Below are positions 1 through 64,000 of a stretch of 64,000 nt of DNA, piece by piece. The translations under genes were made by a program, and so were the position numbers. The first letter of the stretch is position 1; each line of letters starts with the position of its first letter. Origin of the DNA: Thermodesulfovibrio yellowstonii DSM 11347. Its GTDB lineage: Bacteria; Nitrospirota; Thermodesulfovibrionia; Thermodesulfovibrionales; Thermodesulfovibrionaceae. The DNA is taken from NCBI RefSeq assembly GCF_000020985.1, contig NC_011296.1, forward strand, positions 124,001 to 188,000. The letters run 5' to 3'. The notes under the pieces are model-generated. The model was not told the origin of the DNA and did no database searches. It saw nothing but the letters and a program-made list of their open reading frames with translations.

Positions 1-1
1 A

Positions 2-439
2 AGAAATAAAAAAATAGGGTTTGTTTTTCAACAATTTAATCTTCTTTCAAGAGCTACTGCTGTTGAGAATGTTGAACTTCCTCTTATTTATGCAGGAATT
101 CCTTTACGACAGAGAAAAGAAAAAGCTCTTGAGACTCTTTCATGGGTTGGACTTAAAGAGAGAGCAAATCATTATCCAAGACAATTAAGTGGTGGGCAAC
201 AACAAAAAGTAGCAATTGCCCGTGCTTTGGTTAATGGACCATCAATAATACTTGCTGATGAACCAACTGGAAATCTTGATTCTAAGGCAAGTATGGAAAT
301 AATGGAAATTTTTAAAAAACTTAATGAACAACAGGGATTAACAACAATTATTGTTACCCATGAACCAGATATAGCAGCTTTTGGTAAAAGACAGATAAGA
401 TTTCTTGATGGTAAAATTATAAGCGATACAACATCATGA
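2..439 (+). CDS. MacB-type ABC transporter ATP-binding protein (5' end outside window)
   Basis: This is the C-terminal two-thirds of an ABC ATPase whose P-loop lies before the window. The frame is open from base 2. It shows the Q-loop (FVFQQFNLL), the signature LSGGQQQ, Walker B (IILADEP) followed by a D-loop (GNLDS), and the switch histidine (VTHEP). The D-loop and signature spelling are those of the MacB/LolD/FtsE class of ATPases, which power lipoprotein release or tripartite efflux from the inner membrane. Its stop overlaps the start of the downstream permease by ATGA, so the two are translationally coupled and form one transporter. The exported substrate cannot be told from sequence. Confidence 0.93.
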
Positions 440-1665
440 TAGAGATTACATCCATAATTAATATTGCCTTGAGATCACTTATAGCTAATGCCATGAGGTC
501 TTTTCTTGCTACACTTGGAATTATTATAGGAGTTGGTGCTGTAGTAACAATGGTTGCAATCGGAACAGGTGCAAGTGAAAAAATTTCTGCTCAGATATCA
601 AGTATGGGAAGCAATTTAATTCTTATTCTTCCGGGAGCTACCACACAGGGTGGTATAAGAATGGGAGCAGGAACACAACAAACTCTTAAAATTGTAGATG
701 CCGAGGCAATCTCAAAGGAGTGTTCTCAAGTTTCCGCAGTAGCTCCTGTAATATCAGGCACAGCACAGGTTGTTTTTGGGAATCAGAACTGGTCAACTGC
801 TGTGCTTGGAACAACTCCTGATATGGCTATTGTTCGTGAGTGGGAAATTGTATCAGGAAGATTTTTAACAGAGCAGGATGTAAGAAGTGGAACAAAGGTT
901 GCTGTAATTGGACAGACTGTTAGTGAAAAGCTTTTCGGAGACCTTGATCCTACCGGAAAATTGATAAGAATAAAGAAAATACCTTTTGAGGTTGTGGGCG
1001 TTCTTGGCAAAAAAGGACAGTCTCCTACAGGACAGGATCAGGATGATATAATATATGTTCCTATTACAACAGCTCAGAGAACACTTTTTGGCAATGTTTT
1101 GCCTGGTAGAGTAAGATTAATTTATGCTAAGGCTGTATCTCTTGAGGCAATTCCTTTGGCAACAGAGCAAATACGAACGCTTCTAAGACAGAGACATAGA
1201 ATTGGACAGGGACAGGAAGATGATTTTACAGTCATGGACTTAACACAGATGTTAAAAACTGCTGAAGAGTCCACAAAAACCATGTCCGTCCTTCTTGGTG
1301 CAATTGCTTCTGTTTCTTTAATAGTAGGTGGAATAGGTATTATGAATATAATGCTTGTTTCGGTTACAGAAAGAACAAGAGAAATTGGAATAAGAATGGC
1401 AGTTGGAGCAAAACCAAAGGATATCAGAATGCAATTTCTTATAGAATCAGTTTTTTTAACCATGATAGGTGGAGTTGTCGGACTTCTTTTTGGAATTGGT
1501 GCTTCGTTAGTTGTATCTTCTATAATGCAATGGCCCGTAAGTATTTCATTGTTTTCAGCTTTGATAGCCTTTAGTTTTTCAGCTTTTGTAGGGATTTTTT
1601 TTGGTTTTTATCCTGCATATAAAGCATCTTCGCTTAATCCAATTGATGCATTAAGGTATGAATAA
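436..1665 (+). CDS. MacB-like ABC transporter permease (FtsX/MacB_PCD family)
   Basis: This 409-residue inner-membrane permease has the MacB topology. There is one transmembrane helix near residues 20-45, a periplasmic MacB_PCD domain at roughly 46-265, and three C-terminal helices (about 280-310, 330-360 and 370-395) making up the FtsX domain. The conserved [13 protein letters not shown] stretch between the second and third helices couples to the ATPase. It ends in the family-typical NPIDALRYE. The start overlaps the ATPase stop. Known relatives export macrolides, peptides or siderophores, or extract lipoproteins; no substrate can be assigned here. A MacA-type adaptor, if present, would lie upstream of the window. 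Confidence 0.93.
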
Positions 1666-1685
1666 TCTGGTATAATAAAAAAATT

Positions 1686-1772
1686 GGAGGGGTGGCCGAG
1701 TGGTTTAAGGCGGCGGTCTTGAAAACCGCTGTAGGGGTAACTCTACCGGGGGTTCGAATCCCTCCCCCTCCG
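1686..1772 (+). tRNA. tRNA-Ser (anticodon TGA)
   Basis: This 87-nt cloverleaf has acceptor arm GGAGGGG (1686-1692) pairing with CCCCTCC (1765-1771) and discriminator G at 1772. The anticodon stem GCGGT/ACCGC (1713-1717/1725-1729) encloses loop CTTGAAA, with anticodon TGA at 1720-1722. The T arm contains GGTTCGAATCC. A long variable arm (GTAGGGGTAACTCTAC region) marks it as class II, agreeing with serine. The 3' CCA is not encoded, so it must be added after transcription. It reads UCA and probably other UCN codons. Confidence 0.97.
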
Positions 1773-1843
1773 TTTAAAAATAATTTGCCATAAATCTTCT
1801 GAAGCAGTAAATCTCCAATTGTTGTGGAAAAGGATATTTTCTA

Positions 1844-3211
1844 TCAGGGGTTTGGTTCAATTCCGTAAAATTTAATTTTTTCCCACAAAGCCTTTCGGCT
1901 TATGCCAAGTTTTTTTGCAGCTTCTGTTTTTTTCCATCCGCATTCCTGAAGAGCTTTTATTATCAGATTTTTTTCAAAGTTTTCAATGCATTCTTTAAGT
2001 GAAAAGTTACTTATAAAACATTTTTTTTGAAATGATGAAAGCGGGGAAAATTCTTCAGGAAGATGTTTAATATCAATCACTCCATCTTTTGAAAGAAGTA
2101 ACGCTCTTTCAATTGCATGTTTTAACTCTCTTACATTTCCAGGATAGTCGTAGGATAGCAATGCCTCATAAGCTGAAGGAGAAATAGTGATATTTTGTTT
2201 GCCATATTTTTCTGAAAAAATTTTTAAAAATTTTTCAATTAATACAGGAATATCTTCTTTTCTTTCTTTTAAAGGAGGAATTGCTATGGGCATTACATTT
2301 ATTCTGTAAAAGAGGTCTTCTCTGAATTTTTCAGCTTTTATTAACTCTTTAAGATTTTTACTTGTAGCATAAATACATCTTACATTAATTTTAATAGGCT
2401 CTTTACCTCCAAGACGATACACAATTCCATCCTCAATAACTCTTAGAAGTTTTGCCTGAAGACTGAGTGGCATATCTCCGATCTCATCAAAAAATATAGT
2501 TCCTCCGTTTGCAAGCTCAAATTTACCCTTTTTGGTTTCAGTTGCACCTGTAAAAGCACCTTTTTCATATCCAAAAAGTTCAGATTCAAAAAGAGTCTCA
2601 GGTATTGCAGCACAGTTTATTTTGATATATGGCTTTTCTTTCCTTAAGCTCTGTTTCTGAATTGCATTTGCAATGAGTTCTTTGCCAGTGCCGCTTTCAC
2701 CCTGAATTAAAACAGGCACATCTGTCTTAGCTACGGCATCAATTTTATCAAAAATTTCTTTCATAACAGAACTTGTAGAAACTATTCCCTCAAATTCATC
2801 TTTCTTCTTAACAAGCTCACTCAGATATTTTACTTCTTTTTCAAGAGTGCGGAATTTTAAGAATCTTTCTATTACCAAAAGAAGTTCCTCATTTGTAAAT
2901 GGTTTGGCAATGTAGTCAAAAGCGCCATCTTTTATTGCCTGAACAGCAGTTTTTACTTCGGCAAATGCTGTTATAATTATTACTCCAGTTTGTGGAGATA
3001 TTGTTTTTATATGTTTGAGTAAAGTAAGTCCATCAACTCCGGGAAGTTTAAGGTCAACAATTGCTATGTCAAATATTTCTGAATCAAGGATTGATAAAGC
3101 CTTTGCTCCATCATCGCAGGATGTTGCTTCATAGCCGTATGCTCTGAGAAAATGATTCATACCGAGTCTCATTGCAGGGTCATCTTCAACTATAATAATT
3201 TTTTCTTTCAT
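1844..3211 (-). CDS. Sigma-54-dependent response regulator (NtrC family)
   Basis: This 455-residue regulator has an N-terminal receiver with phospho-acceptor D53 (VDLKLPG). The central AAA+ domain has Walker A GESGTGKE, the sigma-54-contacting GAFTGA loop, and Walker B (TIFFDEIGD). A C-terminal Fis-type helix-turn-helix ([20 protein letters not shown]) binds DNA. It should activate RNA polymerase-sigma54 once phosphorylated. Its start overlaps the stop of the upstream kinase by ATGA, so the haem-c kinase is its likely partner. I looked for a -24/-12 promoter (TGGC-N8-TTGC) nearby and saw none, so the target genes are probably elsewhere. Confidence 0.95.
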
Positions 3212-5142
3212 TTTACTGGCAATTCCACAGTAAAAGTAGTACCTGATGAAGAAGTTTTAACAAGAATTCTTCCACTATGTTGTTCTATAATAGATTTACT
3301 CACAGATAGTCCAAGACCTGTTCCCTGTCCAACTGGTTTTGTTGTAAAAAATGGGTCAAAAATTTTTGGTAATATATCATCAGGAATACCATTGCCTGTG
3401 TCAGTAAATGCAATATAACATTTTCCATTTTTCAGAAAACTCTCTATAGTTAGAACTCCTTCTTTTCCATCCATTGCCTGGATAGCATTAAGCACGATAT
3501 TTAAAAATACTTGTTCTATTTTATTTGAGTCAATCATGATTTCAGGAATCTCGTTAGATAGCTTTTTTATGACTTTAATCCCTTTTTTAGAGATAAGATA
3601 GTCAGTTAATTTTAAAACATTTTCTACAAGATTATTAACAGAGACAGCTGAAATTATAAGCTCTGTTTGTTTTGAAAAATCAAGAAGTTGTTTTATTATT
3701 TCCTGAATTTTTGTAAGTCCGTGATTTATAACCTCAACATGCATATTTTTTGTTTTTTCATCCATCTCAGTGTTAATCAAATTATTAAAACAAAGCCTTA
3801 TTCCACCAAGCGGATTATTGATTTCGTGAGCTAAACCTGCTGAAAGCTGTCCGATTGCTGCAAGTTTTTCTGTAATCCGCATCTGTTCTTCAATTTTTCT
3901 TTTCTCTGTAATATCTTTGACATAGTGAACTACTTTTATTACATTTTCTCTGTCATCAAAAATTGGATAAAGATGAATAAAATAGTGTCTTTGGTCTTCA
4001 CCTTCCCAGTATTCTGAAAACGGTTTTTTCGTGTCTATTACTTTCTTGAGAAAGTAGACAGGACATAGTTTGTCTGCATCAAGCTTTTCAATATCGCATT
4101 GTTCATTAAATACAGCAGCTCTGCCTTCTATCATCCATGTTCTATAGGCATGATTTGTCATCTCAACAGTACAATCAGGATTCACAAGTGCAAGAGGGTC
4201 TGTTATTCCTTCAAATATTGTCTGTAGAGTATCTGCATATTTTTTCGTAGCTTCCTGAGCATCATATAAATACTTTGCCATTTGATTAAATGAAAGAATT
4301 AAATCACCAATTTCATCTTTTGTTTTTACTTCAATGGTTTGATTTAGAGGTTCTGTTCCATTTACTATTCCTCTGAATAAAGAACTCAATCTTTTGAGTG
4401 GTTTAATGACAAAGCTCCAGAAAGCACCATGGAGAGTGACAAAAAGAAATAAAAGAGAGACAGCTCCAAAAAGAAATGTTGAAATAGCAACACCTTTTAT
4501 CTCTCCTAAGGTAGAAGCAATTGGAAGAGAGACTGATTCAATTCCCATGATATCGCCTTCTTTCCATGTAAAGTCCTTGGAACGAGGAAACATTTTAAGT
4601 AAAGCCTTAGGAGCGTTGTTAATCTTTCCATGACATATTAAACATCCTTTTTCAACAATAACAGGTTTTGCCATCACGAGTATTTCTTGCCCATTATATG
4701 TAATAATTCCACTCCATGATTCTTGAGTTTTATTTCTCTTAAAATACTCTATTAATTTGACATATAATGCATCAGCTTTATGTTCTGGATTAATAGGGTC
4801 TAAAGAAACTCTTTTATACATGTAATTTCCTATTTTATTGTTGAATCTTTTCATTACACTTAGCCTTACATGAGTTGTTGACATCCCTTCAACGATAAAT
4901 TCATCTTTTTTGCCAGTTTCATAAAGAAGTTTGAAAATCGCGGGTCTTAGTTCTTCTTTAACATAATTACCAAGTGCATCAATCTGTGTAATAATAATTC
5001 TTGTTTTTTCGTTTGCATCTTCTATTACTTTTTGTTTAAGGTGATAGTAAAGTAAAAAAGAAAACAATATACAGAAAGCCAAAATTATCAAAATGATTGA
5101 AAGCGTGAACTTTGTGCTTATTGAAAGATTTTTGGGTTTCAT
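3208..5142 (-). CDS. Membrane sensor histidine kinase with c-type haem sensor domain
   Basis: This is a 644-residue kinase. Transmembrane helix 1 (about 12-34) is followed by an extracytoplasmic domain holding one haem c attachment motif, CLICH (C167, C170, H171), in the style of the DUF3365/Tll0287-like sensor family. Helix 2 is at about 215-240, then HAMP (about 241-300), PAS (about 302-415), HisKA with H439 (GLAHEINNPLGG) and a C-terminal HATPase (DTGNGIPDD, GTGLGLSVSKSI). Covalent haem outside the membrane suggests sensing of redox state, O2, NO or CO. It is translationally coupled to the NtrC-type regulator. No Shine-Dalgarno is visible. TATAAT overlaps the ATG on the minus strand, so the true start or promoter is uncertain. 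Confidence 0.92.
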   Translation of the reverse strand: MKPKNLSISTKFTLSIILIILAFCILFSFLLYYHLKQKVIEDANEKTRIIITQIDALGNYVKEELRPAIFKLLYETGKKDEFIVEGMSTTHVRLSVMKRFNNKIGNYMYKRVSLDPINPEHKADALYVKLIEYFKRNKTQESWSGIITYNGQEILVMAKPVIVEKGCLICHGKINNAPKALLKMFPRSKDFTWKEGDIMGIESVSLPIASTLGEIKGVAISTFLFGAVSLLFLFVTLHGAFWSFVIKPLKRLSSLFRGIVNGTEPLNQTIEVKTKDEIGDLILSFNQMAKYLYDAQEATKKYADTLQTIFEGITDPLALVNPDCTVEMTNHAYRTWMIEGRAAVFNEQCDIEKLDADKLCPVYFLKKVIDTKKPFSEYWEGEDQRHYFIHLYPIFDDRENVIKVVHYVKDITEKRKIEEQMRITEKLAAIGQLSAGLAHEINNPLGGIRLCFNNLINTEMDEKTKNMHVEVINHGLTKIQEIIKQLLDFSKQTELIISAVSVNNLVENVLKLTDYLISKKGIKVIKKLSNEIPEIMIDSNKIEQVFLNIVLNAIQAMDGKEGVLTIESFLKNGKCYIAFTDTGNGIPDDILPKIFDPFFTTKPVGQGTGLGLSVSKSIIEQHSGRILVKTSSSGTTFTVELPVK

Positions 5143-5236
5143 TATAATTTAAATTTTAAAAGAGTTTAAACATTATCTGCAAATTTTTATAAAAATTTTT
5201 TAGTTTTTTAAAAAAACAGAAATATACCTTCATATG

Positions 5237-5265
5237 TAGTCAAAATTTTTTATTACGAGTATAAT
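5237..5265 (+). promoter_or_regulatory. Predicted sigma70-like promoter of sensor kinase 5275; near-leaderless
   Basis: A -35-like TAGTCA (5237-5242) and a perfect -10 TATAAT (5260-5265) are separated by 17 bp. The ATG at 5275 lies 9 nt after the -10 box, so the predicted transcript starts within a few bases of the start codon. No Shine-Dalgarno sequence is present in between. Confidence 0.5.
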
Positions 5266-5274
5266 TTAGTTAAG

Positions 5275-7161
5275 ATGGCAAAATTTATATTGAGTATTAA
5301 ATGGCTTTTTGTAATGGTAATATTTGTTCTTGTGACAGGCATATTAACAAGCAACTATCTATTTTCATACCACTTTTATAAAAAATTTTTTGACCACCAT
5401 ATTGATACAGTATCTGCTCTTTTTCAGAAGGGAACTGAAAATATAACAAAGCCTGTTGAAGTATTTTTATACAATGTTGAGGCTCTTGTATGTTGCAGAG
5501 TTTTAGATTTTAATGAAGTTGAAAAGACTAACAGATTTTTAATGGAGTTTATGAAAAAATATCCTTATGTTACTTCAATAAACTATGGAGACGGAAATGG
5601 GAATGGTTATCTTATCTTAAATGACAGGGGCAAATGGTTAAATAGAATTAAAAGAGTTGGAGATACAGAACATGTAGTTTGGAATACCTTGAATAATGAC
5701 GGCAAAATAATAAAAAAAATAAGAGTCAAAGATAACTATGATCCGAGAAAAACAGTTTGGTATAACCAGGCATTACACTCTAAGGATATTCAGTGGAGTA
5801 AAGAATATATATTCAGGACAACAAAAGACCCAGGAGTAACAGCTTCTTTAAAACTCTGTAGAAACTCAAAGCAAATTGTCGGTATTGATATAATGATTAA
5901 AGATTTATCTGTTCTTCTTAATAAAATAAAAGAAAATGTTCATCCTGAGACAAAGCTTTATCTACTTTCAAACGGAGACCATGTAATAGCTTATACTGAT
6001 GAAGTCCAGCCTGAACAAAGTAAAATTTATACTCTTGATGAGAAAAAATTTCCGTTACTTTTCAAAGCATTAAATTCAGGAGTAAACGCTTCCAATATCA
6101 CTTTCAATAATCAAAAATGGTTTGTAAATATTAAAAAATGGGAAAACAAAAATAGACAATATTCCCTTGTAGTATTGATTCCCCATGTTGCTATAACAAA
6201 AAGTCTCAGGCTTCATCTTTTCTATCAGTCCTTTTTTTCTTTATTGCTTACATTTTTTGTATTCCTGTATATTTCCCGAAGATATATAGAGCCTTTAATA
6301 GATATCTCAAAACAAATGCCAGAAATTGGATTTAAGAAAATATATCTTGAAAAACATTCTCAAAGAACAGATGAGATAGGATATTTAAGTAGAGCAATTT
6401 CAGATGTTTCAGTGCAAATATTGAAAGCAAAGGAGATTGAAAGAAAAATTCAGGAATCCAATCATTTTGAATCTGTCAGGCGTTCTCTTGGTGAAGCAGT
6501 GCACAGATTTAAAGATATTATTAATATTATTCAAGGATTTGCAACTCTTGCTCAACCAAAAGTTTCAAACGAGTTTGCAAAAAATGCTTTAGACCAGATA
6601 ATCAATGCATCAAAAAGAGCAATATATCTTACAAAAGAAATTTTAAATGTTACAGGTGAAAGAAAATATGAAATGAAAATTACTGATTTAAATTCAATTA
6701 TTCTTTCCATGAAGACAAAAATAGAAGTGTCTACAGAAGATTCCATAAAAATAGTTTATGAAATATTAAACACACCACTTCCTGTGAAGCTTGATATTGA
6801 AGCTTTTGATGAAGTTTTAATGAACTTAGTACTGAATGCTAAAGATGCGATGCCAGAAGGTGGAACATTGACAATAAAAACAAAAATAGCTTCTTTTTTG
6901 GATAAACAATTTGCTGTTTTATCTGTATCAGACACAGGAGTTGGTATGGATGAAGAAACAATAAAAAGAATATTTGAGCCATTTTTTACAACAAAAGGAG
7001 CTAAAGGAACAGGTCTTGGGCTTTCAATTGTTTATAAAATTATCAAAGACCACTCTGGATTTATTGAAGTGCAGAGTGAGATAGGGAAAGGAACAACCTT
7101 TAAAATTTATTTGCCCTTGATTAAAGATGTTGCGATGCTTACTGCTTCCTCTACTGAGTGA
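5275..7161 (+). CDS. Membrane sensor histidine kinase with Cache-like sensor
   Basis: This is a 628-residue kinase. Transmembrane helix 1 (about 8-32) precedes a long extracytoplasmic Cache-like domain (about 35-300, with the typical DPRKTVWYNQAL stretch). Helix 2 is at about 318-340 and leads into a HAMP-like linker (IEPLIDISKQM). A dimerisation segment has candidate phospho-acceptor H410 in EAVHRFKDI, close to the NtrB/HWE-like 'H-F-N' style rather than classic HExxxP. The HATPase (LVLNAKDAMPEGG, DTGVGMDEE, GTGLGLSIV) fills the C-terminus. No receiver is fused and no regulator is adjacent, so the partner is unknown. Its last 55 bp overlap the 3' end of the convergent LOG-like gene. Confidence 0.9.
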   Translation: MAKFILSIKWLFVMVIFVLVTGILTSNYLFSYHFYKKFFDHHIDTVSALFQKGTENITKPVEVFLYNVEALVCCRVLDFNEVEKTNRFLMEFMKKYPYVTSINYGDGNGNGYLILNDRGKWLNRIKRVGDTEHVVWNTLNNDGKIIKKIRVKDNYDPRKTVWYNQALHSKDIQWSKEYIFRTTKDPGVTASLKLCRNSKQIVGIDIMIKDLSVLLNKIKENVHPETKLYLLSNGDHVIAYTDEVQPEQSKIYTLDEKKFPLLFKALNSGVNASNITFNNQKWFVNIKKWENKNRQYSLVVLIPHVAITKSLRLHLFYQSFFSLLLTFFVFLYISRRYIEPLIDISKQMPEIGFKKIYLEKHSQRTDEIGYLSRAISDVSVQILKAKEIERKIQESNHFESVRRSLGEAVHRFKDIINIIQGFATLAQPKVSNEFAKNALDQIINASKRAIYLTKEILNVTGERKYEMKITDLNSIILSMKTKIEVSTEDSIKIVYEILNTPLPVKLDIEAFDEVLMNLVLNAKDAMPEGGTLTIKTKIASFLDKQFAVLSVSDTGVGMDEETIKRIFEPFFTTKGAKGTGLGLSIVYKIIKDHSGFIEVQSEIGKGTTFKIYLPLIKDVAMLTASSTE

Positions 7162-7559
7162 GACTCTATTATACCAGGGATATTCCATGTTTTTAATCCA
7201 ATTACTTTTTTACCAGTTTTTAATGCTAAAGCTATTTCACTGAGTGTTCCGTATCCTCCTCCTATGGCAATAAGAATATCAGATGCTCTAACTATCAAAC
7301 TATTTCTCATCTCTCCCATACCTGTTGGGATAGGAATTTTTACATATGGATTAGCATCTTTTTTTCTATCTGTTGGTAGTATTCCTACTGTAATTCCTCC
7401 ATTTATATAAGCTCCTCGGCACACAGCCTCCATTACTCCTCCTAACCCACCTGTAACAATAATAACGCCCTCTATCGCAAGAAGACGTCCTACCTCTTCT
7501 GCTGATTTTAAAAGTTCTTTATTTGCCTTACCTGCTCCGACAATACCAATGATTTTCAT
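7107..7559 (-). CDS. TIGR00725-type LOG/Rossmann-fold nucleotide-binding protein
   Basis: This 150-residue protein is a compact single-domain Rossmann fold. It has a glycine-rich start (IGIVGAGKA), TGGLGGVMEAVCRGA, and IGGGYGTLSEIALAL, which corresponds to the PGGxGTxxE signature of the lysine-decarboxylase-like/LOG superfamily. Short members of this type include molybdenum-cofactor carrier proteins, but no function can be fixed from sequence. It starts inside the mutS2 stop (ATGA overlap), so it is the last gene of the 10245-7107 minus-strand operon. It converges with the kinase gene with a 55-bp overlap. Confidence 0.85.
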   Translation of the reverse strand: MKIIGIVGAGKANKELLKSAEEVGRLLAIEGVIIVTGGLGGVMEAVCRGAYINGGITVGILPTDRKKDANPYVKIPIPTGMGEMRNSLIVRASDILIAIGGGYGTLSEIALALKTGKKVIGLKTWNIPGIIESHSVEEAVSIATSLIKGK

Positions 7560-9913
7560 TTCATCTCAATCACTGTTACAGCATCTCCACCTTCATCAGG
7601 ATTGCCTTTGCGGAAGCTTTTCACAGCAGGGTGGTCTTTTATATAGTCTCTTATAGCATCTCTCAAAATGCCCTTTCCTATGCCATGTAATATTATTCCT
7701 CTATTAGACTCACTAAATGACAGTTCATTTAAAAATCTTTCAACCAAGGGAAGAGCTTCATCAACTCTCATTCCTCTAATCTCAAGTTTTTTAGAAGGAT
7801 ATTCTTCTTTATAGTTTTCAATAGCTTTTTTATTTGTAACGCTGAAAATATCCAATCTTTTATTACTCTCTTGCTCCTCATGAAAAGACACTTTCTCAAG
7901 TTCTCTTAATTCTGCCTCAATCTGCGCGGTATCTGTCTGAATCTTTGCTCTACCATCTTCAATTATTAATATTTTACCTGAAAGATTTAAATTCCTGATT
8001 TTCACAATATCCCCAGGGTTTAATTCTTCCTGTTTTTTGGGTTCTTCAGAAATAAACTTTTTTGAGATATCAGATATTTTCTGGGATATCTCTCTAAGTT
8101 TTTTTCTGTCTGCTTTTTTGGCTTCTTCATAAAGAAAGTTAATCTCTTTTTTAAGTTTTGTTAGCATGGATTGAGCTTCTATTTTTGCCTGTTCAATGAT
8201 TTTTTTCTTATTTTCAGATGCGAAAACTAATTCTTTTTCCAGTCTGTTTTTCTCTGAATCCATAATATTTTTAATTTTTTCAATCTCTGCAAGTTTCGTT
8301 TCATATTCCTGTTTGTTTTTTTCAAGTTCTTTAATAAGTTCGTATATTTCTCTATCCTGAGTTCCTTTGAGTTCATATGCTCGTCTGATAAGATTTTCAG
8401 GAAACCCATACTTCTGAGCAACTTCAAGGGCATAGGAAGGAGTGAGACTACCAATGCTTAATTTATATAGCGGTGTCATGGTTTTTTCATCAAAAAGCAT
8501 TGAGGCTATTTCTATATTCTGCTGAGTGGCGGCAAAAATTTTAACTTTACTTAAATGAGTTGTTGCAAATGTAAGGGCTTCCCTATTTTTTAATTCTTCA
8601 AGTATTGCACAGGCTAAAGCAGAGCCTTCCTCAGGGTCTGTGTTTGTTCCTATTTCATCAAGTAGAATAAGGCTTTCTGAGTCAGCCTGCTCTATTATTT
8701 TTTTAAGAGTTATTATGTGTAATGCAAAGCTTGAAAGATGTTCTTCAATTGAGCCTTCATGATATAGGTCAACATATATGTTTTTTACAAAAGGAATTAT
8801 AGAAGATGGACTTGCTGGAATTGGAAGTCCTGAAATCGCCATTGCTGTTAGAAGTCCTATGGTTTTTATTGTTACAGTTTTACCCCCTGCGTTTGGACCT
8901 GTGATAACAAGAACTTTTTTATTCTTGAGTTCAAGATTGAGAGGAACCACCTGTTTTGAAAGCAGAAGAAGAGGATGTTTTGCATTAATCAAACTTATAT
9001 TGATTTCTCTTGTTAGTTGTGGTGCCTCTGCATTAAATTTTTGAGAAAACTTATATATAGAGAGCATTTTATCAAGATACACAAGCAAATTAAATTCCCT
9101 ATGAAGTGTTTCACTGATTTGATGAATTTCAAAGGATAATTCTTTTAAAATTTTGATTTCTTCCAGTCTCTGTTCAATTAAAAGTTCCTCAAGTTTTTTA
9201 GAAAAAGCTGTTATTTCAGCAGGTTCAATAAATGCTGTTTCTCCTGAACGGGAAACATCATGAACAACTCCTGGAATCTGTCCTTTTGAGTCCATTCTGA
9301 CAGGAATGACCCATCGGTTATTTCTTTTTGTAATAAATCTATCCTGAAGAAAAACCAGAACATTTGAACGATTAATTATTTCTTCAAGTTTTTGTTTTAT
9401 TTTCTCTTCAGTTAATTTAATCTGCTTTCTGATATATTTTAGAGTTGAAGAAGCTGTATCAAGAATATTACCTTCTTCATCAACTGTATTTTCAAGTCTT
9501 TCAAGAATATAGGGCTGTCCAATTGATAGATTAGTTTTGAGAATATTTTTTATTTTCTGGCTTAAAAAAGGAAAATTGAAAAACTCATCAATATATGAAG
9601 AAATTTTATCTAAAACTCTTAAAACCTTTAAAAACTGAGTTAATTCCGAGGGTTCAAAAAATGCTCCTTCTTTTTTAGCTTTTTCAATTAAATTAGCAAT
9701 ATCAGGAAAAGAAGATATTTGAAGTTGTCCCCCTGTGTCAAAATATCTTTTTATTTCTTCAAATTCTTTAAGAGAATTCTCGGCCGATGTAAACTCATCA
9801 AAAGGAAAAATTTGTTGAATAGCCTTTTTAGTAGCTTCTGAACCTGCAAACTCCTCTATCAATCCTAATATTTTGTAAAAATCTAACTCCTGAAGAGCTT
9901 TTTTTTCAATCAA
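7556..9913 (-). CDS. mutS2: Endonuclease MutS2
   Basis: This 785-residue MutS paralogue lacks the mismatch-recognition domain. It has MutS core/clamp helices (about 1-320), ATPase with Walker A ITGPNAGGKT and Walker B ILLDEIGTNTDPEEG, a long coiled-coil (about 500-640) and a C-terminal Smr nuclease domain (about 710-785). The Smr domain has the LEIRGMRVDEA and ILHGIGKG motifs. The family acts on branched recombination intermediates or stalled collided ribosomes; which applies here is unknown. The start overlaps the stop of the upstream YtxH gene by ATGA. The length is normal for the family. Confidence 0.96.
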   Translation of the reverse strand: MIEKKALQELDFYKILGLIEEFAGSEATKKAIQQIFPFDEFTSAENSLKEFEEIKRYFDTGGQLQISSFPDIANLIEKAKKEGAFFEPSELTQFLKVLRVLDKISSYIDEFFNFPFLSQKIKNILKTNLSIGQPYILERLENTVDEEGNILDTASSTLKYIRKQIKLTEEKIKQKLEEIINRSNVLVFLQDRFITKRNNRWVIPVRMDSKGQIPGVVHDVSRSGETAFIEPAEITAFSKKLEELLIEQRLEEIKILKELSFEIHQISETLHREFNLLVYLDKMLSIYKFSQKFNAEAPQLTREINISLINAKHPLLLLSKQVVPLNLELKNKKVLVITGPNAGGKTVTIKTIGLLTAMAISGLPIPASPSSIIPFVKNIYVDLYHEGSIEEHLSSFALHIITLKKIIEQADSESLILLDEIGTNTDPEEGSALACAILEELKNREALTFATTHLSKVKIFAATQQNIEIASMLFDEKTMTPLYKLSIGSLTPSYALEVAQKYGFPENLIRRAYELKGTQDREIYELIKELEKNKQEYETKLAEIEKIKNIMDSEKNRLEKELVFASENKKKIIEQAKIEAQSMLTKLKKEINFLYEEAKKADRKKLREISQKISDISKKFISEEPKKQEELNPGDIVKIRNLNLSGKILIIEDGRAKIQTDTAQIEAELRELEKVSFHEEQESNKRLDIFSVTNKKAIENYKEEYPSKKLEIRGMRVDEALPLVERFLNELSFSESNRGIILHGIGKGILRDAIRDYIKDHPAVKSFRKGNPDEGGDAVTVIEMK

Positions 9914-10245
9914 TCAAACTTCTCCAGAAGTCTTTTCTTTTTTTCATCAATTGTTTTTGAAAGTTTTTCAATCTGATTTAAAATTTCTTTTTTAGCATCT
10001 GAGCTTAATTCCTGACCACGTTCTTTAATATCTTTAACTTTCTCTTTTAGCATTTCTGAAAGCTCTTCAATTTCTTCGTAAAGTTCTTCTGCAGCTTTTA
10101 CTGTCTTTTTCTTAAGCTCCTTTGCTTTCTTTTTAATATCTTTTCTTGTTTCTTCTCCTGATTTTGGTGCATAAAGAAGTGATACTGCCGCGCCAATTAT
10201 TCCACCTATAAGAAATGCTACTAAAATTTTTCCTTCTTCTCTCAT
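9910..10245 (-). CDS. YtxH domain protein, small membrane-anchored coiled-coil
   Basis: This 111-residue protein has one N-terminal hydrophobic helix (about 8-24) ending in the YtxH hallmark LLYAPKSGEETR. The rest is an almost entirely charged Lys/Glu-rich coiled-coil (about 30-110). YtxH proteins are small envelope or stress-associated proteins of unclear function. A strong Shine-Dalgarno (AGGAGG, complement of 10250-10255) precedes the ATG. It is the first gene of the operon with mutS2 and the LOG-like gene and overlaps mutS2 by 4 nt. Confidence 0.85.
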   Translation of the reverse strand: MREEGKILVAFLIGGIIGAAVSLLYAPKSGEETRKDIKKKAKELKKKTVKAAEELYEEIEELSEMLKEKVKDIKERGQELSSDAKKEILNQIEKLSKTIDEKKKRLLEKFD

Positions 10246-10306
10246 TTTAAACCTCCTATTGATGAAATTTTTCGTTAAACTCTTTCTAATTTTACCACAT
10301 TTTACT

Positions 10307-10335
10307 GGGACAGGTTTTTAAAAATTAGGTATAAT
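10307..10335 (+). promoter_or_regulatory. Predicted sigma70-like promoter of the encapsulated-ferritin-like gene
   Basis: -35-like GGGACA (10307-10312) and -10 TATAAT (10330-10335) are separated by 17 bp. The start codon at 10360 is preceded by a clear GAGGAGG Shine-Dalgarno, giving a conventional leader of about 20 nt, in contrast to the leaderless-looking promoters elsewhere in the window. Confidence 0.5.
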
Positions 10336-10359
10336 TAAAGAAAAAAGAGGAGGTATTCT

Positions 10360-10653
10360 ATGCTTTCCCAGATTCCTTTTTCTATGGACAAATTAGAACA
10401 AGAAGATATTAACAGACAGATTTTACGAATAGGACTTATTGCTGAGCTTGATGCTATTAATCTTTATGAGCAACTTGCTTCATTGACAAATGACGAAAAA
10501 ATTAAAACAATTTTTCTTGATATTGCAAGAGAAGAAAAAACCCATGTTGGAGAGTTTCTCACCCTGCTTCTAATGAATGATGAAGAACAAGAAGATGAAC
10601 TGGAAGAAGGAAAAGAAGAAGTAGAAGAATTATTAGAGGAAGAGGAGGAGTGA
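10360..10653 (+). CDS. Encapsulated-ferritin-like (EncFtn/Flp-type) protein
   Basis: This 97-residue protein has two helices carrying a half-ferritin iron site. The first (AELDAINLYEQLA) supplies E29 and nearby D31, Y36 and E37. The second (REEKTHVGEF) supplies E58, E59 and H62. This matches the short encapsulin-associated ferritin-like family, whose members oxidise and store iron inside encapsulin shells and which is fused to the shell protein in some archaea. A strongly acidic tail (about 73-97, almost all E/D) follows. Membership is by recognition of the motif pattern. No encapsulin shell gene lies in this window, and the tail does not resemble a hydrophobic cargo-loading peptide. It ends directly against the convergent antiporter gene. 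Confidence 0.8.
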   Translation: MLSQIPFSMDKLEQEDINRQILRIGLIAELDAINLYEQLASLTNDEKIKTIFLDIAREEKTHVGEFLTLLLMNDEEQEDELEEGKEEVEELLEEEEE

Positions 10654-11661
10654 TTAAAAAGGTTTAATTATCAAAATGGCATAGAGCAAATAAAAAGAGC
10701 CAGACAAAATTAAAGTAAGAGGGGAGATTCGCTTTCTAAAGTGGATCTCCCCTAAAATTATCAAACCTGCAAGAATTGCCAGGCAGGCACTCAATAAGGC
10801 ATATCCTGTTATATTCCAGTCTGTAAAAATAATTCCCACAGAAACAGGGAAAGTTGACTGAAAGACCATTGCTCCTGTTACATTTCCCATTGCCAAGGTA
10901 TCTCTTCCTTTAAATGTCCATGTTACTGAATTAAACTTTTCAGGAAGTTCAGTTGCAACAGGTGCTATTAATAGAGCAAAAAGAAGAGGGTCAAACCCAA
11001 GCATTAAAGAGACATGCTGAAGAGCAGAAACAAATCCATGAGCACCTTCTATCATTATAAAAAGAGCTAACAGAACCTGAACAAAGGAAAAGAAGCCTTT
11101 GAATCTTTCTACAGGAAGAATTTTCCCAAAAAATTTTTCAAGATAAAGTTTTTCTTCATGTATCAAAGCATCACTTTCACTTTTAAAGGTAAGATAAAGA
11201 TATACAGTGTAGCCGATTACAAGTAAAAAGGCAACTATTATATGCGGGATTATTAACATTGGTAAAAAAATTCCGCAAGAATACATGCAGAGAAAAAATA
11301 TTAAATCTCTTTTTACTGTTGGAATTTCTGCATCAAAAACAAAGGTTCTTTTTTTTGAGATATAGGCAATTAAAACAGTTAAGCCTATAAGCAAAAAAGC
11401 CAATGTTGCAAGCATAAATGGAGCACCCAAGATTGCACCGATTCCAATACTATGTCCTGCTTCTCCTTTATGTAAGAAAATAGCTACCAATGGAAGGATT
11501 GTTTCAGGAAGTGCGGTTCCCACAGCTGCAAGAATGCTTCCTACAACTGCCTGACTGAGTGAAAGTTTTTTCCCGAAGACTTCAATCCCATTTGTAAATA
11601 CTTCTGCGCTAAGCAATATCAACAAAAGATTAAAAAGGAGTAGAAAAATATCTGCAGTCAT
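10654..11661 (-). CDS. Sodium/calcium exchanger family cation antiporter (CaCA)
   Basis: This 335-residue membrane protein has about ten hydrophobic helices arranged as two inverted halves. Each half carries an alpha-repeat with the ion-binding acidic residue: AVGTALPETILPLVAI near residues 46-61 and IAPVATELPEKFNSV near 235-250, followed by GNVTGAMVFQS. This is the CaCA signature, so it probably exchanges Ca2+ or another cation for Na+ or H+. The stop abuts the stop of the ferritin-like gene with no spacer. A perfect -10 box lies 7 nt before the ATG and no Shine-Dalgarno is seen. Confidence 0.88.
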   Translation of the reverse strand: MTADIFLLLFNLLLILLSAEVFTNGIEVFGKKLSLSQAVVGSILAAVGTALPETILPLVAIFLHKGEAGHSIGIGAILGAPFMLATLAFLLIGLTVLIAYISKKRTFVFDAEIPTVKRDLIFFLCMYSCGIFLPMLIIPHIIVAFLLVIGYTVYLYLTFKSESDALIHEEKLYLEKFFGKILPVERFKGFFSFVQVLLALFIMIEGAHGFVSALQHVSLMLGFDPLLFALLIAPVATELPEKFNSVTWTFKGRDTLAMGNVTGAMVFQSTFPVSVGIIFTDWNITGYALLSACLAILAGLIILGEIHFRKRISPLTLILSGSFYLLYAILIIKPF

Positions 11662-11668
11662 GCTTAAA

Positions 11669-11698
11669 ATTATAATCTAAAGTTTTATTTATTAACAA
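11669..11698 (-). promoter_or_regulatory. Predicted sigma70-like promoter of the cation antiporter; leaderless-like
   Basis: Read on the minus strand, TTGTTA (11698-11693) and a perfect TATAAT (11674-11669) are separated by 18 bp. Only 7 nt separate the -10 box from the ATG at 11661, so the predicted transcription start falls at or next to the start codon. Confidence 0.5.
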
Positions 11699-11726
11699 CT
11701 AATTTACTCTAAAAGAGGGAGGGAAA

Positions 11727-13952
11727 ATGGAAAAAATTAAACAAACATTTGAATTGACAGACAATGCTATAGAAGTTTTAAAAAGACGATATCTTAAAAA
11801 GAACGAAGACGGTATATTGATAGAAACCCCTGAAGAACTTTTTACAAGAGTTGCAACTGCAATTGCTCAAATAGATACAATATATGGTAAATCAGAAAAA
11901 GAAGTGTATAGAACAAAAGAAGAATTTTTTGAACTTATGACTTCTTTAAGATTTTTACCAAACTCACCAACTCTTATGAATGCTGGAACTCCACTTGGTC
12001 AGTTGAGTGCTTGTTTTGTTTTACCTGTTGAGGATTCTATGGAAGGAATCTTTGATGCAGTAAAATATGCAGCAATAATACATAAATCTGGAGGAGGAAC
12101 AGGATTCAGTTTTTCCCGTCTTAGACCAAAAGGCGATGTTGTAGGTTCAACCAAAGGCATAAGCTCAGGTCCTGTATCTTTTATGAGTGTTTTTGATTCC
12201 GCTACAGAAGCTGTAAAGCAGGGTGGCAGGCGCAGAGGTGCAAATATGGGACTTTTAAGAGTAGACCATCCTGATATTTTAGAGTTTATAACCTGCAAGG
12301 ATGACCTCACAAAATTCACAAATTTTAATATTTCAGTAGGACTGACAGAAGAATTTATGAAAGCTGTTATAAACGATGAAGAATATGAGCTTATTAATCC
12401 TCGTTCAGGAAAGATTGTAAAACGCCTTAAAGCTAAAGAAGTTTTTGACCTGATTGTTCATCAGGCATGGAAAAATGGTGAACCCGGGATTGTTTTTCTT
12501 GATAGAATAAATGCGGCTAACCCAACACCGTCACTTGGTGAGATTGAGGCAACTAATCCATGCGGAGAACAACCACTTTTACCCTATGAATCCTGTAATC
12601 TTGGCTCAATAAATCTTGCAAAAATGGTTAAAGATAACTCTGTTGACTGGGAACTTCTTAAAGATACAGTATGGAAGGCTGTCCATTTTCTTGATAATGT
12701 TATTGATGCAAACAAATATCCTTTGTCGCTTATTGAACAGAACACAAAGGCAAACAGAAAAATAGGACTTGGAGTAATGGGATGGGCTGATATGCTGATT
12801 CAATTGAAAATTCCTTATAATTCAAAGGAAGCATTAAATTTAGCAGAAGAATTAATGAAGTTCATACTTCATGAAGGACGACTTGCTTCTAAAGAACTTG
12901 CAAAGGAAAGAGGGACATTTCCAAACTATGCAAAGAGCATTTACTATGACAAAATGCCTTTAAGGAATGCGACGATAACAACAATTGCACCGACAGGAAC
13001 TCTTTCAATTATTGCAGGTTGCTCATCTGGGATAGAACCTCTTTTTGCTCTATGTTTTGCAAGAAATGTAATGGATGGAACAAGGCTTGTAGAAGTTAAT
13101 CCTTACTTTAAAAAAGAAATGGAAAAAATAGGGATATGGTCTGATAGTTTGGCAGATAAAATAGCTGAAACTGGTTCAATTCAGGGAATAAAAGAAATAC
13201 CTGAGGAAATAAAGAAAATTTTTGTAACAGCTCATGAAGTTTCTCCATCTGAACATATAAGGATGCAGGCAGCATTTCAACAGTATGTTGACAATGCAGT
13301 CAGTAAAACTGTAAATCTTCCAAATCAGGCAACAGAAGAGGATGTAAGAGAAGTTTATCTCCTTGCATATCGTCTTGGATGTAAAGGTGTTACTGTTTAT
13401 AGAGATGGTTCAAGACATGGACAGGTTATTCAAAAAGGTAAAACAGAATCCCCAGCTTTACAGATAAGCCTTAAACCAAGAAAGAGACCTGAAACTCTTA
13501 AAGGTGTTACAAGATTAATGAAGACAGGCTGCGGAAATCTTTATGTGACAATAAATAAAGATAAAGATGGAAAACCTTTTGAAGTTTTTACAAATATAGG
13601 AAAAGCAGGAGGATGTGCTGCTTCTCAGGCAGAAGCGATTGGAAGGCTAATTTCTCTTGCATTAAGAAGCGGAATTGAGCCACAAGAAATAGTAAAGCAA
13701 CTTAAAGGTATTTCTTGTCATGCTCCTGTTTGGTCAGGTAATGGCAAGATTACAAGCTGTTCAGATGCTATTGCTAAGGCAATAGAGGCAGAATTAAGAG
13801 AAACAAAAGGAAATAGTCTGGAAAATAAAGAGGAGATAAAAAACAATTCAGAGGCAGCTCACTATGGAGCCTGTCCTGAATGTGGAAGTTCTCTTTCTTA
13901 TGAAGAAGGTTGTGTGATATGTCATAGTTGTGGGTTTACCAGATGCAGCTAA
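11727..13952 (+). CDS. nrdJ: Adenosylcobalamin-dependent (class II) ribonucleotide reductase
   Basis: This 741-residue enzyme makes deoxyribonucleotides using B12 as the radical source, so it needs no oxygen. The conserved catalytic region includes LSACFVLP (first active-site cysteine), NPCGEQPLLPYESCNLGS (cysteine/Asn/Glu finger loop) and the phosphate-binding TTIAPTGTLSIIAG. A TSCPD-type domain (about 590-690) follows. The C-terminal zinc ribbon (CPECGSS...CVICHSCG, about 715-737) ends in the redox-relay-like CGFTRCS. Shine-Dalgarno GAGGGAGG precedes the ATG. It heads a plus-strand cluster with the GroES-like, LOG and rlmN genes. Confidence 0.97.
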   Translation: MEKIKQTFELTDNAIEVLKRRYLKKNEDGILIETPEELFTRVATAIAQIDTIYGKSEKEVYRTKEEFFELMTSLRFLPNSPTLMNAGTPLGQLSACFVLPVEDSMEGIFDAVKYAAIIHKSGGGTGFSFSRLRPKGDVVGSTKGISSGPVSFMSVFDSATEAVKQGGRRRGANMGLLRVDHPDILEFITCKDDLTKFTNFNISVGLTEEFMKAVINDEEYELINPRSGKIVKRLKAKEVFDLIVHQAWKNGEPGIVFLDRINAANPTPSLGEIEATNPCGEQPLLPYESCNLGSINLAKMVKDNSVDWELLKDTVWKAVHFLDNVIDANKYPLSLIEQNTKANRKIGLGVMGWADMLIQLKIPYNSKEALNLAEELMKFILHEGRLASKELAKERGTFPNYAKSIYYDKMPLRNATITTIAPTGTLSIIAGCSSGIEPLFALCFARNVMDGTRLVEVNPYFKKEMEKIGIWSDSLADKIAETGSIQGIKEIPEEIKKIFVTAHEVSPSEHIRMQAAFQQYVDNAVSKTVNLPNQATEEDVREVYLLAYRLGCKGVTVYRDGSRHGQVIQKGKTESPALQISLKPRKRPETLKGVTRLMKTGCGNLYVTINKDKDGKPFEVFTNIGKAGGCAASQAEAIGRLISLALRSGIEPQEIVKQLKGISCHAPVWSGNGKITSCSDAIAKAIEAELRETKGNSLENKEEIKNNSEAAHYGACPECGSSLSYEEGCVICHSCGFTRCS

Positions 13953-13966
13953 GATAGAGTGAAGTT

Positions 13967-14356
13967 ATGAAAACTAAAAGAGAGTTTATAATAGTTGGAG
14001 ACAGAGTTCTTATTGAGCCAGATGAGCGAATGGATAAAACTTCAGCAGGTCTTTTTTTACCACCAACTGTTAAGGAAAAAGACAAGGTTCTTGGTGGTAG
14101 AATTGTTAAGGTTGGTCCTGGTTATCCAGTCAATGATCCTTCTGCTGTGCTTGAAGAGCCATGGAAACAGTCAAACACCGAATCAATAAGATATATTCCT
14201 CTGCAAGCAAAAGAAGGTGACTATGCACTTTTCCTTAAAGATGCAGGAATTGAAATAGAATTTGAAGAAAAAAAGTATTTAATTGTACCACATTCGGCGA
14301 TACTTGCACTTATAAGAACAACAATAATAGAGGATGAAGATGATAGAGGATTTTAA
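13967..14356 (+). CDS. GroES-like (Cpn10 family) protein, enlarged
   Basis: This 129-residue member of the chaperonin-10 fold has the GroES opening VGDRVLIEPDE, a mobile-loop equivalent (KTSAGLFLPPT), GGRIVKVGPGYP, and the closing EEKKYLIVPHSAILALI. Canonical GroES is about 95 residues. The extra length is a mid-protein insert at about 50-80 plus a short acidic tail. No groEL is adjacent, so this is likely a divergent stand-alone paralogue rather than the main co-chaperonin. It lies 14 nt after nrdJ, and its last 23 nt overlap the LOG gene. Confidence 0.82.
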   Translation: MKTKREFIIVGDRVLIEPDERMDKTSAGLFLPPTVKEKDKVLGGRIVKVGPGYPVNDPSAVLEEPWKQSNTESIRYIPLQAKEGDYALFLKDAGIEIEFEEKKYLIVPHSAILALIRTTIIEDEDDRGF

Positions 14357-15008
14357 ATCTACTGATACATGGCGAGTCTTCAGAATACAATCTGAACTTG
14401 TTGAAGGATTTGAAACACTTCATGGAATAGGTCCTGCTGTTTCAATATTTGGCAGTTCAAGACTAACAGAGGAAAGTTTTTATTATCAAGAAGCCTTTAA
14501 AGTTGCAAGACTTCTAAGTCAGGCGGGTTTTTCAATTATCACAGGAGGCGGGCCTGGTATAATGGAAGCAGCAAATAAAGGTGCAAAAATAGGCAGGGGT
14601 AAATCTATTGGATTGAATATAGAAATTCCTCATGAGCAACGTCCCAATAAATATCTTGATATTTCATTAAATTTTAGATACTTTTTTGTAAGAAAACTTA
14701 TGTTTATAAAATATTCCATAGGTTTTGTTATTTTCCCAGGCGGATTTGGAACTCTTGATGAACTTTTTGAAGCATTAACGCTTGTTCAAACAGGTAAAAT
14801 TATTTCGTTTCCTGTTGTTCTTTACGGTTCTGAATACTGGAAAGGACTTCTTGATTGGTTTAAAAATTCTCCAAAGAATTTGGGCGCAATAAGCCTTGAT
14901 GATTTTAAATATTTTGAAATAATTGACAATCCTGAAGCAGTTTGCGGTTATCTTAGAAATTATCTTACCCGTCTTGGAGTTCCCTTGCCTGATTTTTATT
15001 GCGAATAA
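14334..15008 (+). CDS. LOG family protein (TIGR00730-type phosphoribohydrolase-like)
   Basis: This 224-residue Rossmann-fold protein has GSSRLTEES, TGGGPGIMEAANKGA and the catalytic LOG signature PGGFGTLDELFEALTLVQTGKI. LOG proteins hydrolyse nucleotide 5'-monophosphates to base and ribose phosphate; some release cytokinins, others act in nucleotide salvage or damage control. The precise substrate is unknown. The start overlaps the GroES-like gene by 23 nt. The stop TAA shares a base with the ATG of rlmN. Placement behind nrdJ would fit a nucleotide-metabolism role, but this is inference. Confidence 0.88.
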   Translation: MKMIEDFKSTDTWRVFRIQSELVEGFETLHGIGPAVSIFGSSRLTEESFYYQEAFKVARLLSQAGFSIITGGGPGIMEAANKGAKIGRGKSIGLNIEIPHEQRPNKYLDISLNFRYFFVRKLMFIKYSIGFVIFPGGFGTLDELFEALTLVQTGKIISFPVVLYGSEYWKGLLDWFKNSPKNLGAISLDDFKYFEIIDNPEAVCGYLRNYLTRLGVPLPDFYCE

Positions 15009-16036
15009 TGTATAAACAGAATCTGAAAGAGCTTACCACAAAACAGATAGAAAAAATAATATTAGATGAATCTCTTCCATTATATCGTAGTAAACAAATA
15101 GTTCAATGGATTTATAAGAAATTTGTAGACTCAATAAACGATATCACTGAATGGTCTAAATCATTGAGAGAGAGATTTTCAGAAAAATATTATATCGGGA
15201 GAATAAATCTTTTTGATAAAAGAATAAGCATTGATGGGACTATAAAATTTCTCTGGGAGCTTGAAGATGGTGAAAAAATAGAAAGTGTTTTAATCTCAGA
15301 TAAAGATAGATTAACCCTATGTGTATCAAGTCAGGTTGGCTGTATGCTTAAATGTAAATTTTGTCTTACAGGGAAAATTGGATTAAAAAGAAATCTGAAA
15401 GCATGGGAAATAGTTGACCAGTATATTCAGGTAAGCAAAATAATACAAAAAGAAAATAGAAAGATTACTAATATTGTTTTTATGGGCATGGGGGAGCCTC
15501 TGTTAAATTTTGAAAATGTGGTTGAGGCATTATGGAGACTTAAAGACTTAATATTATTTTCTCCAAGCAGAATTACTCTTTCAACTGCTGGAATAATTCC
15601 TGCAATAAAGGAATTACCATACAAAGCTCCAGCCATTAAATTAGCTATCTCATTAAATGCAACAGACAATAAGACAAGAAGTTATTTAATGCCGATAAAT
15701 AAAAAGTATCCTCTTCATGAACTTATTAAAACTTTAAGAGATTATCCATTAAAGCCAAGACATAGAATAACCTTTGAGTATATATTGATAAAGGGGATAA
15801 ATTGTTCTGAAAAGGATGCTTATAGGCTTTCTGAACTACTTAAAGGCATTCCTTCAAAGATAAATTTAATTCCTTTTAATCCTTGGGAAGGATGCGAATT
15901 TGAAAGACCTGAGGATAATGAAATACTTAATTTTCAGGAAATATTGGCAGCAAGAGGTTATTCAGTCTTTATAAGAAAAAGCAAAGGCACAGATATACTT
16001 GCTGCCTGTGGGCAGTTGAAGGCTTTATACCCTTAG
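15008..16036 (+). CDS. rlmN: 23S rRNA/tRNA adenine-2-methyltransferase RlmN
   Basis: This 342-residue radical SAM methyltransferase modifies A2503 of 23S rRNA and A37 of some tRNAs. It shows the cluster-binding CMLKCKFCLTG (CxxxCxxC), GMGEPLLNFENV, ISLNATDNKTR, and a C-terminal CG near the end (ILAACGQLKAL) that supplies the methyl-carrying cysteine region. I chose the ATG at 15008, whose A is the last base of the preceding TAA, over an in-frame TTG at 14999. The length is normal for the family. It converges with the Fe-S/zinc cluster gene, with stops adjacent. Confidence 0.96.
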   Translation: MYKQNLKELTTKQIEKIILDESLPLYRSKQIVQWIYKKFVDSINDITEWSKSLRERFSEKYYIGRINLFDKRISIDGTIKFLWELEDGEKIESVLISDKDRLTLCVSSQVGCMLKCKFCLTGKIGLKRNLKAWEIVDQYIQVSKIIQKENRKITNIVFMGMGEPLLNFENVVEALWRLKDLILFSPSRITLSTAGIIPAIKELPYKAPAIKLAISLNATDNKTRSYLMPINKKYPLHELIKTLRDYPLKPRHRITFEYILIKGINCSEKDAYRLSELLKGIPSKINLIPFNPWEGCEFERPEDNEILNFQEILAARGYSVFIRKSKGTDILAACGQLKALYP

Positions 16037-16801
16037 TTATTTCCTTTTCAGCTTCAGTGTTTCCTTTATCATAAGAAGAAACTTAACGTAATCAAAACCG
16101 AAATTCATAAGTTCTGTTTCGTCTTTTTTTATTTTATTTATTTTTTCTTCTGAGACATCAAAGACATCAAGAAACTTGCTTTCAAAGACAAATCTTTTAA
16201 ATGCATCAATATCATAGCAGGCTGTATAAAATGCTTTTTGTTTTTTCTCATCAAGTTTTTCTGCTTTAAGATTTCTTATAAAGAAAAGTTCACGCCATCC
16301 TCTATTCATGTCATCATATACGTCAACTCCTTGGTCTTTTCTCCACTCTTGAACTGTCCACTCTTTTTCCTCTTCAAATCCCTTGCAGTGAGGCTCTTTA
16401 ACAAAAAAGTAGTGTTCTTCTGTTATTCCATCTGTTAAGTCAAACTTTTTAAGGGATGCTTGTCCTATAGGATAATATCTACAGGTAGCTGGTCTGTCTT
16501 CATAAACAGAACATCCTGCTTCGCAAAGAAAAGGACATGTTTTCTCTTCATCATCATTTTTGTTCAAAAATACAAAGGGATATCCGCTCTTAGGTTCAAC
16601 AAAAACATAGGTATATTTCATCAAAAACTCACCTGAAGATATACCAAATCTATTTCTAAGCCTCATTATGTCATAGGGAGTAAGCATTATATCAATATTT
16701 TTACAGCAGCTTTTGTAACAGGATATTCCTGGATAACAGCGAAACTTAAAATTTGATTCAAGTGTTAGCTCCTCTGGAGCTATTGCATTAATGTTTAACA
16801 T
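16037..16801 (-). CDS. YkgJ-type cysteine cluster protein (putative Fe-S/zinc protein)
   Basis: This 254-residue protein has the YkgJ/UPF0153 pattern of eight clustered cysteines: CYPGISCYKSCC near residues 22-33 and CPFLCEAGCSVYEDRPATCRYYP near 89-111. The family is predicted to bind an Fe-S cluster or zinc, and no biochemical role is settled. The rest of the protein is charged with no membrane segment. Its start ATG shares one base with the TAA of the upstream yjbQ-like gene, so the dapL-yjbQ-ykgJ genes form one minus-strand unit. A second YkgJ-type protein is encoded at 46698-47495. Confidence 0.88.
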   Translation of the reverse strand: MLNINAIAPEELTLESNFKFRCYPGISCYKSCCKNIDIMLTPYDIMRLRNRFGISSGEFLMKYTYVFVEPKSGYPFVFLNKNDDEEKTCPFLCEAGCSVYEDRPATCRYYPIGQASLKKFDLTDGITEEHYFFVKEPHCKGFEEEKEWTVQEWRKDQGVDVYDDMNRGWRELFFIRNLKAEKLDEKKQKAFYTACYDIDAFKRFVFESKFLDVFDVSEEKINKIKKDETELMNFGFDYVKFLLMIKETLKLKRK

Positions 16802-17202
16802 TATTCCTCCTCTTTAAGTATTTTTAGATAAATTTTTCTTGTTCTTGGTCCGTCAAATTCGCAGAAAAATATGCTCTGCCATTGCCCCAAAATAAGATTT
16901 CCATTTTCAATAAAAATATTGACAGATGACCCTACAAGAGTTGTTTTTATATGACTGTCTGCATTCCCTTCCATATGAAGATACCCTGCCCCATAGGGTG
17001 CTATTTTTTTTAATGCATTGATTATATCCTTTTTTACTGAAGGGTCTGCTCCTTCATTTATTGTTATGCCTGCGGTTGTGTGAGGAACATAGAGATAACA
17101 AACTCCATTTTTAATTCCTGAATCTCTTACAGCTTTTTCTACCTCATCAGTGATATCAATTAGTTCCTCTCTTGAAGAAGTCTTTACTGTCAATGTTTTC
17201 AT
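16801..17202 (-). CDS. YjbQ family protein (UPF0047)
   Basis: This 133-residue protein is a near-complete match to the small UPF0047/YjbQ family. It has the signature VPHTTAGITINEGADPSV, HMEGNADSHIKTTLVGSS and a closing GPRTRKIYLKIL. A bacterial member shows weak thiamine-phosphate synthase activity, but the physiological function is unknown. It is sandwiched between dapL and the YkgJ-type gene with single-base overlaps, so it is co-translated with them. Confidence 0.92.
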   Translation of the reverse strand: MKTLTVKTSSREELIDITDEVEKAVRDSGIKNGVCYLYVPHTTAGITINEGADPSVKKDIINALKKIAPYGAGYLHMEGNADSHIKTTLVGSSVNIFIENGNLILGQWQSIFFCEFDGPRTRKIYLKILKEEE

Positions 17203-18362
17203 TACAGTTTAAGCCTCCTTATTCTTTCTACAGCTTCTTTTATTTTTTCCTTAGACTGCGTAAGAGCAAATCTGATATATCCTTCTCCATGTTCACCAAA
17301 ACCTACTCCAGGTGTACATAAAACTTCAGCTTCTTTTAAAAGTTTAGCAACAAAATCAATGGATTTTCCATTAGGAACTTTTACCCATAGATAAAAAGTT
17401 GCTGCAGGTTTTTTAAGAGCAAATCCTGCATTTTTAAGTCCTTCATATAAAATATCTCTTCTTTCTCTGTATACATTTCTAATTTGTTTTAAAACAGTAT
17501 CTTCAGTTTTCAGAGCTACAATACTTGCCTCCTGAATTGCTTGAAAAACTCCAGAATCAAGATTTGTTTTAACCTTGCCAAGTCCTGCAAGAATATCTTT
17601 ATTACCAACAGCAAATCCTATTCTCCATCCTGTCATATTATATGTTTTTGAAAGAGAATGAAATTCTATTCCAACATCTTTTGCTCCATCTATTTGCATA
17701 AAGCTAATAGGTTTTTCTTCATAGTAAACCTCTGAGTAAGCAGCATCATGACATACGATTATATTGTATTTATTTGCAAATTCTATGATTTTTTTATAAA
17801 AATCCGTACCTGCACAGGCTGATGTAGGATTATTTGGATAATTTATGAACATAAGTTTTGCTTTTTTACATACATCTTCTGGAATTGAGTCAATATCAGG
17901 AAGGAATCCATTGTCTTCTTTAAGAGGCATAAAATAAGGAATACCTCCTGCAAACTTTGTTCCAACAGGATATACAGGGTAACCAGGAGATGGCACAAGA
18001 ACAATGTCTCCAGGGTCAATAAATGCAAGAGGAATGTGCCCAATCCCTTCTTTTGAACCAATAAGACTGATAACTTCCTTTTCAGGATCAAGCTCAACAT
18101 TGAATCTTTCTTTGTACCAATCAGCCACAGCCTTTCTGTATGAAAGCATTCCTTCATAGCTTGGATATCTGTGGTGCTCTGACTTTTCAACAGCTTTTTT
18201 CATTGCATCTACAATGTGAGAAAGAGTTGGAATATCAGGATCTCCAATGCTTAAATCAATTAAATCCGCTCCTTTTAAGAGAGCTTCTCTTTTCATTTGG
18301 TCAATTGCTGCAAAAAGATATGGTGGTAAAGTTCTAATTCTTTCAGCATACTGAATCTGCAT
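17202..18362 (-). CDS. dapL: LL-diaminopimelate aminotransferase (DapL-type PLP enzyme)
   Basis: This 386-residue fold-type I aminotransferase has the opening of the DapL/DapC_direct group (RIRTLPPYLFAAIDQMK), the DLSIGDPDIPT and RYPSYEGMLSYR segments, NYPNNPTSA, and the PLP lysine in HSLSKTYNMTGWRIGF. Such enzymes convert tetrahydrodipicolinate directly to LL-diaminopimelate for lysine and peptidoglycan, bypassing the acyl intermediates. Assignment to dapL over a general aspartate-type transaminase rests on overall similarity. It has a strong Shine-Dalgarno (GAGGAGG) and is first in the operon with the YjbQ and YkgJ-type genes. Confidence 0.85.
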   Translation of the reverse strand: MQIQYAERIRTLPPYLFAAIDQMKREALLKGADLIDLSIGDPDIPTLSHIVDAMKKAVEKSEHHRYPSYEGMLSYRKAVADWYKERFNVELDPEKEVISLIGSKEGIGHIPLAFIDPGDIVLVPSPGYPVYPVGTKFAGGIPYFMPLKEDNGFLPDIDSIPEDVCKKAKLMFINYPNNPTSACAGTDFYKKIIEFANKYNIIVCHDAAYSEVYYEEKPISFMQIDGAKDVGIEFHSLSKTYNMTGWRIGFAVGNKDILAGLGKVKTNLDSGVFQAIQEASIVALKTEDTVLKQIRNVYRERRDILYEGLKNAGFALKKPAATFYLWVKVPNGKSIDFVAKLLKEAEVLCTPGVGFGEHGEGYIRFALTQSKEKIKEAVERIRRLKL

Positions 18363-18437
18363 TCTCGTCCTCCTCGTGGTGTTTGTTTATTTAGTTTACA
18401 AAAAAAATAGTAATATTTCAAAAAATTTGAATTATTT

Positions 18438-19088
18438 TCAGTTTTTAAGAATAAATCTTACTGGAAGGATTGCCCGACAGGCTACTGGTTTACCATCTTT
18501 AATTGCAGGTGAAAATTTTGATTTTTTTACTGCTTCTATGGCTGATTCAGTGAAACCATAAGGAGCTCCTTCTATTATTTCAATATGCATGAGTTCTCCT
18601 TTTTCATTAAGGGTAAGCCTTAGAGTAACTTTTCCCTCTTTTCCCAGTCTTCTTGCAATTTGTGGATATATAGGAATTTCTCTATGAATAAACTTAGGTC
18701 CATAAGCAGTACCAAACTCTGTGTCAATAATTCCATCTTTGTCTGATTTTAAGTTTGATGCAATTTTATTTGAAGATATTTTCTGTGAGGTTTCAACATT
18801 GGAAGAAGAATAATTTGTGATAGTTTCAGTTTTTTGATTCTCAATTTTTATATTCTCATCAGATTTAACAGTAAAAGGGATTTTTTCTACAGTTTTTTTT
18901 GTTAAAGGAACTGAAGTCTTAACATCTCCTTTAAATGATTTAGTTACGTCATTTATTATAAAAATTTCCAGCTTCTGGTAGTCTTTATTTAATTTTACAA
19001 AGCTTGAAACTGTCACAAAAATTAAAAGATGGAAAAAAACAGAAATTACTACAAAATACTGAATTTTATTTATATAAACTATTCTCAT
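18438..19088 (-). CDS. TonB-like energy transducer
   Basis: This 216-residue protein has one N-terminal membrane helix (about 10-30). A periplasmic linker rich in Ser, Lys and Thr, not proline, spans about 35-130. A C-terminal TonB domain (about 135-214) contains YPQIARRLGKEGKVTLRLTL and ends in LPVRFILKN. It would transmit proton-motive force from ExbB/ExbD to outer-membrane receptors. No exbB, exbD or receptor gene is in this window. The linker is unusually proline-poor for TonB. The start has no convincing Shine-Dalgarno. Confidence 0.87.
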   Translation of the reverse strand: MRIVYINKIQYFVVISVFFHLLIFVTVSSFVKLNKDYQKLEIFIINDVTKSFKGDVKTSVPLTKKTVEKIPFTVKSDENIKIENQKTETITNYSSSNVETSQKISSNKIASNLKSDKDGIIDTEFGTAYGPKFIHREIPIYPQIARRLGKEGKVTLRLTLNEKGELMHIEIIEGAPYGFTESAIEAVKKSKFSPAIKDGKPVACRAILPVRFILKN

Positions 19089-19094
19089 TTTTCC

Positions 19095-19133
19095 ATAAAA
19101 AAGCCATGAAAGCTTCTTGAGCCTTCATGGCTT
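19095..19133 (-). terminator. Rho-independent terminator
   Basis: A perfect 10-bp stem, AAGCCATGAA (19101-19110) with TTCATGGCTT (19124-19133), encloses a 13-nt loop. Read on the minus strand the stem is followed by a run of six T. It would end transcripts from the truncated ATPase gene and lies just upstream of the TonB-like gene. Confidence 0.8.
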
Positions 19134-19264
19134 TGATTCACCCTTCAGGATGAGTTTGAAAAAATTTTAAAATATTTCATAATTCCCAGTCAACTTTTCG
19201 CTGTTCGTTTGTGGTTACAACAATAAAATGTCACATATTATGACTCAATAGCCATAAAAGCTTT

Positions 19265-20305
19265 CTATGATAACAAAACACTCAAAGGGATTGCCCATAG
19301 CTTATCACCAAGTCTTACTATATTTGTTCCATTGTATGCAACCACTCCTGCAATGCAGTTTTCTGTATTATTTACAAAAGCCTTAAGCCCTGAAAGCTCT
19401 CTGTCTTCCCATTTTTCTCCTGCCTTTACCTCAATAGCTATACATTTGTTTTGAGCTTCAACTACAAAGTCAACTTCATATCTTCCCTGTATATGCCAGA
19501 AATAAAGATTTGCCCCTTGCCATCTTGACTCTATTATTAACAGTAGATTTTGGGCAACATAGATTTCAAAAAGTGCTCTCATCAGGGGTTCTCTATCAAG
19601 TGAGTCAATGCCAGCGAGATAACAAGCAAGTCCTGAGTCACTCATGTATATCTTTGGTGATTTGATGAGTCTTGCTGCCTTGCTTTTTAAATAAGGATGA
19701 ATTCTTCTTATGATAAAGGATGCTTCAAGCAAGGAAAGATATCTTGAGGTAGTTGAAACATTAAGCTTTGCATTTCTTGCAAGGTCGCTTAAACTTAAGA
19801 TACTCCCTGTTCTTAAAGCAACAAGGCTCAGTAGATGCCTGAAGGAGATTAAATTTACTATTTGACTGAACTGTCTTATGTCTCTTTCAAGATAGGTTTG
19901 TTCATAACCTTTAAACCAGAGGGTTCTCTCTGATAGTCCAAGAGCAACAGGTGGTAGCCGTCCTTTAATTATGTCTTCATCTTTTATTTTTTCTGGGGTG
20001 GTTGAGCTTTCAATTTTCTGTGTTCTGAAAAATTTCATTAAAAATGGCTCTTCCTCTGTTTTAAAAAATAACTCTCTTCGGGACATGGGAGACATGTTCA
20101 GATAAATTGCTCTTCCTGCAAGGCTTTCGCTAAGATTTTTAAGTAGTGCAAAATTTGCAGAACCAGAAAGTAGAAATTTTCCAGGCACTCTTGCTTTATC
20201 CACAATCTTTTTTATTACTGTAAATATATAGGGAAAAATTGAAAAAGGTAGTTCAAGTCTTAATCTGGAAATTTCTTGTGTATGCTCATTGATATATTTT
20301 ATCAA
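19265..20305 (-). pseudogene. AAA_14/DUF4143 family ATPase, N-terminally truncated
   Basis: The 346-codon frame begins inside the ATPase domain of the AAA_14/DUF4143 family. It has the sensor-like FLLSGSANFALLKNLSESLAGRA near residues 42-65, the winged-helix/DUF4143 part (about 170-330), and a restriction-endonuclease-like YFWHIQGRYEVDFV...AIEVKAGE motif at the end. Walker A and Walker B are absent, and roughly 70-80 residues seem missing compared with the intact relative at 61460-62704. The start is a TTG just after an in-frame TAA, and mtgA begins 70 bp upstream on the other strand, leaving no room. It is probably non-functional as an ATPase, although the frame itself is intact. Confidence 0.65.
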
Positions 20306-20365
20306 AAGTTTTTTTTATCCAAAGACAACTTAATTAAAAATCATTCTATAAGTAACCTCTGTCAA

Positions 20366-20374
20366 TGATAAAAT
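20366..20374 (+). promoter_or_regulatory. Extended -10 promoter element upstream of mtgA
   Basis: TGATAAAAT (20366-20374) fits an extended -10 (TGn + TAAAAT). No convincing -35 is seen. It ends directly at the ATG at 20375 and 6 nt before the in-frame ATG at 20381, so a leaderless transcript would favour 20381 as the start. Confidence 0.35.
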
Positions 20375-21190
20375 ATGGATATGCTTAAATGGATATTTAG
20401 AGGTCTAATCATTGTATTTGTATCTTATATTATTTACATAGTTGGTTATCCATTTATGGTAGATGTTTCCTCTCTAAAAAAGAAAAATCCAGAGTTAACA
20501 GCAATGATGAAGTATCGCATTAAACAATGGGAGAGGGATGGTAAAAAAATAAAAATAAAAAAAATGTGGATACCTGTTAATAGAGTTTCCCCCTATCTTG
20601 TTAAGGCAGTTCTTATTGGAGAAGATGACAAATTTTATAGCCACTCAGGATTTGATATTGAAGGAATAAAAAAAGCAATTGAGAAAGACATAAAGGAGAA
20701 AAAATTAAAATATGGTGGCAGTACAATAACACAGCAATTGGCAAAAAATCTTTATCTTACTCCATCTAAAAATCCTGTAAGAAAGATTCAGGAAGCAATA
20801 ATTACATGGAGACTTGAAAAAACTCTGTCTAAAAAGAGAATTCTTGAACTCTATCTCAATGTTGCTGAGTGGGGGGAGGGAATTTTTGGTGCAGAGGCGG
20901 CATCAAGGCATTATTTTGGAAAATCAGCTTCAGAGCTTAATGCAATAGAAGCTGCAAGGCTGGCTGCGTCTTTACCAAATCCTATAAAATACAGTCCTGT
21001 AGGAAATTCAAGATTCATTGAAAAGAGGACAAATCTTATATATTTCATAATGCAGAAAAGAGGCATAATTAAAGAAGAGTATACAGAACCAGAGGAAAAA
21101 GATTCCGTGCCTGTATTAGAGGAAAAACAAGAGGAGAAAGAACTTCCTTCTATCCAGAAGGATGAGTCCGTCCAGCCTCAGTTAAAATAG
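20375..21190 (+). CDS. mtgA: Monofunctional biosynthetic peptidoglycan transglycosylase
   Basis: This 271-residue protein is a membrane-anchored GT51 glycosyltransferase without a transpeptidase domain. One N-terminal helix (about 5-25) is followed by the donor-site motif GEDDKFYSHSGFD carrying the catalytic glutamate, then GGSTITQQLAKNL, a KRILELYLNVAEWG stretch, and AARLAASLPNPIKYSP. It polymerises lipid II into glycan strands on the outer face of the inner membrane. The tail after about residue 230 is acidic and Gln-rich. An in-frame ATG at 20381 is an alternative start. The last 41 bp overlap the 3' end of malQ on the other strand. Confidence 0.93.
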   Translation: MDMLKWIFRGLIIVFVSYIIYIVGYPFMVDVSSLKKKNPELTAMMKYRIKQWERDGKKIKIKKMWIPVNRVSPYLVKAVLIGEDDKFYSHSGFDIEGIKKAIEKDIKEKKLKYGGSTITQQLAKNLYLTPSKNPVRKIQEAIITWRLEKTLSKKRILELYLNVAEWGEGIFGAEAASRHYFGKSASELNAIEAARLAASLPNPIKYSPVGNSRFIEKRTNLIYFIMQKRGIIKEEYTEPEEKDSVPVLEEKQEEKELPSIQKDESVQPQLK

Positions 21191-23228
21191 TTGTAATTTC
21201 TTTAAAAATAGGCAATTTCATAATTTCATCAAAAGACAAAGGAAGTTTTCTCTGCCAGTTAGGATATTCTGTGACTGTGCCAGGAAAGTTTGTTTGCTCT
21301 TCCATAAGCAGCATATCTTCAGGATATAGCAGTAGATATTTTGATTGAGTTTTTGCAAGGAATTTTATTATTGCAACAAGTAGCTTGTCAATTGGAGCTT
21401 CTTCTTCAAGCAGTCCTTCTTCTTTTAAAAGGGTAATAATTTTTCCCTTATCTTGCTGCCTCTCTGCAAATGCGTTTTCAAATTGTTGCTCATCAAAAAT
21501 TGAAAACTGTTTTCGTAATTGTATATCCTTTCCTTCCCAGAATCCCTTGAGAGTGGGTAAATCATGGGTTGTTATACTGCATAAAGCATCTTCAGGATAA
21601 AAACTGGATGGTTTATATCCGTATGGACCTTTTTCAAAATAAAATACTTTCCATGAGCAGATTTTTCTTTTAATAAGTTCTTCTTTCATCCATTCCTCTG
21701 CGGTTCCAAGATCTTCTCCAATAACCCCTGTTTTGTTTATCTGACTTTCAAGGGTAATTATACCAAGCAAATCTTTCCAATGATATTTTATATATGCGCC
21801 TTCATAGGGAGTTGTTCCTTCAGGTATCCAGAAAGCTCTAAAAAGTCCAAGTGCATGGTCAATTCTGAGCAATTTTGTCTTCATATTGGCTTTTAAAAGT
21901 TTTATAAATGGCATATAGGCTTTTTCTCTTAATCTGAAAGGAATTAAAGGAGGAAATCCCCATTTTTGTCCCTTAGGATTAAAGTCATCTGGTGGTGCAC
22001 CATATTCTGCCTTAATTGCATAAAGTTCCTGATTGACCCAAACATCAAAGCTTGACCTAATTGAACCAAAACCAAGATCAAGAGAGATTGGATAGGTTTT
22101 CATTTCTGCGATTTCATCTTCAATAAGCCATTGGAGATACTCATAAAAAACTACATCTTTATTGTATTCAGAATAAATCATGGAAAGATTATTTTTATCA
22201 GGCTTTCTAAATTTTTCTTCCCAATTTTGCCAGTTTTTCCCGAATTTTTCTCTTAGGAAACAAAAAACTGAAAAGTACTGTAAATCTTCTCTTACAGCAG
22301 GACATAGCTTATTTTTATAATCAAGGAATCTCTTTGCTTCATCTTCTTTGTTAATGTAAGCTTTATAAAACTTTGCAAACTCCATCCTGAGAGCTTCTAT
22401 TTTTTCTTTCCAGACAGAAGCATAATCAAAAAACTCTTCATTTTTTTCTTTTACAGGACTTTTAGATAGATAAAGAGGCGTATTAAACTGTCTTGATATG
22501 GCAGAATAGGGGCTTATACCATACAAATCTTCAGGATCATTTAAATGAAGAGGATTTATACTTATAAAACCTCCAAGAGAATTTATATATTCGGCAATTT
22601 TTTTTAGATGTGAAAAATCTCCTTCTTTTTTATTTCCTCTTAAACTCCAGAGATTAAGATGTAAACCCCAGGTTTTCTTTTTAAAAGGAACAAAACAATT
22701 TTCAGGCACAACTATCAGAGTGCTTTTATGAATTGATTTTTCAAAAAAAACGGTTATGTTATAGTAGCCAATAGGAAGCGAAGGAACAGGGATATTGTAT
22801 TTAAAATATATTCCGTCATCAAGAACTCTCTGCTCCTCTTTTTTCATAATATCAAAATTTAAAAATAAACTCAGAGTTTCACCTTCTTGTCCTAAATCTT
22901 TGAATGGAGAAATTTCAATGTGACTGGGCTTTTGATTTTCTTTTAGATAAATGAATATTGAATGGTCCTGTTTAACTACATAGACAGGTTCTAAGCAATT
23001 TTTCCAAGAATTGTTTTCAAAATAATTAATCCAGCTAATGATGTTTTTTCCATCAGGAGTAATTCCAATTGCTGAAATCAGTTTGATTTTTGTGTCATAA
23101 GAGATATCAATACGTTCGCCTTTGTAATTATAATAAAAAGGAAATATTCCGAGTAAATCTGAAAGCTTACATATCAATTGTTGAAGGTTCTTCAAGGTAG
23201 AGTTCTCCAGCGTCATAATCATAGGCAA
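21150..23228 (-). CDS. malQ: 4-alpha-glucanotransferase (amylomaltase, GH77)
   Basis: This 692-residue cytoplasmic disproportionating enzyme transfers alpha-1,4-glucan segments in glycogen or maltodextrin turnover. The GH77 motifs are present: [18 protein letters not shown] (nucleophile Asp in RIDHALG), GVIGEDLGT (acid/base Glu), and [12 protein letters not shown] (third carboxylate). It is longer than the roughly 500-residue core, with an N-terminal extension of about 180 residues typical of longer MalQ forms. The start overlaps the ABC ATPase gene by 62 bp. No later Met exists near the N-terminus, so the overlap may be real or a GTG/TTG downstream may be used. The 3' end overlaps mtgA. Confidence 0.9.
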
Positions 23229-24459
23229 ACAGTTCTGCGTATCTTCCCCAGTCTATGGCTGTTTCAAGCTGATTCCATGCTTCTTCTGGTGTGAAATGAT
23301 TTTTAAGAATATCAATAAAGAATTCCTCTGATACTCTGTGCTTTGAAATTGTTGATAAAACCTGCATAATTTGTTTAATAAGTTGAACATTCTGCAGAGC
23401 AGAGTCTTTGAATATTTCTTTTTTCTCAAGAGTATCCGCTTCTGCCCAGTTTTTCCCCTTTTCTGTGAGAATAAAATCACCTTCTCGCACTTCTCCGAAG
23501 TCAAGTATTACAGATGCTTCTATCAATGGAAAGATATCATCAACTTCCATGCTTAATTCAGAACTTAAAGCATAGATATCAACCCTTCCACCTTTATCAT
23601 GAACAAGCTCAATAAGTCCTGCAATTGCACCAACTTTTGCATGGGGAAGAAACTGATATCTACCAGCCGCAAGAAGGAATGGAATTTCCTCAGGTGATTT
23701 TATAAGAATAGTGTATATTTTATCTAACAAAAATTTGAAATCCCTTGAATTTCTATCTCTTGGGTATGGAAGTTCAAGAGGAATCTCAGCTTTGATTTTT
23801 CCAGGATTATGAGTAAGAACAACAGCCCGAGATGACATACTTAAAGCTTCTTCAATATTATGAGTAACAAGAACAATGGCTTTTGCCGGCATTTTACCCT
23901 CTTTCCATAAATCAATAATATCTCCACGAAGATTGTCTGCTGTAAGAACATCCAGTGCTGAGAAAGGCTCATCCATAAGTAAAAGCTCAGGTTCCACAGC
24001 AAGTGCTCTCGCAATTCCTACTCTCTGTCGCATCCCGCCGCTTAATTCTCTTGGATAGGCATCTTCAAATCCATCAAGCCCTACAAGGTCAATTGCTTTA
24101 ATTGCTTTTTCATGTATTTCTTCTTCATTCAATCCAATGCCTACAAGTCCAACTTTAACATTTTCCAAAACAGTAAACCATGGGAAAAGAGCAAAACTCT
24201 GAAAAACCACTGCTATTTTAGCATTTGCTTTTTTGAGAGGTACTCCTTTGTATAAAACCTGCCCTTCAGTTGGTTCAACAAGTCCTGCAATTATTCTTAA
24301 AAGTGTTGATTTACCTGCACCAGACTGTCCAAGAATTGAAACAAACTCATCAGAGTATATTTTCAGGTTAATATCTTCCAAAACAGTAATTTCTCTTCCC
24401 TTACCAACCATAAACGATTTTTTAATACCTATGGTTTCAAGAATAATCTCTTTTTCCAT
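23167..24459 (-). CDS. NitT/TauT-type ABC transporter ATP-binding protein with C-terminal AAA-associated domain
   Basis: This is a 430-residue ATPase. Residues 1-245 are a typical SsuB/TauB-like ABC domain: Walker [10 protein letters not shown], signature [15 protein letters not shown], Walker [13 protein letters not shown] and switch VTHNIEEAL. Residues about 280-425 form the extra AAA-associated domain seen on a subset of nitrate/sulfonate/bicarbonate-type ATPases, probably regulatory. The two-domain permease gene ends 3 bp upstream, and no periplasmic binding protein gene is linked. The substrate cannot be assigned. The 3' end overlaps malQ by 62 bp. Confidence 0.9.
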
Positions 24460-24461
24460 AA

Positions 24462-26174
24462 CTACTCCAGAACATATTTTGTCTTAGCCAAAATAAAAAG
24501 TCTTTTCCATAGCAATCTATTTATTCCAACAACAGTTAGAGACATAAAACATGTTGAAAGCAATAAAAGTCCAAAATTTCCGGAAGCAGATGACTGACTT
24601 ATTAAAGCACCAAGTCCTGCTGTATGCATTATTTCTCCTCCAAAAGAAACATACTCACTTACAATTGTAGCATTCCATGCTCCTCCGCTGGCAGTAATCA
24701 ATCCAGTAACAAGATAGGGAAATATCCCAGGAAGTATTAGAGTTTTCCATTTTCTGATACCTTTTACACCATAAGCTCTGGAGATTTCAATTAAATCCTT
24801 AGGAATTGCACTTGCTCCAGCAATTATATTAAAAAGCAAATACCATTGTGTACCAAGAAGCATTAAAAATATGGCACCTATATCCAGTCCTCCTCCAAGT
24901 TTAATAAGAAAAAGAAGAATAACAGGAAACACCGCAGTAGCGGGAACACTTGCTGCTATCTGAACAATGCTTTGTAATATCTTGGCAGCTCTGGGATTTA
25001 GCCCAATATAAACTCCAACAGGAAGAGTCCAGACAAGTGCGATCAATAAAGCCACAAAGACTCTTAGTAGTGAATAAAAGGCAGCTTTTATTATTGTAAT
25101 GATATCGTTGAAACTAATATTTGAAACCAGTCCAGCAGCTTTTAAAATAGCCCATATAATTACCAACAAAATAATTATTAGAGAAATAATTCCCATGATT
25201 TTACTCAGTCTATTTACAACAGGATTGCCTGACAATGAAAATTTTCTGTAACTGAGTTTTTCTACTTTGTTAATCGTATTGTTCAATAAATCTACTACTT
25301 TTTTAATGAAAATAGAACCTGAAAAAAGATTTAATACAAAAGATTCTCTTTCTTCTTCTGGTGGAATTGTTTCTATTCTGAATTTTTGTGACCACACAAT
25401 AAGAGGTCTCCATATAAAAAGATCAAGAATAATTATTAAAAGAATCATAGTTCCCAGTCCGTAAATTACATATTCAATATTTCCCTCATTTGCAGCTGTT
25501 TGAATATAAGAACCAATCCCAGGAAGTCTAAAATCTTTATCTTCAAGAATAAACATCTCACATGCCATGAGAAAAAACCATCCTCCTGCTACGCTCATCA
25601 TACTGTTCCAGATGAGTCCTATAGCACTGAAGGGAAGGTCAAGCCTTAAAAACTTAGAAAATTTATTGAATTTAAAAACTTTTACCACTTCTCTCATTTC
25701 TTTTGGAATTGTGCTTATGGAGTGGTAAAAGCTGAATGTCATATTCCATACCTGCCCTGTAAAAATCAGAAGAATACATGCAAGTTCAAGCCCTATTCTT
25801 TTTCCAGGGAAAAGAGCTATCATTGCTAAAACAACACCAGGCAAAAAGGAAAGTACAGGAATTGACTGAAGAATGTCAAGCAAAGGAATCATTATTTTCT
25901 CATGAATTTTGCTTCTTGAGGCAGTATATCCATACCATATGGAGAAAGTTAAAGACAATATATAGGCAAAAAAAATTCTTGCAAGAGACTGAATAGCATA
26001 TTGTGGGATATTTGAAGGATTTAAATTTATTTCCACTGTTCTCTCATAAGGAGTACCCCATTCAGAAGCTATGTATATAATAAAAGAAAGAATCCCTAAA
26101 ACAATAAAAAATACCGCTATATCAATTGCTCTTACTTTAAATGTTTCAGCAGGAATAGAGATGGGTATTTTCAT
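24462..26174 (-). CDS. NitT/TauT-type ABC transporter permease, tandem two-domain
   Basis: This 570-residue inner-membrane protein is made of two BPD_transp_1 permease domains in tandem (about 15-270 and 320-565), with some 12 hydrophobic helices. Each half carries an EAA-like loop ([19 protein letters not shown] near 155-175; [19 protein letters not shown] near 460-480). A single chain thus replaces the usual homodimer. A GGGAGAG Shine-Dalgarno precedes the ATG. It is translated just before its ATPase. Its substrate is unknown; there is no binding-protein gene nearby, and the lipoprotein at 26396 is divergent and of another family. Confidence 0.9.
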
Positions 26175-26362
26175 TTTTACTCTCCCTTAGGAAAAATCTT
26201 AAAATTATAAAACAATTCAAATGACATTTGCCATAATTTCTTTAAAAGCAGGCAATGTTTTCATGTTATTTTTTCTATTACCACAATTTATCATTCCAAG
26301 CGAGGAGTTTAGAATCTGCTGAAAAATATTAAAAAAGTGTATGTAATATTGAAATAACAATT

Positions 26363-26390
26363 TTGAAATACAAGGAAGTTTTGATAAAAT
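26363..26390 (+). promoter_or_regulatory. Predicted sigma70-like promoter of the binding lipoprotein; leaderless-like
   Basis: TTGAAA (26363-26368) and TAAAAT (26385-26390) are separated by 16 bp, with an extended -10 TG at 26382-26383. The ATG at 26396 begins 5 nt after the -10 box, so the transcript probably starts at the start codon. The 220-bp gap from the permease start at 26174 otherwise shows nothing recognisable. Confidence 0.55.
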
Positions 26391-26395
26391 ATGGC

Positions 26396-27406
26396 ATGAG
26401 AAGTTTTTTAAAAATTTCTGTCATTATCTTTGCGTTTTTTATTCTCTTTGGATGCTCGGAACAAAAAACTGTAGTTATTCTTTCAAGTTATGATGCTAAA
26501 GATGTATGCGGTCAGCCCCAGGTTGAGGGAGTTACTGATGCGTTAAAAAAGAATATATCAGATTTAAAGATTGAACAGATTTATTTTGATTCAAGAAGAA
26601 TCTCTAAACAGGAATTTGAAAAGAGATGTGATGGTTTCACAAAACGCTTTAAATCTCAAAAACCTTCTTTGATTCTTACTACTGATGATGCAGCATTTCA
26701 ATGCGTAGCAAAGCATTTTATGGGAGATAAAATTCCTGTTGTATTTTCAGGCATAAATCTTACTCCAGAGCATTACAATACAAAATACCATTTTATAGAA
26801 GGAAGAAAGCCAATTAAAAATTTTACAGGTGTTTATGAAAGAATTTTTGTATTAAGGCAAATGGAAATGCTTGAAGTTTTTGTTGGCAAGATTGATAAAA
26901 TTGCTATTCTTTATTCAACCGACTCTATGGGTAATATACTTAAAGAACAAATTATCTATGAACTTAAAAATAAGGATTTTAAAGATAGAATAGTTTTATA
27001 CCCTGTAGGTTCAATTCAGGAACTTATAAAAGCTTCAGAGGAAATAAATAAAAGAAAGGATATCGTAGCTTATTTCCCTTTTGTGATGTCAATAAAAAAT
27101 GAGAAAATATTAACTATATCAGATATTGCATCAATAATGACGGATAAAATTAAAAAAATTGACCTTGCAATTAACAGAGAGTTTGTTCAACTTGGATTTT
27201 TTGGTGGTATATCTGTTGATTTTTATCAGATGGGATACAGAGCAGGTGAGATGGCTTCTTATATTTTAAAAACAGGTAGAATATCAGATTTGGAAGTAGA
27301 AGATGCAGAAAAATTTTTAAGAATTATAAACTTAAAAAGAGCAAGAGATATAAATCTCAAAATTTCTGAAGAAAATCTTTCTTTATTTGACGAAGTGATA
27401 GGATGA
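26396..27406 (+). CDS. ABC-type substrate-binding-like lipoprotein (PF04392-type)
   Basis: This 336-residue protein starts with a lipoprotein signal (hydrophobic residues about 4-19, lipobox LFGC). The body resembles the uncharacterised periplasmic binding proteins of the ABC_sub_bind/TrpX type: VVILSSYDAKDVCGQPQVEG, LILTTDDAAF, and a closing FLRIINLKRARDINL. I use the ATG at 26396, not an in-frame TTG at 26363, because the lipoprotein signal begins there and the promoter lies between. It overlaps the downstream sensor kinase by ATGA. It therefore probably acts as an extracytoplasmic ligand sensor for the kinase, not as a transporter component. Confidence 0.82.
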   Translation: MRSFLKISVIIFAFFILFGCSEQKTVVILSSYDAKDVCGQPQVEGVTDALKKNISDLKIEQIYFDSRRISKQEFEKRCDGFTKRFKSQKPSLILTTDDAAFQCVAKHFMGDKIPVVFSGINLTPEHYNTKYHFIEGRKPIKNFTGVYERIFVLRQMEMLEVFVGKIDKIAILYSTDSMGNILKEQIIYELKNKDFKDRIVLYPVGSIQELIKASEEINKRKDIVAYFPFVMSIKNEKILTISDIASIMTDKIKKIDLAINREFVQLGFFGGISVDFYQMGYRAGEMASYILKTGRISDLEVEDAEKFLRIINLKRARDINLKISEENLSLFDEVIG

Positions 27407-29955
27407 ATACTCAAATTTTTGATGATTTATTTAATTTTTTAAGAGTATCATTTCTCTTATTCCATTCTATTGTTTTTTATTATCTTATTTTCTGGCGTAA
27501 AATTATAGAGCCAAATTTTAATAAAAGAGTTGTTGGATATTTTTTTATTATCATTTTTTTACATACTATTCTTAATTCAATAATTTTATTCAAAAACTTT
27601 ATTGGCGGATATTATTTATATTTAATTGCTGCAAATATTGCAGTAATTGCTGCAATTCTTTTTTATGCCTACAAAACTATTATCAATCTCAAACTATATT
27701 ATCTTTTATTGGCGATTATTTTTGTTATTCTTTTTATATTCAAACAGGATAAGACTTTAATATTTTTAGGACTTTTTCTGATAGGTATTTCTTATTTTCA
27801 TATTTGGTATAAGGAGGAGTTTTCCCAATACAAACCATCAAGAGTTATACCTTCTTTAATAAAAAAAGGAGCTCTTTTGCCTTTTATTTTTTTTGGCTTA
27901 TATATTATTTGCCTTTCATGTTATATAGTTTCTCAGTCACTATTTCTTAATATTTTTGCTACCTTTTTAGTTTTTTTAAGTCTCTCATTCAGAACAATGT
28001 CCTTGTATGAAGAAAGATTTAAAGCCTATGTTCTGTATATTTTTATGTTTGTTTTAATCTTTTCTATTCTGATTTACTTATCTGGAAAATATATTGAAGA
28101 TATGAAAGATATGGATGCATACCATAAAAAACTAAACATGCAGAGAATCTCTCTTGAAGTTAAAGATAAAATAGCCTTTTACAGCGATTTAGTTAAATTT
28201 GAAGCATCTTCAAATGAATTAAAAAAAAGAATAAAAAAGGGGCAAGAAGAGTTAAATAAATACCTTTCCTATTTAAATCAAATTTTTGATACGGATTTGG
28301 TTTGGCTTACTGATAAAAATGGAAATATAATAGCCTGCTCTACTGAGTATAGAAAAGAGATGATTAATCAAAATGTGAGTTTCAGGAAGTATTTTAAAGA
28401 TTCAATTCAAGGAAAACTTTCAATTTTTATTGCAAGAGGAATTTATACAAAAAGGGATGATATAAGAATTTCTTACCCTGTTTATGATAGGGGTAATATA
28501 ATCGGAGTGCTTGTTTTGCAGTTTGATATAAGCAAAAATTTTAAGAAAGAGATTGATATTGAAAATGCCTTTATGATGCATTCTTCTGGAGGTATTCTTA
28601 TAGGTAAACAGGAACTCAAAAATAGGATGCTTTTTAGTGTTTCACCTGAAGAGCTTAAAAAGGTTTACGAAGAAAAAATATTCGGAAATGATAGACTCCT
28701 GCCTGCAGGTTTTAAAAAGATTGATAATGACATATTTGAAGATTTTAAGGGACGTAGATGGCAGATTGTTAAGTATGAGATTACTAATGATTGGTGGCTT
28801 GCAAGTTTTCTAAATCTTTCTTTGTATGAAAAATTTAAGGGTATTTCCTATATTGTTTTAATCATCTTTGCTTTTATTTCTCATTCTTTTGCCATAAGAA
28901 GCCTTGATAGATTAAGAACTATTTTTCTTAATCTCGCTGAGGAAGTGGAAGAAAAAAGAACAGCTTTTGATTCAGTTGATACAGGATTTATTTATACTGA
29001 TTCTTCAGGAAATATCAAGTATATGAACAAAGAAGCAAGAAGGCTTCTTGATGTTTCAGACGACTCTTTTGGAAAACAGCTAAATGAGTTATTAACCTTT
29101 AAAGAACACAATGGCTCTGAATATAAGATTTTACAGATAAAAGAAAAAGAGGTTCCTGTGATTTATACAGAAAATCCGATATTGGTAAAGGGTATAAAAT
29201 TTGGTGATGTAATAACCATTAAGGACGCTACAGAAATAATTCAAAGGCAGGAGCTTTCAAAAAGATTGGAAAGAATGGATATACTCACAAAGATATCAGC
29301 AGGAATTGTTCATGATTTTAGTAATTATTTAATGGTTCTTACTGGGAATCTTTCCTTGCTTAAGGAGCTTGAAAAATCAGAGGATAAAAAAGAAAATATA
29401 GAGATAATGCTTGAAGTTACAAAAATAATGAATACAATTATTGAACAAATGAAGGATTTAAGTCCTGATTTTATATTAAAGAAAGAAAAATTAAATGTTG
29501 AAGACATTGTTAAAAGTTCTACTGAATTTGTTTTAAATGGAACGGCAATAGAGTTTACTATTGAATCAGAACCTTCAATATTGCCTGTTTATGCCGATGC
29601 TGCGCAGCTTTATAGAGTATTTCAAAACATTATAATGAATTCAAGACAGGCTATGGAGGATAAAGGAAATATAAAAATAAAGATACAAAATTATATCAAT
29701 GATGGCGAACTTAAAGATTTAAAGAAAGGAAACTATGTTTGCCTGACAATTACAGATTCAGGTCCGGGTATTCCTAAGGAATATATAGATAAAATTTTTG
29801 ACCCATTTTTTACAATGAAAAAAGAAGGAAAAGGTCTTGGATTGAGCATTGTAAAAAACGTTATAGAAAAATCTGGGGGTAAAATAGAGGTTGAAAGCAT
29901 ATCAGAGATTGGAACAACTTTCAGAATATATATTCCAGCATCAGATAAGATTTAA
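27403..29955 (+). CDS. Multi-pass sensor histidine kinase with PDC-like and PAS domains
   Basis: This is an 850-residue kinase. About seven membrane helices fill residues 10-230. An extracytoplasmic PDC/Cache-like domain follows (about 235-475; TDLVWLTDKNGNIIACS, FRKYFKDSIQG), then another helix (about 480-500) and PAS (about 520-600, DTGFIYTDSSGNIKYMN). The phospho-acceptor is H637 in IVHDFSNYLMVLTGN, an NtrB-like 'HDF-N' box, followed by HATPase (DSGPGIPKEY, GKGLGLSIVKNV). It overlaps the binding lipoprotein gene by 4 nt. Its 3' end overlaps by 15 bp the convergent single-domain receiver gene, which is a plausible phosphorylation partner. Confidence 0.9.
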   Translation: MNTQIFDDLFNFLRVSFLLFHSIVFYYLIFWRKIIEPNFNKRVVGYFFIIIFLHTILNSIILFKNFIGGYYLYLIAANIAVIAAILFYAYKTIINLKLYYLLLAIIFVILFIFKQDKTLIFLGLFLIGISYFHIWYKEEFSQYKPSRVIPSLIKKGALLPFIFFGLYIICLSCYIVSQSLFLNIFATFLVFLSLSFRTMSLYEERFKAYVLYIFMFVLIFSILIYLSGKYIEDMKDMDAYHKKLNMQRISLEVKDKIAFYSDLVKFEASSNELKKRIKKGQEELNKYLSYLNQIFDTDLVWLTDKNGNIIACSTEYRKEMINQNVSFRKYFKDSIQGKLSIFIARGIYTKRDDIRISYPVYDRGNIIGVLVLQFDISKNFKKEIDIENAFMMHSSGGILIGKQELKNRMLFSVSPEELKKVYEEKIFGNDRLLPAGFKKIDNDIFEDFKGRRWQIVKYEITNDWWLASFLNLSLYEKFKGISYIVLIIFAFISHSFAIRSLDRLRTIFLNLAEEVEEKRTAFDSVDTGFIYTDSSGNIKYMNKEARRLLDVSDDSFGKQLNELLTFKEHNGSEYKILQIKEKEVPVIYTENPILVKGIKFGDVITIKDATEIIQRQELSKRLERMDILTKISAGIVHDFSNYLMVLTGNLSLLKELEKSEDKKENIEIMLEVTKIMNTIIEQMKDLSPDFILKKEKLNVEDIVKSSTEFVLNGTAIEFTIESEPSILPVYADAAQLYRVFQNIIMNSRQAMEDKGNIKIKIQNYINDGELKDLKKGNYVCLTITDSGPGIPKEYIDKIFDPFFTMKKEGKGLGLSIVKNVIEKSGGKIEVESISEIGTTFRIYIPASDKI

Positions 29956-30318
29956 TTTCTTCAGAACTTCTTTAAGTTCTTCAAGTGTATAGGGTTTGTT
30001 AAGGACACCCTTAAAGCCTAATTTTTCATACTCAACAATTGATGAATCATTAAAGTATCCGCTTGATATTAAAGCATTTACATTAGGGTCATATTTCTTT
30101 AGTTCCTGTATGACTTCTTTACCTGACATCCCTGGCATAACAAGGTCAACTAATATAACATCAAAAAAATTGTTTGAATTAAGTTGAGAGACGAATTTTT
30201 CTAATGCTATTTCTCCATTCTCAGCAGTAATTACTTCAAAATTTAGAAATTCAAGCAGTGCCTTTAAAGTTTCTCTAACTAATTCATTATCTTCTATAAC
30301 AAGCGCTCTTTTAGACAT
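29941..30318 (-). CDS. Single-domain response regulator (CheY-like receiver)
   Basis: This 125-residue receiver has acidic pocket E9-D10, phospho-acceptor D58 (LVDLVMPGMSGKEV), Ser/Thr-equivalent SSGY and lysine in LNKPYTLEEL. There is no output domain. Single-domain receivers of this type often serve hybrid or multi-step relays. It is transcribed towards the 850-residue kinase gene and the ends overlap by 15 bp, which suggests functional pairing. On the minus strand, an extended -10 (TGTTATAAT, 30332-30324) ends 5 nt before the ATG, another leaderless-looking start. Confidence 0.92.
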   Translation of the reverse strand: MSKRALVIEDNELVRETLKALLEFLNFEVITAENGEIALEKFVSQLNSNNFFDVILVDLVMPGMSGKEVIQELKKYDPNVNALISSGYFNDSSIVEYEKLGFKGVLNKPYTLEELKEVLKKLNLI

Positions 30319-30396
30319 GAAAAATTATAACATAATTTGCGATTTTGTTGTTTTTTCTGGTATTTTTATTGAAATAAACGATACTTGGAGGTAAAA

Positions 30397-31680
30397 ATGA
30401 AGACAACAAAATCCAAGAAACTTTATAAACAAGCTTTAAAGCTCATGCCAGGAGGAGTCAATAGTCCTGTAAGAGCTTTTAAGGCAGTAGGTGGAAATCC
30501 TTTATTTATAGCAAAAGCAAAGGGTTCAAAAATTTATGATGTTGATGGGAATGAATACATAGACTATGTTCTTTCATGGGGACCTCTGATTCTTGGACAC
30601 GCTTATCCATCTGTTGTTAAAGCATTAAAGAAAGCCATAGAAAAAGGAACAAGCTATGGCGCACCAACTGAACTTGAGATAAAGCTTGCTACTCTTGTAA
30701 AAAAAGCATTTCCTTCTATAGAAAAGCTTCGTTTTGTTAATTCAGGCACAGAGGCAACAATGTCAGCAATAAGAGTAGCGAGAGGATTTACAAAAAGGAA
30801 CAAAGTTATAAAGTTTGAAGGATGCTATCATGGTCATGTTGATGGACTTCTGGTTTCAGCAGGCTCGGGAGGTGCTACATTTAGTATTCCTGACAGTCTC
30901 GGCGTGCCTCAATCATATACTTCAGAAACAATTGTCCTACCCTTTAATGATATAAACACATTCAAAAATACATTAAAAGAACATTGGAAAGATATTGCCT
31001 GTGTGATAGTTGAACCAGTTGTGGGAAATATGGGATGTATTCTTCCTAAGGATGAGTTTTTGAAAGTTTTAAGGAATGAGACTCAAAAATATGGGATTGT
31101 TCTTATTTTTGATGAAGTAATGACAGGATTTAGAGTTTCTTTTGGTGGAGCACAACAATACTATGGAGTTAAGCCTGATCTTACATGTCTTGGTAAAGTT
31201 ATTGGAGGAGGACTTCCTGTAGGTGCATATGGAGGCAAAAAGGAAATAATGGCACTTGTTGCACCAGATGGCGGAGTTTATCAGGCAGGTACACTTTCAG
31301 GGAATCCTATTGCAATGACTGCTGGAATTGAGACTTTAAAGGTGCTTTCAAAAGCTTCTGTATATAAAAGACTTGAAAAAACAATGCAATATCTTGAAGA
31401 GGGACTGAAAGATTCAGCCAAGCAAGCAGGAATAAATGTGAAATTTTATAGAGCAGGAACAATGTTCTGCACATATTTTACAGAAAATGAAGTTATAGAT
31501 GCAAAAACAGCGAAGACTTCAGATACAGAAAAATTTAAACAGTTTTTCTTAGGGATGCTACAAAAAGGAGTTTATATTGCTCCATCTCAGTTTGAGGCAG
31601 GATTTATAAGTCTTGCACATAGTGAAAAGGATATAGAAAAAACTGTGCAGGCAGCTTACAAAATATTTAAAAAGCTATGA
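30397..31680 (+). CDS. hemL: Glutamate-1-semialdehyde 2,1-aminomutase
   Basis: This 427-residue PLP enzyme converts glutamate-1-semialdehyde to 5-aminolevulinate in the C5 tetrapyrrole pathway. It has [12 protein letters not shown] near the start, [32 protein letters not shown] and the PLP lysine in [17 protein letters not shown] start at the ATG at 30397, which has a GGAGG site at 30387-30391, instead of an in-frame TTG inside that site. Haem and B12 supply fits the haem- and B12-dependent proteins elsewhere in the window. It overlaps the next gene by ATGA. Confidence 0.97.
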
Positions 31681-32201
31681 ATTTTTTAGACTATATTGAT
31701 GAAGAAAGAGCAGAAGCTTATAGGCTTTTTGCCTATCTTTTTATGAATATTCCCCATATTGAGCATATTGAGCAATTTGAAGAGTTTGCTCAAGTAGAAA
31801 TTAAAGATACATATGAAGAAATATGCGAGGATTTTATACATTTATTTATCAATGATAATCTACCAAACTATGAAGCCTATTACAAAGCTGAACTTTATAA
31901 AGATATTCCAATAAATCGTAGTCTTGATGATGTCCAACATTTTTACTGGACAGCAGGAGTTGCAATAGATGAAGAAATAGACCTCCCCCCAGATCACATT
32001 TCAATGGAGTTGCTTTTTATGAGTTATTTAATTGAACAAAATTTAAAAGATTTACAAATAGAGTTTGCAAGAAGACTCTGTGAGTGGATACCTCTTTTCT
32101 GTGATGCTTTATATGAAAAGGCGAATACAGATTTTTACAAAGAAGTTGCATATTCTCTCAAAGAGTTTGTATTATCAGAATGTGAGGATGTCAGTGAGTG
32201 A
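31677..32201 (+). CDS. TorD/DmsD-like molybdoenzyme chaperone
   Basis: This 174-residue all-helical acidic protein has the TorD family marks: an early [12 protein letters not shown] helix, [15 protein letters not shown] (where family members read 'YtrLF'), and the diagnostic [17 protein letters not shown] (PDHxxxELxFM). Such chaperones bind the twin-arginine signal of molybdopterin or Fe-S oxidoreductases and guard cofactor insertion. No molybdoenzyme gene is in the window, so its client is elsewhere. It is coupled to hemL by ATGA and overlaps the AtpZ-like gene by 14 nt. Confidence 0.78.
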
Positions 32202-32454
32202 AGAAAGTCCTAAAAAATCTATTTTTAAAGTAATTCTTGAGGCTTCGGCTTTAGGAATTAATTTTGTTCTCTGTGTAATTATAGGAGCAATACTTGGATA
32301 TCTAATAGATAAATTTGTCTTTCATAAAACTTTTCCATTGTTTTCTCTTATTTTTTTAGCTGCTGGATTTGTAGCAGGTGTAAAAGAAATTTTTAGATTT
32401 ATAAGGAAGGTGAACAGGGCAGATGGACAGGGAAGTAATAAAGAGGGTCAATAA
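32188..32454 (+). CDS. AtpZ/AtpI-type ATP synthase-associated protein
   Basis: This 88-residue protein starts at the ATG at 32188. It has two membrane helices, at about 12-40 (SALGINFVLCVIIGAILGYLID) and 48-68. The GxxxGYxxD pattern and the GFVAGVKEIFRFI closing helix match the ATPase_gene1/AtpZ family, which is thought to help F1Fo assembly or Mg2+/Ca2+ supply. It overlaps the TorD-like gene by 14 nt and atpI by 32 nt. The normal partners atpB/atpE are not downstream. Confidence 0.78.
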   Translation: MSVSEESPKKSIFKVILEASALGINFVLCVIIGAILGYLIDKFVFHKTFPLFSLIFLAAGFVAGVKEIFRFIRKVNRADGQGSNKEGQ

Positions 32455-32788
32455 GCAAACTTTCATTTTAGTGCCAGTTCTTGCCATAGCAGCTTATCTT
32501 CTATGGCAGAATGAGATAGTTGCTTTTAACGTCATTCTTGGAGGGTTTATTAGTTGGCTTAGCTTGAGAGAACTTGCATGGGCTGTAAAGAAATTTTTTG
32601 GAAAACCTATGTTTCAGCTTACTGTAATTGGGTTAAGCTACCTCAAACTGGGGGCTATTTTTTTATTTCTCTGGTTTATTGCAATTAAGGGCTGGTTCAA
32701 CATTAAAGGATTATTGATAGGTTTTATAGCTATTTTGATTATTTCTACAAAAGAAGCTTACTTGTATATTCGGAGGCAAAGATCTTGA
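32423..32788 (+). CDS. atpI: ATP synthase subunit I
   Basis: This 121-residue membrane protein has four predicted helices (about 12-28, 32-50, 64-84 and 92-108). It belongs to the AtpI/SpoIIIAE-like group, with the typical FNVILGGFISWLSLRELAW and YLKLGAIFLFLWF segments. AtpI assists c-ring assembly of F1Fo ATP synthase. It is embedded between the AtpZ-like gene and a 52-codon membrane ORF, all with overlaps, so they are co-translated. The structural ATP synthase genes are not in this window. Confidence 0.75.
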   Translation: MDREVIKRVNKQTFILVPVLAIAAYLLWQNEIVAFNVILGGFISWLSLRELAWAVKKFFGKPMFQLTVIGLSYLKLGAIFLFLWFIAIKGWFNIKGLLIGFIAILIISTKEAYLYIRRQRS

Positions 32789-32943
32789 GCTGGAAGCTTT
32801 ATCTTCTTCTTGCGCTTGCGCTCCTTGTAATGATGGCATTCAAGCTTACAAAGGTTTTAGCCATGATTGTTATTTTATCAGTGGTTATAGTCTTTGTTGT
32901 TGCCTATTTTTCAAAGAAAGGAGGCAAACGTGATAAGACTTGA
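32785..32943 (+). CDS. Small hydrophobic protein of unknown function
   Basis: This 52-codon frame starts at TTG 32785 (TTGA overlap with the atpI stop), with a GGAGG site at 32772-32776, 8 nt upstream. It encodes two hydrophobic stretches (about 4-18 and 22-43), then a basic tail KKGGKRDKT. Its stop at 32941-32943 overlaps the pgi start. The good ribosome-binding site and tight packing argue that it is real. I do not recognise the family. Its link to atpZ-atpI suggests a membrane role, which is only inference. Confidence 0.55.
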   Translation: MSWKLYLLLALALLVMMAFKLTKVLAMIVILSVVIVFVVAYFSKKGGKRDKT

Positions 32944-34252
32944 TTTTTCAAATATTCTAACAGAAGAAATAGGTCATAATGGTCTTTCTCTTATTGAAAT
33001 AGAGAATGAAGCAAAAAAATCTATATCGCTTTTGTCTAAAAAACCATATAAAGAGCTTGATTTTATAAATTTACCATTTCAAGATACTTCCCAAATTAAA
33101 GAGCTTGCAAAAAAAGCAAGAGATTATGAATATTTTATTGTTCTTGGAATTGGTGGAAGTGCTCTTGGTCCCAGAGTCTTGCTTGAAGCATTAAGTCCTT
33201 TTAACAATCTTAGAAAAAAAAATAGAGTTTTTATTTATGATAATGTTGATCCTGCTACATTCAAATACATTATAGAGATTATTGATTTAAAGAAAACTCT
33301 CATAAATGTAATCTCAAAGTCTGGAAGCACTGCGGAAACATTGGCTTCATTTTTACTTTTCTGGAGAATGATAAGGGACAGGAAACTTGATGTAAGACAA
33401 CATTTTATTTTTACCACAGACTCTGAAAAAGGGAATTTAAAAATGATTGCAGATGAGTATGAAATTCCTTCTTTGGAAATTCCAAAAAATGTTGTGGGCA
33501 GATACTCGGTTTTAACACCTGTTGGACTTCTTCTATCAGAGGTCATAGGAATAAAAAGTGAAGAATTATTAGAAGGAGCAAAGGAGATATCAGAAAGAGC
33601 TTATAGAGAAAATTTGAATGAAAATCCAATGGCATATCTTGCATCCTGTCTTTATCTTATGGATAAATTAAAAAACAGAAAAGTTTTAGTTTTTCTTCCT
33701 TACTCTGATAGACTTAAGACAATGTCTGAATGGTTCTGCCAGCTTTGGGCAGAAAGCCTTGGTAAAGAAGGAAAAGGAACTACTCCGTACCCATCTTTGG
33801 GAACAACTGACCAGCATTCTCAGCTTCAGTTGTGGATGGAAGGACCTGAAGATAAAGTTATTTTATTTGTTTCTATTGATAATCATGGATTTCAGGAAGA
33901 GATTCCTCAGGAATTTCATGATATTGAAGGATTAAGATATCTTGGCGGACATACTCTTGAAGAGTTGATTAATACAGAACAACTTGCTACAGAAATGGCT
34001 TTAAGGATGAACAAAAAACCTAACATGAAAATCATAATACCCAAAATTGATTCCTTTATAATTGGTCAACTTTTCCAATTTCTTCAGATAACAACTGCCA
34101 TGGCTGGTTTACTTTATGGTGTAAATCCTTTCAATCAGCCAGGGGTGGAACTTGGCAAAAGACTTACCTATGGTGCAATGGGAAAGAGAGGATTTGAAAC
34201 AGAAGGAGAGGAGGTTAAAAACTACCTTAAAAGACAGAGATATATGATTTAG
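32930..34252 (+). CDS. pgi: Glucose-6-phosphate isomerase
   Basis: This 440-residue SIS-fold isomerase of the short bacterial type has VLGIGGSALGPRVLLEAL, VISKSGSTAETLASFL, GTTDQHSQLQLWMEGP and NPFNQPGVELGKRL. These cover the phosphate-binding loops and the catalytic Glu, His and Lys regions. I start at GTG 32930, preceded by AAGGAGG at 32918-32924, not at an upstream in-frame TTG lying inside the small membrane ORF. It interconverts glucose-6-P and fructose-6-P. It converges with the nuclease gene with a 4-bp overlap. Confidence 0.96.
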   Translation: MIRLDFSNILTEEIGHNGLSLIEIENEAKKSISLLSKKPYKELDFINLPFQDTSQIKELAKKARDYEYFIVLGIGGSALGPRVLLEALSPFNNLRKKNRVFIYDNVDPATFKYIIEIIDLKKTLINVISKSGSTAETLASFLLFWRMIRDRKLDVRQHFIFTTDSEKGNLKMIADEYEIPSLEIPKNVVGRYSVLTPVGLLLSEVIGIKSEELLEGAKEISERAYRENLNENPMAYLASCLYLMDKLKNRKVLVFLPYSDRLKTMSEWFCQLWAESLGKEGKGTTPYPSLGTTDQHSQLQLWMEGPEDKVILFVSIDNHGFQEEIPQEFHDIEGLRYLGGHTLEELINTEQLATEMALRMNKKPNMKIIIPKIDSFIIGQLFQFLQITTAMAGLLYGVNPFNQPGVELGKRLTYGAMGKRGFETEGEEVKNYLKRQRYMI

Positions 34253-34800
34253 TTTCTTGGATGCTGTTTTCTCCAATCTGAAGGCTTCTCAGTTAGTCCG
34301 TCTTTGCCCCAAATGCCTTTTTTCTCTTGTCTGGCAAGTCGCTGAGCCTCTACAAATAACTCTACATATTTTACATTCGGTGGAATAGTATACACCATAG
34401 CATATCCATTTCTTATCATCATATAGTTAATCATATTTCCATTTTTATCCCACAAATATGCCAGAATCCTTCCATATTTATCTCTGTGTTGGACATCAAG
34501 CTCAATTTTTACCCGCATGTCACTTTCTTTGACGAGTTTTTTTAAATAGTTTTTAGCTTTTCTGCCCCACGGCTCTTGAGCAAGTTCTGGCGCATCTATT
34601 CCAATTAACCTGACTTTTTCAGTTCTAACAAATATTCCTAAGACAGAGTTTGTAACAATAGTTAAAGTATCACCATCATTGACTTCTGTAACTATACAAT
34701 AATCACTTTCCTTTTTTGCACAAGCAGAGGTAAAAATAAAGAACAGTAAAAATACCAAAAGCCCTGCAACTATAATATTTTTAGTATAATAATATTGCAT
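34249..34800 (-). CDS. Thermonuclease-family (SNase-like) secreted or lipid-anchored nuclease
   Basis: This 183-residue protein has an N-terminal hydrophobic signal (about 8-26) with a plausible lipobox (FTSAC), then a staphylococcal-nuclease OB-fold. Motifs are VNDGDTLTI (calcium Asp), RLIGIDAPELAQEPWG (catalytic Arg and Asp), HRDKYGRILAYLW (second catalytic region) and the closing ARQEKKGIWGK. It should cleave DNA or RNA outside the cytoplasm. On the minus strand TAAAAT (34812-34807) lies 6 nt before the ATG, and its promoter region overlaps the divergent aroK start 14 bp away. Confidence 0.9.
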   Translation of the reverse strand: MQYYYTKNIIVAGLLVFLLFFIFTSACAKKESDYCIVTEVNDGDTLTIVTNSVLGIFVRTEKVRLIGIDAPELAQEPWGRKAKNYLKKLVKESDMRVKIELDVQHRDKYGRILAYLWDKNGNMINYMMIRNGYAMVYTIPPNVKYVELFVEAQRLARQEKKGIWGKDGLTEKPSDWRKQHPRN

Positions 34801-34814
34801 AGTTTAATTTTAAC

Positions 34815-35336
34815 ATGAAAAACATAGTTCTTATAGGATTTATGGGTACAGGGAAAACCTCTGTTGGTAAACTCGTAGCAAAAAAGCTCGGCTTTGACTT
34901 TGTTGATGTTGATGAAGTTATTGAAAAAGCTACAGGAATGGAAATCTCTGAAATTTTTTCAAAATTTGGAGAGTCCCGTTTCAGAGACATAGAAGAAGAA
35001 ATGATAAAACTGATAACCCCAAAAAAAAGGCAAGTTATTGCTACAGGAGGAGGTGTTGTTTTAAGAGATGAAAATATGAAGAGGCTTAAAAAAGATGGAG
35101 TAATTTTTTGCCTTAGAGCTTCGGAAAATGTTATTTTTGAAAGATTGAAACAGACAACAAATAGACCCCTTCTTCAGGTTGAAAATCCAGAAGAAAGAAT
35201 AAAAGAACTTCTTCAGAAGAGAATGCCTCTTTATGAAAAAGCTGACTTTTGTATTGATACTGAAGGACTAACTCCTGAGGAAGTGGCTGAGAAAATAATT
35301 AAAGAATATGAGAGGTTAAGTAATGGAAAAACTTAG
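34815..35336 (+). CDS. aroK: Shikimate kinase
   Basis: This 173-residue P-loop kinase has Walker A GFMGTGKTS, DVDEVIEKATG (substrate-binding Asp), GESRFRDIE (shikimate-binding Arg), ATGGGVVL and TNRPLL in the lid region. It phosphorylates shikimate in chorismate synthesis. The last 14 nt overlap aroB, so the two aromatic-pathway genes are coupled. TTTAAT lies 6 nt before the ATG and no Shine-Dalgarno is visible. Confidence 0.96.
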   Translation: MKNIVLIGFMGTGKTSVGKLVAKKLGFDFVDVDEVIEKATGMEISEIFSKFGESRFRDIEEEMIKLITPKKRQVIATGGGVVLRDENMKRLKKDGVIFCLRASENVIFERLKQTTNRPLLQVENPEERIKELLQKRMPLYEKADFCIDTEGLTPEEVAEKIIKEYERLSNGKT

Positions 35337-36402
35337 AGTTGAACTTGGGGAGCGTAGTTATGAAATTCTCATTGACAGAGGAAATCTCTCTCTTATTGGG
35401 GAAAGATTGCTCAGATTTTCAATAAGCAAGAAAATCGGTATCATAAGCAATCCTAAGGTTTCAGAGCTTTATGGGCAAAAAGTTATTTCTTCTTTACAAA
35501 AAGAAGGATTTGAACCTTTTGTAATTTTAATCCCTGATGGAGAGCATTACAAAGACTATTTCTGGGCGTATCATATTCTTACGCAACTTCTTGAATTTGG
35601 ATTTGACAGGGGTTCTTTTCTTATTGCTCTTGGCGGAGGCGTAATTGGAGACATTACAGGCTTTGTTGCATCAATTTATATGCGCGGTATTTCATATATT
35701 CAGATTCCAACAACACTACTTGCTCAGGTTGACAGCTCTGTAGGCGGTAAAACAGCTGTTAATCATCCTCTCGGTAAAAACATGATTGGAACATTTTGGC
35801 AGCCATCCTTAGTATGGATTGATGTTGATACGTTGGAGAGTCTTCCTGAGAGAGAGTTTATTTCAGGACTCGCAGAAGTTATAAAATACGGAGTTATATG
35901 GGATAAAGAATTTTTTGAATTTCTTGAAATAAACAGGACAAAAATTTTAAAGAAAGATAAAGACATACTTATTTCAATAATTAAAAGAGCTTGTGAAATA
36001 AAGGCAGAGGTGGTCTCAAAAGATGAAAGGGAAAGCGCATTAAGAGCTATTCTGAATTATGGACATACAATTGGTCATGCAATTGAAACTTTGACAGGTT
36101 ACAGTTCATATCTTCATGGAGAAGCAATATCAATTGGAATGGTTCATGAGGCGAAGTTATCCAGTATGCTTGGTTTTCTTGATAAGGAAGATTTTGAAAA
36201 AATTAGAAATATTTTGAAAGAGTTTGGACTTCCTGTAAATTTACCCATTAATATGGATTCATCAGCGATGTTGAAAACTATTTTGCTTGACAAAAAGAAC
36301 ATTGAAGGAAAAATCAGAATGGTTATCCCAGACAGTATTGGAAAAATGAAAATAAACTTTGAAATTTCAGGAGAAGATTTAAAAAAGGTTCTTAATGAGT
36401 AA
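35323..36402 (+). CDS. aroB: 3-dehydroquinate synthase
   Basis: This 359-residue NAD- and zinc-dependent enzyme closes the first carbocycle of the shikimate pathway. It has PDGEHYKDY, the NAD loop GGGVIGDITGFVAS, IPTTLLAQVDSSVGGKTAVN, metal-binding Glu in SGLAEVIKYGV, and two histidines in LNYGHTIGHAIE and YLHGEAISIGM. The length is normal. Its start overlaps aroK by 14 nt and its end overlaps the response regulator gene by 8 nt, so aromatic biosynthesis and the two-component pair are on one transcript. Confidence 0.97.
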   Translation: MEKLRVELGERSYEILIDRGNLSLIGERLLRFSISKKIGIISNPKVSELYGQKVISSLQKEGFEPFVILIPDGEHYKDYFWAYHILTQLLEFGFDRGSFLIALGGGVIGDITGFVASIYMRGISYIQIPTTLLAQVDSSVGGKTAVNHPLGKNMIGTFWQPSLVWIDVDTLESLPEREFISGLAEVIKYGVIWDKEFFEFLEINRTKILKKDKDILISIIKRACEIKAEVVSKDERESALRAILNYGHTIGHAIETLTGYSSYLHGEAISIGMVHEAKLSSMLGFLDKEDFEKIRNILKEFGLPVNLPINMDSSAMLKTILLDKKNIEGKIRMVIPDSIGKMKINFEISGEDLKKVLNE

Positions 36403-37084
36403 GAAAATTCTAATTGTAGAAGATGAAAAGGAAATTGCAGAGTTAATAGCTTATAGCCTGAAAAAAGAAAAATATGATATCTCAATAGCATTAGACGGAG
36501 AAACAGCATTAAAAAAATTGAGAGAAACTGTTTATGACCTTGTTATTCTTGACCTGATGTTACCAGGAATTCAAGGGCTTGAGATATGTAAAATCATACG
36601 GAACAATTCAAATATGCAGAAGACAGGAATAATAATCGTGACTGCAAAGAGTGAAGAATTTGACAAAATCACAGGTCTTGAGACAGGAGCTGATGATTAT
36701 ATTACCAAGCCTTTCAGCCCAAGAGAGTTAATAGCAAGAGTTAAAGCTGTTATGAGAAGAACATTGCCGGCTGTTTCTAATAATCAGATTATCAAAATAA
36801 AAGATTTAATTATAGATAAGGAAAAATATTTAGTAACAGTAAAAGGACAACCCAAGAGACTTTCAGCAACTGAGTTTAAGCTTCTTTTGTATCTTGCAGA
36901 ACGACCTAACAAAATTTTTAGCAGAGACCATCTTCTTGATGCTGTTTGGGGGCAGGATATTTATGTAGATCCAAGAACCGTGGATGTTCATATAAGAAGA
37001 CTTCGTTTAAAAATTGAAGATTATCCAGATAATCCAGAGTATATAAAAACACTTCGCGGAATTGGATATTACATAGAGGGTTAA
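36395..37084 (+). CDS. OmpR/PhoB-family response regulator
   Basis: This 229-residue regulator has a receiver with E9/D10, phospho-acceptor D53 (ILDLMLPGIQG) and K in ITKPFSPREL. A C-terminal winged helix follows (about 130-228; LSATEFKLLLYLAERP, DPRTVDVHIRRLRLKIE, IKTLRGIGYYIE). It overlaps aroB by 8 nt and lies 5 nt upstream of its kinase. The closest known functional pair is PhoB-PhoR (phosphate starvation), but no pst or phoU genes are here, so the signal is not settled. Confidence 0.94.
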   Translation: MSKKILIVEDEKEIAELIAYSLKKEKYDISIALDGETALKKLRETVYDLVILDLMLPGIQGLEICKIIRNNSNMQKTGIIIVTAKSEEFDKITGLETGADDYITKPFSPRELIARVKAVMRRTLPAVSNNQIIKIKDLIIDKEKYLVTVKGQPKRLSATEFKLLLYLAERPNKIFSRDHLLDAVWGQDIYVDPRTVDVHIRRLRLKIEDYPDNPEYIKTLRGIGYYIEG

Positions 37085-37089
37085 TCTCA

Positions 37090-38268
37090 ATGGAAATATC
37101 TATATTTATAATTCTTGTTTTAATTCTTGTAATTTTCATACTTATAGGCAAGATAAAAACTCTTTCCTTAAAAATACAGGATTTAAAAGCCCAGAAGCAT
37201 TCTTATGATTTTTCAATAGTAAAGTCTCCTCAAAGTTTTGAAACAATTCTAAAATCAATAACAGAGGGACTTCTTATTATTGATCCCAAAGGATATATAA
37301 TGCTTGCCAATCAAAGCTTTAAAGATATTTTAAAAATAGATGAACCTCCCGAAGGAAGACTGGTAATTGAGGTTATAAGGAACATAGATTTAATCAATCT
37401 TATAAGTTCATCTATAAGTAAAAAAGAGGATTTAGCAGAGGAGATTACACTCAAGAAAGCAGGAAAGGATATTTATCTTCTTGCTAAAGCAATGCCTGTA
37501 GTTGACTCAGAAGGAACAATTTCTTTTTTGATAATTCTTCTTCATGATATAACCCGTCTTAAACAACTTGAAAATGTAAGAAGAGATTTTGTTGCGAATG
37601 TTTCGCACGAACTTAAAACTCCTGTTACTGCTATAAAAGGTTATGCAGAAACTCTTCTTGATGGAGCTATTAATGACAAAGAAAATTCTAAAAAATTTAT
37701 AGAAATTATTAAGAATCAAGCAGATAGGCTAAATGCGCTTGTAGAAGACCTTTTAACTCTTTCTCGGATAGAATTTGGCGATATAAAAATTGAAAAAGAA
37801 AATATTGTTCTGGATGAGCTTATAAGCTCTGTATTTCAAATACTAAAAGATAAAGCTCAAAAAAAAGGAGTTTTACTTCAAAAAGAGATTCCTCCAGAAA
37901 CAGCTATCTATGCAGATCAATACAGAATGTCGCAGATAATGATAAATCTTGTAGATAACGCAATAAAGTTTACTGAGAAAGGTTTTGTAAAAGTCAGATT
38001 TTTCAAGGAAAACTCAAAAGGAGTTATTTCAGTTGAGGATACAGGAATTGGTATTCCAAAAGAGCATATTCATAGAATAGGAGAAAGATTTTACAGAGTT
38101 GATAAAGCTCGTTCAAGACAGCTTGGTGGAACAGGGCTTGGATTGGCTATAGTTAAACACCTTGTTTTAGCTCATGGCTGGCAACTTCAAATTGAGAGTG
38201 AAGTTGAGAAGGGAACAAAGGTAAAAATTGTCATTCCTGAAAAAGAGTTTGATTTGACAAATAAATAA
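37090..38268 (+). CDS. PhoR-like membrane sensor histidine kinase
   Basis: This is a 392-residue kinase. One N-terminal helix (about 2-18) has almost no extracytoplasmic part, followed by PAS (about 50-155), HisKA with H173 (VSHELKTPVTAIKG), and HATPase (MINLVDNAIKFTEKG, DTGIGIPKEH, GTGLGLAIVKHL). The short, domain-poor N-terminus resembles PhoR, which senses phosphate through the Pst/PhoU complex. It lies 5 nt after its regulator. The promoter of the PerR-like gene overlaps its last codons. Confidence 0.94.
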   Translation: MEISIFIILVLILVIFILIGKIKTLSLKIQDLKAQKHSYDFSIVKSPQSFETILKSITEGLLIIDPKGYIMLANQSFKDILKIDEPPEGRLVIEVIRNIDLINLISSSISKKEDLAEEITLKKAGKDIYLLAKAMPVVDSEGTISFLIILLHDITRLKQLENVRRDFVANVSHELKTPVTAIKGYAETLLDGAINDKENSKKFIEIIKNQADRLNALVEDLLTLSRIEFGDIKIEKENIVLDELISSVFQILKDKAQKKGVLLQKEIPPETAIYADQYRMSQIMINLVDNAIKFTEKGFVKVRFFKENSKGVISVEDTGIGIPKEHIHRIGERFYRVDKARSRQLGGTGLGLAIVKHLVLAHGWQLQIESEVEKGTKVKIVIPEKEFDLTNK

Positions 38269-38283
38269 TTTTTTGTTTAAAAT
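38254..38283 (+). promoter_or_regulatory. Strong sigma70-like promoter of the PerR-like gene; leaderless-like
   Basis: A perfect -35 TTGACA (38254-38259) and -10 TAAAAT (38278-38283) are separated by 18 bp. The -35 lies within the last codons of the PhoR-like gene. The ATG at 38291 starts 7 nt after the -10 box, where transcription should begin, and no Shine-Dalgarno is present. Confidence 0.65.
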
Positions 38284-38290
38284 TATTCTA

Positions 38291-38794
38291 ATGAAAATTA
38301 AATGGACACCTCAAAGACTTGCAATTTTGAAATATCTTGATGGAAATAAAGAACATCCATCAGCAGAAGATATTTATGCTGCTCTTTCTAAAGACTTTCC
38401 TACTATGTCTGTTGCAACAGTTTATAATGTTCTTGAATTTCTTAAGAAAACAGGAAAAATTAAAGAAATACATATTGATCCTGAAAAAAGAAGATTTGAT
38501 CCAGACATTACTACCCATCATCATGCTATATGTGTAAAGTGTAAGAAAGTTTTTGATATTTTTTCTGATATTAAACTTCCAGAATTAAGCACCTATATAC
38601 CAGATTTTCAAATTCTTGATGCTCGTTTAAAAATTTATGTTTTATGCCCTCAGTGCAAAAATAAGGAAGATTTAAGGCTTGGTTTTAAAGAATACAAATG
38701 CACAAATTGTGGCGCAATAAGAACAGCTAAACATAAACCCCAAAAATGTCCTTCCTGTGGAAGCAGAGGCTCCTTAGAAGAATTTAAACATTAA
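38291..38794 (+). CDS. Fur/PerR-family repressor with fused C-terminal rubredoxin-like zinc ribbon
   Basis: This is a 167-residue protein. Residues 1-75 are the Fur winged helix (WTPQRLAILKYL, TMSVATVYNVLEFL). Residues 76-130 are the dimerisation domain with RRFDPDITTHHHAICVKC and LCPQC, giving two CxxC structural zinc pairs and PerR-style Asp/His ligands. Residues about 133-160 add a second ribbon, YKCTNCG...KCPSCG, which resembles the rubredoxin-like tail of the nearby rubrerythrin. I start at the ATG at 38291, not at a TTG at 38273 inside the promoter. It heads the ferritin-like/flavodiiron/rubrerythrin block and probably represses it in response to peroxide or iron (inference). Confidence 0.87.
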   Translation: MKIKWTPQRLAILKYLDGNKEHPSAEDIYAALSKDFPTMSVATVYNVLEFLKKTGKIKEIHIDPEKRRFDPDITTHHHAICVKCKKVFDIFSDIKLPELSTYIPDFQILDARLKIYVLCPQCKNKEDLRLGFKEYKCTNCGAIRTAKHKPQKCPSCGSRGSLEEFKH

Positions 38795-38836
38795 AAAATA
38801 GTAAACGTTTAAATAAACTAAAGCAGGAGGTGCCTC

Positions 38837-39253
38837 ATGATAAGCAATGAGCTTATGAGTAAACTACAGAAAGCTGTAGCAAGAGAACTTCAGGTAAGCA
38901 TTCAGTATATGTGGCAGCACGTTTTAGCAAAAGGAATTAAAGCAGAGCCAGTTGGTGCTTTATTGAAACAGTTTGCAATCAATGAGATGTTACATGCTGA
39001 AAAAATTGCTGAAAGAATATCCTTTTATGGAGGAATTCCCACTACACAGCCAGATCCAATCACTATTGGAAAAAATCTAACAGAAATGCTTAATCTTGAT
39101 AAAAAAGCTGAGGAAGAAGCTGTTGCTCTTTATAAAGAAATTATAAAGCTTGCTGAGAAAGAGGAAGACTATGTAACAAGAAAGCTTTTTGAGCAGATTC
39201 TTGAAGAAGAGGAACTCCATCTTGATAAATTTAGTTCCCTTCTTGAGGAGTAA
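38837..39253 (+). CDS. Ferritin-like/bacterioferritin-type diiron protein
   Basis: This 138-residue four-helix-bundle protein has ferritin-like carboxylate/histidine pairs: ARELQVSIQYMWQH, NEMLHAEKIAERI (ExxH) and EEEELHLDKF (ExxH). This fits a small bacterioferritin or Dps-like fold that oxidises Fe2+ with peroxide or oxygen. A Shine-Dalgarno AGGAGG precedes the ATG. It sits 42 nt after the PerR-like gene and 2 nt before the flavodiiron gene. The spacer upstream contains AAACGTTT (38803-38810), a short palindrome that could be part of an operator; this is too short to call. Confidence 0.85.
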   Translation: MISNELMSKLQKAVARELQVSIQYMWQHVLAKGIKAEPVGALLKQFAINEMLHAEKIAERISFYGGIPTTQPDPITIGKNLTEMLNLDKKAEEEAVALYKEIIKLAEKEEDYVTRKLFEQILEEEELHLDKFSSLLEE

Positions 39254-39255
39254 CA

Positions 39256-40470
39256 ATGAAGCCTGTAGAGTTAAAGAATGGAATTTACTGGGTAGGTGCT
39301 GTTGACTGGGCAATAAGGGATTTTCATGGTTATGAAACTCCTCGTGGTACAAGCTATAACAACTATCTTATAGTTGATGAAGAGCCAACTCTGCTTGATG
39401 CGGTCCATCTTGACTTTGTTCATATATCCATAGAAAACATTACAAGAATACTTGAGCCTCAAAAAATAAAAAATATTATCATAAACCACATTGAAAATGA
39501 CCATGCCACAGGACTTGAAAAAATTCTTGAATATACTCCACAAGCCAATATTTATATAACAGAGAAAGGCAAAAAAGGACTGAGCAAGTTTATTGATCTT
39601 TCTAAATATAAAGTCAATACAGTCAAAACAGGAGACCATATAAAAATCGGTAAAAGAACCCTTCATTTTATTGAAACTCCGATGATGCACTGGCCAGATT
39701 CAATGTTTACCTATATCAAAGAAGAAAAAATTCTCATCAGTCAGGATGCTTTTGGACAGCACATTGCCTCTGTTGAGAGATTTGATGATGAATTTATAAA
39801 TAATCGCTCAATGGATGAGCTTGAGGATTCGGTTATTGACTACTATGCCAATATCTTAATGCTCTATGGAAATGTTATTAAAGCAAAGATTGAAGAGATT
39901 AAAAAGTCCGGAGTTGAAATTGAAATGATTGCTCCTGACCATGGAGTTATTTGGCGCTCCCATATAGATAAAGTTATAAGTTTATATTCCGATATGGTGG
40001 AAGCAAAAGCAAAACTTGGCGCAGTAATTGTCTATGACACCATGTGGCACAGTACTGAACAGATGGTTTTCCCTATTGCAAAGGGACTTGAGGCTGAAGG
40101 TATCCCTGTTAAAATTATTAAACTTCGTAGTACTCCAAAAAGCGTAGCTATAAAAGAAATCTGGAAATACAGAGGAGTGATTGTAGGTTCACCTACTTTG
40201 AATAATAATATTTTCCCATCAGTAGCTGATTTTCTTACCTATCTTAAGGGGCTTAGACCAAAAAACAGACTCTTTTCTGCTTTTGGAAGCTATGGATGGT
40301 CAGGTGAGGCAGTAAAAGATATATTTGAATATGCAAAGGCAATGAAACTTGAGTTGTTTGAACCAGGCATAAGGGTTTTATACAAACCTTCAGAGGAGGA
40401 GCTAAATAAATGCTATGAATTTGGCATAGCCTTTGGCAAGGCTTTAAAGGAGTATCATGCAAAATTTTAA
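39256..40470 (+). CDS. FprA-type flavodiiron protein (O2/NO reductase)
   Basis: This is a 404-residue protein. The N-terminal metallo-beta-lactamase domain has the full diiron set: H78-x-E80-x-D82-H83 (HIENDHATG), a His in MMHWPDSMF, Asp in SQDAFGQH, and His in APDHGVIW. The C-terminal flavodoxin domain (about 255-400) has the FMN loop (VIVYDTMWHSTEQM) and GSPTLNNNIFPSVAD. It reduces O2 to water or NO to N2O in anaerobes, with electrons from rubredoxin or a similar carrier. It sits between the ferritin-like gene (2 nt) and rubrerythrin (14 nt). Confidence 0.96.
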   Translation: MKPVELKNGIYWVGAVDWAIRDFHGYETPRGTSYNNYLIVDEEPTLLDAVHLDFVHISIENITRILEPQKIKNIIINHIENDHATGLEKILEYTPQANIYITEKGKKGLSKFIDLSKYKVNTVKTGDHIKIGKRTLHFIETPMMHWPDSMFTYIKEEKILISQDAFGQHIASVERFDDEFINNRSMDELEDSVIDYYANILMLYGNVIKAKIEEIKKSGVEIEMIAPDHGVIWRSHIDKVISLYSDMVEAKAKLGAVIVYDTMWHSTEQMVFPIAKGLEAEGIPVKIIKLRSTPKSVAIKEIWKYRGVIVGSPTLNNNIFPSVADFLTYLKGLRPKNRLFSAFGSYGWSGEAVKDIFEYAKAMKLELFEPGIRVLYKPSEEELNKCYEFGIAFGKALKEYHAKF

Positions 40471-40484
40471 AAGGAGGCGCAATA

Positions 40485-40979
40485 ATGGAAAAAACACTTA
40501 AAAATTTAATGGAAGCTTTTGCAGGAGAGTCTCAGGCAAACAGAAAATATCTTGCCTTTGCAAAGAAAGCTGAGGAAGAAGGTTATATAGGAATAGCAAA
40601 ATTATTCAAAGCAGCTGCTGATGCAGAAACAGTTCACGCAATGAATCACTTTAAAGCAGCTGGTGGGATAAAGAGCACGAAGGAAAATCTTCAAGAAGCT
40701 ATAAAAGGTGAGACATATGAATTTGAAAGCATGTATCCACCAATGCTTAAAGAAGCTGAAGCAGAAGGTCAGACACAGGCAAAAAGAAGCTTTTACTATG
40801 CCAATGAAGTGGAAAAGATACACGCCGAACTTTTTAAAAAAGCTCTTGAAAACATTGATAAAAAACTGGATACTGACTACTATGTCTGTCAGGTATGTGG
40901 GCATACAGTTGAAGGAGAACCTCCAGATAAGTGTCCTGTTTGCGGTTCTCCAAAGAAAATGTATAAAAAAATTGAATAA
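40485..40979 (+). CDS. rbr: Rubrerythrin (peroxide reductase)
   Basis: This 164-residue protein has a diiron four-helix bundle (GESQANRKYLAFAKKAEEEG, DAETVHAMNHF, ANEVEKIHAELF) and a C-terminal rubredoxin-like site YVCQVCGHTVEG...KCPVCGSP binding one iron. It reduces H2O2 in the cytoplasm of anaerobes. A GGAGG site precedes the ATG. It is the last gene of the oxidative-stress block; a terminator hairpin follows at 40989. Confidence 0.96.
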   Translation: MEKTLKNLMEAFAGESQANRKYLAFAKKAEEEGYIGIAKLFKAAADAETVHAMNHFKAAGGIKSTKENLQEAIKGETYEFESMYPPMLKEAEAEGQTQAKRSFYYANEVEKIHAELFKKALENIDKKLDTDYYVCQVCGHTVEGEPPDKCPVCGSPKKMYKKIE

Positions 40980-40988
40980 AAACCTTTA

Positions 40989-41014
40989 CTCCCTCCTATT
41001 TGGAGGGAGCTTTT
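40989..41014 (+). terminator. Rho-independent terminator after rubrerythrin
   Basis: An 8-bp perfect stem CTCCCTCC (40989-40996) / GGAGGGAG (41002-41009) with a TATTT loop is followed by CTTTT. It separates the oxidative-stress block from the flavoprotein/radical SAM/suf genes, though some read-through is likely because no clear promoter is seen before 41023. Confidence 0.7.
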
Positions 41015-41022
41015 CCTAAAAA

Positions 41023-41595
41023 ATGAAAATTCTTGCCATACTCGGCTCACCAAGAAAGGGAAATTCGGAAATTTTGCTTGAGGAAGCAATAAAACTCTGT
41101 AATGGAAAAAAACATGAACTGACCATTATAAAACCTTGCGAATTAAACATCTCTGGATGCACTGCCTGTGATGGATGCAGGGACACTGGACAATGTATAC
41201 TCCGTGATGATATGGATAAAGTTTATCCTCTTTTGAGAGAAGCTCAAAGAATTATTATTGCCTCTCCCATATTTTTTTTTGGAGTCCCTGCCCAGCTTAA
41301 ACTCCTTATTGATAGGTGTCAGAGCCTTTGGTATGAAAAATATATTTTAAAAAAAATCTTTCCGCAGCCTATTAAAAAAAAGGCACTTTTAATGCTTGTG
41401 GGAGGCATGAAAAAAGGAGAAATTGGTATAACCTGTGCTGAGGCAACTTTAAAGGCTTTTTTACGGACAATAGATGTTAGAGAGCATAAGACTCTGTCAT
41501 ATTTGGGTTATGATGAACCTGGAGCAATATTAAAGGATTTAGTAGCTTTAGAAAAAGTTAAATATGCTACAAAAGAACTTTTAAAAAATGATTGA
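41023..41595 (+). CDS. Iron-sulfur flavoprotein-like NAD(P)H-dependent FMN reductase
   Basis: This 190-residue flavodoxin-like protein has the FMN phosphate loop GSPRKGNSEILL. It has a compact cysteine motif C46-x2-C49-x2-C52-x5-C58 (GCTACDGCRDTGQC), which is the 4Fe-4S signature of iron-sulfur flavoprotein (Isf), then ASPIFFFGVPAQLKLLIDR. Isf-type proteins pass electrons to O2 or H2O2 in anaerobes, which would fit the neighbouring detoxification genes. The last 8 nt overlap the radical SAM gene. Confidence 0.83.
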   Translation: MKILAILGSPRKGNSEILLEEAIKLCNGKKHELTIIKPCELNISGCTACDGCRDTGQCILRDDMDKVYPLLREAQRIIIASPIFFFGVPAQLKLLIDRCQSLWYEKYILKKIFPQPIKKKALLMLVGGMKKGEIGITCAEATLKAFLRTIDVREHKTLSYLGYDEPGAILKDLVALEKVKYATKELLKND

Positions 41596-42496
41596 ATATG
41601 TCCAATTTTTCCCGACATTGAGATGTAATAAAAGTTGTGCATTCTGTTTTAGCCAGGGACTTTTCTATCATGATTTTCCTGAAGAAAGAATTGGAAGATT
41701 TATAGCTATTTTAAGGGAAAATAAAATAAATAGCCTTGATATTTTAGGTGGTGAACCCTTTCTATATAAATCTCTGAATAAGTTAGTAAAAAAGGCTATA
41801 GAAAAAGATATAGAGGTTACAATAAGCACAAACGGAACATTTATAAATGAGCTAAAAAATTTTCTCAAAACTTTTGACAAAGGAAGTGTCAAAGTAGGTG
41901 TATCAATCAATGAATCACCAGCGGAGGATTTACTGCAAATCATAAAAGATTGTAAACTTTGGATAAAGAGCGTAATAAGCAAAGAAAGCTTGCCTGATGT
42001 GAACCTTTTAGAATTTGCAAAAACATCTGGAATTAAATATTATTTTATCTACATGGATGCTCTGAAAGAAAGGGACTTAAAGAATTCCATGCCATTCTAT
42101 GAATTCATGAATAAGATAAAGGAATATGAGAATTTATTTCCTCAAATTAAACCTGTATTTTGTAAAGGTTTTATTGGAGGTAACTCAAATTACCGATGTC
42201 CTGCAGGCACAGAGAAAATTACCATAATGTCTGATGGTTCTGTTTATCCCTGTTATCTTCTTGCAAGATTTGAAGAATATAAAATTGGAAACATCTTCAA
42301 AGATTCTCTTTCAGAGATTTTGTCATCACCCAAACTTGAAATTTTCAAAACTTACGATGGTAATATATGCCATAATAAAATATGTAATTATTATGAAGAA
42401 TGCAGGAGTGGATGCATTGCCCATAGCATTATTCACTATGGAACACATAGAAAACCTGACCCAAGGTGTAATTTAAAAAAGGAGGAAAAAAGATGA
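41588..42496 (+). CDS. Radical SAM/SPASM domain protein
   Basis: This is a 302-residue radical SAM enzyme. The SAM-cluster motif is C13-x3-C17-x2-C20 (CNKSCAFC), followed by the LDILGGEPFLY glycine-rich strand. The C-terminal SPASM region has the cysteines CPAGTEKITIMSDGSVYPC and CHNKICNYYEECRSGCIAH, which bind one or two auxiliary clusters. SPASM proteins usually modify peptides or mature enzymes. No candidate peptide ORF was seen beside it, so its substrate is unknown. It overlaps the flavoprotein by 8 nt and sufC by ATGA. Confidence 0.9.
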   Translation: MIEYVQFFPTLRCNKSCAFCFSQGLFYHDFPEERIGRFIAILRENKINSLDILGGEPFLYKSLNKLVKKAIEKDIEVTISTNGTFINELKNFLKTFDKGSVKVGVSINESPAEDLLQIIKDCKLWIKSVISKESLPDVNLLEFAKTSGIKYYFIYMDALKERDLKNSMPFYEFMNKIKEYENLFPQIKPVFCKGFIGGNSNYRCPAGTEKITIMSDGSVYPCYLLARFEEYKIGNIFKDSLSEILSSPKLEIFKTYDGNICHNKICNYYEECRSGCIAHSIIHYGTHRKPDPRCNLKKEEKR

Positions 42497-43266
42497 TACA
42501 AACCTTAAAAACCGATGGAGGAGTAAAAATGGGAGAGATGTTAAAAGTTAAAAACCTCCATGTATCTGTAGAAGGAAGAAAGGTTCTTGAGGATATTAAT
42601 TTCTCTATGGATTATGGAGAGATAGCTGTGCTTTTTGGACCAAATGGAGCTGGAAAAACAACTTTTATAATGACTTTGATGGGTTTCCCAAAATATAAAA
42701 TAGAAAAGGGTAAGATAATCTTTAAAGGTGTTGATGTAACACATATGGATGTATCTGAAAGAGCAAAACTCGGAATGGGCATATCCTTTCAAAGACCACC
42801 TGTGGTAAGAGGAGTGAGTCTGAAGAAACTTCTTAATATAGTTGGTAATGGTATAAAAGAAGAAGAAATTCTTCAGTATGCAGAAAAACTTAACCTTATC
42901 AGTCACTTAGACAGAGATGTAAATGATGGTTTTTCAGGTGGTGAGGTAAAAAGAGCAGAGTTGCTTCAACTTCTTATGCAAAAGCCTGAACTGGTTTTTA
43001 TTGATGAACCTGAATCAGGCGTTGACCTTGAAAATATAGTATTAATCGGAGAGATAACAAATCAACTTCTTGGCAGAGGTCAGAGAATAAAGGACCCAAA
43101 GAAAAGTGCTATTATAATCACTCATACAGGCTATATACTTGATTATATAAATGCAGACAAAGGCTATATACTCTTAAATGGTAAACTTCAGTGTAGAGGT
43201 AATCCAAGAGATATTCTCTCAGAGATAAAGAAAAATGGTTACAGGAGGTGTTTCACATGCCAGTAA
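42493..43266 (+). CDS. sufC: Fe-S cluster assembly ATPase SufC
   Basis: This 257-residue ABC ATPase of the Suf type has Walker A GPNGAGKTT, Q-loop ISFQRPPVV, signature FSGGEVKRAELLQL and Walker B FIDEPESGVDLENI; the FSGGEVKR and ESGVD spellings are SufC-specific. Two in-frame starts each have a Shine-Dalgarno: ATG 42493 (GGAGG about 7 nt upstream, overlapping the radical SAM stop) and ATG 42529 (GGAGG about 7 nt upstream). The second gives MGEMLKVKNL, the family-typical N-terminus. Together with the SufB-like protein it forms a minimal SufBC scaffold. No sufS or sufU is adjacent. Confidence 0.93.
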   Translation: MIQTLKTDGGVKMGEMLKVKNLHVSVEGRKVLEDINFSMDYGEIAVLFGPNGAGKTTFIMTLMGFPKYKIEKGKIIFKGVDVTHMDVSERAKLGMGISFQRPPVVRGVSLKKLLNIVGNGIKEEEILQYAEKLNLISHLDRDVNDGFSGGEVKRAELLQLLMQKPELVFIDEPESGVDLENIVLIGEITNQLLGRGQRIKDPKKSAIIITHTGYILDYINADKGYILLNGKLQCRGNPRDILSEIKKNGYRRCFTCQ

Positions 43267-44507
43267 GCAAAAAATATATAAAACAAATTCAGGATAGAGC
43301 AAAAAAAGCATTAAATAAAACAGCTCTATATGGTGAAGATATTGATTTAAATCAGTTTCAAAAACATATTGAAAGAGGTAAAATTGAAAGCCTTGAACTT
43401 TTACCAGAACTTGCCAAAGAAGCAGCTTTAATGGCTGGAGTTGATGTAGAGGAAAAGGAACGCTCTGGAAGTTACGTGCAGATGGATCACTCAGTGGTTT
43501 ATAAGAGATTAAGTAAGCTTTATGAAGGGAAAGTGGAACTTATGAGCACCAATGAAGCGGTAGAGGTCTATGATTGGCTTGAGGATTACTTCTGGAGGAT
43601 TGTTCAGCCTGACACTGACAAATACACTGCTCAGGTAGCTCTAAATCCTACACATGGTTATTTTATAAGAATACTACCAGGGCAGAAGCTTGATTATCCT
43701 CTTCAGACTTGTTTAATGATTGCTGAAGGATATATAAGTCAGAATGTTCATAATATTGTAATAGTTGAAGAAGGAGCAGAGTTACACATAATCACAGGGT
43801 GTACGCTTTCAAAGGCAGATGCAGTAGGAATACATCTGGGCATATCAGAGTTTTATGTTAAAAAAGGTGGAAAGCTTTTCTTTACTATGATTCACAACTG
43901 GGCAGAAAACTTTTATGTCCGTCCAAGAACCTCAGTTATGGTTGAAGAAGATGGTGTATATGTAAATAACTATGCACTTCTTAAACCTGTTAAATCAATT
44001 CAATCTTTCCCCACTGTTTACCTTAAAGGTGATAGAGCCTCTGCAAGATTTAATACTGTTATTTATGGACTCAAAGATTCATACATAGACCTTGGTTCAA
44101 AAATAATTTTTGAGGGAAAGGACACAAAAGGTGAATCCTTAGCAAGAACCATAGCAGACCATAAAAGTGTAATTTATTCAAGGGGTGACTTAATAGCAAA
44201 AACACAGAATTACTGTATGGGAAGACTTGACTGTAGAGGAATTATATTTTCTAATGATGCTTCAATTTATGCAATTCCTCAACTTATTTCTCACGGAGCT
44301 GATAGAGCAGACCTTTCTCATGAAGCCTCTATTGGACCAATATCAGAAGAACAGGTTGAGTATCTTATGTCAAGGGGCATGACAAAGGATGAGGCAACAA
44401 GCCTTATTACAAGTGGATTTTTAAACCTTGACATACCTTTCTTGCCAGAAATCATAGATAAACATATTAAAGAGGTGGTGCAGATAACCTCAAAGGAGTC
44501 TCTGTAA
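43257..44507 (+). CDS. SufB/SufD-family Fe-S scaffold protein
   Basis: This 416-residue beta-helix protein of the SufBD family starts at ATG 43257, with AGGAGG at 43243-43248. The C-terminal YAIPQLISHGADRADLSHEASIG and SRGMTKDEATSLITSGF stretches are the SufBD hallmark. A single B/D-type gene directly after sufC is the layout of the minimal (SMS-type) system of anaerobes, in which one SufB-like protein homodimerises on SufC. It overlaps the sufC 3' end by 10 nt. Cysteines near C-terminal residues such as QNYCMGRLDCRG could be cluster ligands. Confidence 0.9.
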   Translation: MPVSKKYIKQIQDRAKKALNKTALYGEDIDLNQFQKHIERGKIESLELLPELAKEAALMAGVDVEEKERSGSYVQMDHSVVYKRLSKLYEGKVELMSTNEAVEVYDWLEDYFWRIVQPDTDKYTAQVALNPTHGYFIRILPGQKLDYPLQTCLMIAEGYISQNVHNIVIVEEGAELHIITGCTLSKADAVGIHLGISEFYVKKGGKLFFTMIHNWAENFYVRPRTSVMVEEDGVYVNNYALLKPVKSIQSFPTVYLKGDRASARFNTVIYGLKDSYIDLGSKIIFEGKDTKGESLARTIADHKSVIYSRGDLIAKTQNYCMGRLDCRGIIFSNDASIYAIPQLISHGADRADLSHEASIGPISEEQVEYLMSRGMTKDEATSLITSGFLNLDIPFLPEIIDKHIKEVVQITSKESL

Positions 44508-44510
44508 CTT

Positions 44511-44553
44511 TTTATGGAGGAAAAGAGTAGCCGAACGTCTTTTCCTCCATAAA
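44511..44553. terminator. Bidirectional terminator between the SufB-like gene and degQ
   Basis: A perfect 16-bp inverted repeat, 44511-44526 against 44538-44553 (core TATGGAGGAAAAGA), has an 11-nt loop. It lies between convergent gene ends (44507 and 44569) and would fold on either strand, with short T-rich tracts at the arm ends. Confidence 0.8.
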
Positions 44554-44568
44554 TCTTTACATATTCAA

Positions 44569-46026
44569 TTATTGTCCGATATTAATCGTAATATATGATA
44601 CTCTTCCCTGTCTATAAAACCAGACAATAGCCTCTGTTTTAGCTTTTTTGGCTACTCTTGCAAAATCTTTAGTATTATTAATTTTTTCATTGTTGATTTC
44701 TATAATTACATCGCCTCTTGTTAATAGTCCCTCAACAGGTGAACCTGGGTCAATGGATGTTATAACAACTCCATTAATTTTTTTAGGAATCTTTAACTGA
44801 CTTCTTAGATTATTTGTTAAATTCTCAACATAAATACCTGACAGAACTGATTCTGACGCAGAAACCTTTTGTTCTGCTGGAAGTTCACCGATAGTAACAG
44901 GTATTGTATAATATTTGCCTGCTCTTATTATCTCAATATTTACTGTTTTTCCTGGAGGAGTGCTTACCACAAGATTTCTAAGATGAGCAGCGTCCTCAAC
45001 TTCTTTTCCATCAAAGTTTATGATAATATCCTTCATCATAATTTTCGCTTTTTCTGCGGGGCTACCTTCCTGAACATCAGTTACAACCGCACCCTTTATT
45101 TCTTTAAGTTTTAATGCTTTTGCCATTTCAGTATCCAGGTCCTGAACTGTTACTCCAAGCCATCCGCGAATTACTTTCTTGTTTTTTATCAGGCTATCCA
45201 TGACCACTTTTGCCATGTTACTTGGTATGGCAAATCCAATTCCTTGATATCCTCCAGTGGTGCTGAATATTGCAGTATTTATACCAACAAGCTCGCCCCT
45301 AACATTAACTAAGGGTCCACCAGAGTTTCCAGGATTAATTGCTGCATCTGTTTGAATAAAGTCTTCATAGTCGGATATTCCTACATTTGCTCTGCCTGTA
45401 GCACTTACAATTCCGCTTGTTACTGTAAGACTAAGTCCATAGGGATTTCCAATTGCTATTACTGTTTCACCAACTTTTAGCTTATCAGAGTCTCCCCATT
45501 TAATGGGACGTAATCCATTTGCTTTTATTTTTATTACTGCTATATCAGTTTTAGCATCATAACCAATTACTGTTCCATCAAAAACTTTTTTGTCATAAAG
45601 TTTTACTTTGATTTCATCCGCACCTTTTATCACATGATAGTTTGTGAGAATATAACCTGAAGAATCAACAATTACTCCTGAGCCAAGTGATGTTTGAGTA
45701 TACTCTCTTTGTCTGTCAAATAGTTCGCCGAATTCATCATCAAAAAATCTTCTGAAAAAAGGGTCATTGAAAGGAAAAGGAATTCCGGGTCTTTTAATTT
45801 TTTTTGTAGTGTAAATATTCACTACAGATGGTCTCACAGCCTGAATAACTTCTGCCATAGCATTACCGATTTTTGATAAAATTTCCTGGGAGTCTTTAGA
45901 AATTTGATAATCCTCTGAAAATCCTTTGTTCTGAATATCAAACTTTGAGGCAATCACCAGTCCAATAGTAATACCTATAAGGAGAAAGAGAATAGCTGAT
46001 AAAAAAACTTTTTTATTCTTTTTCAT
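44569..46026 (-). CDS. Do-family (DegP/DegQ/HtrA) periplasmic serine protease
   Basis: This is a 485-residue protein. An N-terminal signal/anchor helix (about 7-26) leads into a trypsin-like domain (about 55-280) with catalytic H131 (NYHVIKG), D161 (KTDIAVIKI) and S235 (NPGNSGGPLV), then two PDZ domains (about 285-375 and 395-480). It degrades or refolds misfolded envelope proteins. The RQRE/QTSLGSG region is the usual LA-loop equivalent. A strong Shine-Dalgarno (AGGAGGGAG) precedes the ATG. It is the last gene of the long minus-strand run. Confidence 0.95.
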   Translation of the reverse strand: MKKNKKVFLSAILFLLIGITIGLVIASKFDIQNKGFSEDYQISKDSQEILSKIGNAMAEVIQAVRPSVVNIYTTKKIKRPGIPFPFNDPFFRRFFDDEFGELFDRQREYTQTSLGSGVIVDSSGYILTNYHVIKGADEIKVKLYDKKVFDGTVIGYDAKTDIAVIKIKANGLRPIKWGDSDKLKVGETVIAIGNPYGLSLTVTSGIVSATGRANVGISDYEDFIQTDAAINPGNSGGPLVNVRGELVGINTAIFSTTGGYQGIGFAIPSNMAKVVMDSLIKNKKVIRGWLGVTVQDLDTEMAKALKLKEIKGAVVTDVQEGSPAEKAKIMMKDIIINFDGKEVEDAAHLRNLVVSTPPGKTVNIEIIRAGKYYTIPVTIGELPAEQKVSASESVLSGIYVENLTNNLRSQLKIPKKINGVVITSIDPGSPVEGLLTRGDVIIEINNEKINNTKDFARVAKKAKTEAIVWFYRQGRVSYITINIGQ

Positions 46027-46056
46027 TTGCTTCTCCCTCCTGTTTGTTTGAATATA

Positions 46057-46701
46057 TTATTTTTTCAATTTTTCCCAGTCTTTAAGAAATCTTTCAATGC
46101 CTATGTCTGTCAATGGATGTTTAATAAGCTGTTTTATTACAGAATAAGGAATGGTTGCAATGTCTGCACCGATTCTTGCTGCTTCAAGAACATGCAAAGG
46201 ATTGCGGATACTTGCAACAATCACCTCTGTATCAAATCCATAGTTTTCAAAAATTATTTGAATATCCCTTACGAGTTCCATTCCAAAGTGGCTTATGTCA
46301 TCAAGTCTACCAACAAAGGGACTTACATAGGTTGCACCTGCTTTTGCTGCAAGCAATGCCTGAGTTGGTGAAAATACAAGGGTTACATTTGTTTTTATTC
46401 CTTCCTGAGAAAGTTTTCTAACTGTTTTGAGTCCATCTTCAGTCATTGGAATTTTAATTACAATGTTTGAATGAATTTTGCTTAACTCAATAGACTCTTT
46501 TAACATATCTTCATATTTGAGAGATACTGCTTCAGCACTTACAGGACCATCAACTATCTGGCAGATTTCTTTAAGCAAGCTCACTGGCTCTTTACCTTCT
46601 TTTGCAAGCAAAGAAGGATTAGTTGTTACGCCATCAATTACTCCTACTTCCCATGCTTTCTTAATCTCATCAACATTGGCTGTGTCAATGAAAAATTTCA
46701 T
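46057..46701 (-). CDS. Transaldolase, TalC/fructose-6-phosphate aldolase type
   Basis: This 214-residue TIM-barrel enzyme has [32 protein letters not shown] and the Schiff-base lysine K83 in [12 protein letters not shown]. The length fits the compact TalC/MipB subgroup, which acts as transaldolase in the non-oxidative pentose phosphate pathway or, in some members, as fructose-6-P aldolase. It starts inside the stop of the upstream YkgJ-type gene (ATGA). Confidence 0.95.
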
Positions 46702-47495
46702 TCCTCTTCCTCCTGCATCACTTTGATTATAAAATTTTCGCCTTCTTTTTCAATTATTAATCCATAAAATGGAGTTATCTCAAATAGTGTCCTTCCAAAA
46801 AGCAAGGGTAAAACTTCCTCTGACAGGGATAATTTTTCTTTCATCCAATCTCTTAAAGATGAATCATATAAAATCATTTCTGCAATTTTATCAACGTTTT
46901 CTTCTTTTCCTTTTTTTAATTCATCAATTAAATCATTAAATTTGATGAGGGAGCAGTTTTCTTCATGTTTTTTTATTGCTTCCTTTATAAGCTCAATCCC
47001 GTCAAACAAATCAGTCCTTGTAAGTCTTCTTCTTTCAAGTCCAGTAATCGTAATATTCTGAGACCAGCATTCATATTGTCTACATACAGTAGGTCTATGC
47101 TCATAGATTGTGCATCCTTCTTGTGGGTCATAAAAAAGGCATGTAAAGCTTCCAAAAATTGGTCTTATCTTAATTAGTTCCATAGAAGAGTAATAAGTAT
47201 CTCCGTCTATAGAAGAACGCATTTTTTCTCCTTCTCTTATTGTGTAGATCTCCTTTTCAGAAATAATTCCTTTTGTAAGAAGTCCAATATCATCTTTAAG
47301 AATTACTGGGGTGTCTCTTCTGCAACATTCTCCACATCGTTCGCATGCTGTTTTTGTTGAAAATTTCATTTTTTTAGGTTTTCCATCAGGTGTATAACCC
47401 TGAATGGTATGAGTATCTTTTGTTTCTGTTTTATTTGGTTTATAAACTGTTCCATCAGGTAAAACTATTTCAAAATTTGAAGAATTTTCTTCCAT
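46698..47495 (-). CDS. YkgJ-type cysteine cluster protein
   Basis: This 265-residue soluble protein has the YkgJ/UPF0153 cysteine set: [16 protein letters not shown] near 51-66 and [25 protein letters not shown] near 120-144. It probably binds an Fe-S cluster or zinc; the function is unknown. It differs from the paralogue at 16037 by its longer N-terminus ([12 protein letters not shown]). A GGAAGGAG site precedes the ATG, which lies 26 nt inside the upstream GlcF-like gene. Confidence 0.87.
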
Positions 47496-48636
47496 TTTTT
47501 TCTCCTTCCAATAAAATTTTATGGATTACTTCAGTATAATGGAGTATTTTTTTATCTCTCATTGCAATTTTAAACTGAATTATGCAATTTGGACAGGAAC
47601 TAACTATCATGTCCGCTTTTTCATATTCTAAAACTTTTTTTTGTAGAATATCCATAGATTGTTTTTCAAATAAAAAAGAAAAAAGTCCTCCAAATCCGCA
47701 ACATCCAGTTTTTTTCTGAATATCCGAGATGCCAAACTTCTGTAATAATTCCATTATTTTATCTGCATCTTTAGTATAGTTAGATGAGTGGCATGAAACA
47801 TGAAAAAATATTTTATGTTCAAGAGAATTTTTAATAAACTCATTCAAGTTTCTTTGTGATTTATCAAATAAATCTGAAAGTTTTAAAAGAGAAATTCCTT
47901 CTCCTATAATTTCCTTGTAAACATCTTCAATAAAATGAGAGCAGGTAGGACATGGAGCGATTACTCCATCAATATTGAAGGATTTATAGATTTCAATGTT
48001 TTTTTGGGCGAGCTTTGCTGTTTCTTTTTTAAATCCTGCTGAAAGAAGAGGAGCTCCGCAACAGTGCTGTTTTGGAACAATAACTTCGTAGTTTAACCAA
48101 TTTAGAATATAAATTAAAGAATTAGTTATTGATGGCAACAAATAGTTTGTTGAACACCCGGAGAAAATTGCTATTCTTCCTATGGGTTTTAATTTGCTAT
48201 AAACCTGTAAACCTCCAGTCTGTTTTGGTTTAATATTTAAAGTTGAAAATTTATTTAAAAATGAAAATTTTTCATAATTTAAAAAAAGCTTTGAACGACT
48301 GAGATTCTGTAAGATTGAAAAGAATACTCCTGGATAAAATGAAAAATATTTGAATAAATACAGTGATAGGTTTTTCTTCATTTTCGCTCTTGTTTTATAT
48401 ATAAGAGTGCTTACATTTACATCCAGAGGGCATAAGCTTTCGCATGTTCCGCAGAGAAGGCAACTAAAAATCCTTTGTTTTAAAGGTTCTCCAGATATAA
48501 TTTCCTTTTGTTTTTCAAGAGTTTTAATGAGCATTATTCTTCCTCTTGGAGAAAATGATTCATTAAGAAAAATCTGATAACTTGGACAAAGTTGTTTACA
48601 TTTTCCACATTTATTGCATTCTGTAAAGAAATCCAT
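47470..48636 (-). CDS. GlcF/HdrD-like Fe-S oxidoreductase subunit
   Basis: This 388-residue protein has two N-terminal 4Fe-4S motifs (CNKCGKCKQLCP and CLLCGTCESLCP) and two C-terminal CCG domains, with CCGAPLLSAG and CCGFGGLF spellings. This is the layout of the glycolate/lactate oxidase iron-sulfur subunit and of HdrD-type proteins, which accept electrons from a flavin dehydrogenase. No flavin-dehydrogenase partner (GlcD-type) is in the window. It starts 3 nt after the rng stop and overlaps the YkgJ-type gene by 26 nt. Confidence 0.88.
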   Translation of the reverse strand: MDFFTECNKCGKCKQLCPSYQIFLNESFSPRGRIMLIKTLEKQKEIISGEPLKQRIFSCLLCGTCESLCPLDVNVSTLIYKTRAKMKKNLSLYLFKYFSFYPGVFFSILQNLSRSKLFLNYEKFSFLNKFSTLNIKPKQTGGLQVYSKLKPIGRIAIFSGCSTNYLLPSITNSLIYILNWLNYEVIVPKQHCCGAPLLSAGFKKETAKLAQKNIEIYKSFNIDGVIAPCPTCSHFIEDVYKEIIGEGISLLKLSDLFDKSQRNLNEFIKNSLEHKIFFHVSCHSSNYTKDADKIMELLQKFGISDIQKKTGCCGFGGLFSFLFEKQSMDILQKKVLEYEKADMIVSSCPNCIIQFKIAMRDKKILHYTEVIHKILLEGEKNGRKFFKF

Positions 48637-48638
48637 TT

Positions 48639-50183
48639 CTATGAAATGTTTTTGTGAAGAGAGTAGTTTTCTTGATGTAGCATAGAATCTTTTTTTATTG
48701 TGATTCTTATTTTTTTTATATTTTCAATCTCTTCTATTGAGTCTCTTTCTTCATCTGTTAAAAGGTCAGCTACAGAAGGATTTGCAACTACAGTCAATTC
48801 TGCTCCCTGAGGAACTGTCATAAATTTAAGTTTTCTCAAAATTTCATAGGCTACACTTCTTATGCTTTTTACTCTTCCTTTACCTTCACAGTATGGACAG
48901 CTATCACATAAAATGTGTTCAAGACTTTCTCGGGTTCTTTTTCTTGTCATCTGAACTATTCCGAGTTCTGTGATATTATAAATTGTTGTTTTTGCTCGGT
49001 CTTTTTTCATTACCTCGGTCATGGCATTTATAATTTTTTGTTTGTTTTCTTCTTTTTCCATATCTATAAAATCAATTAATATAATTCCTCCAAGATTTCT
49101 GAGTCTGATTTGATAGGCTATTTCTTTAACTGCTTCAAGGTTTGTTCTCAAGATAGTATCTTCAAGATTTTCTTTGCCAACAAATTTGCCTGTATTTACA
49201 TCTATAACAGTCATTGCTTCTGTTTGGTCAATTACAATATATCCTCCAGATTTTAACCATACTTTACGCTCCAGAGCTCTATCAAGGTCAACTTCTATAC
49301 CGAAAGCATCAAAAATTGGCTCTTCACCTTCATAGAGTTCTATTTTATCAGCAATTCTGGGAAAATAAACCTGTGCAAATTCTTTGAGTCTTTGCCATTC
49401 AATGTAACTGTCAATTATCATCCTGTCTACATTTTGACTCATAAAATCTCTCAGGCTTCTTAAAACAAGGTCAAACTCACTATGAATAAGAGAAGGTGCG
49501 TGGGTTTTATCTTTCTTTTTTTGAATATTGTCCCATAAAAGAAAAAGGAAATCAATATCTTTCTGAATTTCCTCCTCTGTAGCATCCTCACTCACTGTTC
49601 TCATAATTAAACCAAATCCTGGTGGCTTAATTTTTGCTGCAAGTTCTTTTAATTCTTTTCTCTTTTCTTCATCTTCTATTTTTCTTGACACACCAATATG
49701 TTCCATGCCTGGCATAAGAACAACATATCTTCCAGGTAGAGTTATTCTTGATGTAACCCTTGCTCCTTTTGTTCCCATTGGATCTTTTGCAACCTGAACA
49801 AGTATTTCCTGCCCTTCCTGAACAAGCTCTTCTATAGAAATATCTTTAAAGTCAAGTTTAATTTCTTCAGGTTTGCGACTTTTTGAAAGTTCCTCAAATT
49901 TTGGGATAATCTCTGTTTCTTCGTCTCCTTCCAGAAATGGATAAAGTTCTTTAATTCCACCCTTTATATCATCTACATAAAGAAAAGCAGCTTTATCCAG
50001 TCCTATGTCAACAAAACAAGCCTGCATACCTTTTAAAACCTTAACGACTTTTCCTTTATAGATATTTCCTACATAGCTTGAATCTCCTTTTCTTTCAATA
50101 TAAAATTCAACAACCTGTCCTCCCTCAAGTAGGGCAACACGGCACTCCTGTCTTGTTACATTAATTAAAAGTTCATTGCTCAA
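48639..50183 (-). CDS. rng: Ribonuclease E/G family endoribonuclease
   Basis: This 514-residue RNase has MSNELLINVTRQECRVALLE at the start, an S1 domain with GNIYKGKVVKVLKGMQACFVDIG, catalytic Asp residues in VIDVNTGKFVG and ILIDFIDME, and the zinc-link CDSCPYCEGKG. The length fits RNase G, not RNase E. The start codon is TTG (50181-50183), which the family-typical N-terminus supports; it lies inside the stop of the radical SAM gene. Such rng genes often follow a TIGR03960/DUF2344 radical SAM gene, as here. Confidence 0.95.
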   Translation of the reverse strand: MSNELLINVTRQECRVALLEGGQVVEFYIERKGDSSYVGNIYKGKVVKVLKGMQACFVDIGLDKAAFLYVDDIKGGIKELYPFLEGDEETEIIPKFEELSKSRKPEEIKLDFKDISIEELVQEGQEILVQVAKDPMGTKGARVTSRITLPGRYVVLMPGMEHIGVSRKIEDEEKRKELKELAAKIKPPGFGLIMRTVSEDATEEEIQKDIDFLFLLWDNIQKKKDKTHAPSLIHSEFDLVLRSLRDFMSQNVDRMIIDSYIEWQRLKEFAQVYFPRIADKIELYEGEEPIFDAFGIEVDLDRALERKVWLKSGGYIVIDQTEAMTVIDVNTGKFVGKENLEDTILRTNLEAVKEIAYQIRLRNLGGIILIDFIDMEKEENKQKIINAMTEVMKKDRAKTTIYNITELGIVQMTRKRTRESLEHILCDSCPYCEGKGRVKSIRSVAYEILRKLKFMTVPQGAELTVVANPSVADLLTDEERDSIEEIENIKKIRITIKKDSMLHQENYSLHKNIS

Positions 50184-52597
50184 GGTTCTACTAAGCCTCC
50201 TTTATAGCCATACATTTGTATTCTTTTAATATTCAACTCCTTTGCTGAGATGCCTGTAAGAGCTTCAACAATCTCAGTTATTCTTGCCTTAGCTTCACTA
50301 TCTTTAACTATTATACATAGTTCATCATCATAAATCTGAATTTCCTCAATGAAATCTTTAAGCATATAAGTCTTTTCATTTCTTCTTATTTCTTTATTTT
50401 CCATATCCTTAATTTCAATCTTTAATGTCTTTGGATAATTTATTAGATATTTATATCTTTGCACAAAGGCATTCAAAGAAGGAGTTTGAGGGTCTATTAC
50501 CTTAGCAGATATTATTCTTAAGCCCTCAGGAAAAACTTTGTTTAATCTCTCTAAGTATTCAGATTTGAAGTCTCCATAAATTTTTAGATCAAAATATTCT
50601 GCCTCACTTTCAATTCCAACAGGCAGAGAAGGGCAGAAAGATATTTCTGGCTTTGGATGAAATCCTTTTGAAAGCACAAAAGGAATTTTTGCCATTCTTA
50701 AGGCTCTTGTAAGGAGATTGCTCAGTTCAAGCTGAGAAAGATATTTCATTGCTCCCAACTTAGTGTGGCAGAATCGGACTATCGTGATTTTGTTTTCAGG
50801 AGAAATTTTTTGCTCAGATTCTGAATAATTAAAACTCTTTTCATATTTAATCTGAGGTTTTCCTTCTTTTAATTGGCAACTTAGTCCACAGGCTTCGCAT
50901 GTAATTGTGCATTCATTGCTTTTTTGAGTTTTAAAAGCCCTTTCAAACTCTCTTACAAGAAACTCTCTTTTAACTCCTGTATCTATAAAATCCCACGGAA
51001 GAGACTGAAAAATTGGGTAATTTTTTGTTGCATAAGAAAACAGGTCAACTCCTGTCTGCTCCATTGCAGAGAGCCATCTCTGAAAATCAAAAAGATCTGT
51101 CCATGATGATAAAGCTTCTCCCTTTTGCCATGCCTCATATATGACTTCACCAACCTTTTCATCTCCTCGTGCAATTGCAGCTTCAAGAAGGCTCATATTT
51201 GGATTGTGCCCTTTATAGTGAATTCTACTTTTATGAAAAGCATTTCTTATGAAGTCAAGCTTTTTCTTTATTTCATCAAAGGGAATCTGTGCAAGCCACT
51301 GAAATGGAGTATGAGGCTTTGGAATAAATGGAGAGACAGTAACATTTATATCAACGAATTTTTTAGTATAAACTCTGGCTAATTTTATGATTTTTCTTGC
51401 TAAGGTAACAATTTCCTCAATATCTTCATCAGTCTCGGTGGGCAGCCCTATCATAAAATATAGTTTTATACCAAGCCAGCCCTCTTCAAAAAGGAGTGCG
51501 CAGGCTTTTTCAATGTCTTCATTGGAGATATTTTTGTTTATTACACATCTAAGCCTTTCTGTTGCAGCTTCTGGAGCAATAGTAAAGCCTGTTTTTCTTG
51601 TAAGTTTTATTTTCTGAAGCAGTTCTTTACTAACTTTGTCTGCCCTTATTGAAGGGAGCGAAATTGCAACTCCCTGATTGGAAAAATTTTTATTTAGAAT
51701 ATCTATTAACTCCATAAGATAGGGATAATGTCCGATGCTAAAAGAAAGAAGAGAAATCTCTTCATAGCCTGTGCATTCAACTGATTTTTTTGCGATTTCT
51801 AAAATTTTTTCAGGAGTTCTTATACGAAGGGGTCTGTAAATCATGCCAGCTTGGCAGAACCTGCATCCAGAGGGACATCCGCGGGAGACTTCAATGGATA
51901 CTCTGTCATGGACTATCTTCATATAGGGCAGTATGGGCGATGTTGGGAATTCAGCATTATTTATATTTTTTATAAATCTTCTCCTTACAGTTTTTTTACC
52001 CATGTAGGGGACATAAAAACCTTCAATCTGACTTATTCTGTTGAGCAACTCTTCTTTTCTACCCTGAGAAATCTTCCATTCCCGATATAGATTAATTAGT
52101 TCAATAACTGCTTCTTCTCCTTCCCCAATTAAAAAAGCATCTATGAATTTAGACATAGGAAGCGGATTGGAAACACATGGACCTCCTGCAATTATAAGTG
52201 GCTGTTTTTCATTTAATCTTTCCTGCCAAAGTAAAGGAATTTGGGCAAGGCTGAGCATATTAAGCACAGATGGATAGGAAAGCTCATACTGAAGGCTAAA
52301 TCCAACTATATCAAAATCTTTAAGAGGAGTTTTTGTCTCAAGGGAATAGAGAGGCAATCTTTTATTTTTCATATATTCCTGTAAATCAATCCAAGGCGAA
52401 AATACTCTTTCTGCATAAACATCGTGAATTTTATTGAGAATATGATAAAGAATTTTAAGACCAAGATGGGACATTCCTATTTCATAAATATCAGGAAAGC
52501 AGAGGGCAAATTTTATAAGATTTTTGTCTTCTTTTATTACAGAATTAATTTCTTTGTTAATGTATCTTGTTGGTTTTTCAAAATAGAGAAGATTCAT
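50180..52597 (-). CDS. TIGR03960-type radical SAM protein fused to DUF2344
   Basis: This is an 805-residue two-part protein. The N-terminal half carries a B12-binding-like domain (about 1-170) and a radical SAM domain with CPSGCRFCQAG (CxxxCxxC). The C-terminal part (about 600-805) is DUF2344 (FCHTKLGAMKYLSQLELSN, LSKGFHPKPEISFCP), in many genomes a separate gene. The substrate is unknown; coupling to rng suggests an RNA-linked role. Extra cysteines (CTITCEACGLSC, about 568-580) lie in the linker. It ends by ATGA-type overlap with rng. The start has only a weak AAGG site. Confidence 0.92.
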   Translation of the reverse strand: MNLLYFEKPTRYINKEINSVIKEDKNLIKFALCFPDIYEIGMSHLGLKILYHILNKIHDVYAERVFSPWIDLQEYMKNKRLPLYSLETKTPLKDFDIVGFSLQYELSYPSVLNMLSLAQIPLLWQERLNEKQPLIIAGGPCVSNPLPMSKFIDAFLIGEGEEAVIELINLYREWKISQGRKEELLNRISQIEGFYVPYMGKKTVRRRFIKNINNAEFPTSPILPYMKIVHDRVSIEVSRGCPSGCRFCQAGMIYRPLRIRTPEKILEIAKKSVECTGYEEISLLSFSIGHYPYLMELIDILNKNFSNQGVAISLPSIRADKVSKELLQKIKLTRKTGFTIAPEAATERLRCVINKNISNEDIEKACALLFEEGWLGIKLYFMIGLPTETDEDIEEIVTLARKIIKLARVYTKKFVDINVTVSPFIPKPHTPFQWLAQIPFDEIKKKLDFIRNAFHKSRIHYKGHNPNMSLLEAAIARGDEKVGEVIYEAWQKGEALSSWTDLFDFQRWLSAMEQTGVDLFSYATKNYPIFQSLPWDFIDTGVKREFLVREFERAFKTQKSNECTITCEACGLSCQLKEGKPQIKYEKSFNYSESEQKISPENKITIVRFCHTKLGAMKYLSQLELSNLLTRALRMAKIPFVLSKGFHPKPEISFCPSLPVGIESEAEYFDLKIYGDFKSEYLERLNKVFPEGLRIISAKVIDPQTPSLNAFVQRYKYLINYPKTLKIEIKDMENKEIRRNEKTYMLKDFIEEIQIYDDELCIIVKDSEAKARITEIVEALTGISAKELNIKRIQMYGYKGGLVEP

Positions 52598-52633
52598 ACC
52601 TTAATTAAAACAAAGGGAAACTCTTTTATGCAA

Positions 52634-55600
52634 TCAAACTGCAATCTTTTTTTCTGGAAGAGGCTTTGAAAATAAAAATCCTTGAACAAAGTCGCAGTCC
52701 ATTGTTTTTAAAATCGTAAACTCTTTTTCTGTTTCAACTCCCTCTGCTAAAGTCATTTTTTCAAGTTTTTTAGCAAGACCTATTATTGTTTCAACAATTG
52801 CAAGACTTTTTTTATCCTCAACCATATCTTTGATAAAACTTTTGTCTATTTTTACAATATCAATGGGTAAATCTCTAAGATAACTCATTGATGAATAACC
52901 TGTTCCAAAATCATCTATAGCAATTTTGGGTGGATTTTTCATTCGTTTTATATCAGAAAGAATTTGCATTGTATACTCGGGATTATTAATAAAAATTCTT
53001 TCTGTAATTTCTATTGTAAGTTTATTTCTTATTTCCGATGTAATTTCTGACAGAATAGGTATAAGAATTGGATTACTAAAAGTTTTTCCTGAAATATTAA
53101 GAGAAATATTTGTACCCCACTTTTTTATTTTTTCAGTGACTTCATTGATTGCCCAATTTTCAAAACTGCTTAGATATTGACTATTTTCTAAATAGTCAAT
53201 AAAGAAATCAGGAGTATACAGTTTTCCATCTCTATCAATAATCCTCACAAGAGCTTCAAATCCTGCAATTTTTAAAGTTTTGGTATAAAAGTATGGTTGA
53301 TAATAAAAGGTAAACAGTTTTTCTTCTGAGGCTTTTTTAATTAAATTAAAAACTTCCCATAGTTTTTCAGCTTCTTTTTCAATCGCAGCATCAAAAAACT
53401 GAATTATCCCAGACCCTGCTTTTTTAGTTTGCTGTAAGGTAATATCAGCTCTTTCATAAAGGGTTTTAAAACTTTTTCCATCCTTTGGGAAAATAGAGAT
53501 CGCTGCATTAATATTTATGGAGATAATTTTAAGATCGCTGCATTAATATTTATGGAGATAATTTTATTATCTATATTAAAAACAGAGTTATTTAATTCAT
53601 ATAATTTAGAGTAAGCTTTGTATATATCATCAGTGGTTTCTGCAATTAGATAAATTCCAAAGCTATCAGCAGCTATCCTTGCTATAGAATCAGTATTTTC
53701 AAAAGATTTTTTTATTTTCTCTGCAAACTGTATTAAAATCTGGTCACCGGCATGAATGCCGTGAATTTTGTTTATATAAGTCATATCATAGATATCTATA
53801 AGAATAAGCAATCCAAAAACATCAGTTTCATTTAATTTTTGAGATACATTTACTGTAAATCCATTCATATTAAGAAGACCTGTAAGAGCATCATAGTTTT
53901 GAAGTCTTTGCACTCTTTCAGAAAGTCTGATTTTTTCAGTTACGTCTCTTGCAACAGCAACAAATCTAAGAATATTACCAGGAAGTTTTACTGGAATAAT
54001 TTTTAAATCTACATGGAAAATTTCTCCATCTTTTTTTCTGTTCGGTGTAATTGCATTAAAAATTTTACCAGAAAGAATAGTATCCCACAGTTCTTTATAA
54101 AACTCTGGAGGATTAAGTCCTGATTTAAATATTCTCGGATTTTTTCCGATGAGTTCCTCTTTGCTGTATCCACTAATTCTTTCAACAGCTTCATTGACAT
54201 AGATAATATTCCCATTTTCATCTGTAACAAGTATCCATGTATCAGAATTTTTAAGTGCTTCTGCAATGATGGTGTTATGTCTTATCCTTTCAACTCTTTC
54301 AAGAGCAAAAGCAATATCATGTTGAATCTCTTTCAGTATATCCAGGTTTATTTCATTAAAAAATTGTGGAAACTCTGAATAAATATTTAGAAATGAAACT
54401 ACTTTGCCATATTTAAAGAAAGGAATTATACATGATGACCTGAAGCCTGTTTTAGTATATTCTTCTGATTCCGAGTTTATAACAATTTCACCTTTGACTG
54501 ATGCACTATCAAGTAAACTATTTAGCATTCCGTAATCAAAATTATCTAAAATGCTTCTATCATCAGCATAAGAATATTCAGGAATAATTCTGTTGTTTTG
54601 CTTATCTAATATACCTATCCATGCAAGTTTTAAATTCAATTTTTCCACAAGAGTTTTACAGATTCTGCTATATATCTCTTCTTCAGTTAGTGATTGGGTG
54701 ATTATTTTATTTATTTCCATCAGAATTTCTTTGAATTTTTCCGCATATTTTTTTGAAGTAATGTCATAAAAAACTAAGAACCCTGAGTAAAGACCTCTAA
54801 AAAGTATGGTATTGGCAAGACATTCAACAAATATTACAGAGCCATCTTTTTTCTGAAAACGGATATCATATATTCTTGAGAATTTTTCACCTTTCAGTCT
54901 TTTTTTGATACTATCAATAACTTTTTCTCTATCTTCGGAATAAACTATATCAGTAATGCTCATATTATAAAGTTCATTCTCTGAATATCCCAGCAAAGTT
55001 CTCATATAGTCATTGCAAAATGCTATTTTTTCATGATAAATAAGGACACCAATATTTGGTGAAGAGATTAAAGCTTCTGAAATATCATGATGAGCCCAAT
55101 CCTGAAGCATTATATCAAGCTGATTATACAGACTTTTTAAATTTTCAATTTCTTCAGAAGACACTTTTTCAAAATCTTCAATAGAAAGCAGTTCATTTCT
55201 AAAATTTTCCATAGAAGAATTCATAAGTATAAAATGAGAAATAGGAAAGCAAAAATCATTTGAAAAAATTAATGCTCTGTCGTCCTTTAGTCTTTCTGAA
55301 ATTTGAGTATAAATAAAACCTATGTCAGCTTGCTGTTGTCTGACAAGATTAATAACTTCATCATAGCTTTTTACAAAAAGAATATGAAATTTCTTATATT
55401 CTTTCTTATGGAACAATAGAGGAAGAAAAAAATATTTCTGATTTATTAAAGCTACCCTGATTATATCTTTTTCAGAAAAGTAAGATTGTGAAAATATACT
55501 ACATAAACTTTCATTTTTATTTTTGAGTTTACTTAGTACTGCATAGCCTTTTTCAATAAGGGTAATGGTAGTATCTGGATTAGCATAGTAAAAATCATAA

Positions 55601-55761
55601 CTTTGCTCATTAAAACATATTTCTGAAAAATCACTAAATCTTTTAAGTCTGATTTCTTTTTTTATAATCTTTGAGATTTTATTAGCAATTTCACCCCATT
55701 TAACTAATTCTTCTTCTGTACAGTGAGGACATAGAGCAAAATATAAAACATTTTCTGACAT
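52634..55761 (-). pseudogene. PhnD-like/PAS/GAF/GGDEF/EAL signalling protein, broken by a 35-bp tandem duplication
   Basis: Two frames, 55761-53515 (748 codons) and 53248-52634, are parts of one protein. Removing one copy of a perfect 35-bp tandem repeat joins them into 1,030 codons. Order: a cytosolic PhnD-like binding domain (about 1-210, with CPHC at residues 11-14), PAS (about 220-340), GAF (about 345-490), PAS (about 500-615), GGDEF (about 620-790), EAL. The GGDEF motif is degenerate (AADSF), so cyclase activity is unlikely. The EAL part keeps FEALVR, EITER, DDFGTGYSS and EGVET, fitting an active c-di-GMP phosphodiesterase. In the present state the first frame ends with ILKLSP, before the end of GGDEF. 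It starts 1 nt after the MCP gene stop. Confidence 0.88.
53497..53566. repeat. Perfect 35-bp tandem duplication inside a coding region
   Basis: Positions 53497-53531 and 53532-53566 are identical over all 35 bases (start AGATCGCTGCATTAATATTT). As 35 is not a multiple of three, it shifts the frame of the GGDEF-EAL gene and produces an early stop. The coding sense of one copy reads through to the normal GGDEF ending (INAAISIFPKDGKSF). Confidence 0.95.
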
Positions 55762-55762
55762 A

Positions 55763-56638
55763 TTAAAACTTTGTCAGCTTGGAAATTTCATCATTAACTT
55801 TAATCACTGTAGAGAAAACCTTATAGGTTTCATTAAGCATAGATGCAGTATTTGTAATTCTTTTTGAAACGTCTGTTAAAACCTGACTTTGTTCTTCAAT
55901 AGCAGTTGAAAGAGTGTTTACCGCATCACCAACTGTATCTGACATGGTTTTTGTTTTTTCAAAGGATTGTCTTATATTTTTTATGTCCTCCTCTATACTT
56001 GAAAAGAGTTCTCTTATTTTTTCAACCTCTCCTACTGCAGAGATAACACGGTCTTTAAGATCACCAAGAATTTTACCTATATCTTTTGTTAAGGCTTCTG
56101 TTTTCTGAGAAAGTTTTCTTATCTCATCAGCTACAACTGCAAAACCTCTTCCAGCTTCACCAACCCTTGCTGCTTCAATTGAGGCATTAAGAGCAAGAAG
56201 ATTGGTTTGGTCTGCCACATCTGAAATAGCTGTTACAACATTACCAATATTCTCTGTAGCATGTCCCAGGTCTTTTATATTGGTGACAACCTCAATAATT
56301 TTGCTATTATGAGCTTCTATGTCCCTTACTCTCTTTTCTAATTCTTGATCCATTGCTTCATTCTGAATCACCATTTCCTTAACTTCTTCATTAATTGAAG
56401 CAACACTCTTAGACATGTCTCTTATAGTTGTGTCTATCTCTTCCATGGCAGTTGCTATTGAGGATACTTCATCTTTTATTCTTGTAAAGTTAGAGTCAAT
56501 CAGTCCCATTGTATTTGAGATTGTTGAACCTACAAGATTTGATTTTATTATTCCCGAAGATAGAGTTTTAATGAGAGAAAGATTTATATCAACCATTTTT
56601 TTGCTGTCAGAACTAATTTTCTTTTTTCTAAAAAACAT
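55763..56638 (-). CDS. Soluble methyl-accepting chemotaxis-like protein
   Basis: This 291-residue cytoplasmic protein has no membrane helix. It is essentially an MCP signalling domain, with a helical hairpin and tip sequence [20 protein letters not shown] and [19 protein letters not shown]. The N-terminal 60 residues are a short unassigned stretch ([19 protein letters not shown]). It would bind CheW and CheA, but no che genes are in the window. It sits 12 nt after the ODP-like diiron gene and 1 nt before the GGDEF-EAL gene. A strong AGGAGG site precedes the ATG. Confidence 0.9.
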
Positions 56639-56650
56639 TATAGCCTCCTC

Positions 56651-57439
56651 CTATCTGTAAAATTCATCTGCAATGTCTACACCACATCTTAAACCACTTA
56701 GCCAATTAAAAAATTTCTGAATGTGTTCTTTTTTATAGATGATAGCTCCATGCTGTGGTGCAATTATATTGATGTCAAGCTTTGATACCCTTTCAAGATA
56801 TTTTCTTACTACACTATTTGAAGCAAGGTATCTACGATGGAATCCTTTCATAAGTTTAAGATGACTGTCAAAGTCTTCAACATAAGTATATCTATGACCT
56901 TTAGGAAATATGGCTGCACCGAGGTCTCCTGTAAACAAAATTTTTGAACGAGGATCATAGACATGAAAGTTTGCTACAGAATGAAGGAAGTGGGCAGGAA
57001 TTATCTCAAGATAGTCTCCAGTTGGAAGACTAATTCTGCCTCCGCCTTCTTCTATTGGAACAATTTTATTCATATCAAAAATCCCATAATGAGGAAGGAA
57101 TCTTACCCACCATTTTGATATGTAAACTTTTGCATTTGTAACACTGAGCCAGAGGGCAACACCTGAAGACACATCAGGGTCCTGATGGGAGAAAAATAGA
57201 TGCTCTATCCTTTCAAGGTCTACATATCTTGAAACATTGGCAACAACTCTTGGGAAAACATGAACTCCTCCAGGATCAAGAATGACACCAACTCCTTTAT
57301 TTTCTATTAAATACTGATTAACCTGAACAAGCCCTTCTTCTTCATGCTCTTCCCATCCAAGCCATATAAATTTATGTGTTCCATCATCATATAGAGTATC
57401 ACCTCTTACAATATCAACTTCCTTGTTTAAGATAGGCAT
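56651..57439 (-). CDS. ODP-like oxygen-binding diiron protein (metallo-beta-lactamase fold)
   Basis: This 262-residue protein has the flavodiiron beta-lactamase fold without a flavodoxin domain. Ligands: H85-x-D87-x-D89 (SHQDPDVSSG), H153 (HFLHSVANF), D172 (FTGDLGAA) and H230 (APQHGAI). The HxDxD spelling in place of HxExDH is that of the ODP subgroup, shown in Treponema denticola to bind O2 or iron and to signal to the chemotaxis kinase CheA. It lacks its own FMN domain, so it is a sensor, not a reductase. GGAGG precedes the ATG. An MCP-like gene follows 12 nt downstream, which strongly suggests sensing of O2 for motility. Confidence 0.85.
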   Translation of the reverse strand: MPILNKEVDIVRGDTLYDDGTHKFIWLGWEEHEEEGLVQVNQYLIENKGVGVILDPGGVHVFPRVVANVSRYVDLERIEHLFFSHQDPDVSSGVALWLSVTNAKVYISKWWVRFLPHYGIFDMNKIVPIEEGGGRISLPTGDYLEIIPAHFLHSVANFHVYDPRSKILFTGDLGAAIFPKGHRYTYVEDFDSHLKLMKGFHRRYLASNSVVRKYLERVSKLDINIIAPQHGAIIYKKEHIQKFFNWLSGLRCGVDIADEFYR

Positions 57440-57492
57440 AATTTATCCTCCAAATTAGAATAATTTTAATTTTCATTTTACCAAAAAATTAT

Positions 57493-60144
57493 CTATTGTG
57501 GTAAAGCTTTTTTATTTCTGAAGGCTCTAATCATGTTTGCATGGTGATAGTTTCCTTGCATTTTAACTCTATGACATACCTCACATTTCATCTCAGAAGA
57601 TATTGGCATAGGAGTTCTCTGATACTGTATAGGCTGAATATTATCTCTGTTTTTGCCATACTCATTGAATGATGGATAGGTTGCATGGGGAGAACTATGG
57701 CAGGCTATGCAAGGAATTTTTCCTGTGTTATCCTTTTTATTTCTATAAAGTTCTGACACATCAATAGTCCATTTATTGAAAGCTTTAACATTTTCTTTGG
57801 GTTTCTGGAATCCTACATGGCAGTTGAGACAATCTGGTTGTTGAATCCATGATTTCCTCTGCGTTATTTCGGATATTAGTGTTTCAGGCTTAAGGTTTCT
57901 AAGCAATAATTTAGATGTTCTTGTTCCCTGCTGGGAAAGAAGTATAGAGGAGGCATGTTCATCAAGTTTTCCATGACATTGGGTGCATCCGATTCCTAAT
58001 TTTGCATGTATATCTCTGTTGCATCTTGTATTACCTTTTGCATCATTAGGATGGCATAGGTTGCAGGCTCTTTCGTCTTTCCATGGAATGTAGTTAGCAT
58101 GCCAGCCATGCATAGATGCTGAAAAGCTGTTATGTCCCTTTACTCCCTCTGATTTCACAATAAAGTCCTCATGACATTTCTGGCACATCTGAGGTTTACC
58201 TTTAAGGGCAGATTCAAGAAGTTTTGTTCCATTATTTCTGTCATGAACCCTTAAAATATTTATTGCTGTTTCATCAGAGATTCCTGAAATACCTCTCCAT
58301 CTTGGTTTTCCTCCGTGACACTCAAAACATTTTAATTCTGTTGAGACAGGTGCAACAAACTTTGTAGTCTGAAGAATTTTACCAGTTGCTTTTTCAACTG
58401 CCTTTATTTCAAATATAGGATAAGGATTAAATACCCCATCATCTCTGTAAGGCAGAACTGGTATGCCTTCAGCAGAGAATATTTTTTTGTCCTTATCATA
58501 TTCAAAGACTCCTTTAAGAGCTTTGCCAGTAAGTCCAACATTTTCAGGTATCTTTTTACCTTTAAGAGATTGGGAATACTTCCAGAAATCTGAATGCATT
58601 GATGGGTTTTCGTATCCTTTCTGAACTTCATAGTGAATCTCTACTCCTTCAGAGATAATCTCTGGTTTTTTCCCTCTTTTTATAAGTATTGCTTGAAAAG
58701 AAGAGCCAGGATAAAGAAAGGAAAACCATTTGTCTGAATCAGTAACACATTTCTCACCAAGACTGCTCCATGCAAGAAGCACATATTCATCTTTTTGACT
58801 ATCAAAAGGTGGTATGGCAATATCCTCTTTTTTGGGTTTAAACTCTGTTAATTTTGTCTCTTTATCTCCATGAAGGCTAACAATAAATGTTGCCAAAGCT
58901 TTCATTTCTGTTTCATTACCGATGAATTTGGGCATATAGTCAAGAATTTTACCCTGTCCATAAAGCTGTGAAATTACCCCTAAATATGTGAGACCCTTTG
59001 TTTTTTCAACTATATCATTTTTAACTCCTTTTATTGTGTGGCAACTAAGGCATTGAAGATTAAATAACTCTCTTCCTGCAATTAGTTTATTTTCCTCTGT
59101 GACTTCTCTGATAGTAGTCCATTTAGCATTTTTGAGGAATCCTTCCTTGTTTAGCTTTTTTTCATCAGCTACCATTATTGATGGCGAATACATATATCCA
59201 TAGATTACATATGGTTTTCTTGCATACTCTCTCATGTATTCAAATCCTGCCATCCATAAAAGCCCCACCAAAAGAAGAATAAAAACAGCAATTCTATGTA
59301 GCAACTTTGATGCTCTAAAAACTAAAATTAAACTTAAAAGATAAAGTATCACTGAGGCTGTTATAAATACATTTACCGCATTAGCTGTCTGTTTGTTAAG
59401 CATGAAGTTTGTAAGTCTTGCATTTTCAGGAATGGAGTAGAAATACCAGAGTCCTGAAATAATAAGAAAAGGCAGAGGAATATAAAGCCATTTTACACAG
59501 TATCTAAGGAATTCCTGCCTCAGCTTATCTTCTTTTTCAAATACTGCAGTAACAAATCCGAATAGTCCTGCAAACATTATGCAAATTGCGGTTCTAAATA
59601 CAAGTCCTGGGAGATTAGTTGGATTAAAAAATCCATCCCAGAAACTATGTGTTCTAAGCCATTGTCCAGGAGTAAGCATAAATGTAATGATACCATTGAT
59701 TACAAAGAGACTTAGCCATGCTGAAGCAGCGTATATAAAGGCAATTCTTAAGCGATTTTTATCTGAGAGTGTTTCAAACTTGTAGTGATAAATAAGTAAA
59801 GAAACAATTTCTACAATAAAAAACACCCACTCAATTGCCCATGCAAATACAAAGGTATGAATAAGAAGAGAAGTAGCCCAGGGACTTGAAAGAGCTATTA
59901 TAAACCATATCCCAACACCTGTTACACCACCAAAAACCATTGTAAGTAATAAGAAAAACCAAACATGTTTACGGACATACTGTCTTAGTGATATATTGCC
60001 TTCCCGAACACTTTTAAGGTCTGTAAGCCAAAGAAATATTCCACCGCCAACGGCAAAGTGAGAAATAAATACATGAAACACTGCAATTATTGCAACTAAA
60101 GTGCCTGAATTAAAGTAGTAAAGTTCCCATACAGGATAATTCAT
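57493..60144 (-). CDS. CydA-like membrane cytochrome fused to an eight-haem c-type domain
   Basis: This is an 883-residue protein. Residues 1-300 hold about eight membrane helices resembling CydA of bd oxidases: H24/H29 in helix 1 (VFHVFISHFAVGGG), the AIEWVFFIVEI stretch with E105 and E112 matching the CydA proton-path Glu pair, and a closing REYARKPYVIYGYM that mirrors the CydA GRQPW...YG segment. The position of the b558 histidine (H186 in E. coli CydA) appears to be arginine (R184, VFRTA). Eight CxxCH motifs follow, at residues 365, 606, 654, 694, 720, 772, 812 and 854; the first lies in a mono-haem domain. No Q-loop is visible. Coupled by ATGA to the upstream partner subunit. Confidence 0.85.
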   Translation of the reverse strand: MNYPVWELYYFNSGTLVAIIAVFHVFISHFAVGGGIFLWLTDLKSVREGNISLRQYVRKHVWFFLLLTMVFGGVTGVGIWFIIALSSPWATSLLIHTFVFAWAIEWVFFIVEIVSLLIYHYKFETLSDKNRLRIAFIYAASAWLSLFVINGIITFMLTPGQWLRTHSFWDGFFNPTNLPGLVFRTAICIMFAGLFGFVTAVFEKEDKLRQEFLRYCVKWLYIPLPFLIISGLWYFYSIPENARLTNFMLNKQTANAVNVFITASVILYLLSLILVFRASKLLHRIAVFILLLVGLLWMAGFEYMREYARKPYVIYGYMYSPSIMVADEKKLNKEGFLKNAKWTTIREVTEENKLIAGRELFNLQCLSCHTIKGVKNDIVEKTKGLTYLGVISQLYGQGKILDYMPKFIGNETEMKALATFIVSLHGDKETKLTEFKPKKEDIAIPPFDSQKDEYVLLAWSSLGEKCVTDSDKWFSFLYPGSSFQAILIKRGKKPEIISEGVEIHYEVQKGYENPSMHSDFWKYSQSLKGKKIPENVGLTGKALKGVFEYDKDKKIFSAEGIPVLPYRDDGVFNPYPIFEIKAVEKATGKILQTTKFVAPVSTELKCFECHGGKPRWRGISGISDETAINILRVHDRNNGTKLLESALKGKPQMCQKCHEDFIVKSEGVKGHNSFSASMHGWHANYIPWKDERACNLCHPNDAKGNTRCNRDIHAKLGIGCTQCHGKLDEHASSILLSQQGTRTSKLLLRNLKPETLISEITQRKSWIQQPDCLNCHVGFQKPKENVKAFNKWTIDVSELYRNKKDNTGKIPCIACHSSPHATYPSFNEYGKNRDNIQPIQYQRTPMPISSEMKCEVCHRVKMQGNYHHANMIRAFRNKKALPQ

Positions 60145-61187
60145 TTCTTAGCCTCTTTTGTTTTTGAGAAAGTAATTTTGAGCATATAGGAAATGACAGC
60201 TATCCCTAAAAGCAGTATAACTAAGAATATGGTAAATACATCCCACTGGGGTGAGAGCTTTAGCTGAGAGATATTAAAATTTTCACCTAAATGAAAGACT
60301 CTTAAGTTATATCTGTTTATAACCATAAAAACTAAAGTAAAGAACACAAGTAGCACACTGCCTTTAAGATTAGCCTTGAGGGCGATAAAAATAGACAAGA
60401 ATGCAGTAATAATACTCAAAATAAACACAACTGTTGCAAATAAATCTCCTCCAATATATTTCTGCATAATGTTCTGTGGGAGGCTTAAAATAAACCAGAA
60501 ACCAATAGCAATCTGAAACATTGTGGCATAGGCAAAGATTTTTAAGCCCTCTCTAACTTTATCTTCAGAGTTTTTCCTAAAGTAAAGGCTATATGCAATG
60601 CCACCTACTGCTATTGAAGCTATTAGGAAATGTAAAAATCTTGGATAGATGCTTGCCACATTCCAAAGTAGTATAGTTCCACTTCTATTTGAAAAATAAG
60701 TTTCCCACCTTTCAGGCATTTCCATCATGGACAGATTATTTACAAGTATGAAGGCAATATAAAAAATTATGATAATCATAATAATCAAAGCATACTTTGC
60801 AAAACCTGAAACTTCAAATTTTTTGTAATGAAAATAAGAACTATAGTAGGCAATAATTAAAAAAGGTATGATTAAAATCCAGAAAGTTCCCATGAGTATT
60901 GAACTCGTGTAGAAAAGATGCCCGAAGACAACCTGAAGAAAAAGCAGCGTAGGAATAGCCATATTTATTCCAAGAGCAAAAAGAATGGGTATTTTTTTAG
61001 CCAGAGGTTTGTTTATTATAAAAAAATCTTGTTTTTTATCCCATTGATAAAGAATTATCAGGCTTAGTCCAACAATTGAGTTAATGATAATAATATGTAT
61101 GAGGAAAAAAAGTTGTTCAAGAATAATAAAAATTTCTGCAGGTGCAGGAATTGGTTCAGTGTAGGGTATTAAATATAATGGATTCAT
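60141..61187 (-). CDS. Membrane subunit of the CydA-like cytochrome (second bd-type paralogue)
   Basis: This 348-residue protein has about nine hydrophobic helices and no haem c motif. H31 in helix 1 (FFLIHIIIINSIVG) and H186 in YPRFLHFLIASIAVGG sit where bd-type subunits carry haem-b histidines. By contrast the Glu pair and GRQPW-like motif seen in the fused subunit are absent. I use the ATG at 61187; an upstream in-frame TTG at 61226 overlaps the predicted promoter. It overlaps the fused subunit by ATGA, so both form one complex. No conventional cydB is present. Homology to CydA is weak and judged by eye. Confidence 0.72.
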   Translation of the reverse strand: MNPLYLIPYTEPIPAPAEIFIILEQLFFLIHIIIINSIVGLSLIILYQWDKKQDFFIINKPLAKKIPILFALGINMAIPTLLFLQVVFGHLFYTSSILMGTFWILIIPFLIIAYYSSYFHYKKFEVSGFAKYALIIMIIIIFYIAFILVNNLSMMEMPERWETYFSNRSGTILLWNVASIYPRFLHFLIASIAVGGIAYSLYFRKNSEDKVREGLKIFAYATMFQIAIGFWFILSLPQNIMQKYIGGDLFATVVFILSIITAFLSIFIALKANLKGSVLLVFFTLVFMVINRYNLRVFHLGENFNISQLKLSPQWDVFTIFLVILLLGIAVISYMLKITFSKTKEAKK

Positions 61188-61197
61188 TTTTATGCAA

Positions 61198-61226
61198 ATT
61201 TTATCATAGTTTTTTGACAAATTCAA
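61198..61226 (-). promoter_or_regulatory. Predicted sigma70-like promoter of the bd-like cytochrome operon
   Basis: On the minus strand TTGAAT (61226-61221) and TAAAAT (61203-61198) are separated by 17 bp. The ATG at 61187 follows 10 nt after the -10 box with no Shine-Dalgarno, so a near-leaderless transcript is predicted. This would be the main promoter for the 61.2-52.6 kb operon. Confidence 0.5.
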
Positions 61227-61268
61227 GATGTTTTAGTTGTTATCATATTTGTATTATGAAATAAGTTT

Positions 61269-61436
61269 GAGGCTGGCAGTTAATATCTCCTAAGTTATAA
61301 ACTGAGCCTCCAACTGTCATTCCTCTTTTTTCTTGTCATTCTGAGGAGCGTTAGCTACGAGGAATCTCCTCCTTTCTACGGTGACCCGTTCGGGTCAGAT
61401 TCCTTGCACTCATTGCGGGTGTTTGAAATGACAGTT
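61269..61436. repeat. Nested palindromic intergenic element (MITE- or REP-like)
   Basis: The gap holds stacked inverted repeats. The outer pair AACTGTCATT (61312-61321) and AATGACAGTT (61427-61436) encloses AGGAATCT (61360-61367) / AGATTCCT (61397-61404). These enclose TGACCCG (61382-61388) and CGGGTCA (61391-61397) with a 2-nt loop. A separate hairpin, GAGGCT..CAGTT (61269-61281) with AACTGAGCCTC (61300-61310), lies upstream. No coding capacity is seen. The GTCATTCTGAGGAGCG spelling is like dispersed intergenic repeats seen in many bacteria, but only one copy is in this window. Confidence 0.7.
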
Positions 61437-61459
61437 AGTAATTGAACAGTCTTATATAA

Positions 61460-62704
61460 CTACTTGAAACTATAATCAATAAGTTTATAAAAAGGAATTG
61501 TTATCACCTCAGTGCCATTTATTTGGCTTTTTTCATAAAGAGAGAGATTGACAATCAGAGCCTGGGGGGGACTGTATCTTTCAATAAAGCTTCTTAGTGC
61601 ACGGGTTATTTCGGGATTTTTTAAGTTCTTGTATTTTACTTCCAATGGTATCAACGAAACTCCTGTATCAATAATAAAATCTATCTCTGCTTTGTCCTTT
61701 GTTCTCCAGAAGTGAATCTGAAAAGCGGTATCCTTAACTTTTTCAAGCAAAGCTAAATAAACAAAGTTCTGAAAAAGAAAGCTATAATCTCTTACTTTGC
61801 CAAATTCTCCTATGGAGAAGTTTTTCAATCCAAGGTCATAAAAGTAGTAAACAGGAGATTTAGTTAATTCTTTTCTAAGGTTTCTAAAAAAGGGTGTAAT
61901 TTTTGAAACTATAAAGGTTTTCTCAAGATACCAGAGATAATCTTTCAGCGTTTTTAATGAAACTCCTATGGTTGTTGATATTTCACTTAGATTTATTGTT
62001 TTGCCTACTGAGTCAGCGAGAATTTTAATAAGTTTGCTAAATTCAGGCAGTTTTTGAATTTTAAGTAAATAGTAAATATCCCTTTCAATGTAACTTTGAT
62101 AAATTTCATTAATTAAATTTAGCTTTTCAGACAGTTCTTCTTCAAGAACAACTCTTGGATAGCCTCCGAAATTCAAGTATTCATCAAACAAGACAAAAGA
62201 CTTTGATTTCTCTATTGCAAAATACTCTGGAAGTTTTTCTTCATATTTATAGCCTGTTTTATAGTTAATAAACTCTTCAAAACTCAATGTTAAAAGCTCA
62301 AAAACTCTTTTTCTGCCTGTCAAAGACTCATGAATCCTCTCTTTCAATTCAACACTTCCAGAACCTGAAACAATAAATTTATAAGGAAGTCCTATATCAT
62401 ATATGCCTTTAAGAAACAAACCTGCATTTTCCTTTTTCTGAATTTCATCAATAAAAACATATCCTTTGTTTTTCCCAAACTCAAGCTCAATACGTCTAAG
62501 AAGTGATAACTGAGAATGAAAATGCTCTTTGTCATACTCAATATCAAGATTAAGATAAAGAGTTTTCTCACCACTTTTTTTTAATTCCTCTTCAAGAGTT
62601 TTCATTATGGTTGTTTTTCCTGCCTGCCTTGGACCAATAATAAGAGTAATCTCTGGCTTTGTGAGATGTTTTCTTATATCTTCAAGAAGTTTTCTTTTTA
62701 TCAT
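61460..62704 (-). CDS. AAA_14/DUF4143 family ATPase
   Basis: This is an intact 414-residue member of the family. Walker A is GPRQAGKTT and Walker B FIDEIQKKENAG, followed by VSGSGSVELKERIHESLTGRK. A winged-helix/DUF4143 portion spans about 190-340, and the C-terminal PD-(D/E)xK-like motif reads IHFWRTKDKAEIDFI...PLEVKYKN. Such ATPases are widespread, often in defence or mobile contexts, and have no settled function. The truncated relative at 19265-20305 lacks the first 70-80 residues. The palindromic repeat separates it from the cytochrome operon. Confidence 0.88.
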   Translation of the reverse strand: MIKRKLLEDIRKHLTKPEITLIIGPRQAGKTTIMKTLEEELKKSGEKTLYLNLDIEYDKEHFHSQLSLLRRIELEFGKNKGYVFIDEIQKKENAGLFLKGIYDIGLPYKFIVSGSGSVELKERIHESLTGRKRVFELLTLSFEEFINYKTGYKYEEKLPEYFAIEKSKSFVLFDEYLNFGGYPRVVLEEELSEKLNLINEIYQSYIERDIYYLLKIQKLPEFSKLIKILADSVGKTINLSEISTTIGVSLKTLKDYLWYLEKTFIVSKITPFFRNLRKELTKSPVYYFYDLGLKNFSIGEFGKVRDYSFLFQNFVYLALLEKVKDTAFQIHFWRTKDKAEIDFIIDTGVSLIPLEVKYKNLKNPEITRALRSFIERYSPPQALIVNLSLYEKSQINGTEVITIPFYKLIDYSFK

Positions 62705-62813
62705 ATTTCTATTTTAGCACGAGAAAATTAAAATAGCAATATCAAAATTATCGGATTCCTCTTTGATGCTACTGCCTTAAATGATTTTGTGTAAGAACAT
62801 GATATAATAATGA

Positions 62814-63158
62814 ATGATAATAGAAATCATTGAAAAAACGCTTCTTTCAAAGGGAACGATTTATAAATTAAAAATAGACAATAAAATCATAGAGATATTT
62901 TTTCTTTCGCATGCTATGTAAAGAATTAAAAAATGGCAACTTAGTGAAAAAATGGTAATTGAAACTCTTTTATTTCCAGAAGAAGTTTTAATCGGACATA
63001 GAGGCAGATACATTGCTCATAAAAGATTTGGTAGTCATATTGTAAGAGCTATATATGAGTATGATGAAAAACTTCCTGTTTTAATTACAGTTTATTTCCC
63101 GTATATAGATAGATATTTTAAAGGGGGTGATATTTATGAAGATAAAATACTCAAGTGA
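62814..63158 (+). pseudogene. DUF4258 domain (RelE-like toxin candidate), interrupted by a nonsense codon
   Basis: One open frame from ATG 62814 to the stop at 63156-63158 is split by a single TAA at codon 36 (62919-62921). On both sides it reads as DUF4258: LSHAM before the stop and RIKKWQLSEKMVIETLLFPEEV after it. A Glu codon (GAA) one base away would restore 114 residues and the family's HAxxR motif. TATAAT (62803-62808) ends 5 nt before the ATG. A restart at ATG 62952 would make 68 residues without the HA motif. The gene overlaps the DUF2283 antitoxin candidate by 23 nt. Confidence 0.78.
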
Positions 63159-63342
63159 TGCAGACATACTTTTAATTGAACTTAGGGATGGAAAACCCAT
63201 TGACTCAATTGATTTAAAAGAAGGAGTTATCCTTCATCTTGATGATAAGGGATTGCCAATAGAGATAGAGATACTTGATGCATCAAAAATAGTATCACTT
63301 AAAGAAATTAGCGTTATGACGCCATTAGAAGCGTCTGCTTAG
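63136..63342 (+). CDS. DUF2283 family protein (antitoxin candidate)
   Basis: This 68-residue protein has the DUF2283 signature MKIKYSSDADILLIEL, GVILHLDDKGLPIEIEILDASK and a C-terminal tail. I use ATG 63136 with an AAGGGGGTGA site, not a GTG at 63127. DUF2283 genes commonly sit next to DUF4258 genes and the pair is regarded as a putative toxin-antitoxin module. Here the toxin half carries a nonsense codon, so the antitoxin may be an orphan relic. No DNA-binding domain is recognisable. Confidence 0.85.
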   Translation: MKIKYSSDADILLIELRDGKPIDSIDLKEGVILHLDDKGLPIEIEILDASKIVSLKEISVMTPLEASA

Positions 63343-63355
63343 AAAAATTAAAAAC

Positions 63356-64000
63356 CTATTTATTTTTCTCATAAATTTCCTCTATTTTTGATGCCACTGT
63401 CTTAAATGCCTGAAGAACCTGCGGGTCAAAGTGTTGAGGCATGCTTCTTCCGTCTCCCTCTGTGATTATTCTAAAGGCTTTTTCATGGTCAAAGGCTGGT
63501 TTATAAGGTCTCTGACTTCGCAAAGCATCATATATATCAGCTATTGTTACAATTCTTGCCTCAAGAGGAATGCTCTCTTCCTTTAAACCATAGGGATAGC
63601 CTGAGCCATCCCATTTTTCATGATGATGAAGGGCAATTGATGATGCCATCTTAAGTCTTGGATGTTTCCCTATTATCTCTGCTCCTAAGACAGTATGCTT
63701 TTTCATCTGCTCAAACTCCTCAGCAGTCAATTTACCGGGCTTTCTAAGGATGTCTGGATGCACATGCACCTTGCCAACATCATGTAAAAGTGCCTGAGTT
63801 TTTATTTTTTCTATAAAAAGCTGTGGCAGTCTTAACTCCTCTGCTATGGTAGCTGCATACTCTCCAATTCTTAATATATGATTTCCAGTGTCTTCATCAT
63901 TTGCCTCTGCTGACCTTGCAAGAGCATATACTGTATAAACAAAAGCCTCCTCTGTTTCTTTAATCTGCTGAGACAAAGAATTCATAAAAAGAATGTGAAG
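63356..64000 (-). CDS. HD-GYP domain protein (probably 5'-truncated by the window edge)
   Basis: HD-GYP phosphodiesterase domain: [30 protein letters not shown] (HD), [27 protein letters not shown] (HHExxDGSGYP) and [16 protein letters not shown] (DxxDALxxxRPYK). It should hydrolyse c-di-GMP. The frame stays open to base 64000 and the ATG at 63983-63985 has no Shine-Dalgarno, so the gene likely continues beyond the window, perhaps with a receiver or sensor domain. Its 3' end shares a 22-nt near-repeat with 62762-62783. Confidence 0.88.

Follow-up and report, generated by a model that had tools for sequence, protein, structure and literature searches.

An octahaem CydA-like protein and its CydA-like partner in Thermodesulfovibrio yellowstonii: a probable cytochrome-c-fed oxygen reductase of the bd superfamily

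A gene pair in Thermodesulfovibrio yellowstonii DSM 11347 encodes a cytochrome bd-like membrane protein fused to eight c-type haem motifs, which raises the question of where such a protein takes its electrons from and to which acceptor it passes them. The pair lies in the window, the whole stretch of 64,000 nucleotides that was analysed (contig NC_011296.1, positions 124,001 to 188,000); the host genome is a single contig of 2,003,803 bases. The gene for subunit 2 (60141..61187, 348 aa) precedes that for subunit 1 (57493..60144, 883 aa) with a 4 bp overlap, both on the minus strand. Subunit 1 has three parts, all on that strand. The membrane part (residues 1 to about 325, 59170..60144) is assigned by structure match, by PF01654 in relatives and by alignment with CydA. 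It is followed by a mono-haem class I cytochrome c (residues about 350–425, 58870..59095; C365–H369 and M404) with matches to cytochrome c6; PF13442 is found in 43 of 45 relatives. The C-terminal periplasmic module (residues about 440–883, 57493..58824) consists of a beta-rich linker and seven further haem motifs, and the MtrC/MtrF domain II/IV profile is matched by 33 of the 45 relatives.

The eight CxxCH motifs have their first cysteines at positions 365, 606, 654, 694, 720, 772, 812 and 854. Exactly eight are present in 68 of the 72 subunit 1 relatives with a reading frame that no contig end interrupts; of the four that deviate, three appear to have broken frames. The count of eight given in the earlier note, made from the letters alone, is thus confirmed. 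A chance origin of the eight motifs is ruled out by this conservation.

As single queries against Pfam, NCBIfam and the PDB the window proteins gave no CydA match, so profiles and models were needed for the assignment. The window's own subunit 1 does not match PF01654; 27 of its 45 relatives do (best E-value 3.3e-15), and a subunit 1 profile picks up Geobacillus CydA at 4.5e-6. Profile-profile comparison links subunit 1 both to CydA (E 1.7e-7) and to subunit 2 (E 3.5e-10), and in some loci BLASTP alone joins the subunits; for subunit 2, profile-profile comparison is the only sequence link to CydA (E 9.9e-6). AlphaFold models, built from 45 homologues of subunit 1 and 46 of subunit 2, have mean pLDDT values of 89.6 and 93.5, and the top matches of both among solved structures are cytochrome bd subunits. 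Subunit 1 superimposes on CydA of bd-II with Z 30.9 (314 residues, 3.1 Å) and subunit 2 with Z 26.3 (328 residues, 3.5 Å). The NrfD chain of polysulfide reductase reaches 15.2 against subunit 1 and 13.8 against subunit 2, and NrfD-like chains of alternative complex III score 15–18. The models and profiles support a CydA fold for both subunits and their paralogy to each other. The subunit 1 model has eight long membrane helices, which bears out the earlier count of about eight with CydA-like landmarks, as does residue conservation. An NrfD- or CbcL-type membrane part, the alternative for which the earlier note had proposed a structural check, is ruled out by NrfD scores far below those of CydA.

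The partner of subunit 1 is a CydA-like paralogue and not CydB, its best structure matches being CydA chains. The absence of cydB noted previously holds for the locus but not for the genome, which has an ordinary cydAB elsewhere (about 1264364–1266700; L001 1486–3815). A di-haem peroxidase-like ORF stands before that cydAB, and an Rrf2-type regulator-like ORF behind it.

In Escherichia coli cytochrome bd, H19, E99 and E445 are ligands of the active-site haems, H186 and M393 are the ligands of haem b558, and K252 and E257 are the quinol residues of the Q-loop. These positions were mapped on 59 aligned sequences of the superfamily, and conservation was taken from 45 subunit 1 and 46 subunit 2 sequences. 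H24, E105, E112 and E306 of subunit 1 align with H19, E99, E107 and E445 and are invariant; all three active-site haem ligands therefore have their counterparts, and the Glu pair (E105/E112) is kept as had been proposed. R184 and the R-E-x-A-R-K/R-P-Y ending (E306, R309, P311) show little or no variation. The b558 histidine, which the earlier note saw replaced by R184, is indeed lost from subunit 1, but two independent alignments place F183 in its column (F, or Y/L, across relatives). R184 is the adjacent residue, and OR-N rows also have Arg there. In subunit 2 the same column holds His in 13 of 14 sampled rows, and H186 is found in 45 of the 46 sequences of the larger alignment; H31 is invariant and the Glu pair is missing, again as first described. 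The M393 column has no Met in either subunit among the sampled rows, which leaves the low-spin haem of subunit 2 uncertain. The b558 pair that marks subunit I of the quinol oxidases (qOR) is thus represented in subunit 1 by F183 and a residue other than Met. The candidate haem ligands of the two paralogues are complementary across the family, as had been suggested; a b558-type His confined to subunit 2, with the O2-site ligands in subunit 1, argues for an O2 reductase built from two CydA-like chains.

The Q-loop is missing from both subunits, with gaps at K252 and E257 in every member sampled, and this counts against the quinol-linked complex first envisaged. The c-type haems have candidate ligands of their own. 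M404, invariant in the 45 sequences, fits His/Met ligation of the mono-haem cytochrome c. The seven C-terminal haems are probably all bis-His, since there is exactly one further invariant histidine for each of them (634, 679, 682, 713, 820, 867 and 868).

Canonical cytochrome bd (qOR) resembles the pair in its CydA fold, in the equivalents of H19, E99, E107 and E445 in subunit 1 and in that of H186 in subunit 2. The pair differs in having neither Q-loop, quinol residues nor CydB, in not holding the b558 ligands in one chain and in its C-terminal c haems. There is also a likeness to OR-C, reportedly described by Murali, Gennis and Hemp in 2021 as CydA homologues that carry a fused cytochrome c but lack a quinol site. 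Both features are found here, and the pair probably belongs to OR-C. We know of no description of the 1+7 haem form within it. In cytochromes caa3 and cbb3, too, electrons enter an O2 reductase through fused cytochrome c domains; this is an analogy, as both belong to the unrelated haem-copper superfamily.

The bd superfamily includes the non-quinol CydA families OR-C and OR-N beside qOR (PMC10839748), and two-CydA complexes with a proposed cytochrome c donor are reported from nitrite oxidisers (PMC10839748; PMC12342949). The OR-N CydAA' proteins of Nitrospira and Nitrospinota share with the pair two CydA paralogues, missing quinol residues, the proposed donor and the Arg after the b558-His position. 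They differ in keeping that His in the subunit that carries E112, and the OR-N sequences examined have no fused multihaem module. One Nitrospirota locus (L139 1962–5672) has an alternative-complex-III-like operon followed by short CydA paralogues of 408 and 440 aa, an arrangement reported for OR-N5 (PMC12342949).

In a phylogenetic tree, for which no root was inferred, subunit 1 and its mono-haem relatives form one clade (100/99), apart from both canonical CydA (100/100) and OR-N (98/93); it is a third clade beside qOR and OR-N and does not fall within the latter. Subunit 2 forms a clade of its own (100/100), and branching within the two subunit clades largely agrees, with one long row (P2mono_L143) of unsure placement. 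Pairwise distances of the two subunits correlate with r = 0.89 over 64 loci, a value that may partly reflect shared ancestry. The octahaem two-CydA architecture is a variant within a known superfamily. The earlier remark that no described complex has this exact plan is borne out in that neither a description nor biochemistry of an octahaem CydA fusion was found in the literature searched, which excludes the superfamily-defining paper; it needs qualifying in that OR-C, OR-N and the two-CydA complexes are known.

The phylogenetic search proposed in the earlier note found the two-gene block conserved, at 435 loci in one scan of species genomes. Taxon spread and gene order are described here from the best 80 of the 435 loci. 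These include Thermodesulfovibrio, Thermodesulfobacterium, Bacteroidota, Calditrichota, Ignavibacteria, KSB1, Gemmatimonadota, Verrucomicrobiota, Spirochaetota and many sulfate reducers; the named ones that share about 80% protein identity belong to Thermodesulfovibrio. Subunit 2 lies immediately 5' of subunit 1 in nearly all of these best 80, with identical spacing in 51 pairs. It is found in 13 of the 14 Thermodesulfovibrio genomes listed, the one without a match being 72% complete, so that the octahaem form can be counted among the core traits of the genus. In the rest of the order a subunit 2 homologue occurs in only 9 of about 107 genomes, and its partner in those examined is a mono-haem subunit 1 of 436–451 aa.

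Homologues of the seven-haem part, with 7–8 haems, are also encoded as free-standing cytochromes in other Nitrospirota. Four such 7-haem relatives (L149 5348–7219, L150 1555–3462, L151 6140–8092 and L154 7032–8693) are each followed by a small ORF of about 130 aa that is NTF2-like or lipoprotein-like. At a locus in a Geobacter MAG (L100 7755–10430) three class I cytochrome c domains replace the 1+7 haems, and the next gene encodes an octahaem cytochrome of the tetrathionate reductase family. The C-terminal module is exchangeable on a constant membrane pair, because one c haem, three class I domains or 1+7 haems occur. Such variation is as expected of an electron-entry module.

The genes downstream of the pair provide clues to the acceptor. 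The next gene, 53 bp downstream of subunit 1 (56651..57439, minus strand), encodes a metallo-beta-lactamase-fold protein of the ODP family (PF19583, E 1.1e-75), a di-iron O2-binding family; at least five relatives in Thermodesulfovibrio have this gene in the corresponding place. An MCP chemotaxis-type signalling protein follows (55763..56638, minus strand; PF00015, E 2.2e-36), in relatives too. It has no evident membrane helix and is likely a partner of the ODP protein. The last gene encodes a PAS/GAF/GGDEF signalling protein (53515..55761, minus strand), and this order is kept in relatives. The five genes form a probable operon, as the gaps between them are short. Near its end a frame change (53491–53563 of the window) splits a PAS/GAF/GGDEF-EAL gene into minus-strand genes at 53515–55761 (GGDEF, 748 aa) and 52634–53248 (EAL, 204 aa). 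Relatives have a single ORF of about 920–930 aa; the split may be real or a sequencing error.

Besides the ODP, MCP and GGDEF genes downstream in Thermodesulfovibrio loci, a flavodiiron protein is encoded close upstream in seven loci of sulfate reducers and relatives, and hemerythrin, bacterioferritin, peroxiredoxin (in one locus) or canonical CydAB adjoin other members. These O2-linked neighbours are recurring and not universal; the surroundings differ from locus to locus, and at many loci no gene linked to O2 adjoins the pair. Their presence in separate lineages counts in favour of O2 reduction. In eight loci (L033 at 4476–4916, L034, L036, L038, L039, L044, L047 and L052), mostly from Bacteroidota, Calditrichota and KSB1, the gene immediately before that of subunit 2 encodes a PsiE-family membrane protein of about 145–160 aa.

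We therefore consider it probable that the two CydA paralogues together form an O2 reductase of the bd superfamily in the membrane, and that cytochrome c, not quinol, supplies its electrons. A cytochrome c donor fits better than a quinol-linked one, because the Q-loop and its Lys and Glu are missing from both subunits. The electrons would come from c-type haems of the periplasm, such as those that hydrogenase or formate dehydrogenase reduces in sulfate reducers, and enter at the seven probably bis-His haems of subunit 1. The His/Met cytochrome c of that subunit would receive them next and probably hand them on to a haem b bound by H186 of subunit 2, from which they would reach a pair of high-spin haems at H24, E105 and E306 of subunit 1. 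O2 would be reduced to water at this site, with protons drawn in past E112. This scheme infers haem occupancy and complex formation as well as O2 as the substrate and the direction of electron flow. The likely use of the pair is removal of O2 during brief exposure.

The earlier note had left O2 and an outward acceptor side by side, and the O2-related neighbours favour the former. An outward route, close to that note's interpretation, would make the pair a menaquinol:multihaem-cytochrome oxidoreductase which oxidises quinol and sends electrons out through the eight c haems, as CbcL and ImcH do. The MtrC/MtrF matches and the octahaem cytochrome beside the Geobacter pair are in keeping with this. 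It is opposed by the missing Q-loop and quinol residues, by the O2-linked neighbours and by O2-site ligands that are invariant though quinol oxidation does not need them. NrfD-type proteins bind quinone without a Q-loop, and we retain outward transport as an unlikely reading because the pair may hold a different quinone site. Less likely still is that the di-haem site, fed by cytochrome c, reduces another small molecule, NO or peroxide. The flavodiiron proteins encoded nearby are similar to flavorubredoxin NO reductases, NO is a substrate of flavodiiron proteins as well, and the single peroxiredoxin would suit peroxide; the ODP, hemerythrin and canonical CydAB neighbours point instead to O2, and the di-haem ligands match those of the O2-reducing superfamily. 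Reverse transport from periplasmic cytochromes to quinone, as proposed for some bd-like proteins of the nitrite oxidisers Nitrospina and Nitrospira (PMC3578206), is very improbable in a pair that is missing the quinol residues and whose hosts, mostly anaerobes, have other ways of making reduced quinone.

Quinol is the electron donor of every bd oxidase that, to our knowledge, has been characterised by experiment. More tentatively than the cytochrome-c-fed reading itself, we propose a bd-superfamily O2 reductase that is wired directly to a chain of periplasmic haems and divides its sites between the CydA paralogues, one having the O2 site and the other the low-spin haem. Through it anaerobes might reduce O2 with cytochrome c electrons that derive from hydrogen or formate, and do so without quinones. 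The family is large and has kept its O2 site; besides sulfate reducers it takes in Bacteroidota and further groups that are mostly anaerobic. The pair is present in cultured Thermodesulfovibrio, Thermodesulfobacterium and Desulfogranum, and the proposal is therefore testable. If true, there would be a second way to feed a bd enzyme, in which an eight-haem c-type wire replaces the quinol site, and strict anaerobes could have a means of removing O2.
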